Virus record (IMG/VR): IMGVR_UViG_3300036791_000056
Location: 1 to 28,881 of that record
Reading direction: 5' to 3' (one strand)
Length of the DNA stretch: 28,881 nucleotides
From: a virus
Under the pieces are notes generated by a model. It was given only the letters and a program-made list of their open reading frames with translations, was not told the origin of the DNA and did not search any database. This document shows positions 1-28,881 of the stretch, one piece after another. Position 1 is the stretch's first letter, and every line of letters begins with the position of its first letter. The position numbers and the translations under genes are program-made.

Positions 1-2
1 TG

Positions 3-377
3 CCTGCACGTCGTCGCGGCTACTCGCGGGAATTCCCCAAGAGCGAGACGAGCAAAAACTATCTGCTCTATAAAATCCCGGCGCGCCTGTGGGCTGCGGC
101 CGAGAAGCGCGCGCGTCGCGAGCATCTTTCGATGCGCGCGGCGATTCTGACGGCCCTCACGCGCTACGTCGAGATGGAGGGCGTCGACGTCGTGCTGCGT
201 CCCTCGAGCGCGGGCAAGCTCGCGATGGCCGTCGTCGAGGTCGAGCACGAGAGGCCGCGCCCACCGGCACGGAGGCGGGCGAACGTCAAGACGTGCGCGT
301 ACTGCATGGGGTCGACGACGAAGCGCCTCAAGCGCGGCGTGTGCCCGGGCTGCGCGGCAGCGGGAATCGAAGCATGA
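3..377 (+). CDS. 5'-truncated small protein, ribbon-helix-helix-like with C-terminal zinc knuckle
   Basis: The frame is open from the first bases of the window, so the true start lies outside. The first in-frame ATG (132) would cut through the conserved-looking N-terminal part and is not chosen. The segment reading KNYLLYKIPARLWAAAEKR followed by SMRAAILTALTRYVE has the strand-helix-helix pattern of Arc/CopG-type ribbon-helix-helix DNA-binding proteins. The C-terminal 30 residues contain CAYC and CPGC, a two-knuckle zinc-ribbon arrangement. It sits upstream of a small basic protein and the integrase on the same strand, so it is probably part of the early or integration operon. A DNA-binding or regulatory role is inferred from fold pattern only. 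The family was not recognised with certainty. Confidence 0.7.
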   Translation, partial: PARRRGYSREFPKSETSKNYLLYKIPARLWAAAEKRARREHLSMRAAILTALTRYVEMEGVDVVLRPSSAGKLAMAVVEVEHERPRPPARRRANVKTCAYCMGSTTKRLKRGVCPGCAAAGIEA

Positions 378-437
378 ACGGCAAACAGAACAACTCGGGA
401 ATCACAATCATGAGCACTCACACAAAGGCAGGCAGAC

Positions 438-737
438 ATGCAGAAAAGACAGCGAACGGAAGTCACACAGGCACTGGCGCGCGTGGGCGCGCTCGCACAG
501 GTGCGGGAGTTGCTGACGCTCTTCCCCGACCTGATCGACGAGATCAACAAGCTGGCGCCGAAGCGACGACTCTCGTCGGCGATGCGCGCCGAGCTCGCGG
601 CGCACGTCGACGCGTCGACGAACGGCTCGACGCCCAAACTAAAACAGAAGCGCAAAAAATGGTCAGCAGCGCAGCACAAGAAATTCATGGCGACGGTAGC
701 GCGCAAAAAGCGCGAGAGCGCGGCGGCGTCGAAATGA
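438..737 (+). CDS. small basic protein upstream of integrase, function unknown
   Basis: The 99-residue product starts at an ATG preceded by a purine-rich AGGCAGG element at suitable distance. Residues 1-60 look helical (an ALARVGALAQVRELLTLF segment). The C-terminal third is strongly basic (KLKQKRKKW, then AAQHKKFMATVARKKRE), which suggests nucleic-acid contact. Its stop codon overlaps the integrase start as ATGA, so the two are probably translated as a coupled pair. It could be an integration accessory factor such as a recombination directionality factor, but that rests on position and charge alone. The 60 bases between the previous gene and this one show only the ribosome-binding site. Confidence 0.72.
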   Translation: MQKRQRTEVTQALARVGALAQVRELLTLFPDLIDEINKLAPKRRLSSAMRAELAAHVDASTNGSTPKLKQKRKKWSAAQHKKFMATVARKKRESAAASK

Positions 738-2488
738 GACTTGTATCACCCGTCCGGGGGCGCGCGGCCGAATGGCCCGCGCCCGGCACGCAGGCCGCGT
801 ATCTCGCGCGGTTCTCGAACGACTCGAACGACGTCGACGTCGAACAATCGTCCGTCACGCGTCAGGGCGATTTCGCGCGCGGGCTCGCCGAGCGTCAGCA
901 ATGGCCGATGGTCGACGCGTTCGTCGACGATGGGATCTCCGGGGCGGAGTTTGCGAACCGCCCCGATTTCATGCGCCTGATGGCGCTATGTGACGACGCT
1001 ATCGCGGGGCGGCGCGCGATGCCGTTCGGCGTCCTCATCGTGTCTGAGCTCTCGCGACTCGGGCGCGAAATGTTCGAGGTGCCGTACGCGATCAAGCGTC
1101 TCGCCGAAGCGGGCGTGCGACTCTTCACGTACCGCGAGGGCGGACGCGAGGTGCGCTTCGACTCGCCCGAAGCCAAGATGATGCTCATGTGGACGACGTT
1201 CAACGATGAAATGGAGCGACACAAGGCGCGGCAGCGCGCGACGGATGCGTACGTCCGCATTAACACGCAGGGGCACGCGTCGGGCAAGGCGCCGTTCGGC
1301 TATCGACGCGAACGCGTCGTCGGGTCGACGGGCTTGCGCTCGCACGCGCAGTTCGTCGTCGACACGGACGCGGCCGACATCGTGCGCCGGATCTATCAGC
1401 GCGCGCTCGACGGCGCGGGCACATGGCGGATCGCGCGCGAGCTCGACGCCGACGGCATCGCGTCCGCGAGCGGCGTGCGCTGGTCCGGCACGGCGATCCG
1501 CTCACTCGTGAAAAACCCGATTTATCGGGGCGTGCGCGAGTGGAACCGCAAGCGCGTGCGCGATCAGTTCGGCAAGCGCATCGTCGGCGCGGGCACTATC
1601 GAGCGCGCGAGCGTGCCGCGTGAAGAGTGGCAGCACACCGACGCCGCGCATCTCCGCATCGTCGACGACGTGACTTGGTACGCCGTCGCGAAACGGTTCG
1701 AGCGGTCAGCGGTCGCGGCGCGCGCGGGGGGCATGGTGCGCCGTGACTGTGACGCGCTCTACGTGTTCACGGGGCACCTGCGCTGCGCGGTGTGCGGGGG
1801 CTGGTTGGAAATTCGCCACCAGCGTCGTCGTGACGGCGTCGAGAAGGTCTACGGCTGTCGCACGTACAACCGGCACGGGCTGCGCGGCTGCTCGAACGGG
1901 CGACGCGTGCGACGGGAGATCGTCGAGCGCGACCTCTTCGACGCGCTGCGCGCGGCAATGACGCGGCCGACGCTCGCGCAGGATCTCTTCGACACGGTGC
2001 GCGCCGAGCTCACGCCGCCGTCTGCCGCCCAGATCGCGCGGCGGGGCAAGGAGCTGGCGCGCCTTGAACGTGAAGCGCGAACGCTGGCGCTGAGTCTCGC
2101 GAAAGGGCGGCGCGTCGAGGCCGTCTCGGCCCTCCTGCAACAGACGCAAGCGCAGATCGACGACGTGCGCGCGCGGATCGCCGCCGACACGTCACGCGCG
2201 CGCGAATTCTCTGACGCCGAGATCACGCGTCAGATCGCGCACAGCGTCGAGACGTGCGTCGAGAAACTCCGTCCCGACCGACTGACCGACGCGCGGGAGG
2301 TGCTCGCAGCCATGCTCCGCGAACCGATTCGCATGACGCCCACGACCGGGCACGTGAAGGGGTACGAATTCGAGGGGCGTATCAATACGCGAGCGTTTCT
2401 CGGCCAAACCGGCGTTACACACAGCGGTAGTTACCCACGGGCATTTACCGCTAAGTGTAACGTGGCATTCAAGGGGCGAGCGGCGTAG
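734..2488 (+). CDS. large serine recombinase (phage integrase)
   Basis: Site-specific recombinase of the large serine integrase family, which joins phage attP to host attB through a covalent 5'-phosphoserine intermediate. The start at 734 is chosen because it forms an ATGA overlap with the preceding gene and gives 584 residues, in the family's usual 450-600 range. The catalytic Ser is Ser28 in the ARFSND motif. The resolvase catalytic domain spans about 20-165 (DDGISG and ELSRLGR segments visible). The recombinase domain spans about 170-290 (GKAPFGY; helix-turn-helix-like WRIARELDADGI). The zinc ribbon spans about 335-390 (CAVC and later Cys residues). A coiled-coil (about 430-480) lies inside the C-terminal DNA-binding region. 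The last 25 codons overlap a 50-bp dyad resembling attP. Longer upstream starts would add residues encoded by the two preceding genes. Confidence 0.95.
   Translation: MRLVSPVRGRAAEWPAPGTQAAYLARFSNDSNDVDVEQSSVTRQGDFARGLAERQQWPMVDAFVDDGISGAEFANRPDFMRLMALCDDAIAGRRAMPFGVLIVSELSRLGREMFEVPYAIKRLAEAGVRLFTYREGGREVRFDSPEAKMMLMWTTFNDEMERHKARQRATDAYVRINTQGHASGKAPFGYRRERVVGSTGLRSHAQFVVDTDAADIVRRIYQRALDGAGTWRIARELDADGIASASGVRWSGTAIRSLVKNPIYRGVREWNRKRVRDQFGKRIVGAGTIERASVPREEWQHTDAAHLRIVDDVTWYAVAKRFERSAVAARAGGMVRRDCDALYVFTGHLRCAVCGGWLEIRHQRRRDGVEKVYGCRTYNRHGLRGCSNGRRVRREIVERDLFDALRAAMTRPTLAQDLFDTVRAELTPPSAAQIARRGKELARLEREARTLALSLAKGRRVEAVSALLQQTQAQIDDVRARIAADTSRAREFSDAEITRQIAHSVETCVEKLRPDRLTDAREVLAAMLREPIRMTPTTGHVKGYEFEGRINTRAFLGQTGVTHSGSYPRAFTAKCNVAFKGRAA
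2413..2462. other. attP: candidate attP site (50-bp quasi-palindrome)
   Basis: Two 17-bp arms (2413-2429 and 2446-2462) are inverted repeats matching at 15 of 17 positions, beginning CGTTACAC and ending GTGTAACG. Inside them is a second symmetric pair, CCC at 2434-2436 and GGG at 2439-2441, around a central AC dinucleotide (2437-2438). Length, imperfect dyad and asymmetric central dinucleotide are what serine integrases use for attP, and the site lies in the last codons of the integrase gene itself. Both arms being intact argues for an unintegrated attP rather than attL or attR, where one half would come from the host. Alternatives are an operator or an RNA hairpin. No host attB can be compared here. 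Confidence 0.6.
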
Positions 2489-2521
2489 ACTGCGCTCGCT
2501 CTGCGAGTGCTGAACAGCACG

Positions 2522-2554
2522 ACGGCCCACTGAGTTGCCTGCTCGGTGGGCCGT
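2522..2554. terminator. shared hairpin terminator between convergent integrase and tail operons
   Basis: A 13-bp stem, ACGGCCCACTGAG against CTCGGTGGGCCGT, with one G-U pair and loop TTGCCTG, lies 33 bases after the integrase stop and 17 bases from the stop of the convergent beta-helix gene. The GC-rich stem is followed only by short T runs, so termination may be weak or bidirectional. A smaller perfect dyad (GTGCT-GAAC-AGCAC, 2507-2520) lies just before it. Confidence 0.7.
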
Positions 2555-2571
2555 TCGTGTGTACGGGGGCG

Positions 2572-3957
2572 CTAGTAGCCCTTGCCCGAGCCGTCCGTCA
2601 CCTTGTAGGTCTCGGCATCAATCGGGAGCTCGTCGAACCATGTATTCTCGCCGGGCACGGGGATCTCACGCGCCGGATTGCGTTCGAGGTAATTCCCGTT
2701 GAAATCGACAGCCGTGCAGAACTTGTCGAGCGTCGGCGTGCCGGGCTCGGTGCCGTCGCCGCTGATGCCGTACGCGCCCTGCGGCGTCACGTTATCGCGA
2801 AAGGTGAGCGGCGACGGGACAACAGTTTTCCGCGAGTCGTAAAACTGCAAGAAATTGTTTTTTACCGCCGGTGAGGTGTTGTTCCGAATCGTCAGCGCGC
2901 GGTCGACGCCGTTGCCGATGCGGATGCCGTTGGGCGACTCGCTGAACAGATTGTGATCGATGGTCAGCGCGTGCATTTGCTCGGACGGCTGCTCGTCGTC
3001 CATCCCGAGCACCGAGACGGCGTAGCCTTTCGGACACCGCTTCGTCGTGTTCGCGGTGATCGTCACGTCGTCGACGAGCGCCCACGGGCAATCGCCGTTC
3101 TGATTTCTCACCGTGATCACAATCGGCGTCCCGTCTTGTCCGGCGTCCCAATTGCCGTCGCAGACGTTGTTCGAGATCGTCACGCCGATCCCGAGCTTGA
3201 CCTCGATATTGTTTTTGACGGTCGGTTGCGGCATCAGCGATTTCCACGCCTCGGGTTTCGCGCACGTGTTGCCGTCGATCAGAATGTCGGACGGGATGCA
3301 GTTGGGAATGTGGACGGTCTCGCCGCCGACCATGATGTTCTCGCCGCTCGCTTCGAGGTAGTTGTCGGCGACGATGTACGGCCCGGGCCCGTTGAGAATC
3401 CACACGGCTTGCGAGTCGCGGCCGACTTCCCAGAATCCGATCACGCGACATTCGCGCACCGTGATCTCGGCGCCGTGCAGCGCGAACGCGCGATGCCCGC
3501 CCTGCGCGCCCGCTTCGACGGTGACGTTTACGAACTCGACGTTGGTCGGCTGCGCGTCGGCGTCGGTCGCGAAGAAATCACCCACGATGATCGTGTCGCG
3601 ATCCGGCGCGCCGTTCTCGACGACGCCATCGACGACGATCACGTCGTCAGTGAGCACGGTCAGCACGGGCTCGACGAGATCGCGCGGCCGCAGCGTCGCG
3701 CCGGTGAGCGTGAGATGGGTCGGCTTGCTGATCACGAAATTGCCCGCATACGTGCCGGGCGCGGTCGTGATCGCGCCGCCCTCGAGTAGCGCGGCCGTCA
3801 ACTCGTCAGCGGTGGTCACGGTCACGCCTTCGCCGCCGCCGCCGCTCTCGGACAGCGTGCGCGCTTCATCGATCAACGGCTTGAGTTTTTTACTGTGCTT
3901 CACGAGGATGTCGGCGTGTTTCGCGAGCTCGTTGTACACGTCGTCGAGTCTGCTCAT
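2572..3957 (-). CDS. beta-helix tailspike-like protein
   Basis: The 461-residue protein is the last gene of the late operon. Residues 1-35 form a short charged helical segment (DDVYNELAKHADILVKHSKKLK) that could anchor or trimerise it. It is followed by a Gly-rich hinge (SGGGGEG). From about residue 50 to 440 the sequence is a run of short strand-turn units with many Asn, Asp, Gly and Val residues (ILIDGNTC, VTISNNVCDGN, LTIDHNLF, LTIRNNT), the pattern of right-handed parallel beta-helix proteins of the pectate-lyase/tailspike type. Such phage proteins bind or cleave capsule or O-antigen polysaccharide. The catalytic residues were not identified, so depolymerase activity is only possible. It follows two other surface proteins, consistent with a receptor-binding cluster. 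Confidence 0.85.
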   Translation of the reverse strand: MSRLDDVYNELAKHADILVKHSKKLKPLIDEARTLSESGGGGEGVTVTTADELTAALLEGGAITTAPGTYAGNFVISKPTHLTLTGATLRPRDLVEPVLTVLTDDVIVVDGVVENGAPDRDTIIVGDFFATDADAQPTNVEFVNVTVEAGAQGGHRAFALHGAEITVRECRVIGFWEVGRDSQAVWILNGPGPYIVADNYLEASGENIMVGGETVHIPNCIPSDILIDGNTCAKPEAWKSLMPQPTVKNNIEVKLGIGVTISNNVCDGNWDAGQDGTPIVITVRNQNGDCPWALVDDVTITANTTKRCPKGYAVSVLGMDDEQPSEQMHALTIDHNLFSESPNGIRIGNGVDRALTIRNNTSPAVKNNFLQFYDSRKTVVPSPLTFRDNVTPQGAYGISGDGTEPGTPTLDKFCTAVDFNGNYLERNPAREIPVPGENTWFDELPIDAETYKVTDGSGKGY

Positions 3958-3967
3958 AGTTCACCCC

Positions 3968-5188
3968 TCAGATCGGATCGCCGTTGGGATAGCGATGGCC
4001 GTTGCCGCTGCCGCTGACGGGGCGCGCGCATGGATACGCCGGATCGCGCGTGCCGCAGAGCAATTCCCAATCGCGCAGGTTGCCGTAGTTCTCGTCGCAC
4101 TTCCCGTAGAGTTGCGCGTGCGCCATCGTCTCGAACGCGATCACGCGGCTGTCGGGCGCGCCGTGTGTGCCCGGCGTTACCGCGTCGCCCTTTCCGCAGT
4201 TCACGTGCAGCCGCGCGTACCACATCGATGCGCCCTGCAAGCCCGCCGACGCGTCGACGGCGAGTTGCTGGAAGAGATGCACGCGCCCGTTATACGGCGA
4301 CCAGTCGTTCAGGTACGTATCGCGCGGGAACCCAATCGGGTAGCCCATCTTGCGTTCAGCATCGGCGGTGAAGTGCGCCGCGACGGGAATGCGCCCGCTG
4401 ATGTACGCGTCGATGGCCGCGAGCGACGCTTCGTAGGTTTCCTTCGTCGTCACCTCGTCGACCTCGGTCCCGTGCCCGTAGAAATCGACGACGCCCGCCT
4501 GCATGAGCGTGTCGAGCATCGGATCGATCCCGCGATTGGGATCGCCGCGCCAGAGCACGACGCGAAAGCCCCACGATTTGACGTAGCGGCACCAGTCGAG
4601 CATTTGCGCGGGCGTGTACGTCTTGTGCTGACTGACGCCCTTCGTCGAGAGTTGCAGCGCGCGCGAGCGTCGCGATCCCTTCTGCAAACGGCCGATACGG
4701 TGATAGCCCCACGCTTCCATGAGATTCGCTTCGGCGTTCCACGGTTCCGGCCCGAAGATCAAATCGTCATAGCCGCGTTCGGCGTGCTCCGTCAGCACGG
4801 CGTCGATCACGTCTTGCGGATACATGACCAGCATCGGCGTCATGATCATGTGCGGCGGCGTCGTGTTCGCGCCGGGGAGAAACGGCACGCGCAGACCTGT
4901 CCAGCGGCCCGACGTCATCGTGATCCCGCCGTTCGCGACGATGGCGTCAGAGCTCGTCGGCGTGTACGTGCCGCTGAGACAGACGCCGTTGAAATCGCCG
5001 CGCAGCCACGTCGGATCGGTGAAGTGTGCGGGGATCACCTGCTCGGGTGGGAGCACCGTATGCACGAGCCCGTGCGAGTCGTTCGGATCGAACGGCGGCG
5101 CAATCGCGGCGTGCGGCACGGGCGCGGGACGTTTGCCCGAGACGCTCGACGATGTGCCGTTCATCATCAAGCGCGCGATGGTGTCCAT
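3968..5188 (-). CDS. TIM-barrel-like tail-associated protein (possible glycosidase)
   Basis: The 406-residue product starts at the ATG that forms a TAATG overlap with the upstream stop; a longer reading frame to 5326 would run back through the upstream gene and is rejected. After an N-terminal 90-residue segment, residues about 90-330 alternate hydrophobic strands and helices (MLVMYPQDVIDAVLTEHAERGYD, WGFRVVLWRGDP, IPVAAHFTADAE, SMWYARLHVNCG), resembling the (beta/alpha) barrel of glycoside hydrolases. Acidic residues in LIFGPEPWNAEAN and in HGTEVDEV are candidate catalytic groups, but I cannot assign a family. Neighbours are a beta-propeller-like protein and a beta-helix tailspike, so action on host surface glycans is a reasonable inference. 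It may instead be a non-enzymatic adhesin. Confidence 0.82.
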   Translation of the reverse strand: MDTIARLMMNGTSSSVSGKRPAPVPHAAIAPPFDPNDSHGLVHTVLPPEQVIPAHFTDPTWLRGDFNGVCLSGTYTPTSSDAIVANGGITMTSGRWTGLRVPFLPGANTTPPHMIMTPMLVMYPQDVIDAVLTEHAERGYDDLIFGPEPWNAEANLMEAWGYHRIGRLQKGSRRSRALQLSTKGVSQHKTYTPAQMLDWCRYVKSWGFRVVLWRGDPNRGIDPMLDTLMQAGVVDFYGHGTEVDEVTTKETYEASLAAIDAYISGRIPVAAHFTADAERKMGYPIGFPRDTYLNDWSPYNGRVHLFQQLAVDASAGLQGASMWYARLHVNCGKGDAVTPGTHGAPDSRVIAFETMAHAQLYGKCDENYGNLRDWELLCGTRDPAYPCARPVSGSGNGHRYPNGDPI

Positions 5189-6462
5189 TACGGCACCTCG
5201 ACGCAGTAGCGCACGTAGGCATTCTGTTTGGTGGGTCCGCCCGCTGTGCTCCACGGACGATCCGCCACGAGCGACGTGCCGACGCGCCGGAAGCTCTCGA
5301 ACGCGCCGCCCGGCGTCTTGCGCCATTCGTCCGTGCCGACATCCGTCACGCAGTAAAACGGCGTCGCCTGTTCGTCAGCGTCCGCGCTCGTCGCGCGCGC
5401 GACCGATTTGTAACTCTCGGTCCCGTCCGCGTTCTTGATGATCTCGAACTTCATGACGGAGAGTTTCGGATTGTTTTTTTCGTACTTCGTTTCGATGAAC
5501 AGCATGACGGCCTCTTTTGGTGGTTCAGGTTCTGGGGGGAGCTCGTCGGGCGGTTCGGTGCTCGGCGGCGGCTCCTCGATATCGGGTGGCTCTGTTGACG
5601 GCGGCGGTTCCTCAATGTCGGGGGGTTCAGTCGACGGGGGCGGCTCGGTGCTCACCGGGGGTTCGAGCGCGACACGCGGCGCGGTGCGGTCGATCCGCAC
5701 GACGCTGATATCGCCGAACGCTTCGCCGGACGTCGACGACCACGCGACCCACAGATCGGCGCCGACCGCGCGCGCGTGATGATTGAAAAAGATCGGCGCG
5801 TTGCCGAGGATGTAGCCGTCAGCCGCGCCGTCTTTCTGCACGATGAACCCGGTCGGGTCTGACCAGTAGACGAGCCAGCGTTCACCGTCGGGGAGATCGA
5901 CCACTTGCAGATTGACGGCGGGCAGCGCGGGCAGCGGGATCGCGGTGCCGAGCGCGCCGCCGCGCCACACGGCTGCTCGCTCGTCGAGCGTTTGCTCGTC
6001 GAGCGCCCACACGCCGACCGCTTCCGACACGATGCCGTCGGGGTCGACGAGCTTGATCCCGTAGCCGCTCGCGCCGTCGGGCACATACCCGATGGTTCCG
6101 TTGGGCGCGACGGCGAGATGCGCGAACGGGGTGCCGCTGTTCGGGACCCCAGCCGCAGGCATGTCGCCTAATGACCCCCAGCAGCCAACCCCCGCGAGCC
6201 ACGCGATAAAGCGGCCTCCCCCGGCTGCGTAGTCGTTTGCGCCGCGTTGCTGCGGCAGGGGGGTGGGTTGACTCGCCCCCGGGCGCCACGTCGCTAGGAT
6301 GGCGCCTAATGGCGCGGGAGCGGGTATCTGCACGAGCACCGTTTCGTCATCGAGCCAGCACGCCCCGCCGAACGTCGCGAACGGCAGGGGTACGCCGTTG
6401 AGCGAAGTCGGATGACCGGCGACTCCGGCGAGCACGTCACCGCGACTATTGAGCACAGGCAT
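5188..6462 (-). CDS. beta-propeller-like surface protein with Pro-rich hinge and C-terminal domain
   Basis: The 424-residue product is preceded by a good ribosome-binding site (GAGGGG, 6 bases before the ATG). Residues 1-265 contain repeated strand units with Gly-Asp turns and Trp residues (ILATWRPG, FAHLAVAPNGTIGYV, RWLVYWSDPTGFIV, DLWVAWSS), suggesting a beta-propeller. Residues about 268-318 are a hydrophilic proline-rich tract built on a 12-residue unit (EEPPPSTEPPDI). Residues 320-424 form a separate compact domain starting MLFIETKYEKN. It follows the lysis-like small proteins and precedes two other putative adhesins. Likely a tail-tip or host-surface-binding protein; no enzyme motif is seen. 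The C-terminal domain may also be made alone from an internal start at 5505. Confidence 0.82.
   Translation of the reverse strand: MPVLNSRGDVLAGVAGHPTSLNGVPLPFATFGGACWLDDETVLVQIPAPAPLGAILATWRPGASQPTPLPQQRGANDYAAGGGRFIAWLAGVGCWGSLGDMPAAGVPNSGTPFAHLAVAPNGTIGYVPDGASGYGIKLVDPDGIVSEAVGVWALDEQTLDERAAVWRGGALGTAIPLPALPAVNLQVVDLPDGERWLVYWSDPTGFIVQKDGAADGYILGNAPIFFNHHARAVGADLWVAWSSTSGEAFGDISVVRIDRTAPRVALEPPVSTEPPPSTEPPDIEEPPPSTEPPDIEEPPPSTEPPDELPPEPEPPKEAVMLFIETKYEKNNPKLSVMKFEIIKNADGTESYKSVARATSADADEQATPFYCVTDVGTDEWRKTPGGAFESFRRVGTSLVADRPWSTAGGPTKQNAYVRYCVEVP
5506..5661 (-). repeat. tandem repeat encoding Pro-rich hinge
   Basis: Degenerate 36-base units encode EEPPPSTEPPDI-type 12-mers, about two and a half full copies plus partial copies. 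The third bases differ between copies (for example GATATC versus AATGTC), so this is not a very recent duplication. It separates the propeller-like domain from the C-terminal domain and probably acts as an extended, flexible spacer. Confidence 0.7.
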
Positions 6463-6471
6463 ACGAGCCCC

Positions 6472-6615
6472 TCAGAACAGCCACGCGAGCATGACGACGG
6501 CGAACGCGAGCCGCGTCAGCCGGTCGGCGAGCTTCTCGGAGAGATACGCCGCGACCGCGAACAGCACGAGCGCGAGCACGAAGCAGAGCATACGGAGCGA
6601 CGGTTGCGATTGCAT
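6472..6615 (-). CDS. small membrane protein, holin candidate
   Basis: The 47-residue protein starts at an ATG preceded by a strong AAGGGGGA ribosome-binding site 5 bases upstream; the longer frame to 6849 lacks such support and reads through neighbouring genes. Residues 8-25 (MLCFVLALVLFAVAAYL) and 33-47 (LTRLAFAVVMLAWLF) are two hydrophobic segments joined by a charged loop (SEKLADR). Two short membrane helices and this length fit a small class II-type holin or an inner-membrane accessory protein. No endolysin gene is adjacent, so the holin call rests on topology and position only. Confidence 0.7.
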   Translation of the reverse strand: MQSQPSLRMLCFVLALVLFAVAAYLSEKLADRLTRLAFAVVMLAWLF

Positions 6616-6626
6616 GACGATCCCCC

Positions 6627-6785
6627 TTACAACAAATCCGGGTTGTCGTTGTTGTCGTCGGCGCCGAGCCGCGCGCGCGTTTCGTCCGAGACGTTCTGCC
6701 GACGGCGCTGATCGTCGACGAGCGCGGACCACACCACCGCGACGCCGACGACTGCGACGACGAGGCCGATGCACGTCCAGAACAT
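6627..6785 (-). CDS. small single-pass membrane protein
   Basis: This 52-residue product begins with a membrane helix (residues 2-22, FWTCIGLVVAVVGVAVVWSA) followed by a charged soluble tail (DDQRRRQ, then an Asp/Asn-rich end DDNNDNPDLL). Its ATG overlaps the upstream stop as TGATG, which decides the start. It sits directly upstream of the two-helix holin-like gene, and the pair resembles a lysis or membrane-disruption module, for example a holin/antiholin-like pair. No lipobox or spanin hallmark is seen. Function is inferred only from topology and position. Confidence 0.65.
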   Translation of the reverse strand: MFWTCIGLVVAVVGVAVVWSALVDDQRRRQNVSDETRARLGADDNNDNPDLL

Positions 6786-7180
6786 CACGCGCCACTCGGC
6801 ACAGCGGGCGTGCCGTTGCTGAGAAACGGATCGAGCGCGAGCAGATCATCGGCGCGGACAGGCTCGTCGCCGAGCGCGTCGAGCGCGATGGGCGTCCACG
6901 CGATCTCGACCGGCGTCGCCATCAGCGTGTCGAGCTCTGCGCGAAACGTCACGTACTGCGCGCCGGGCGGGACGCGGTAGCTGCCGCTGCCCGGTGGATC
7001 TTCGGCGCCGTGCCGTTTGACGAGATCGTCGTGGAGCGTGCGGAACGTCTTGAGCTCGTCGCGCACGAGCCGCAACAATTTCGACGTCGTGTAGGCCGTC
7101 TTCATGGGCAACGGCCGTGCACCGAGTCGGTCGAGCGCGGGTTCAGCCGCCGCAATCGCGCCGAGGGTGGTGGCGATCAT
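6785..7180 (-). CDS. conserved-looking small phage protein in the tail operon, function unknown
   Basis: The 131-residue product starts at the ATG in a TGATG overlap with the upstream stop; the upstream in-frame start at 7204 lies inside that gene. The arrangement resembles a common small siphophage protein: an N-terminal helical pair (IAAAEPALDRLGARPLPMKTAYTTSK), a long helix (LLRLVRDELKTFRTLHDDLVKRHG), a Gly-rich turn with YRVPPGAQ, then a helix with FRAELDTLMATPVEI and a final DDLLALDPFL motif. Such proteins lie near the tail-tip and lysis boundary in other phages, but their job is not known to me. No membrane segment or signal peptide is seen. Confidence 0.78.
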   Translation of the reverse strand: MIATTLGAIAAAEPALDRLGARPLPMKTAYTTSKLLRLVRDELKTFRTLHDDLVKRHGAEDPPGSGSYRVPPGAQYVTFRAELDTLMATPVEIAWTPIALDALGDEPVRADDLLALDPFLSNGTPAVPSGA

Positions 7181-7512
7181 CACACGCCCGAGAGGACATC
7201 CCAATCGGTCATGAGTTGCGATTGCAGATCCGCGTCGGCCGCTGCTGTCACGACCGCGCCGGATTCAAAATCGTACGACGTCGCGAACGCTTGCAGGTTC
7301 GGCCGCTCGACCATCCACGGCGCGATGCTCTGCGCGCCGAACGTCAGGTTCGTGAGCGTCTGGCGCGCGAACGCGATCCGCTTGTCGTGATTCGGCGTCG
7401 TCACATCCTCGCCGAGCACTTGCCACGCGACGACACTGAGCGCGGAGCGGATGCGGCCCTGAAATATTGGATCTTGCGCGAGGCGTTGCTGCGAGTACGA
7501 ATCATTCGCCAT
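7180..7512 (-). CDS. small conserved phage protein of unknown function
   Basis: The 110-residue soluble protein starts at an ATG overlapping the end of the hub/fibre gene by 11 bases. It begins MANDSYSQQRLAQDPIFQGR and contains RIRSALSVVAWQVLGED, then RIAFARQTLTNL and IAPWMVERPN, a helical protein type found downstream of tail genes in many siphophages without assigned function. The C-terminal part ends VLSGV. The position after the fibre suggests either a fibre-assembly helper or an early member of the lysis cluster; nothing in the sequence decides this. Confidence 0.82.
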   Translation of the reverse strand: MANDSYSQQRLAQDPIFQGRIRSALSVVAWQVLGEDVTTPNHDKRIAFARQTLTNLTFGAQSIAPWMVERPNLQAFATSYDFESGAVVTAAADADLQSQLMTDWDVLSGV

Positions 7513-10500
7513 GCTGTGATCTCCCTTCGAGCGCGCTCACGCGCGCGTCGAGCTCCTGAAACGCGCGCACGAGCGGGCCGATGAATGCGGAATAGTTCAA
7601 GCCCGTGGCGACGCCCTCGTGATAGCTGACGCCGCCGAACATTGGGTCGAGCGCCGCGACGTCCTGCGCGATGAACCCGTGGCCTTGGTCGCCCGTGCGT
7701 TTCAGGAAGTAGTCCACCGGCTGCAATGCGCGCACGAACGCGGTGCCGTACCGCGTCGGCACGATGTCGGTTTTGACGCGCCGATCTGACGACTGCGTGA
7801 CGTTCACGACGAACAGCGTGCCCCATTGAAACGAGGGATGCCCGAGGTTGCGGCCCGTACTCGTCTCTGGGAAGAATTGCGTCCCGTCAAAAAATAATCG
7901 GATATTGTTCGCGACCATCGCGAGTCGGTTTGTCGAGTCGCTGCCCCAGTACGTGCTGACGTTGTTATTGAAGGCGTAGCCCGCGACGTTCGGGCCCTGC
8001 TGCGCGAGATAGTAACTGCCGGCCGAGAACACAACCGCGCTGAGCGTGCCGTTGGAATACAGGCTGCCGTCGGTCGTGATCATCAGGTTGCGAACGGTGC
8101 CGCCGCCGTTCCCGACCCAGAACCGAATCGTCGACGTCCCGCCGATCCCAAACGACGTCATGCCGACCGCATCCGACGACCCGTTGATGCACTCGACGAG
8201 GCCCGTCGAATTCAAATCGATATTCGCGTTGGAGATGTTCGCGCTGTCGATGGTGAACCCGCCGATAGTGCCGCTGGCCGCGTGGATCGTGCCGGTGAAT
8301 GTGCCCGTCGTCGCAGTGATCGCGCCCGTGATCGTCAGCGTGTTCCCATCCCAATAGAGCGAGTGACCCGCGCTGCCGCCGCCGAGATAAAACGCGCCCG
8401 CGTTCGTCATGTACGACAGCCACGACGAGCCGTTGTAGTACCCGAGGATGTTCGAGCCGAGGTACAGGCCCGCGCCGTTGATCGCTGACACCGGCACGGT
8501 CGGCGCGACCCACTTCGCAGGACCGCCCGCGCCCGAGCTCGACCCCGCATATGCACCCGTGACGTTCGACAGGTCCGTTTTCGCCGCGTTGCCGCTCGTG
8601 ACATTGATCGCGCCGGTGACGGTCAGCGTGCCCGCTCCGTCATACGTGATCCCGTTCCCGCCCGGCGTCCCAACGCGAAACTTGTACGTCGTGCCGTCCT
8701 TGCCAAACCACACGCCCGCGACGCCATCGCTAAACGTCACCGGGCGCGGGTTCCCCATCGCGAGGTACGGCGCCGCGTGATCGAGTTTGACCGTGTTGAC
8801 GCCGCCATCCCACAGCAGCAGATCGATCCCGTGGAGCTCGAACGTGGTACTGCTCGCGCGGAAGTAGCGGCCGTTCGTCGCGGCATACGTGCCCGCGAGC
8901 AGGCCGTATTCGTTCGCGACGTTCGTCACGCCGAACAGATTGCCGAAGCGCGTCCGCAGCGTGCGATTGCTGGAGATCGGCGCCGTCGCCCACGTCACGA
9001 TCTGCGCGTACGGGCCGTTGGCGTCGTACGCACCGTCCGCGCCTTGCACTTCGTAATAGCCGCTACCGCTCACGCCGAAATCGATCACGACGTTCCCGCT
9101 CGGGACGACCGTGCTCGTCGCCATCGTGCCGCCGCCGCGCGTGAACGTCCACGACTGCGTGTTCCCCGCGAGCCCCGTCACGGGCGCTGTTACCTGGCCG
9201 TAGACGTCGGCGACGGTGAGCGCGCCGCTGCTGCGCGTGAACGTCCGCAACATCACCCAATCATTGACCGCGAACACGGGCATCCCCGGCGCGTTCGTCA
9301 AATCCTGCACCGTGATCGTGACGGACCCGCCGAGATTCGGCATGACGACATCGGCCGCGAGCATCGCCGCTGACGCCGCGATGATCTCGCCGCCCGCCAG
9401 CGCGCGCGTCTGATCGATGACGAACGTTTGCGCGTGCAACGCATCAGCCGAGAACGACCGGAAATCGGCGTCGCCGCCCGCCGTGATGCGCCAGCCCGTG
9501 AGCCCCGACACGTAGCCGATGGAGTTGAGCCCGCCCGCGAGCTCGAGGGTCGTCGTGCCGGTCGGCACGCGCGCGATCACGCTGCCCGAGGGGGAGAGCA
9601 GCGCGAAATCGTCCGCCGCGCCCGTCGTGCTGTAGAGCGTCAGGCCGCTGTTCGCGTCGGCGTAGAGCTCACCCGGCGCGCCTGCACTCGCGGGGCTCGC
9701 GTGGAACGCGGGCGCGGTGACGACGCCTGCGACGCCGAGCGCCCCGCCGACCGTCGCCGCCCCGCTCACGCCGAGCGTCGCGAGCGTCGACGCGCCCGCG
9801 TTCAGGACGCCGAGCGTCGTCGTGCCGGTGACGCTGAACGTCCCGCCGACTGTCGCGCTGCTCGTGACGCCGAGCGACGCGAGCGTCGTCGCGCCGCTCA
9901 CGCCGAGCGTGCCGCCGATGGTGATGTTGCCGACGAGCGCAGTCGCGGGCGCGTTTTTCAGGACGACGTTGTTCGAGAGACGCGCGTCGGGCAGCGTACC
10001 CGAGAGTTGACTGGCATCGTACGCGCCTTGGAGTGTCGTCGCGGCGACGACGTTCGCCCCCGTGAGCGATCCGCCGTTCATGTTGACGACGCCACCGGTC
10101 TCGCTCATGACCGATTCGCCGCCTGCGTTCGAGCCGGTGATGATCACGTGATAGCCGACGCGCCCGGTGATCGTGGCGCCGCCGCCGCCGCCGCCCGATC
10201 CACCGCCAGTCCCGCCCTGAATGTTCGCGCTCGCGCTGCCGCCCGACACGGTGCTGTTCCAGCCCTTGATCATGTCGCGCCACGTGTTGATCGGCGCGAC
10301 CGTCGCACTCGCGAGCGCGGTCACGTCGCGATAGGTGCGGCCCTCCTGATCGCTGATCTGCACGTCGGTGATCAGACACGGCGCGTCGAGATGCCGTGCG
10401 CTCCGCTGGATCTGCTGCACTTGGCCGGGATGCGCGCCCGCGTTCAGCGTGCGGTACTTCACCGTGACCGTCGGCTGCGACGCCGCGAGCACGTAGGCGT

Positions 10501-11551
10501 TGGCGTGCTGCTGCGCGACGTCGGCGTCGAATACGTCGGGCTCGCGCACGAGCAATTCCCAGATGCCGGGGGGATCGGGCACGCCACCGGGCGGGTCGGC
10601 GTACTTGAGCACCGGGAATTGGGCGGTGAAGATAAACGTAATCGCGGACCCCGCCGAGGGCGCGCCGATGTTGCGCGTGAGCGACGCTGACGCGTTGTCG
10701 TACGACCACTCGGCTGTCGCATCGCCGAGCGTTTCGTTCACGTCGGGGCCAGTGTGTCCGGCCGGGTTGTTCGTGACATACCCGCGCGTCGCCGCGACCC
10801 AGTACTGCAACGGGAAACTCGCCGTTGTGCCGTCGCCCACGAATCTCACCGTCACGTCGTGCAGGCCCGCGCCCGCGAGCACGAGCACGCGCGTCGCGTA
10901 CGTCGTGAGCGACGGCGCGACCGTGACGTCGTTCACGGTGTTGCGGTCGCCGTCGGCGATGTTGAACGGCGCGGCCGTCGTCGCCGCCTCGAACATCCGC
11001 AGGTGTTTGTGGTAATCGATCTCCCAGAGGTAGTCGCCGTTGGTCGCCGTCGTGAAGGCGTTCAGCACCTCATCGATCCGCATGAACGGGCAATCGAGCG
11101 GATCGGGAAACGTCGGGCCGTCCACTTGCGCGGGGTCGACCGAGACGCCCCAATGCGAAAGAAACGTCGCGACCGTTTGCAACCACGATTTCAGCGTGCC
11201 CGGCGGGAATGTCAGATTGAGCACGCGCCGTTCGGCCAGTCCGCTGTAATCGAGCGCCGAGAATGCCGTGAGCAGCCGCGAGACGGGCGCCCCGCCGACG
11301 CCCCCTTCGGTCGGCGTGTCGACGAGCCCCCCGAAAATCACGACGCCGTTTTCGACGAGTTGCACATCGGCGCCCACGGGCGGGCGATTGCCCGTCCCGT
11401 CGGGCGAGTAGATCACGCCGTCGAGTCGATTGCGGCCGTTCGCAGTCTCGCTGATTTTGAACCCGTGGCGTAGGCGCATCGCGACGCCGTTGATCGTCAG
11501 CGTGACGTCGGGCAGCGGGCCGTGCGGCAGCGGGAGCAGTTCGTACATCAT
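7502..11551 (-). CDS. tail hub-fibre fusion with C-terminal S74 intramolecular chaperone
   Basis: The 1349-residue protein is the largest in the window. Residues about 1-430 resemble a baseplate-hub or tail-tip domain (strand-rich, with FGGLVDTPTE, a long helix near LKSWLQTVATFLSHW, and YLWEIDYHKHL). A Gly-rich linker follows at about 447-460 (GGTGGGSGGGGGG). A fibre region contains repeats such as TLGVSGATTLASLGV at about 540-610. The last 95 residues contain SSDRRVKTDI and GFIAQDVAALDP, the signature of Peptidase S74 (intramolecular chaperone auto-processed) domains, which trimerise the fibre and cleave themselves off at the Ser. Two consecutive ATGs (11551, 11548) both overlap the tape-measure stop. 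It follows the tape measure directly, the usual place for tail-tip genes. Confidence 0.9.
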   Translation of the reverse strand: MMYELLPLPHGPLPDVTLTINGVAMRLRHGFKISETANGRNRLDGVIYSPDGTGNRPPVGADVQLVENGVVIFGGLVDTPTEGGVGGAPVSRLLTAFSALDYSGLAERRVLNLTFPPGTLKSWLQTVATFLSHWGVSVDPAQVDGPTFPDPLDCPFMRIDEVLNAFTTATNGDYLWEIDYHKHLRMFEAATTAAPFNIADGDRNTVNDVTVAPSLTTYATRVLVLAGAGLHDVTVRFVGDGTTASFPLQYWVAATRGYVTNNPAGHTGPDVNETLGDATAEWSYDNASASLTRNIGAPSAGSAITFIFTAQFPVLKYADPPGGVPDPPGIWELLVREPDVFDADVAQQHANAYVLAASQPTVTVKYRTLNAGAHPGQVQQIQRSARHLDAPCLITDVQISDQEGRTYRDVTALASATVAPINTWRDMIKGWNSTVSGGSASANIQGGTGGGSGGGGGGATITGRVGYHVIITGSNAGGESVMSETGGVVNMNGGSLTGANVVAATTLQGAYDASQLSGTLPDARLSNNVVLKNAPATALVGNITIGGTLGVSGATTLASLGVTSSATVGGTFSVTGTTTLGVLNAGASTLATLGVSGAATVGGALGVAGVVTAPAFHASPASAGAPGELYADANSGLTLYSTTGAADDFALLSPSGSVIARVPTGTTTLELAGGLNSIGYVSGLTGWRITAGGDADFRSFSADALHAQTFVIDQTRALAGGEIIAASAAMLAADVVMPNLGGSVTITVQDLTNAPGMPVFAVNDWVMLRTFTRSSGALTVADVYGQVTAPVTGLAGNTQSWTFTRGGGTMATSTVVPSGNVVIDFGVSGSGYYEVQGADGAYDANGPYAQIVTWATAPISSNRTLRTRFGNLFGVTNVANEYGLLAGTYAATNGRYFRASSTTFELHGIDLLLWDGGVNTVKLDHAAPYLAMGNPRPVTFSDGVAGVWFGKDGTTYKFRVGTPGGNGITYDGAGTLTVTGAINVTSGNAAKTDLSNVTGAYAGSSSGAGGPAKWVAPTVPVSAINGAGLYLGSNILGYYNGSSWLSYMTNAGAFYLGGGSAGHSLYWDGNTLTITGAITATTGTFTGTIHAASGTIGGFTIDSANISNANIDLNSTGLVECINGSSDAVGMTSFGIGGTSTIRFWVGNGGGTVRNLMITTDGSLYSNGTLSAVVFSAGSYYLAQQGPNVAGYAFNNNVSTYWGSDSTNRLAMVANNIRLFFDGTQFFPETSTGRNLGHPSFQWGTLFVVNVTQSSDRRVKTDIVPTRYGTAFVRALQPVDYFLKRTGDQGHGFIAQDVAALDPMFGGVSYHEGVATGLNYSAFIGPLVRAFQELDARVSALEGRSQHGE

Positions 11552-14412
11552 GCGAGGCCGTACCGTCGGATCACGCCCGGCATGTCAGGCACGACGATCT
11601 CCGCCACCGTCGTGCTGTTGATTTGAATGATCGCCGTCCCGCCTCCGCCGCCGCCCGCGCCCTCACCCTGCGTCATCACGCGCTCGTTGCCGTGCAGCAT
11701 CGCGAGCGTGCCCGATCCGAAATTCAGATATTGTCCACCCGTGCCGCCCGCGAAGCCCGGCACGCCGCCCGGCGCGCTCGGCATGGGCATCGCGATCACG
11801 GCCGCGCCGACGGCGTTGATCACGCCGTTGACGGCATCGCCCCACGTTTGCCAATCGGTCGCGTTACTTTTCAGTTGATCGCTGACCGAGACGAGCGCGT
11901 TCGTCGCTTCGGTCGCCGTCTGGATCGTCGCGACGGCCTGCTGCTCGGTCTGCACGGTCGTTGTCGCTGATGCGCTCGTTTGCGCGTTGAGTGCGTTCGT
12001 CACGGCCGTGATCGCGGCCTGTGCTGCGGCCGGATCGTTTTTCCCGACGCCCTGCGTGAGCTTGATCCACAGTTGTTCGCCGGAATCGCCGAGCGCGTCG
12101 AGCTTCGTGTGGAGCTCGTCGAATCCACCCATCGAATTCGCGAACGCGACGACGGCGTCGCGCCCTTTGCTCCCGAGCCCGAACAGATTCTCGACGAGCC
12201 CGACGACGGATTTCCCCGCCGAGATCGCCGCGCTCGCGATGCTCGTGACGCCCGACACGATGCCCGAGATCCCGCCGAGAATGTCGCCTGACGAGAACGC
12301 CGCGAATCCGGCCGTGAGATCGCCGACGCCTTTCGTCGCGCTCTTGAACGCGTTCGACGCGTCGGTCGCGAGCTTGCCGAACGTGCCGCCGATAGCTTGC
12401 CCGAGCTCGGTGAGACTAGTCTCAATCGTTTTCGCCATCGTGTCCCACGACGTGCGGACGATCCCCATCGATTTATCCCACGCGTCGTTTGCGCGCTTCG
12501 CCGCGGCCTCCATTTGCGCGGCGCTGTAATTGCCGTCCGCGGCCATCTGCCAGTACGCGACGCTCGCAGCGTCGGCTTGCTCGGCGAGTTGCTCGTCGGT
12601 GTAGACGCCTTGCGCGGCCATCCGCTCTTCGATAGTGCTCGCGGTCTGATTCGCGACGTCGCGTTCGTGGTTGTAGTACGTGTCGATCACCGCTGCCGCT
12701 TTGTCGTACGCGTCGGCGGTCGCAGCGGTTTTGATGCCGAGCGACGAGATCGCTTTTTTCTCGGCTTGATCGATGTTGTCGATTTGCTTCTGTGTCGAGC
12801 TTTCCGACAGCGCATCGATCTTGTCGGTGTAGGTCTGGTACGCGTCGAGATCCGTCACGAGCGTTTTCGCGCTCGCGTCTGCCTGTTGCTGCTGCGCCTT
12901 GTTGAAATCGTCCGTCGATTTCGCGACCAGCTTCGACGTCTGATCGGCCATCTTCTGTCGCTGCGCTTCGTACGCGTCCTCGATGGCTTGCGCGTTTTTC
13001 AGGCCGTTGAGATACGCCGCGACGGCCGCGCCACTGATCCCGAAGGACTTCGCCGTTTGCTCGGCGCTGAGGCCGACGTTTTGATTCGAGACCGCTGCCT
13101 CTTTTTGCTGCTCGGTGAGCGGCACGTACGCGGCCGTGATCGCCGCCTGCGCGTCAGTGAATTTTTTCGCGGCAGTCTCGGCGTTTTTCAGTTCGGTGTT
13201 GTGCGCTTCCCACGCCTTGCGCGCCACCTCGATCACATCGGCCGATTGACCCGTGTTCGCGGTGAGCTCTTTGATCGAGACGTTCCCGAGCTTGAACGCA
13301 GCGTCGAGGTTCGAGATCACATCGGGCGTGAGCTCGTGGTATTTCTCCGTCGCGAGCGCGAGCGCCGTCGCGAAGTCTTTCGCGTCGGCCGTGGGGAACG
13401 TGATCTTCGGCATCTGGAACGCGGGCGCGGTCGGCGCGTTCCCCGACGACAGCGACGCCATCGCCGCCTTGACTTGCAAGATGCCGGACGACCAATCGTT
13501 CGCGAATTTTACGGGGTCGGCTTCATACGAAATGATCTGCGCGAGCTTTTTGAAAAAGTCCTCCCAACTCGTCGTCGTCTGCGGGAGTTGCTCGGCTTGC
13601 CGTTGCAGCGCGTACGTCGCGCCGTCGATTTTGGGAATGACGTTCGATGCGGCCTCGGTCGTGTTGCCCATCGCGCCGACGATGGACCCGAGGTCGACAA
13701 CCACCGAGCCGGTTTGTTCCTTGAAGAGCTCCCACGCGTTCGCCAGTTGCGCGATTTTGCCCGCTGTCGTGTCCATGTCGGCTTGGGCTTGCCCGGCGAA
13801 TTTTTGATTCACTAAATCAAACACGACCGATGCGCCACCGGCTTTCGCGGCAGCGGCATCGATCTGAACGCCGTAGCGTTTCAACGCGGTGACGTTGCCC
13901 TCGGCGGCTTTCGAGAGCGCGGTGACGGCCGTCGTTAGATCGATCCCGAGACCCGACGCGAGATTTGTCGCGGCCTTCAGCGCGTTGTCCATTTGATCGG
14001 GCGCGACGTTGCCGATCAGCGTGAACGTTTTCTCAGCCGACGTGATCATGTTCTCGCTGTAGATCGTCGTCTGCTGATACTGCTCGCCGAGATCCTTGTA
14101 CTGCTGGATGACCTCCGTCGTGGCGTTGCCCGAGAGCTCGAGGGCCGTCGTCAAATGCTGAACGTTCGACTCGGCGTCCGCGAACGCCGTCACCGAGCCT
14201 TCGAGAAATTCAAACCCTTTCTGGAGCAGTTCCATCGCGCCCGTCGCGCCCGCCATGCCGAGCGCGATGCTGCTGATCGACGCGTCGACGCCGCCGAGTC
14301 CCGCCTGCGCGCCCGCGCTCGCGTCGGTCAGCGACCCGAGCGCGCGCACAGCGTTATTGCACGCGTCGTAAAACGCGGAGAAATCGGCGTCGAGTTTGCC
14401 GGTCAGAGCCAC
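11548..14412 (-). CDS. tail tape measure protein
   Basis: The 954-residue product starts at a GTG 10 bases after an AGAGGAG ribosome-binding site located at the end of the chaperone gene. It is Ala-, Thr- and Gln-rich and predominantly helical, with coiled-coil stretches (residues about 390-640) and a hydrophobic Gly/Ser/Ala segment at about 705-760 (GDILGGISGIVSGVTSIASA), as in tape measures that insert into the host membrane. An N-terminal FAFADAESN-like block with LTTALELSGNATTE matches the common tape-measure N-terminal domain. By the usual scaling of about 0.15 nm per residue the tail would be roughly 140 nm. Position between the frameshifted chaperone pair and the tail-tip hub is diagnostic. 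Confidence 0.95.
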   Translation of the reverse strand: MALTGKLDADFSAFYDACNNAVRALGSLTDASAGAQAGLGGVDASISSIALGMAGATGAMELLQKGFEFLEGSVTAFADAESNVQHLTTALELSGNATTEVIQQYKDLGEQYQQTTIYSENMITSAEKTFTLIGNVAPDQMDNALKAATNLASGLGIDLTTAVTALSKAAEGNVTALKRYGVQIDAAAAKAGGASVVFDLVNQKFAGQAQADMDTTAGKIAQLANAWELFKEQTGSVVVDLGSIVGAMGNTTEAASNVIPKIDGATYALQRQAEQLPQTTTSWEDFFKKLAQIISYEADPVKFANDWSSGILQVKAAMASLSSGNAPTAPAFQMPKITFPTADAKDFATALALATEKYHELTPDVISNLDAAFKLGNVSIKELTANTGQSADVIEVARKAWEAHNTELKNAETAAKKFTDAQAAITAAYVPLTEQQKEAAVSNQNVGLSAEQTAKSFGISGAAVAAYLNGLKNAQAIEDAYEAQRQKMADQTSKLVAKSTDDFNKAQQQQADASAKTLVTDLDAYQTYTDKIDALSESSTQKQIDNIDQAEKKAISSLGIKTAATADAYDKAAAVIDTYYNHERDVANQTASTIEERMAAQGVYTDEQLAEQADAASVAYWQMAADGNYSAAQMEAAAKRANDAWDKSMGIVRTSWDTMAKTIETSLTELGQAIGGTFGKLATDASNAFKSATKGVGDLTAGFAAFSSGDILGGISGIVSGVTSIASAAISAGKSVVGLVENLFGLGSKGRDAVVAFANSMGGFDELHTKLDALGDSGEQLWIKLTQGVGKNDPAAAQAAITAVTNALNAQTSASATTTVQTEQQAVATIQTATEATNALVSVSDQLKSNATDWQTWGDAVNGVINAVGAAVIAMPMPSAPGGVPGFAGGTGGQYLNFGSGTLAMLHGNERVMTQGEGAGGGGGGTAIIQINSTTVAEIVVPDMPGVIRRYGLA

Positions 14413-14419
14413 GTCGCGA

Positions 14420-14925
14420 TCACTCCTCTTGCATCGCCGCGAGCTCCTCGATCAGCACGGCGTAGACGTCGGCGGGCAGCGCCAGCACGTCGTCATACGA
14501 CCAGCCCATGTGCCGACAGATCGCGAGATCGCTCACGATGCGGTCTCGCCACTCGGGAGTTTTTTTTCCTCGGCGGCGACGGCGTTCTGCGTCAAGACGT
14601 GCGCGGAGATCGCCGCGATCATTTCCGTGACGTCCGACGCGCGCAGTTGGTCAATCGTGTCGAGCAATTCCTCGCGCGACGCGTTGCGAATCTCGACACG
14701 CGCGCCGCTCGCATCCGTGAACGACCAGTCGAGCAGATACGCCGCGAGCAGCGCGGGACCCACTTTGATCGGGTCCATCTTGGGCGGCGACGTGCCAGCA
14801 ATCGAGCCGTGTTTGGCGAGCTCGCGCAATTCGCCGTTGTTCAATTCCTTGCGGACGGTGATCGTGTCGCCGTCAGAGATCGGCAACGTCACGGTCTCGG
14901 GGCGGACAAATCGAGATCGACTCAT
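14420..14925 (-). CDS. tail assembly chaperone, frameshift fusion (G-T type)
   Basis: A -1 frameshift at the A-run (14560-14567) would continue translation from the upstream chaperone into the -1 frame, which stays open to the stop at 14420-14422 and reads TPEWRDRIVSDLAICRHMGW, then a SYDDVLALPADVY-containing helical domain. The fusion is 168 residues: 122 before the slip and 46 after. In lambda-like phages the G and G-T proteins made this way coat the tape measure and recruit tail tube subunits. The -1 segment also has a possible GTG start at 14536 overlapping the upstream stop, so independent initiation cannot be excluded. The coherent coding sequence upstream of that GTG (PEWRDRI) favours frameshifting. 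Confidence 0.8.
14533..14925 (-). CDS. tail assembly chaperone (G-type), zero-frame product
   Basis: The 130-residue product begins at an ATG with a GGAG element upstream. It starts MSRSRFVRPETVTLPISDGDTITVRKELNNGELREL, the usual strand-rich opening of siphophage tail-assembly chaperones, followed by a helical region with LLDTIDQLRASDVTEMIAAI. It lies immediately upstream of the tape measure gene, the conserved location. In the last codons it contains the 8-A run at which ribosomes can slip to make the longer fusion. It acts in the cytoplasm on the nascent tape measure and does not normally remain in the virion. Confidence 0.88.
   Translation of the reverse strand: MSRSRFVRPETVTLPISDGDTITVRKELNNGELRELAKHGSIAGTSPPKMDPIKVGPALLAAYLLDWSFTDASGARVEIRNASREELLDTIDQLRASDVTEMIAAISAHVLTQNAVAAEEKKLPSGETAS
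14560..14567 (-). promoter_or_regulatory. programmed -1 frameshift slippery site
   Basis: Eight A residues on the minus strand read GAA AAA AAA CTC in the zero frame, giving the heptamer A AAA AAA, a strong -1 slip sequence. The -1 frame is open from there to 14420. The zero-frame stop lies 27 bases further on, typical spacing for chaperone frameshifts. Confidence 0.8.
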
Positions 14926-14929
14926 GGGG

Positions 14930-15223
14930 TTATTGCTCCGGTGGCCCGAGGCGCGCGGTCAGCGCGTCGCCAGTGACCTGTAGGTCGAGCACAGGCCAAC
15001 ACCAGCGACCGCCGCCGAGACGCGGCGCGGTGAAAAAGAGCGGACGCTGCCCGCACTTATAGCGATTCGTGGAGGAACACGACGCGGTGAGCACCCACGG
15101 GCCACGCTTCGGGTGCAGATCGCGCCGAATGAACCACGCCGCGAGCGACGCCGCAGTCGCGCGGACGTCTTTCGTCCACAGGATCGCGCCGCCCTCACCA
15201 CGGATCGCGAGCTCGCGAAACAC
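14930..15223 (-). CDS. small conserved tail-module protein, function unknown
   Basis: The 97-residue product starts at a GTG 15 bases after the tube-protein stop; no clear ribosome-binding site is seen, so coupling to the upstream gene is assumed. The sequence has AIRGEGGAILW, then Trp- and Arg-rich strands (GPWVLTAS, QRPLFFTAPRLGGGRWCWPV) and ends with LGPPEQ, a pattern I associate with small proteins between tail tube and chaperone genes in siphophages. It contains several Cys residues (two of them in ASCSSTNRYKC) but no clear zinc site. Frame choice is supported by the fit between flanking genes with four bases to the next start. Confidence 0.7.
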   Translation of the reverse strand: MFRELAIRGEGGAILWTKDVRATAASLAAWFIRRDLHPKRGPWVLTASCSSTNRYKCGQRPLFFTAPRLGGGRWCWPVLDLQVTGDALTARLGPPEQ

Positions 15224-15238
15224 GACGCACGCGCGCGA

Positions 15239-15703
15239 CTATGCGGCGGCGCGTTGGTCAGCGGGTTTCGGCGGCGCGGCGGATTTCCCGAGCGTCGTGG
15301 CCATCGTCCACGGGCCTGCGGCCATGAAATCGCCCGTGATTTTCGGCGCGTTGAGCGTGCAATCGATCTCGGCGTCGAGATACGCGAGCCCCGACCAGAA
15401 GAACGTATCCTCGGGCGTCGTCGAATTCGGCAGGAGCTTGAGCATCCCCGGATCTTGCGCGTCCGCCGCCGCGAACAGAATCGGACTCGCGGCCGGATCC
15501 GAATTCCAAAATCCGGTGACGGTGCCCGACACGTCTTTCATGCCCGGCACGTACACCTTATTGGTGTCGCCGAAGCAACTGACGTCCTCCTTGGCGGTTT
15601 TGAAACTCGCTTTCCACGCGTTCAGCGAGATGATCTCGACGGGCGTGCCTGTGCCCGTGGGATCATAGAGAACTTGACCGTAGCGCCCCGTTTTAATCGC
15701 CAT
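15239..15703 (-). CDS. major tail tube protein
   Basis: The 154-residue protein has a strong GAGGGAG ribosome-binding site before its ATG. It opens MAIKTGRYGQVLYDPTGTGT, followed by EIISLNAWKASFKTAKEDVS, which contains the lysine-rich strand-turn expected in tail tube proteins, and a GTVTGFWNSDPAASPIL loop with a tube-type fold. The C-terminus has AAGPWTMAT and a Pro/Ala-rich tail. It lies between the tail terminator (with one inserted gene) and the chaperone pair, the standard place. It would polymerise into the hollow tube around the tape measure. The call is strong from context and moderately strong from sequence. Confidence 0.85.
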   Translation of the reverse strand: MAIKTGRYGQVLYDPTGTGTPVEIISLNAWKASFKTAKEDVSCFGDTNKVYVPGMKDVSGTVTGFWNSDPAASPILFAAADAQDPGMLKLLPNSTTPEDTFFWSGLAYLDAEIDCTLNAPKITGDFMAAGPWTMATTLGKSAAPPKPADQRAAA

Positions 15704-15780
15704 GTGACTTACTCCCTCGTGTTACCCCGTTGTTAGTCGCCCTGTGGTATCGCCCTTAGTTCCGTGTTATCGCCGCCGTG
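15704..15780 (-). repeat. short leader with degenerate GTTA-centred repeats
   Basis: The gap before the tail tube gene carries a series of related motifs on the plus strand (CGTGTTACC, TTGTTAGTC, GTGGTATCGCC, CGTGTTATCGCC, CGTGTTAC). TTA triplets, read as TAA on the coding strand, fall in all three frames at 15722, 15733, 15756, 15767 and 15781. It includes the tube gene's ribosome-binding site. Function unknown. Confidence 0.4.
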
Positions 15781-16596
15781 TTACATGAGCCACACGATCA
15801 TCGTTTCCAATGTGAATGAGCCGTCGCTCGGGCCATCGTATTGCGCTTGGATCGTGTACCGAATGGGTTGGGTCGGGTCCAACGCGACCCCGCCGGTCAT
15901 CCTGAGCGTCACCTCTTGATTCGTGGGGATATTGATGTACGAGAACCCGATCCCCGAGAACTTATAGTCAGACGTGGCGCGGAGGATCGTGCCCTCCATG
16001 CGCCACCCGCCCGGCCCGCCGTTGTAATTGCCGACGGTGCACAAATGCACCCAATCGGGTAATTGGTCCTGAAAAAACGCGAGGTCCATGTACCGATTGC
16101 CCTGCGCTTGATTGCCCCACCCGCCCCAGAGTTGAAACCGCAACGTCTGCCCCGGCGCGGTGAGTAAGTTCGCGGGCAAGTACGCATCCACCAAATTCGA
16201 TCCGCCAGTTGACCCCGGCGGCGTGGGGATCGTCGCGCCGATCCATAAGACTTTGCGAAACCCCGAATCGTGGGCGGCGGCTTGCGTGTCGACGTAGTTT
16301 TTCGTCGCGGCGTCCTGCGGATTCACTGGATCGGTGAGCGCGATTAACTTGTGAGTGCCGAGCGATTGATCGGCGGTGAACGGGCGCGACCCGTCGGTCA
16401 GCACCAGCGTCGACGGCAGCGGGGCCCATGACGCGCCAGTGCTCGACGCGGGATCGCGCGTCACGAGATCGCCGGGGTTGCCGCCGCCGAGCAGACGCGC
16501 CGCATTCCACTCGGCGGGGCCGAGGAGCGTCGGCTTGGTCGGATCGTCGGGGACCGCCGACTGAAACGCGGGCGTGATCAGGACGGGGGCACTCAT
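15781..16596 (-). CDS. fibre-like protein with C-terminal beta-rich domain
   Basis: The 271-residue product (start at the ATG in an ATGA overlap with the tail terminator; an ATG at 16605 would add three residues). The N-terminus (PAFQSAVPDDPTKPTLLGPAEWNAARLLGGG) and the segment SLGTHKLIALTDPVNPQDAATKNYVDTQ are typical of phage fibre repeats. Residues about 115-271 form a strand-rich domain (LRFQLWGGWGN, WVHLCTVGNYNGG, ISYINIPTNQEVTLRM-like strands) resembling a jelly-roll tip. Fibre proteins usually lie after the tape measure. Here it sits between tail terminator and tail tube, next to a second capsid gene. It could be a head fibre, a neck whisker or a tube decoration. Confidence 0.85.
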   Translation of the reverse strand: MSAPVLITPAFQSAVPDDPTKPTLLGPAEWNAARLLGGGNPGDLVTRDPASSTGASWAPLPSTLVLTDGSRPFTADQSLGTHKLIALTDPVNPQDAATKNYVDTQAAAHDSGFRKVLWIGATIPTPPGSTGGSNLVDAYLPANLLTAPGQTLRFQLWGGWGNQAQGNRYMDLAFFQDQLPDWVHLCTVGNYNGGPGGWRMEGTILRATSDYKFSGIGFSYINIPTNQEVTLRMTGGVALDPTQPIRYTIQAQYDGPSDGSFTLETMIVWLM

Positions 16597-17078
16597 GTCG
16601 TCCATCCCGGTTGCGTCCAGCCGTCCTGTATGAACGTGCTATCGGTCGGGATCCCGACCTGTAGGCGGTAATGCGCGCCTCGATGCAACCATCGGATCGC
16701 CGGGTTGTCGGCGTCTTCTTCGGTGAAGCGCACGCGCTGTTCGCGGAATATCGCGCCGAACACGTAGCCGGGGACCACGAGCGCCCCATCATCGAACAGC
16801 GTGTCGAAGCGTCGCGCGATGGCGCGCATATCCACGCTCGACGCGTTGAGCATGACGGCCTTGATCAAGAACACATAATCCTCGGCGCCGCGCCCACCGA
16901 ACACCGGCACGTCGGTTTCCGTGATCAGCGACACGACGACGTACCGCGTCGGCGCGATCCCCTGCACGAGCCCCGCCGAATCCCACCACACGCCGTCGGG
17001 CGCGAGCGATTGCACCACGCTGTCATTCAACAGCGCGGCGATCACGGCGTCCTCGACGAGTGAGCTATCGAGATCCAT
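16593..17078 (-). CDS. tail terminator / tail completion protein (DUF3168-like)
   Basis: The 161-residue product starts 3 bases after the second capsid gene's restored stop. It opens with MDLDSSLVEDAVIAALLNDSVVQSL, followed by strands around YVVVSLITETD, a YVFLIKAVMLNASSVDMRAIARRFDTLFDD segment, and RVRFTEEDADNPAIRWLHRGAHYRLQVG. The order, short helix plus target strand then a helix with a D-x-LF motif, is that of siphophage tail-terminator or completion proteins that cap the tail tube and join it to the head. Its position just ahead of the tail tube gene (with one insertion) agrees. Family assignment is by pattern. Confidence 0.82.
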   Translation of the reverse strand: MDLDSSLVEDAVIAALLNDSVVQSLAPDGVWWDSAGLVQGIAPTRYVVVSLITETDVPVFGGRGAEDYVFLIKAVMLNASSVDMRAIARRFDTLFDDGALVVPGYVFGAIFREQRVRFTEEDADNPAIRWLHRGAHYRLQVGIPTDSTFIQDGWTQPGWTT

Positions 17079-17081
17079 TGC

Positions 17082-18286
17082 TCACCGATTGATGTAATCC
17101 AGCGCGTTCACGATGACGAACGCCTTTGGGTAATACACGACGGCCGCGCCGCGGCGCTCGGCGCGGACGGTCAGCGTGTTCGTGACGAAGTTATCGAGGT
17201 GACTGTTCGTGATTTCGATGCGGAGGTCGTCACGCCAGAACAGTTGCGCCGCGTCGCTGTAGGCGCCGATGAGCGCGCCCCGGTCAGGGGCGCGAGCGCG
17301 ACGCGCAGCCCGAACAGATAGATCGGGGGCGGTTGCAGCACGACGGCGTCAAGATCGGCCGCGCCATAGTCCGTCGCCGTCGCGACCGGGCCGCTCCGCA
17401 TCAGCAGCGTGTACGCATACGTGAGCGGGTGCAACGCGATCCCGTCGGGCATGATCCCCGAGCTCGCGTAGCACTTCATCGCGGCGGTGAGAATCGCGGC
17501 GGCGTTGCTCTCAGGGTCGGCGCGCGCGTACGTCGTGAACAGGTCCGTTCGATTGAGCAACCCGAGCATGTTGTTGCCGGTGCCGTCGCCTTGCAGGAGT
17601 TGCCAATCGATGTTGCGCGCGACGGCGTTATCGAGCCGCGCGTCGAGATACGCCTGAAAGCCCGGCGTGTCGTCGAGGAGCACCTCGGGAAACGACAGCG
17701 CGGACGCCATCTTGTGCAACGGCTCGGTGTTGAGTTGCAGCGCGATCACGCCCGCCGGTTTCGCGGTGCTCTGCGCGACTGCTGCCGTCCCGTCGGCCGG
17801 GTCCGCGTTCGTCGCGCTCTCTTGCATGTACTGCATGCCCGCTGCACTCGTGCGCCCTTGCGCGAACAGGTCCGCGACGCGCAGCGGCCGACGCGGGAAC
17901 GAGGTCGGCGTGAACTGTGTCGGAATCCCCGGACTGAGGATCGTCGTCGTCGGCATCGGCGTCGCATCGCCTGCTCCGTCCGCAGCGGAGATCGTGATCG
18001 CCCACGGCCCCGGATTGCGATGGCGCCCCGCGCGCACGAACTCGCGGAACGCGGGATCGCTGACGATGCGCTGCCCAAGCGACAGACGGCGCGGCGCGGG
18101 CAGGCCGTCGCTGCGGTCGACGAGCTCGTCGCGCAGCGCGCGCACGTCGTCATCGATAGTGAGCAGCGCGGCGCGCTCGTCGTCAGTGAACGCGCGATCC
18201 CACGCGGCGCGCGCCAGCGTGCCGTAGAGCGAGACGGCCGCGCGACGCTTCGCGTCGAGGGCCAGTGCGAGATCCGTAGTCGTCAT
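17082..18286 (-). CDS. second HK97-fold major capsid protein, frame disrupted near the 3' end
   Basis: The start at 18286 has a GAGAGG ribosome-binding site. The N-terminal delta-like region (residues 1-90, DAKRRAAVSL and LTIDDDVRALRDELVD) is followed by a capsid fold: LNTEPLHKMASALSFPEVLLDD, then FQAYLDARLDNAVARNIDWQLLQGDGTGNNMLGLLNR, with the P-domain helix and loop seen in HK97 capsids. The frame is lost at a GGGG run (17278-17281): unshifted translation stops at 17171. One extra G would restore GALIGAY, RIEITNSHLDNFV, TVRAERRGAAVVYYPKAF and a stop at 17082, matching the first capsid protein's ending. Cause unresolved: sequencing error, true mutation, or recoding. It lies between gp10-like and tail-terminator genes, an unusual place. 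Confidence 0.85.
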
Positions 18287-18297
18287 AGGCGTGCCTC

Positions 18298-18705
18298 TCA
18301 CCCAATCGGGCGCAATCCGAACCGCGTCAGTAGCGCGCGCCATGCATCGTCGAGGTGCGCGCGTGTCGCTTCCAGCGTGCGAATGAACACGAAATGCGGC
18401 ATCACGCGTCCGCGAAACGCGCCGCGCGCGTCGTGCCGCATCGCCGTGCCGTACTCGTACCAGTTCGCGTGCAGCGAGGTACTGACGACGCGCGCGCCCG
18501 CGACATACTCGCCGCCGCTGCCCGCGACGACGCCGACGCCCGCGCGTAGTTCGCCGCTGACGCTCGGATACTGCGCGCGGATCGTGTCGGCCGCTTGCAG
18601 CGCGGCCTCGTCGACCGTGTCGCGCGCGTCGCTCGTCATCGCGGCGGGCGTCGCTTGAAACTCCGCAACCTCTTGCGCCATGCCTTCCCACGAGAACCGG
18701 ATCAC
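18298..18705 (-). CDS. HK97 gp10-like neck/tail-joining protein
   Basis: The 135-residue product starts at a GTG that overlaps the head-closure stop as GTGA and has an AGGAG 8 bases upstream; a GTG at 18723 is possible but lacks this. It opens with IRFSWEGMAQEVAEF and continues with ADTIRAQYPSVSGELRAGVGVV, then ANWYEYGTAMRHDARGAFRGRVMPHFVF, in which the YEYGT block is typical of HK97 gp10-like proteins. These small proteins act in the neck or at the head-tail junction. Position after the head-closure gene is standard. Confidence 0.85.
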   Translation of the reverse strand: MIRFSWEGMAQEVAEFQATPAAMTSDARDTVDEAALQAADTIRAQYPSVSGELRAGVGVVAGSGGEYVAGARVVSTSLHANWYEYGTAMRHDARGAFRGRVMPHFVFIRTLEATRAHLDDAWRALLTRFGLRPIG

Positions 18706-19067
18706 GCGACACGCTCCTGACACACGAGCACGAGGTCGACGCCGAACTCGTTCGGCGACGCGTAGCCGAGCACGTCGAACCGCCGCCCGTAGAAATTGAG
18801 GCGCGTTTTCGTCGTCACGTCGGTGCGGTAATCCATCGTGATCACGTGCGAGACCATCGCGACGTTCGCGGTTTGCGTGAAGCGTTCGAGCCGCGCGGGT
18901 GAGGCCGGTTCAATCGCGGCGTACGCGTAGCCCGTCGTGGCGTAGTCCTGCACGTACTCGCCGTCGTCGGACGTCGGCGGGCCGCTCGGGTTCAGCACGT
19001 CGACGCGATGCCGCTTCGTCGAGAGCGCAACCGGCGAGCCGATGATCGATCCGAGTCCTTGCGGCAT
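18702..19067 (-). CDS. head closure (stopper) protein
   Basis: The 121-residue beta-rich protein follows the adaptor gene with one base between stop and start. It opens MPQGLGSIIGSPVALSTKRHRVDVLNPSG, followed by YATTGYAYAAIEPASPARLERF, VISHVITMDYRTDV-type strands (AMVSHVITMDYRTDVTT) and RRFDVLGYASPNEFGVDLVLVCQE. Short strand-loop-strand order with the MDYR segment matches SPP1 gp16-like stoppers, which close the portal channel after packaging and provide the tail docking face. Assigned by pattern and by position between adaptor and gp10-like gene. Confidence 0.85.
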   Translation of the reverse strand: MPQGLGSIIGSPVALSTKRHRVDVLNPSGPPTSDDGEYVQDYATTGYAYAAIEPASPARLERFTQTANVAMVSHVITMDYRTDVTTKTRLNFYGRRFDVLGYASPNEFGVDLVLVCQERVA

Positions 19068-19068
19068 C

Positions 19069-19758
19069 TCAGATCACCGCAATCGGCAGATACGGCGCGA
19101 GGAGGTCGCGATACCCCTGCGGAATCTCGTCGAGCGTGCCGCGCTCAATCGTCGCGAGATCGCGGCCGAGCGTCGCATAGTGCGAAATGAGGAGGCCGAC
19201 GAGGTGATACAACACGGGCGCCTCTGCGAGCAGCGTCGCGCCGTCGGCCCATCCCGACTCGATCACGATCTTCCACGCTTGAAACGTGCGCGCGTTGGGA
19301 TAGACGGGCATCGGCGTCGTCGGCGAGCCGAGGCTGATCCGCGCGCTCACGAAATCGACGACGTACGTACTCGGGTCGAGGATCGTCACGCTGCCGTCGG
19401 TGTTCGTCACCTCGATAGAGGCGACGGCCGTCAGCGGCATCGAATGTTCCGGCAGGATGATGATGTTCGACAGCAGCGTATCGAAATAGACCTCACGCGT
19501 TTGATCGAGCAGCGCCAGCCCCGTATCGAATTCCACCTTCGCGCGCGCAGTGCGAATGAACTGATCCATCAGCGCGTCGCGCTCGTCGGGACTCGGCCAG
19601 GTAAAGCCCGCGCGCAGTTTCGCGTCGCCGATGCTGAACACCTCCGCGTCTGGCGGTACGGTGCAAATCGACACCATGTGCGGCAGCGGCGGCAAGCGTT
19701 GATACCATGCCGCGCCGTCCGCGAACGTGAACCCGCGAAATGTGAGGTTCGTCCACAT
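19069..19758 (-). CDS. head-tail adaptor (connector) protein
   Basis: The 229-residue product starts at the ATG in a TGATG overlap with the zinc-protein stop; a GTG one codon earlier is also possible. Residues about 70-110 (DALMDQFIRTARAKVEFDTGLALL) form the helix pair seen in gp6-like adaptors, followed by REVYFDTL, PLTAVASIEVTNTDGSVTIL and WKIVIESGWAD, which are strand units typical of the same family. It also has PVLYHLVGLLISHYATLGRD and a final RDLLAPYLPI, both usual for these adaptors. The protein binds below the portal and forms the first ring of the connector. Confidence 0.85.
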   Translation of the reverse strand: MWTNLTFRGFTFADGAAWYQRLPPLPHMVSICTVPPDAEVFSIGDAKLRAGFTWPSPDERDALMDQFIRTARAKVEFDTGLALLDQTREVYFDTLLSNIIILPEHSMPLTAVASIEVTNTDGSVTILDPSTYVVDFVSARISLGSPTTPMPVYPNARTFQAWKIVIESGWADGATLLAEAPVLYHLVGLLISHYATLGRDLATIERGTLDEIPQGYRDLLAPYLPIAVI

Positions 19759-19988
19759 CACCGCACTTTGTATTCACCGCACCAATCCGTCGCGAGCACG
19801 CCCGGCCACATGCCCCCGCGCTGCGACAGCCCCGCCGACACGGGCGCGTGCGCGCGACAGCGGCCGAGCGTCGCGGGCTCGCGCGCAGAGGGCGGCGGGA
19901 GCAAATCGAAAAACGCGCACGTCTCGCACGTCGTCGTGCTGCCGCCGCCGGGCGGCGGGGCCGCTATGGGTTCGACCGCTTTCACCAT
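19758..19988 (-). CDS. small four-cysteine (zinc-binding) protein
   Basis: The 76-residue product begins at ATG 19988, four bases after the upstream stop. After a Pro/Gly-rich start it has CETCAFFD (Cys21, Cys24), then GRCRAHAP (Cys44) and finishes with MWPGVLATDWCGEYKVR (Cys70). The CxxC, C and WCGEY order is a recurring small-phage zinc-binding pattern. It may act as a small structural or assembly factor near the head-tail connector, but no role is known to me. The longer frame to 20123 reads back through the upstream gene. Confidence 0.78.
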   Translation of the reverse strand: MVKAVEPIAAPPPGGGSTTTCETCAFFDLLPPPSAREPATLGRCRAHAPVSAGLSQRGGMWPGVLATDWCGEYKVR

Positions 19989-19992
19989 CGCG

Positions 19993-20256
19993 TCACCGTG
20001 CTCGTTTCTTGCGGTACGTGCCGGTCGTGACGTGTCCCTCGGGCAGCGTCGCTTGGATCCGCTCCGCGAGCAGCGGCGGCGCGACCGGCCCTTGCAGTTG
20101 CGGCACGACGACCGCCCCGACAAGCGGCGGCGTGTCGACGCCGTCGCGCATCGGGAATTGCACCGTCGTGATCGGCCCGGACCCCGGCGCGACGCACGTC
20201 GTATGCGGGGCGTCGTCGACGGGGCACGGGCCGGGGTCGTACTTCGTGAACAGCAT
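19993..20256 (-). CDS. small hypothetical protein between capsid and connector genes
   Basis: The 87-residue product starts 2 bases after the stop of the preceding small gene. It opens MLFTKYDPGPCPVDDAPHTT and contains PITTVQFPMRDGVDTPPLVGAVVV and a C-terminal GTYRKKRAR. The centre has the strand-turn look of a small decoration or head-accessory protein. No clear motif, membrane segment or strong ribosome-binding site was found; the frame is supported mainly by its tight fit between neighbours. An overlapping frame (19982-20227) is poorer. Confidence 0.62.
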   Translation of the reverse strand: MLFTKYDPGPCPVDDAPHTTCVAPGSGPITTVQFPMRDGVDTPPLVGAVVVPQLQGPVAPPLLAERIQATLPEGHVTTGTYRKKRAR

Positions 20257-20258
20257 CG

Positions 20259-20432
20259 CTACGCCCGATGCTTGGGTGCGGGCGCGGCGACGTGCTGCGG
20301 ATGCGGGGGCGGCGCCGCGTGCTCGTGCGGCGCCTCGTCGCCGTTACCCGCTTTCGAGTCGGGCGGGACGGCGCGCGCGTTCGATTCGCCGGGAACGTAG
20401 GTGGTCGTGCCGTCGCTGTTCCATGTCGCCAT
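20259..20432 (-). CDS. small Pro/His-rich protein after the capsid gene
   Basis: The 57-residue product has a strong GGAGGG ribosome-binding site before its ATG. The first 20 residues, starting MATWNSDGTTTYVPGESNA, match a small-protein type that commonly follows phage capsid genes. The remainder is Ala-, Pro- and His-rich and low in complexity (HEHAAPPPHPQH). It may be a minor head-associated or decoration protein. It is separated from the capsid stop by a perfect 9-bp hairpin. Confidence 0.72.
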   Translation of the reverse strand: MATWNSDGTTTYVPGESNARAVPPDSKAGNGDEAPHEHAAPPPHPQHVAAPAPKHRA

Positions 20433-20464
20433 CGGTAAGTCCCTCCGTGTGAGCCTGTTGATCG

Positions 20465-20485
20465 ATCTCGTTCACTGAACGAGAT
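20465..20485. promoter_or_regulatory. perfect 9-bp hairpin after the major capsid gene
   Basis: ATCTCGTTC and GAACGAGAT flank a three-base ACT loop, beginning 5 bases after the capsid stop on the coding strand. There is no T-tract, so it is unlikely to be a full Rho-independent terminator. A partial attenuator or an mRNA-stabilising hairpin for the abundant capsid message is more likely. Confidence 0.55.
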
Positions 20486-20489
20486 GCCG

Positions 20490-21785
20490 CTACGGGATCG
20501 CCGTCACTTTGATGAACGACGCGGGACGATAGACCGCGAGCGCGAGGCGCCGTTCAGCGCGGATCGCCACCAAGTTCTTGATGAAGAAATCCTGATGGCT
20601 GTTCGACGCCTCGACGCGAGTCCCGCCGCGCGCGAACACTTGCGCCTGTGATCCGTACGCGCCGATCAACGCCGTGCCTGCGGCAATCGCGGGCGTGACG
20701 GCGACCGGCAAGCCCCACAACGTCTGCGAGACGGCGGGCGCGAACGGTCCCGATCCGAGGTAGCGGCCGAGCGTGTCTTTCGCGAGCGCGATCTTTTCCC
20801 AGTTGGTGGGGTTCATGACGATGCCCGTCGGCATGACCCACGCAGACGTGTAGACCTGAATGATCGCGCGATAGATCGCATCCTGCGCGGTGTCGGGCGC
20901 GACGCCGACAGCGGTCGTCTGCACGCCGACGCGGTTCATCAGCCCCGTGAGATTCGGCGCGGTGCCGTTCCCATTCAATAGCTGGTCCTCTTCGACGAGA
21001 TCGAGGCCCGTGACGAGCCGCGTATCGATGTAGTCGCGGATCTGCGCGACGTCCTCTAGCATCTCCTCCGTCACGGGCAGGAAATGCGCGATCTTGCTGA
21101 CCGCTTCCTGCACCTGATTGAACACGAGGGCCGATTCCGGCTTCGACGATCCTTCTGACACGGCGGCTGCGGCGTTCGTGAACGTCGTCTCGACCATGTA
21201 CACGATCAACGGCGATTCGGTCGTGCCGCTGGCGAGCAGCGCGCGAATCGTCAGCGGTCGGAACAGGATCGGCAGAATGCCGGGGAGGTACTGCGGAATG
21301 ACGAGCCCGCCGCCCGATCCCGCCTGCGTCGTCAGCGTCGTCGCCATGCGCCGATAATCGGGTTCGTCGAACTCCTGCGTCGGCGACGCCCAATTGCGCG
21401 TGCCGTGATGCTGTTTCTTGAAAAAGAACTTCCCGCCCTCCCCGTCGACCCACTGCTGTCCGAGGGACTTGAGCGCGGCGCGCTTCGTCTCGGCGCGATC
21501 TTCGTTCGTCATGCCTGCCGTGAGCTTGTCGATCTCGGCGGCGAGTGTGTTGCCGCTCGCGGCTTCGGCGAGGCGTGACTTGATCGCGGACGCGTCGTCC
21601 ATGAGTTTCTGAATCGCGGCCGCTTCGTCGCCGGTCATCGCGCGACCCTTGCCGGTGACTTTGCCGTCGGCGTCCTTCTCCTCGTGTGTGTCGCAGGCGT
21701 TGATCGTCTTGCGATAGAGCGACACCGCCTCGTCGCGTTTCTTGCGATAGTCGGTCTCGAGTACGTCGGTATTGATCACGCGCAT
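20490..21785 (-). CDS. major capsid protein (HK97 fold)
   Basis: The 431-residue protein starts at an ATG with a GGAG site, 3 bases after the protease stop. Residues 1-115 are charged and helical (DYRKKRDEAVSLYRKTINACD, ALKSLGQQW), as in the delta/scaffold domain removed by the prohead protease. The capsid part runs from about 120 (FFKKQHHGTRNW), with GSGGGLVIPQYLPGILPILF, VSKIAHFLPVTEEMLEDVAQIRDYIDTRL and the capsid-fold ending ALIGAYGSQAQVFARGG, SNSHQDFFIKNLVAIRAERRLALAVYRP. Protease upstream and connector genes downstream fix the assignment. Confidence 0.95.
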   Translation of the reverse strand: MRVINTDVLETDYRKKRDEAVSLYRKTINACDTHEEKDADGKVTGKGRAMTGDEAAAIQKLMDDASAIKSRLAEAASGNTLAAEIDKLTAGMTNEDRAETKRAALKSLGQQWVDGEGGKFFFKKQHHGTRNWASPTQEFDEPDYRRMATTLTTQAGSGGGLVIPQYLPGILPILFRPLTIRALLASGTTESPLIVYMVETTFTNAAAAVSEGSSKPESALVFNQVQEAVSKIAHFLPVTEEMLEDVAQIRDYIDTRLVTGLDLVEEDQLLNGNGTAPNLTGLMNRVGVQTTAVGVAPDTAQDAIYRAIIQVYTSAWVMPTGIVMNPTNWEKIALAKDTLGRYLGSGPFAPAVSQTLWGLPVAVTPAIAAGTALIGAYGSQAQVFARGGTRVEASNSHQDFFIKNLVAIRAERRLALAVYRPASFIKVTAIP

Positions 21786-21788
21786 CGT

Positions 21789-22841
21789 TCACTCCGTCAG
21801 GTCCGTGAGTTGCTGCTCGAATAGTTGCCGCTCAATCAAACGGCGTCCGAGCATGGAATCGCGACGTCGATCCTGATCAGATCCCGCGCGCACGCGGGCC
21901 TGTGATGTGTCGACAGACGCGTCGTCGTCATCTCCTCGATACGCGGCGAGTGCCGCGCGGTCGGCCACGTCGCCCGGTTCGAGCAGACGTTCGAGCGTCT
22001 GATCGAGCGTGGCGATCTTGTCGACCATCCCGAGATCCTTCGCCTCGCGCGCGCCGTAGACGTGCGCGCCCCACGAGTCGCGGACTTTCGATTCGCTCGT
22101 GCCGTTGCCGCGCCCGCGCACGACCGTCGACACGAAGGCGTCGTACGCTTCGTTGACGGATTTCTGCCGCCGCGCGTACGCGGTATCGCTGAGGGGGCCG
22201 GTCTCATTGCCGTCGACCTTGCCCGCGCCCGCCGAAATGTAGGTGCGCTTGATGCCGAGTTGTTCGAGCGCCGCCGACAGATCGTTGTGGATCGAGTACG
22301 TGCCGATGCTGCCGACTTGCGCGGACGGCGCCGCAACAATCTCCGTTGCGGCCGACGCGAGTTGATACGCGGCGGACGCGGCGAGGTATTGCGCTTGCGC
22401 GATGATCGGCTTTTTCGTCCGCGCGCGCATGATCTCGGACGCGAGCTCCTGATTGCCTGCGACGGACCCGCCCGGCGAGTTGATATCGAGCACGATGTTC
22501 CGCACGCCCTTGTCGTTGACGGCCTCGTGCAATTGCTGCGACAGGCGGTCGTACGACGTCGCGCCCGACACGTCGCTGAACGCGTTCGCGCGAGGCAGCA
22601 GCACACCGTCGACCGGAATGATCGCGACGGACCCGACGCGCGGCTGCGGCAGGTTTTTTTTGTTCCCGACAGCCGCGCGGATCGCGGCGTCGTGCTCTGC
22701 TTCGATCTCGGGCGTCGGCGCGGTCGCGCACGCTTCCGCCCGCGCGATGATGTGCGCGACGCGCGCGAGCATCGCGGGCGTGATGTTCCACGGGTGCGCT
22801 TCGACCTCGGCGATCACGCGCGCGTAGTAGTAACTCCGCAT
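21789..22841 (-). CDS. prohead protease, peptidase family S49
   Basis: The 350-residue enzyme starts at the ATG in a TAATG overlap with the portal stop, with a strong GAGGAGG site 7 bases upstream; a longer frame to 22964 is not supported. It has the S49 (SppA-like) ClpP fold: LDINSPGGSVAG at about 118-129, AASAAYQLASAA with the nucleophile Ser156, VGSIGTYS at 176-183, and the K208 region AGKVDGN, the second residue of the Ser/Lys dyad. It removes scaffold regions from the prohead shell. No separate scaffold gene was found, so the capsid delta domain or the protease C-terminus probably serves. Confidence 0.93.
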   Translation of the reverse strand: MRSYYYARVIAEVEAHPWNITPAMLARVAHIIARAEACATAPTPEIEAEHDAAIRAAVGNKKNLPQPRVGSVAIIPVDGVLLPRANAFSDVSGATSYDRLSQQLHEAVNDKGVRNIVLDINSPGGSVAGNQELASEIMRARTKKPIIAQAQYLAASAAYQLASAATEIVAAPSAQVGSIGTYSIHNDLSAALEQLGIKRTYISAGAGKVDGNETGPLSDTAYARRQKSVNEAYDAFVSTVVRGRGNGTSESKVRDSWGAHVYGAREAKDLGMVDKIATLDQTLERLLEPGDVADRAALAAYRGDDDDASVDTSQARVRAGSDQDRRRDSMLGRRLIERQLFEQQLTDLTE

Positions 22842-24400
22842 TACGCAACCTCCTCGATCCTGTCGAGCGCGAGATATGTTTCGGCGTTCGCGTACTCGGC
22901 AATGCGGCGCGCTTCGTCGACCCCGACGAGCGGCGCGAGGTCGGCCGCGAGCTCGCGATTCCACCGTTCGATGCGCGCGAAAAACACCGTCGACCGCTCC
23001 GCCTCGGGTTCACGCGCGAGCGCGGCGTACTGACGTCGACGCGTGACGGCAATCGTGTGGGCGATCAGCGTCGCCGTCTCGTCGGCGCCGGGTTCGTCGG
23101 TCGCGTCGGGGTCCGTGTCGCTCGTGTCGTCGACCGGCGCGGACGTGTCGTCCGCCATTTGTGTGGGCGACGCTTGCGCGGGACCGCCCTGTTGGGGGGC
23201 GAGTTGGTCAGCGGTCGGATCGTCCTTGATGGACGGGAGATTGAGCCGCGCGCGCCCTTCGTTCGGCGTCATGAACGGACGGCCGATAGCGAGCCGGAGC
23301 GCCGCGCCCTGCTCTTCGAAACTGCCCGCGAGCTTGGCCGCGATGTTGAACTCGATATAGATATTTTTTTGATCGGTGCATTCGATGAGGAGTTGTCGCT
23401 CGATCTCCTGCGTCACCATTTCGAGCGTCGGGCCGAGCGAATCTTGGTATAGCTGTTTGTGTTGCTCGCGGATGTTCGAGAACGTCGCGTGATCGAGAAT
23501 CCCGACAGACGGCTGCGGCACGTTGTATTCCGCTGCGGTGACTTCGCGGCGGAGTTTCCCGCCCTGAATGAACTCCGAATCCTTCGGCGAGAATGCGACG
23601 GGCTTGAATTGCATCCCGTCCTCCAGCACCGCGACGAGCCCGCTGTTCCCGCTGCCCGCGAATCGCTGCTGCCATTGCTCGCGGAACGATTGCTTCTGCG
23701 TCGGCGTCCATTTCGCCGCGTTGCCCGGTCGCTCGATCACGCCCTCGTGTCGCGACGCGTTGCGCCAGTAGTACTCGCGGTGCGCGCTCGCGGCGGCGTC
23801 CTCGCGGATGACGCGATCCAACGTCGTCATGTGCGACAGGCCCATGAGCGGGTCGAGCGGGTTGTACCCGCCGAACGCGACGATCTCGGACGGCGCGAAC
23901 GCGAGCTCGGCGCCGGTCGACGTCGAGCGCCACACATACGCCGTCGGCAGCAGCCCGCCCTGCACCCACATTTGTTCGGGCGGCAACCGCAGCAGCCCAA
24001 TCGCGCTCGCGCCCGTGTCGTCGTCATAGCGCACCTTGAGCCAGTACGCGTTTTTGTAGACGCCGAGATCGCCGAGCAACCCTTCGATGAGGCGGAACGT
24101 CGTCGTGCCGGGATTCGGTTTCGCGAGCCATTGCGCGAGTTGGTGATCGGGCAGGCGCTGGCGGTCGGTGTCGCTCACGCGACGAAAGACGTGCAGGCCC
24201 AACTGCGCGACGTTGCCCGCGAGGAAATCAATCGGAATGCGAAGGTTGGGATCGGTCGCGTACATCAAGGCGTACTGCTCGCTCGCGAAATCGCGATAGC
24301 GGTACGGGCGCGTTTCGAGACTGGTGAACGCGACGCCGAAGCCGGGCGGCGGCGACGAGAGTCCGACCGTTTGCAGCGCGCCGCTCGACTGCACGATCAC
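22841..24400 (-). CDS. portal protein (HK97 family)
   Basis: The 519-residue protein starts at a GTG overlapping the upstream small gene's stop as GTGA. It has the portal hallmarks: RIPIDFLAGNVAQLGLHVFRR, NPGTTTFRLIEGLLGDLGVYKNAYWLKVR, IVAFGGYNPLDPLMGLSHMTTLDRVI, and GVIERPGNAAKWTPTQKQSF. The middle has LEDGMQFKPVAFSPKDSEF and FSNIREQHKQLYQDSL, which form the stem and crown helices. A C-terminal acidic Asp/Thr-rich extension (DDTSDTDPDATDEPGADE) precedes a final helix. It forms the dodecameric DNA channel at one capsid vertex. Confidence 0.94.
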   Translation of the reverse strand: MIVQSSGALQTVGLSSPPPGFGVAFTSLETRPYRYRDFASEQYALMYATDPNLRIPIDFLAGNVAQLGLHVFRRVSDTDRQRLPDHQLAQWLAKPNPGTTTFRLIEGLLGDLGVYKNAYWLKVRYDDDTGASAIGLLRLPPEQMWVQGGLLPTAYVWRSTSTGAELAFAPSEIVAFGGYNPLDPLMGLSHMTTLDRVIREDAAASAHREYYWRNASRHEGVIERPGNAAKWTPTQKQSFREQWQQRFAGSGNSGLVAVLEDGMQFKPVAFSPKDSEFIQGGKLRREVTAAEYNVPQPSVGILDHATFSNIREQHKQLYQDSLGPTLEMVTQEIERQLLIECTDQKNIYIEFNIAAKLAGSFEEQGAALRLAIGRPFMTPNEGRARLNLPSIKDDPTADQLAPQQGGPAQASPTQMADDTSAPVDDTSDTDPDATDEPGADETATLIAHTIAVTRRRQYAALAREPEAERSTVFFARIERWNRELAADLAPLVGVDEARRIAEYANAETYLALDRIEEVA

Positions 24401-24579
24401 GGCAGCACCTGCATGTAGGCGATGCGGTCGACGTGGATCACGACGTCGCCGTCGATCTTCGTCGGCGGCTGTCCCGACGTGAGCGCCGAGACGTCACGCA
24501 ACGTTAGCCACCCGCCACGCTGCGACCACAGGACCCCCTGCAACGCTTCATTGGGGTTGAAGGTGAGGTTGACGATCAC
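24397..24579 (-). CDS. small protein upstream of the portal gene
   Basis: The 60-residue product is read from a GTG at 24579, IVNLTFNPNEALQGVLWSQ, then GGWLTLRDVSALTSG and VVIHVDRIAYMQVLP. Its end overlaps the portal start by 4 bases. A longer frame extends to 24771 but would run back through the plus-strand moron and its promoter, so it is rejected. The sequence resembles small beta-rich proteins encoded ahead of portals in several siphophages; function unknown. The start is uncertain: GTG 24591 is also possible. Confidence 0.65.
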   Translation of the reverse strand: MIVNLTFNPNEALQGVLWSQRGGWLTLRDVSALTSGQPPTKIDGDVVIHVDRIAYMQVLP

Positions 24580-24632
24580 GCGCTGTAACACGCACGGTGC
24601 TCGACTCAACCAATTCAGCAACGCCGCCGATG

Positions 24633-24662
24633 TTGCACTACGTTCCACGTGGAACGCAATAT
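24633..24662 (+). promoter_or_regulatory. candidate sigma70-type promoter of the plus-strand moron
   Basis: TTGCAC (24633-24638) and CAATAT (24657-24662) are separated by 18 bases. The spacer is almost entirely the 16-bp palindrome at 24641-24656, so anything binding there would block this promoter. Transcription would begin about 24669, ahead of the RHH gene. A weaker opposite-strand candidate (TTGGTT, 17 bases, TGTTAC) reads toward the portal. Confidence 0.45.
24641..24656. other. parS: parS-like perfect palindrome
   Basis: CGTTCCACGTGGAACG is a perfect 16-bp palindrome. Its central 14 bases GTTCCACGTGGAAC equal the core of the chromosomal parS sites used by Pseudomonas-type ParB proteins. 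The outer T/A pair of the usual parS is replaced by C/G. It lies in the promoter spacer of the moron gene. It may recruit host ParB or, alternatively, be the operator of the RHH protein encoded just downstream. The phage ParB-like protein elsewhere in the window lacks a visible parS-reading helix-turn-helix. Confidence 0.7.
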
Positions 24663-24702
24663 TACGTACCAAAACCTCACGTCGGGGCGTAGACTCGGCC
24701 GT

Positions 24703-24888
24703 ATGCAACGCGAGCCCAAACCACCGGGACGGCCACCGATTCGACAGGGCGAGCCGTCGAAAAGCGTGCATCTCCGCGTGTCGACGTCGCAGTACGACCG
24801 CCTCGAACAGCGCGCCGACGCGTCGCGTCTGACTGTGCCGGAAGTGATTCGCCGCCGCCTCGACGACGACGACGACAGCGACGAGTAG
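24703..24888 (+). CDS. moron-encoded ribbon-helix-helix protein
   Basis: This 61-residue protein is the only plus-strand gene inside the minus-strand late operon, between large terminase and the portal region. It has its own promoter candidate and a strong terminator, the layout of a moron. Residues 5-13 (PKPPGRPPI) contain a GRP core like an AT-hook. Residues 21-27 (SVHLRVS) are the strand, and 28-53 (QYDRLEQRADASR, then TVPEVIRRRL) the two helices of a CopG/Arc-type RHH DNA-binding domain. The tail is acidic (DDDDDSDE). The start at 24703 is preferred because ATG 24649 lies inside the palindrome and upstream of the probable transcription start. Likely an autoregulator or a lysogeny-expressed regulator. 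Confidence 0.8.
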   Translation: MQREPKPPGRPPIRQGEPSKSVHLRVSTSQYDRLEQRADASRLTVPEVIRRRLDDDDDSDE

Positions 24889-24937
24889 AGCGGGACGTTC
24901 CCGCGCGGCGGTCTCTCACGAGATCGCGGTTCGGGTT

Positions 24938-24970
24938 GGAGCCCGGGCAGGCCATCCCGGGCTCCGTTTT
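24938..24970 (+). terminator. Rho-independent terminator of the moron
   Basis: A perfect 10-bp stem GGAGCCCGGG/CCCGGGCTCC with an 8-base loop (CAGGCCAT) is followed by GTTTT on the plus strand, about 50 bases after the RHH stop. It ends at the stop of the convergent large terminase gene. On the minus strand no T-run follows, so late transcripts may pass through. Confidence 0.85.
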
Positions 24971-26631
24971 CACGCGACGATGAGATCGGGATCTTCTGCG
25001 GCGGGTTGCGACGTGTCGATCATCGCGAGCTTGCGCGCCATCAGCGTGGCGATCACGGGGTCGATGCGGCCGCGACTGTGTTTCTTCGTCGGGTAGATGT
25101 TGTCCTTGTTGTCGCTCTGCACGCGGACGTTGGTGATCGCCCACGTCAGCAACTCATTCCCGCCGCCGTCGACGAGCCCGTCGAGCACGTCAGCCTCGAA
25201 CTCTTTCGCGGGCGCGCTCATTTGCGCGAGCGTTTGCGGAATCTCGGCGACGCGATAGCCGTCGTCGGTGAGGTGCTTCACGAGATTCCCTGCGTTCCAC
25301 GGGTCGATGCCGATGTGCTGCACGTCATAGCGCGCGGCGACGGTCCGCACCATCTCGCGCACGACGTCCTGATCGATGCGGTTGCCGGGGTTCGTCAGCA
25401 GATAGCCGCGCTCGACCCACAACCGATACGGTGCACGGTCGCGGTGCGCGCGCTCGTCGAGCGTATCCTCGGGCGTGAGCCCCCAGACGAGCACGCGCCA
25501 CGCGCGCCGCGCGTCATGCGGGGGAAAGACCGCTGCGACGGCCGTCAGGTCGATTTTGCTCGACAGGTCAATGCCGACCCAACACGGTTCGCCGTCGAGC
25601 GTCTCGGGCGCCCACGTGGTCTGCGCGCGCCGCCAGCCCTCGAGCGACAGCCACGGCGCTATCGCATTCACCCAGAGATTCAGGCGTTTCTGTTTGAACG
25701 CGGGCGCCGCGCCCGGCAGCGCCGCCGCTTTGTGCGCCAGCGCGCGAATGTCGTCGGGCTTGACGCTGACGCCGTAACCGGGGTTGGCTTTTTTCCACGT
25801 GCGCTCGACGAACGGATCGTCGTCGTCGTCGGCGTGCGCGATAAACGCGAAGCACGTATCGTCGACGAGCACGCCGTCGAGCACCTGACACGCGTAGTGA
25901 TGCTGGTCGCCGCACGGCGTGAGCGGGTCCGATCCGGCGGTCGTGATCCAGAAGATCAACGGCTGACGGCGCGCGCCCGTCGCCGTTTCCATGACGTCGA
26001 TCATGCCGCGATTTTTCATCGCGTGCGCTTCATCGATGATCACGATCTGCGGGTTGAGCCCGTCGGTCGAATCGCTGTCCGCGCCGAGCGGTTCGAGCTT
26101 CGATGCGATGCGGTCGTAATTCAGGTTGCCCGTGAGCACGGCGATCCGCGAGCGCAGGCCCGACTGCACCACGAGCCGTTTGCAGTCGGCGAACACGATC
26201 TTGGCTTGCGCGCGCTTCGTCGCGATCACGAACCCTTCGGCGCCGGGCTCCCCATCGAAAAACGTGACGTACAGCGCGACGACGGCCGCGATCAGACTCT
26301 TCCCGTTCTTGCGGGGAATCTCGCCATAGACGGTGCGGAAGCGACGGAGCCCCGTCTCGACGTGCGTCCACGCGAACATCGATCCGAGCCAGAAGCGTTG
26401 ATACGGCTGGAGCGCGATGCGCTGCCCCGCCCATTCGCCTTTGTAGTGGCGCAGTTGTTCCGCGAACCGAAAGAACCGCTCCGCGCGCGCGTAGTCGAAG
26501 CGGTACGGGAATTTTTTCGTGTGCTCGCGCTGTCGGTCGCGGAGATGGCGTTCGCACGCGAGCCGGTGATACTTGCCTGCGAGCACCTTGCCTGCGACGA
26601 CGCGCCGCGCGTACTCGTCCAGCGCGTTCAA
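24970..26631 (-). CDS. terL: terminase large subunit
   Basis: The start is the TTG at 26631, which overlaps the small-subunit stop as TTGA and has GAGG 7 bases upstream; this gives 553 residues, a normal length, and the conserved opening LDEYARRVVAG. The longer frame to 26955 reads through the small-subunit gene. Motifs visible are the Walker A region YGEIPRKNGKS (about residues 102-112), Walker B plus catalytic Glu IVIIDEAH (196-203), and the nuclease-domain acids in WVGIDLSSKIDLTAVAAVF, HIGIDPWNAGN and GRIDPVIATLMA. It is the packaging motor ATPase and headful or cos cutting nuclease acting at the portal. Confidence 0.97.
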   Translation of the reverse strand: MNALDEYARRVVAGKVLAGKYHRLACERHLRDRQREHTKKFPYRFDYARAERFFRFAEQLRHYKGEWAGQRIALQPYQRFWLGSMFAWTHVETGLRRFRTVYGEIPRKNGKSLIAAVVALYVTFFDGEPGAEGFVIATKRAQAKIVFADCKRLVVQSGLRSRIAVLTGNLNYDRIASKLEPLGADSDSTDGLNPQIVIIDEAHAMKNRGMIDVMETATGARRQPLIFWITTAGSDPLTPCGDQHHYACQVLDGVLVDDTCFAFIAHADDDDDPFVERTWKKANPGYGVSVKPDDIRALAHKAAALPGAAPAFKQKRLNLWVNAIAPWLSLEGWRRAQTTWAPETLDGEPCWVGIDLSSKIDLTAVAAVFPPHDARRAWRVLVWGLTPEDTLDERAHRDRAPYRLWVERGYLLTNPGNRIDQDVVREMVRTVAARYDVQHIGIDPWNAGNLVKHLTDDGYRVAEIPQTLAQMSAPAKEFEADVLDGLVDGGGNELLTWAITNVRVQSDNKDNIYPTKKHSRGRIDPVIATLMARKLAMIDTSQPAAEDPDLIVA

Positions 26632-27116
26632 TGCACGTCCTCGAATTCCGCGAACGCGTCGACGCCGCCGCCCGTCGTCGAGTACGGCAACGTCTGCACG
26701 CGCACGCGACTCGACGGCGTGAGCCCGAGCTCGGCCCAGAGTTTCAGGCAATTCCCGAGGGCCTTGTTCGCGATGCCGATGTAGGGGTTCGGCATCGGAT
26801 AGCCGCTCGGGGAGCGCACAACCATCCCGCCCGCTGCGATCTTGCTCGTCGCGCCGAGATAGCGCGCCCACTGCTGACAGAGCGCGACGAGTGCCGCCCA
26901 ATCCGCATCGGTGAGCACGCGCGCGCCGCGCAAGATCGGCGCGAGTCGGTGCCACTCCGCGACCGCGACGGCATCGCCGACGAGCTCGCGCGGGGGCGTC
27001 TCGAACACCGACGCCGTCGCCGCGATCTCGGGCTCGTGCGCGTTGAGCGGCCGCTGGCCGGGGTTGCCCTCGAGCTTTTTACGCGCCGTCGGTTTCGGTT
27101 TCGGGCCGCGCTGCAT
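26628..27116 (-). CDS. terS: terminase small subunit (P27 family)
   Basis: The 162-residue protein opens MQRGPKPKPTARKKLEGNPGQR, the conserved N-terminus of P27-type small terminases, with PLNAHEPEI following. The centre has WHRLAPILRGARVLTDADWAALVALCQQWARYL, a helical region, and ANKALGNCLKLWAELGLTPSSRVRV near the C-terminus, which is also conserved. It binds packaging initiation sequences and loads the large subunit. It overlaps the glycosyltransferase gene by 38 bases and the large subunit by four. No obvious ribosome-binding site precedes it (AAAAAACCCC only). Confidence 0.93.
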   Translation of the reverse strand: MQRGPKPKPTARKKLEGNPGQRPLNAHEPEIAATASVFETPPRELVGDAVAVAEWHRLAPILRGARVLTDADWAALVALCQQWARYLGATSKIAAGGMVVRSPSGYPMPNPYIGIANKALGNCLKLWAELGLTPSSRVRVQTLPYSTTGGGVDAFAEFEDVH

Positions 27117-27981
27117 GGGGTTTTTTGATCAACGTCATGCCGTAATCGTCGACGCCCGCGCGCAGCGCGACGTCGGGCCGCAGGACGAGTTTGTTGTTCG
27201 CGAACCGGCGATAGTCGACGGAGTGATGCGGCCGTCCGAACTTCCACACGAGCCGCGAGCAGTCGGGGTGCAGCCGCACCTGCATCTCGGATTTCGGAAT
27301 CGTGCCCTCGTGCTCGTAAAAATCTGCCGTGCAGCCGCCCTTGACGGTCTGCGTCGAGACTTTGCCTTGGAGAAACGCGTTGAATTCAATCGTGCAATAG
27401 CCCGCCTTGAGCATCCGCAGCGACAAGTCGGTGTCCTCGTTGTATCGCCCGCGCCACCGAAACGGCATGTCGTTCCGAATGAGATTGCACGAGTAGATCC
27501 GCGTATTCATGATCACGGGTCGCAGCGCGACGGCCGCTTTCGTCATGAAATCGTACGCCGGTCCCGCCATCGCGACGGTGAGATACCGCAGACAGAAATC
27601 CTCCATGCACCGGAACAGCGTGCCGTCCGTTACGAGCAGTTTTCGATTGCGATGCAGCCGATAGAATTCTTGGATGTTGTCGTCCATCACCCAATGCCAC
27701 GCGGCGCCGCGCGCGAGCGCATCCGCCCACGCCGCGTTGCGCGCCGCGCCCGGCCCCTGACTCTTCGCCGCACCGACGTGGTCGCACGTGTCGTACTCGG
27801 CGTGGAAGCGCGGATCGAGCGCGAGCACCTTCGCTGGATCGATCACGGCCGCGTACGCGTCGACCTCGTATGGCTCGACGATGATGCGGAACGGGACGCC
27901 GAGCGCGTCGAGCGCCCGCGCGGTCATGCGCGTATCGGCGCGCCCTTTCGAGACGATGTAGACGGGGAATTGCGGGTTCAT
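27079..27981 (-). CDS. TET-associated-type glycosyltransferase (phage DNA hypermodification)
   Basis: The 300-residue enzyme starts at the ATG overlapping the zinc-ribbon stop as ATGA; the frame to 28173 runs through two upstream genes and is rejected. It has a GT-A fold order: strand PVYIVSKGRADT at 6-17, helix, FRIIVEPYE at 31-39, then GPGAARNAAW at 77-86, and HWVMDDNI (DDN at 100-102) as the metal-binding DxD-like motif, with the catalytic-loop acids in YNEDTDLSLRM (180-190). This pattern matches the TET/JBP-associated glycosyltransferases found in phages that glycosylate 5-hydroxymethylcytosine in DNA. It lies with a ParB-like gene and terminases. The dioxygenase that would make its substrate is not in the window. 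A teichoic or sugar-nucleotide transferase is possible but less likely. Confidence 0.82.
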   Translation of the reverse strand: MNPQFPVYIVSKGRADTRMTARALDALGVPFRIIVEPYEVDAYAAVIDPAKVLALDPRFHAEYDTCDHVGAAKSQGPGAARNAAWADALARGAAWHWVMDDNIQEFYRLHRNRKLLVTDGTLFRCMEDFCLRYLTVAMAGPAYDFMTKAAVALRPVIMNTRIYSCNLIRNDMPFRWRGRYNEDTDLSLRMLKAGYCTIEFNAFLQGKVSTQTVKGGCTADFYEHEGTIPKSEMQVRLHPDCSRLVWKFGRPHHSVDYRRFANNKLVLRPDVALRAGVDDYGMTLIKKPHAARPETETDGA

Positions 27982-28100
27982 CGGTCGGCGTCGTGCGCGA
28001 GAGCTTTCGACGTGCTGCACTTCGCGCAGAAGTACCAGAACCAGCGATTCCACGTGTGGCAGTACTTGCACCGCCATTCTGTGCGAAGCGTCGTCGTCAT
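27978..28100 (-). CDS. 40-residue zinc-ribbon protein
   Basis: A short reading frame fits exactly between the ParB-like gene and the glycosyltransferase, overlapping each by four bases (ATGA at both ends). The product has two CxxC knuckles, Cys11/Cys14 (CKYC) and Cys25/Cys28 (CAKC), around an aromatic core (WNRWFWYF), the pattern of a minimal zinc ribbon. Such a small protein might bind DNA or a partner enzyme. The twin overlaps strongly support its reality. The downstream tail is basic then acidic (SKALAHDADR). No function can be assigned, but a role in the DNA-modification cassette is the natural inference. Confidence 0.78.
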   Translation of the reverse strand: MTTTLRTEWRCKYCHTWNRWFWYFCAKCSTSKALAHDADR

Positions 28101-28738
28101 CGGGGCGCCTCATCGGCGGTGCCCGCGAACACGACGTCGGTCGGCTCGCGCGCGGGTTTCGGGAACCAGACATAGCGCGTCTTATCGGTGAGCGTTTGCT
28201 CTAGCAACGCCGCGAACGCGTCGACGTCGGCTTGCGTGCGGAAGTGAACTTTGATCGTGCGGTACGCCTCCTGATCCTCCTGCGTGAACTCGGGCATCCC
28301 CGCCCAATCCGGCTTCACGCCCTCCCCGAGCAGCATCGCCTCTTCCGCTTCGGTCCAGAACGGGCGGAGATCGAGGCCCGCCTCGCGATCTTCGCCGAGC
28401 GCGACCACGTCCCACGTCGCGAGCTCGGCCGCGCGATTGTCTGCAAGGGAGAGTTGCCGCTTCTGTTCGTCAGTCAACCCGCGACGCCGCACGGCGATCA
28501 GTTCGTCGCCGCTCGCTTCGATGATGCGAACGCGCTCAATCCCGACCTGACTCGCGCTCTCGACGACGCCGTTCCCCGCGAGCACGACGTCGGACTCGTC
28601 GAGCACAATCGACCGCGCCGCCCCGACCGCGCGGAGCGACTCGACGATGACGTCGAGATTGCGGGGCGTGCGCTGACGCCGGTTGTTGGGGTCGGGCACG
28701 AGCGCGGCCAGCGGTTTCGTGATGTCTTTCGGTGCCAT
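28097..28738 (-). CDS. ParB-fold (ParB/Srx-like) protein
   Basis: The 213-residue product has GAGG before its ATG. Residues 1-75 match the ParB nuclease/CTPase fold: LAALVPDPNNRRQRTPRNLDVI, ESLRAVGAARSIVLDESDVVLAGNGVVESASQVGIERVRII. The arginine of the partition-type GERR motif is replaced (GNGVVES), as in many phage ParB-domain proteins. A LTDEQKRQLSLADNRAAELATWD segment follows, then a C-terminal domain with TIKVHFRTQADVDAFAALLEQ and TRYVWFPKP. No KorB-like parS-binding helix-turn-helix is seen. Proteins of this kind lie next to terminases and DNA-modification genes in several phages; substrate unknown. Confidence 0.88.
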   Translation of the reverse strand: MAPKDITKPLAALVPDPNNRRQRTPRNLDVIVESLRAVGAARSIVLDESDVVLAGNGVVESASQVGIERVRIIEASGDELIAVRRRGLTDEQKRQLSLADNRAAELATWDVVALGEDREAGLDLRPFWTEAEEAMLLGEGVKPDWAGMPEFTQEDQEAYRTIKVHFRTQADVDAFAALLEQTLTDKTRYVWFPKPAREPTDVVFAGTADEAPR

Positions 28739-28752
28739 GTCTGACGTCCTCA

Positions 28753-28827
28753 GCGCCCGTAGGACGCACGGGAGCGTCCGGGGGCGCGCTGTTCATCGAA
28801 CCGACCGCCGACGCGTCCTACGGGCGC
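28753..28827. promoter_or_regulatory. 15-bp perfect inverted repeat in leader of the late operon
   Basis: GCGCCCGTAGGACGC (28753-28767) and GCGTCCTACGGGCGC (28813-28827) are perfect inverted repeats separated by 45 bases. A third partial copy, GCGTCC (28774-28779), could pair with the first arm instead, giving a nested alternative hairpin. The site lies within 90 bases upstream of the ParB-like start, in a region without genes. It could be an operator or an attenuator. A short GGGG-ATA-CCCC dyad follows at 28840-28850. The rest of 28739-28881 shows no gene. Confidence 0.55.
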
Positions 28828-28881
28828 CTACCGCGTCTGGGGGATACCCCTGATCGAAATTCGCAGCCGCAAGCCGGGCCG

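Follow-up and report, generated by a model that had tools for sequence, protein, structure and literature searches.

A probable attP site within a phage serine integrase gene: predicted exchange of the integrase C-terminus and putative loss of an ssrA-like tail

In the virus studied here, the attachment site of a large serine integrase (LSR) most likely lies inside the integrase gene itself. The window, by which we mean the whole 28,881-bp stretch of an IMG/VR virus record, contains a 50-bp quasi-palindrome at 2413-2462 within the integrase reading frame. We hold with good confidence that this dyad is the attP of the enzyme whose gene contains it, and that integration swaps the C-terminus of this enzyme, probably removing a degron. 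The dyad and its position in the gene are observed directly, whereas its function as attP in the window phage is inferred.

The integrase gene occupies positions 734-2488 of the forward strand and encodes 584 amino acids, identified as an LSR by Pfam, PHROG and structure matches. Resolvase (PF00239), Recombinase (PF07508) and Zn_ribbon_recom (PF13408) domains follow one another in this order, all above their Pfam cutoffs; the product matches the integrase family PHROG 95 (E 3e-74), and its AlphaFold model matches the structures of the SPbeta, phiC31 and Bxb1 integrases. Residues R26, S28, S40, Q44, R108 and R111, representing the catalytic serine and its arginine neighbours, are invariant across the integrase alignments. 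The stop codon is found at 2486-2488, 16 residues beyond Pro568. Upstream, a basic ORF of 99 amino acids (438-737) overlaps the integrase start by 4 nt (TGA at 735-737, ATG at 734-736), which suggests translational coupling; it has no match in Pfam or PHROG and could be a directionality factor. The window also encodes a TET-associated glycosyltransferase (Pfam TAGT, 27079-28738); Pfam finds no match for the 213-aa ORF beside it, and the pair hints that the phage DNA may be modified.

The quasi-palindrome consists of a left arm (2413-2436), a central AC dinucleotide (2437-2438) and a right arm (2439-2462), all on the forward strand. The arms match at 19 of 24 positions, and the details described in the initial annotation were all confirmed, namely 15 of 17 matches in the outer part, an inner CCC/GGG pair, and a centre formed by the last base of the Pro568 codon (CCA, 2435-2437) and the first base of the Arg569 codon (CGG, 2438-2440). 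This centre lies in frame, 51 nt before the integrase stop. The element is the top 24+2+24 dyad of the window, where the runner-up reaches 17; dinucleotide shuffling of the entire window yields 0.02 dyads of at least 19 matches per window, and none of 2000 local shuffles reached 19/24. Synonymous recoding of residues 552-582 with the gene's own codon usage did not reach 19 in any of 3000 attempts, the maximum being 15/24, and GC3 is 0.50 in the element versus 0.84 in the rest of the gene. The constraint therefore acts on the DNA and not only on the protein, and the symmetry is not a by-product of the protein sequence. A chance or peptide-driven palindrome was considered and is excluded by the shuffles and synonymous recodings.

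With its imperfect dyad of about 50 bp, an asymmetric 2-bp centre and a location beside the integrase, the element has the form expected of an LSR attP, and it is very probably the attP of the integrase at 734-2488. We find it barely credible that it should be anything else: a GC-rich hairpin does lie nearby (2522-2554) and there are no experimental data on the attP of the window, but neither a terminator-like site nor a matching Rfam family was found at 2413-2462, arms of about 24 bp with a gap of 2 fit an LSR site, and relatives have their junctions at the corresponding position. The hairpin itself, strong with 12 of 13 pairs and without a T run, is situated between the convergent integrase and tail-end genes and is perhaps a two-way terminator. 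By analogy with relatives, whose integrated copies keep the left arm and diverge directly after the centre, and with their attR sites, the left arm would stay with the integrase on integration, the AC is the presumed crossover, and the right arm would go to the far prophage end. Neither an integrated copy of the window phage nor an attB for it was found, and its attB is a matter of inference. The left arm next to the AC does not spell a normal or obvious tRNA acceptor (3′) end; CCCACGGGCATTT somewhat resembles the tRNA-Glu antisense CCCCAACGGGATTT, a likeness that was not counted as evidence.

No close relatives were detected by a single-protein scan of viral_contigs or by blastn against phages, and a half-site DNA pattern gave seven exact matches in viral_contigs, about the chance expectation. 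The C-terminal sequence of distant LSRs encoded by alphaproteobacterial plasmids is ...VAGxGFEPxxFRL; of the initial seven loci (L002-L008), three show an antisense tRNA-Met(CAT) gene overlapping the integrase 3′ end. The survey comprised about 100 LSR genes from viral_contigs scans with alignments of relatives, and in 56 of these the C-terminus is antisense tRNA (..GFEPTTFRL, ..LEPPTRGL, ..GIEPPTCGL). A dyad of at least 15/24, located 30-130 nt before the stop, is present in 31 of 43 genes without a tRNA-encoded end, compared with 6 of the 56 tRNA-integrated genes (Fisher p = 3e-10) and 33 of 532 control windows, i.e. equal windows elsewhere in the same genes (p = 7e-24). These p values overstate independence because the rows are related by descent, and some of the 31 dyads are chance occurrences, of which the control rate predicts about three; the best dyad of L088 in this zone, for example, is not at the homologous place. 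The scarcity of dyads in integrated genes is consistent with the earlier suggestion that the symmetry of the window's site marks it as unintegrated. Counting against the attP reading, L088 and L089, whose integrases are nearest to that of the window at 37-41% identity, show only 14/24 at the equivalent position. In one surveyed integrase, L199, a 19/24 dyad is still intact 129 nt upstream of an end encoded by a tRNA, which looks like the product of a second recombination between a free form and an occupied site.

In integrated relatives, the left arm and central dinucleotide are followed by antisense tRNA or tmRNA sequence. The free Rhizobium phage RR1-A reads TGGTAGCGGG-AG-AGCGTTTTGAG (its site is also given as ...TGGTAGCGGG-AG-AGCGTTTTGAGCAATCCCCCCAGA). 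Its dyad centre precedes the stop by 51 nt, precisely the distance found in the window. The prophage L101, whose integrase is 88% identical to that of RR1-A, reads TGGTAGCGGG-AG-AGGGACTTGAACC, with antisense tRNA after the same left arm and centre. The Microcystis phage Mae-JY30 also has a 19/24 dyad 51 nt before the stop. L108 and L109 are one integrase caught in both states, their integrase DNA being nearly identical up to ...GGTAGCGGAGG, the dyad centre of L109, and divergent directly after it. The initial annotation had proposed a search of relatives for hybrid sites, and these bear out its expectation: left arm and central dinucleotide are kept, host sequence comes after, and the integrase C-termini differ by state. 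Its attP reading is likewise supported by the position of these junctions and by the constraint at the DNA level; replacement of the last 16 or so residues is observed in relatives, and for the window phage it can only be inferred. RR1-A has its own tRNA-Met gene (L159:32572-32648), and its integrated relatives lie in host tRNA-Met(CAT) genes (compare tRNA-dependent lysogeny).

The opposite ends of IMG/VR prophage records are mostly trimmed at genes, and attR was obtained from only two. Rejoining gave attP dyads of 14/24 (L115 with L143) and 10/24 (L124 with L145), and the free C-termini rebuilt from these attR sites are ...VRVAV and ...LQIAA. For an Azospirillum island, no attR was found within 50 kb.

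Judging from the sequences, the clade of the window is itself integrated by C-terminal exchange at tRNA and tmRNA genes in Nitrospirota. A profile of the window, L088 and L089 integrases (A4) matches 15 of 295 Nitrospirota genomes (E < 1e-60, best 4e-136) and, at the same threshold, none of 398 genomes of another phylum, that of the Laribacter MAG. In the tree, these three integrases group with 16 Nitrospirota integrases with full support, the window branch being long; outside this group, free and integrated states interleave. Among 19 Nitrospirota loci scanned, 17 have tRNA-Glu, tRNA-Ala or tmRNA at the integrase 3′ end, and L272 ends in cut tRNA-Glu sequence. A frameshift-broken relative in a Nitrospira MAG (L092/L285) reads at its end into tRNA-Arg(TCG) and represents a decayed integrated copy. 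The phage record L088 encodes a terminase that shares 71-72% identity with that of the window, and terminase relatives with 36-42% identity occur in 4 of the 295 Nitrospirota genomes. The clade and the integrase matches make a member of the Nitrospirota a plausible host for the window phage; this is a lead and not a result.

Complete attachment sites could also be rebuilt in this phylum. For a tRNA-Glu element in the complete genome G350, attR was found 24 kb away, and the rejoined attP scores 17/24 versus 5 for attL, 10 for attR and 8 for attB; here attL and attR are a true partner pair. The core is duplicated upstream in six element regions of five Nitrospirota genomes, giving eight attR sites, some of which belong to neighbouring tandem elements, so that not every rebuilt pair consists of true partners. 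In element regions of G350 and G170 (L294-L296, L303-L305), two or more displaced integrase tails lie upstream of a single tRNA/tmRNA site, which suggests that islands accrete in tandem at a shared attachment site. The tmRNA-targeting integrase of L281 is 94% identical to that of L277 over the last 1.2 kb and, in contrast to L277 and L279, departs after the core TGGTGGAGGCGA into non-tmRNA sequence, without a dyad.

Beyond the presumed crossover, codons 569-584 of the window gene (2438-2485, forward strand; RAFTAKCNVAFKGRAA) encode a tail that would belong to the unintegrated form only, and similar tails are found in L088, L089 and at Nitrospirota attR sites. The window integrase ends in ...NVAFKGRAA, resembling the Nitrospirota tails that were rebuilt by joining the flanks by script: ...SIDVLALAA, ...TIELLVEAA, ...TIDLLVVAA, ...HIHGIALAA, ...TIQGKVLAA, ...KIAGVAFAA, ...KIEGVAVAA and ...KISGVAFAA. 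Read in the integrase frame, every one of the eight terminates in -AA, against 0 of 16 in the other frames, and the tmRNA tags at Nitrospirota tmRNA genes found here end in ANQELALAA. Of 34 free forms, taken from viral records or named phages, 18 have a terminal -AA and 26 a terminal Ala; L105, L208, L212, L246, L248, L254, L258 and L267 lack the Ala, a point against the proposed degron. The -AA ending occurs in none of the 56 integrated genes and in 16 of 666 control ORFs, a third ORF set (40/508) having been left out as it was contaminated by the integrases themselves. A conserved free-form tail, LG-x-W/Y-R-x-A-A, extends beyond attP in L120, L121, L128, L163-L166, L170 and L178, in which the centres are AA, TG or AC and not tRNA-like.

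The displaced tail ends like an ssrA degradation tag, its terminal Ala-Ala (2480-2485, forward strand) being a candidate ssrA-like degron. Since the -AA ending is enriched in free forms and rebuilt tails and absent from integrated genes, integration probably strips a degron from the integrase. This rests on sequence comparison, without proteolysis data; we give somewhat better than even chances to the inference that the ending is a ClpXP-type degron that leads to proteolysis.

In the mechanism that we propose, an integrase dimer would bind both arms, cut at the central AC and recombine attP with an attB on the chromosome. The in-frame position of attP, 51 nt before the stop, means that integration would cut the integrase gene in two. 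The gene body would be joined to host sequence, which would provide another C-terminus and another stop codon; the tail encoded by the phage would pass to the other prophage end, where it would not be translated as part of the integrase. In the unintegrated phage, an integrase ending in ...NVAFKGRAA would be exposed to ClpXP-type proteolysis; the prophage would make a stable hybrid integrase, and the tag would return upon excision. Stabilisation of the prophage integrase by loss of the degron is inferred by analogy, as is any effect on the lysogeny decision. The initial annotation had suggested a form of integration-linked switching through altered integrase level or activity, for which removal of an ssrA-like degron would be a concrete, if inferred, candidate.

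Alternatively, the tail could contribute to the function of the enzyme, with its final strand completing the C-terminal domain and favouring attP x attB recombination, such that its loss alters activity or directionality and not stability. AlphaFold predicts a strand at residues 576-583 with fair confidence (pLDDT about 76-83), so the tail may have a structural role, and the similarity among tails is not confined to the terminal AA, as seen from ...SFKIxGVAFAA for Nitrospirota and ...LGRWRxAA for the L120/L163-L178 clade. We regard this as possible but rather unlikely, given that the terminal small pair is the most regular feature of the tails and is not required by the strand, that Ala precedes the final residue in all 13 tails considered, those of the window clade and the two rebuilt prophage tails, and that the tails of other clades vary in length and sequence. 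Degron and structural part may also both be true of the same tail.

LSR genes commonly adjoin their own attachment sites, and the overlap might serve only compactness, keeping integrase and site linked, with neither the tail nor its loss being of consequence. Integrated copies do tolerate many different host-encoded tails, and L237 (L237:4617) probably has its attP outside the gene, given that its highest-scoring dyad, 19/24, is located 85 nt past the integrase stop; its protein nonetheless ends in ...RILA. This explanation seems improbable to us, however, as the tails at attR remain in frame with a conserved ending (8/8 vs 0/16) although they are not translated there as integrase, and as the overlap of attP and gene recurs across deeply split clades of the tree.

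A degron removed by integration remains our preferred reading. We lean, by a small margin of belief, towards the wider proposition that a widespread class of serine integrases sets its own lifetime via its substrate, the free form being tagged and short-lived, integration untagging it and excision retagging it. If this is true, the enzyme's own sequence records that its job is done, in phages and islands of Alphaproteobacteria, Nitrospirota and others. An integrase gene copied from a prophage carries a C-terminus encoded by the host, a point of importance to annotation and to the design of tools from mined integrases.

In the open literature, we found no description of a phage serine integrase gene that both contains attP and encodes a degron; subscription journals were mostly not covered, and the combination may have been described elsewhere. 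LSR sites, tRNA targeting and integration-removed degrons are known parts; what appears to be new is their combination and the ssrA-like displaced tail. The phiC31, Bxb1, SPbeta YokA and A118 integrases share with that of the window the domain order, a dyad attP of about 50 bp and an asymmetric 2-bp centre; to our knowledge, their attP sites lie outside the integrase reading frame. In KplE1, the attachment site and the intS integrase gene are likewise said to overlap, tying regulation to integration, but intS reportedly encodes a tyrosine integrase and overlaps at its promoter region rather than its C-terminus. Serine integrases are found here to target tRNA and tmRNA genes recurrently; in 2014, targeting of tRNA genes by serine recombinases was described with Islander as not known (PMC4383910).

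A close functional parallel is the integration-dependent immunity of the mycobacteriophages BPs, Brujita and their relatives (Broussard 2013; PMC4557955, PMC9262239, PMC8092301). In BPs, the viral repressor is degraded via an ssrA-like tag that integration removes, and an A135E change near its end stabilises the protein (PMC4557955, PMC9262239); in Mycobacterium abscessus prophages, -AA ends recur on repressors and integrases (PMC8092301). As in the window, attP in phages of the BPs type lies in the 3′ end of a gene and the viral protein bears an -AA tag, lost in their case at integration into a tRNA gene, and their integrases also carry ssrA-like tags. In these phages it is the repressor gene that is split, and they recombine by means of a tyrosine integrase encoded by an unsplit gene; in the window, the gene to be split is that of the LSR itself. 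With attP inside the integrase gene and not inside a repressor gene, the window phage does not fall into the BPs type. Integration-dependent switching would thereby reach beyond the repressor of phages with tyrosine integrases, to the very gene of the integrase in phages and islands with serine integrases, which offers a reason for puzzling integrase genes that run into tRNA genes. In the ssrA genomic islands of Dehalococcoides, the 3′ end of the serine recombinase gene dsiB always overlaps attL at the tmRNA gene, and its authors asked in 2011 whether full function is limited to the circular element, leaving the overlap unexplained (PMC3146451). That enzyme differs in being a CcrB-like recombinase of islands for which no dyad, free-form tail or degron was described (PMC3146451); the exchange of C-termini proposed here would give its overlap with attL a possible function.

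Follow-up and report, generated by a model that had tools for sequence, protein, structure and literature searches.

A TAGT glycosyltransferase paired with a partner domain of ParB-like proteins: a candidate DNA glycosylation module of phages

The sole characterised member of the TAGT family (Pfam PF20691) is the beta-glucosyl-HMC-alpha-glucosyltransferase of phages T6 and T2, a phage-encoded enzyme with a GT-A fold (modelled for T6 in PMC13216743), and the relevant passages of two papers describe the T6 enzyme as glycosylating DNA (PMC13216743, PMC13390438). Its gene lies directly beside gene 42, which encodes the hmC synthase, and has neither the partner domain nor the ParB-like protein considered below. 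The family and its solitary members are already known: of the 753 phages in which PMC13216743 found homologues of T-even-type glucosyltransferases, 288 have a TAGT homologue without alpha-GT or beta-GT, and the glucosyl transferase of Aeromonas phage Aeh1 is another such case, entered in a published table as presumably DNA-modifying, with the base given as unknown (PMC8056088, table). The passages of these two papers that deal with solitary TAGTs do not describe a partner domain, a link to ParB or synteny with terminase genes, and no description of these three features was found in the searchable literature, whose coverage lacks Iyer 2013 and Burke 2021.

Two other systems invite comparison. 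In phage ParB-DNA methyltransferase fusions (PHROG 498, PADLOC MTase_II), a homologous ParB domain is tied to a DNA-modifying enzyme, while the module analysed here has a glycosyltransferase as its catalytic component, connected via an extra domain. TET/JBP-associated systems, reportedly treated by Iyer and colleagues in 2013, share the glycosyltransferase family with the module, and differ from it by the TET/JBP enzyme itself.

Gene order and protein families at the contig end

The window, that is the whole stretch of DNA analysed, is the entire IMG/VR record IMGVR_UViG_3300036791_000056 (28,881 bases), and its head genes are of the HK97 type. A large serine recombinase with Resolvase, Recombinase and zinc beta ribbon Pfam domains is encoded on the plus strand (89-2488), so that the phage is probably temperate; about 230 residues precede the resolvase domain of this protein, and its start may be over-extended. 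A promoter scan and a search for plasmid matches found none. At the right end of the contig, on the minus strand, the order of transcription is a ParB-like gene (28097..28738, the contig ending 143 bases upstream of it), a 40-codon ORF with a C-x2-C-x10-C-x2-C zinc ribbon (27978..28100), a glycosyltransferase gene (27079..27981), and the genes for the small and large terminase subunits, TerS and TerL. The first three are coupled by two ATGA overlaps, one at each end of the zinc-ribbon ORF. TerS (26628..27116, minus strand; Pfam Terminase_4, E 1.4e-24) overlaps the 3' end of the glycosyltransferase gene by 38 nt, and TerL comes next (24970..26955, minus strand; TerL_nuclease, E 2e-46; TerL_ATPase, E 6e-34), its listed start lying probably too far upstream.

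The glycosyltransferase (300 aa) matches PF20691 over the full profile (positions 1-205 of 205; E 5.1e-32, 111.9 bits for a cut-off of 27.5), and PHROG 842 (E 2.1e-43), a family whose annotation is beta-glucosyl-HMC-alpha-glucosyltransferase. Its GT-A fold is seen in the model of a fused TAGT homologue (pLDDT 92, pTM 0.90), whose best structural neighbours in the PDB are GT-A transferases, for example KfiA and GnT I, at modest TM-scores of about 0.3-0.5, and whose neighbours in BFVD include annotated TAGT proteins, up to TMt 0.90; by sequence, a search of the PDB gave no match for either the glycosyltransferase or the ParB-like protein. Among 35 aligned relatives, the DDN motif (WVMDDN; residues 100-102, 27676..27684, minus strand), a candidate metal/nucleotide-sugar site, is invariant, as are N181, E182 and D183 of the NEDTD motif (RYNEDTD; residues 181-185, 27427..27441, minus strand), with T184 present in at least 90% of them. 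The nearest relative, L002, has a TAGT 95% identical to that of the window, and dN/dS values in this comparison (0.07 for the glycosyltransferase, 0.15 for the ParB-like protein) indicate purifying selection on both.

The ParB-like protein (213 aa) consists of an N-terminal ParB/sulfiredoxin-fold domain and the C-terminal partner domain. It matches PHROG 620 (E 8.8e-21) and the ParB-methyltransferase family PHROG 498 (E 5e-16), the PADLOC MTase_II profile matches its ParB part, and Foldseek comparison of its AlphaFold model (pLDDT 88) gave ParB/Noc structures as best matches (from E 6.6e-4), and also sulfiredoxin. At the place of the nucleotide-binding GxRR-type motif, most ParBs of the module read GHGR, and the window and its close relatives GNGV, so that the nucleotide site may be altered in this subclade.

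Much of the preliminary description of this stretch is upheld by these results. The gene order that it gave (glycosyltransferase, zinc ribbon and ParB-fold protein with ATGA overlaps, terminases downstream) is confirmed from the sequence together with the Pfam and PHROG matches; the GT-A-type, TAGT-like enzyme with DDN and NEDTD motifs is borne out by PF20691, PHROG 842, motif conservation and the structure comparison that it had proposed, the homologue model resembling TAGT proteins in BFVD; and the ParB-fold identity agrees with the PHROG families and the ParB/sulfiredoxin fold match.

A partner domain linked to TAGT, and a variable slot between them

In many loci the match to the ParB profile covers only the C-terminal third of that profile, and the partner of TAGT is therefore the C-terminal domain of ParB. 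This domain of about 60 residues (about residues 143-205 of the window ParB; 28124..28312, minus strand) was delimited from alignments and has the short consensus W-x-x-MPEF ... KT-x-x-W-x-P (in full, E-W-x-G-M-P-E-F-x-Q ... R-x-I-x-V-H-F ... D-V-x-x-F-A-x-L-x-G-Q-x-x-T-x-K-T-K-x-I-W-x-P). It matched no Pfam or NCBIfam family, and PHROG 22103, of unknown function, gave weak matches. Relatives were gathered from viral contigs (57), from 562 stretches scanned with a fused relative as query (80 kept), and from bacterial genome contigs, where an alignment query gave 35 relatives and a single-protein query none.

Among 133 evaluable loci (distinct, with at least 450 nt upstream of TAGT), 131 have the partner domain at TAGT. 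In 89, a ParB carrying the domain lies just upstream; 26 have a small domain-only ORF, nine a domain-TAGT fusion, one a triple ParB-domain-TAGT fusion (L169) and six the domain within 3 kb, leaving two loci without it. The domain profile was built from the first set of TAGT relatives, and linkage was also examined independently of TAGT by a codon scan for W-x-G-M-P-E-F: it returned 80 loci, 79 of them with the domain, and TAGT adjoins the domain in 76 of these 79. Two of the three remaining domains lie at a sequence edge. In the third (L247:628-1383, minus strand, and just upstream), an FkbM methyltransferase (E 2e-18) takes the place of TAGT behind the partner domain, which suggests that the domain can serve modifying enzymes other than TAGT. 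The conserved unit is the pair formed by TAGT and the partner domain, not the three-gene cassette that had been reported.

Isolated Aeromonas, Vibrio, Tenacibaculum and Pectobacterium phages carry the domain fused to TAGT or just upstream of it (phiAS5, Aeh1, 65, Kuja and 1.076.O are among the phages with the module), the arrangement in Aeromonas phages Aeh1 and 65 being a domain-TAGT fusion. The module is also present in cultured hosts, namely Rhodovulum euryhalinum DSM 4868, Xenophilus sp. E41, and Chryseobacterium and Acidobacteriaceae strains. Variants of the arrangement were observed: in L029:8478-10004, ParB and partner domain extend into a C-terminal region of about 320 aa, which resembles a DXD-type sugar transferase only very weakly (Pfam Gly_transf_sug, E 0.056), and TAGT follows. 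Tandem TAGT copies occur in L074:3728-6413, L083, L095, L027, L052, L056, L057 and Vibrio phage Kuja, each copy having its own partner domain in L074 and Kuja; such tandem enzymes may assemble a disaccharide or act on two acceptors.

The zinc ribbon had been seen as part of the cassette. Its ATGA-coupled ORF does exist in the window, without a confident Pfam family match, but it is not conserved in relatives, the real partner being the C-terminal domain of ParB. L002 has a different, unrelated ORF at this place (L002:787-1083), for which a MazG-like identity suspected by eye has no Pfam support; the gap between domain and TAGT is at most 60 nt in 102 of 120 loci, leaving no space for a ribbon gene; and L113 alone among these 120 loci has a double-CxxC ORF in that interval, within a 1.6 kb insert. 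The zinc ribbon is thus rejected as a core part of the module. The interval between ParB and TAGT appears as a variable insertion slot that holds another gene in each phage: the zinc ribbon in the window, an FkbM methyltransferase in L004-L006 (L004:746-1450), or a radical SAM protein (L091:1801-2733). The window recalls the com-mom operon of phage Mu in having a short zinc-ribbon ORF that overlaps the start of a modification gene, and departs from it in the enzyme and in the lack of conservation of the ribbon. Translational control of the Com type is unsupported, since the coupling of ribbon and enzyme is not conserved across loci.

Of 114 loci, at least 51 have a large terminase gene no more than 3.5 kb downstream. 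Nine different terminase seeds detected these genes, so the module has been placed repeatedly before unrelated packaging genes. In Vibrio phage 1.076.O the module is near portal and head morphogenesis genes, and in other phages it is found among replication or adenine-methylase genes. Several neighbourhoods have additional genes. For example, in prophages of Pantoea stewartii CCUG 26359 (L148:7196-9256) and Erwinia sp. OLFS4 (L149), ParB-domain-TAGT and terminase are immediately preceded by genes for a GT9-like glycosyltransferase, an MptE-like protein and a methyltransferase, possibly an extended sugar cluster. A small cytidylyltransferase-like gene (L112:991-1410; CTP_transf_like, E 1e-17) is found close to the module in a total of nine contigs, and a close relative of the window (L003:1461-7455) has about 3 kb of extra sequence between TerS and TerL.

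Search for hydroxyl-making and base-modifying enzymes

TET/JBP (PF12851) was found in none of the 87 module-bearing records and genomes searched (50 records, then 37 further records and host genomes). The positive control, phage Nigel, which we take to be a TET/JBP carrier, was detected with this profile at E 4e-8, below the Pfam cut-off yet clear, and a search for TAGT in Nigel gave no match. Cytosine-C5 methyltransferases (PF00145) are present in 8 of 81 records (4/50 and 4/31), N6_N4_Mtase (PF01555) in 7 of 50, and 2OG-FeII_Oxy_3 (PF13640) in none of 50. Of 47 large metagenomic contigs, 2 have an enzyme of the ThyA/hmC-synthase type (PF00303), and phage 65 has one copy; in the T6 control, this search detected thymidylate synthase as well as another ThyA-family gene, which adjoins TAGT and is presumably gene 42. 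Whole-record searches thus reject all five (TET/JBP, C5-methyltransferase, ThyA/hmC synthase, 2OG-FeII_Oxy_3 and N4/N6-methyltransferase) as obligate partners of the module. Many of the contigs are fragments, so that any one absence says little, but the joint result, from dozens of contigs measuring 30-177 kb, is strong. Cytosine C5 is unproven as the modified position, given that TET/JBP is absent from the relatives and that C5-methyltransferases and hmC-synthase-type enzymes are rare among them.

These results can be set beside the survey of Petrov et al. 2010, where Aeh1 and 65 are not among the listed carriers of gene 42 (hmC synthase), and where type II enzymes unable to cut modified T4 DNA are noted to cut the DNA of some T4 relatives that lack the hmC network (PMC2993671). 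Because such relatives are cut, any DNA modification could also be sparse or absent.

Acceptor of the sugar and meaning for phages

On balance, the module is probably a self-contained unit of TAGT and partner domain that is recruited by ParB and attaches sugar to phage DNA at about the time of packaging. The ParB/sulfiredoxin domain, a homologue of the one fused to phage DNA methyltransferases, would guide the complex to the phage genome; the partner domain, seen adjacent or fused to TAGT, would bind it; and TAGT would move a sugar from a host nucleotide-sugar to phage DNA during genome making and packaging, with no dependence on a phage TET/JBP dioxygenase or an hmC-type nucleotide pathway. 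Genomes glycosylated in this way would be protected from restriction. Phage DNA is the likeliest acceptor because of the ParB partner and the terminase context. We infer the DNA target from context and homology only, since no hydroxyl-bearing acceptor base has been identified and the usual sources are absent. The late glycosylation of DNA before packaging that was first proposed for this locus is retained in part: TAGT, ParB and the terminase context favour DNA, while the route through TET and C5 is unsupported.

The main rival is that TAGT transfers its sugar to a phage protein (capsid, portal, terminase, or ParB with its partner domain), which the domain would present or recognise as acceptor. 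Mycobacteriophage-encoded glycosyltransferases that modify virion proteins are known, the genes of the module often adjoin packaging and head genes, and the record searches found no source of a hydroxylated base; glycosylation of the capsid is suggested in the part of PMC11256854 bearing on this point. The ParB partner, in contrast, points to DNA, as does the only family member characterised so far, and the terminases next to the module are of many unrelated types, with replication or adenine-methylase genes taking their place elsewhere. Protein glycosylation is accordingly unlikely, and it keeps a real share of probability because the acceptor hydroxyl is unaccounted for and the T6 TAGT is very distant, the profile of module TAGTs failing to detect it. 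If DNA is the acceptor, as favoured here, the complex of domain and TAGT could also act directly on a canonical, unhydroxylated base (e.g., on an exocyclic amino group), around packaging, the partner domain serving as a new adaptor between ParB and the enzyme; this form of the module seems improbable.

It is a little less probable still that TAGT performs a second-step transfer as in T6, onto a sugar or base placed earlier by other phage or host enzymes encoded by unrecognised genes. T6 TAGT adds a second glucose, according to the relevant part of PMC13216743, and compatible accessories exist: FkbM between ParB and TAGT in L004-L006 or after the domain in L247, the GT9-like enzyme and methyltransferase that precede the module in the prophages of Pantoea and Erwinia, and the tandem TAGTs of several loci. 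However, sugar-type accessories occur in a minority of loci, domain and TAGT being nearly always paired without them, and neighbourhood clustering revealed no recurrent first-step enzyme. Finally, the model of the preliminary description, in which cytosine C5 is methylated, oxidised by TET/JBP and glycosylated by TAGT, the first two genes lying beyond the contig, can draw on the naming of the Pfam family after its TET association and on the window being a fragment that stops 143 bases upstream of ParB, yet it is very improbable and its missing genes unsupported, as TET/JBP was found in none of the 87 module-bearing records and genomes although the positive control worked, C5-methyltransferases are scarce in module-bearing relatives, and Nigel combines a TET/JBP match with no TAGT.

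A near-obligate partner domain, in most cases carried by a ParB-like protein and often encoded just upstream of terminase, is the genetic signature by which solitary TAGTs, or a large part of them, can be defined, and this class occurs in the absence of the two known hydroxyl sources. Isolated phages and cultured lysogens carry the module, so the modified nucleoside, or its absence, is directly measurable. If DNA is the target, the module would represent a widespread counter-defence chemistry of phages.
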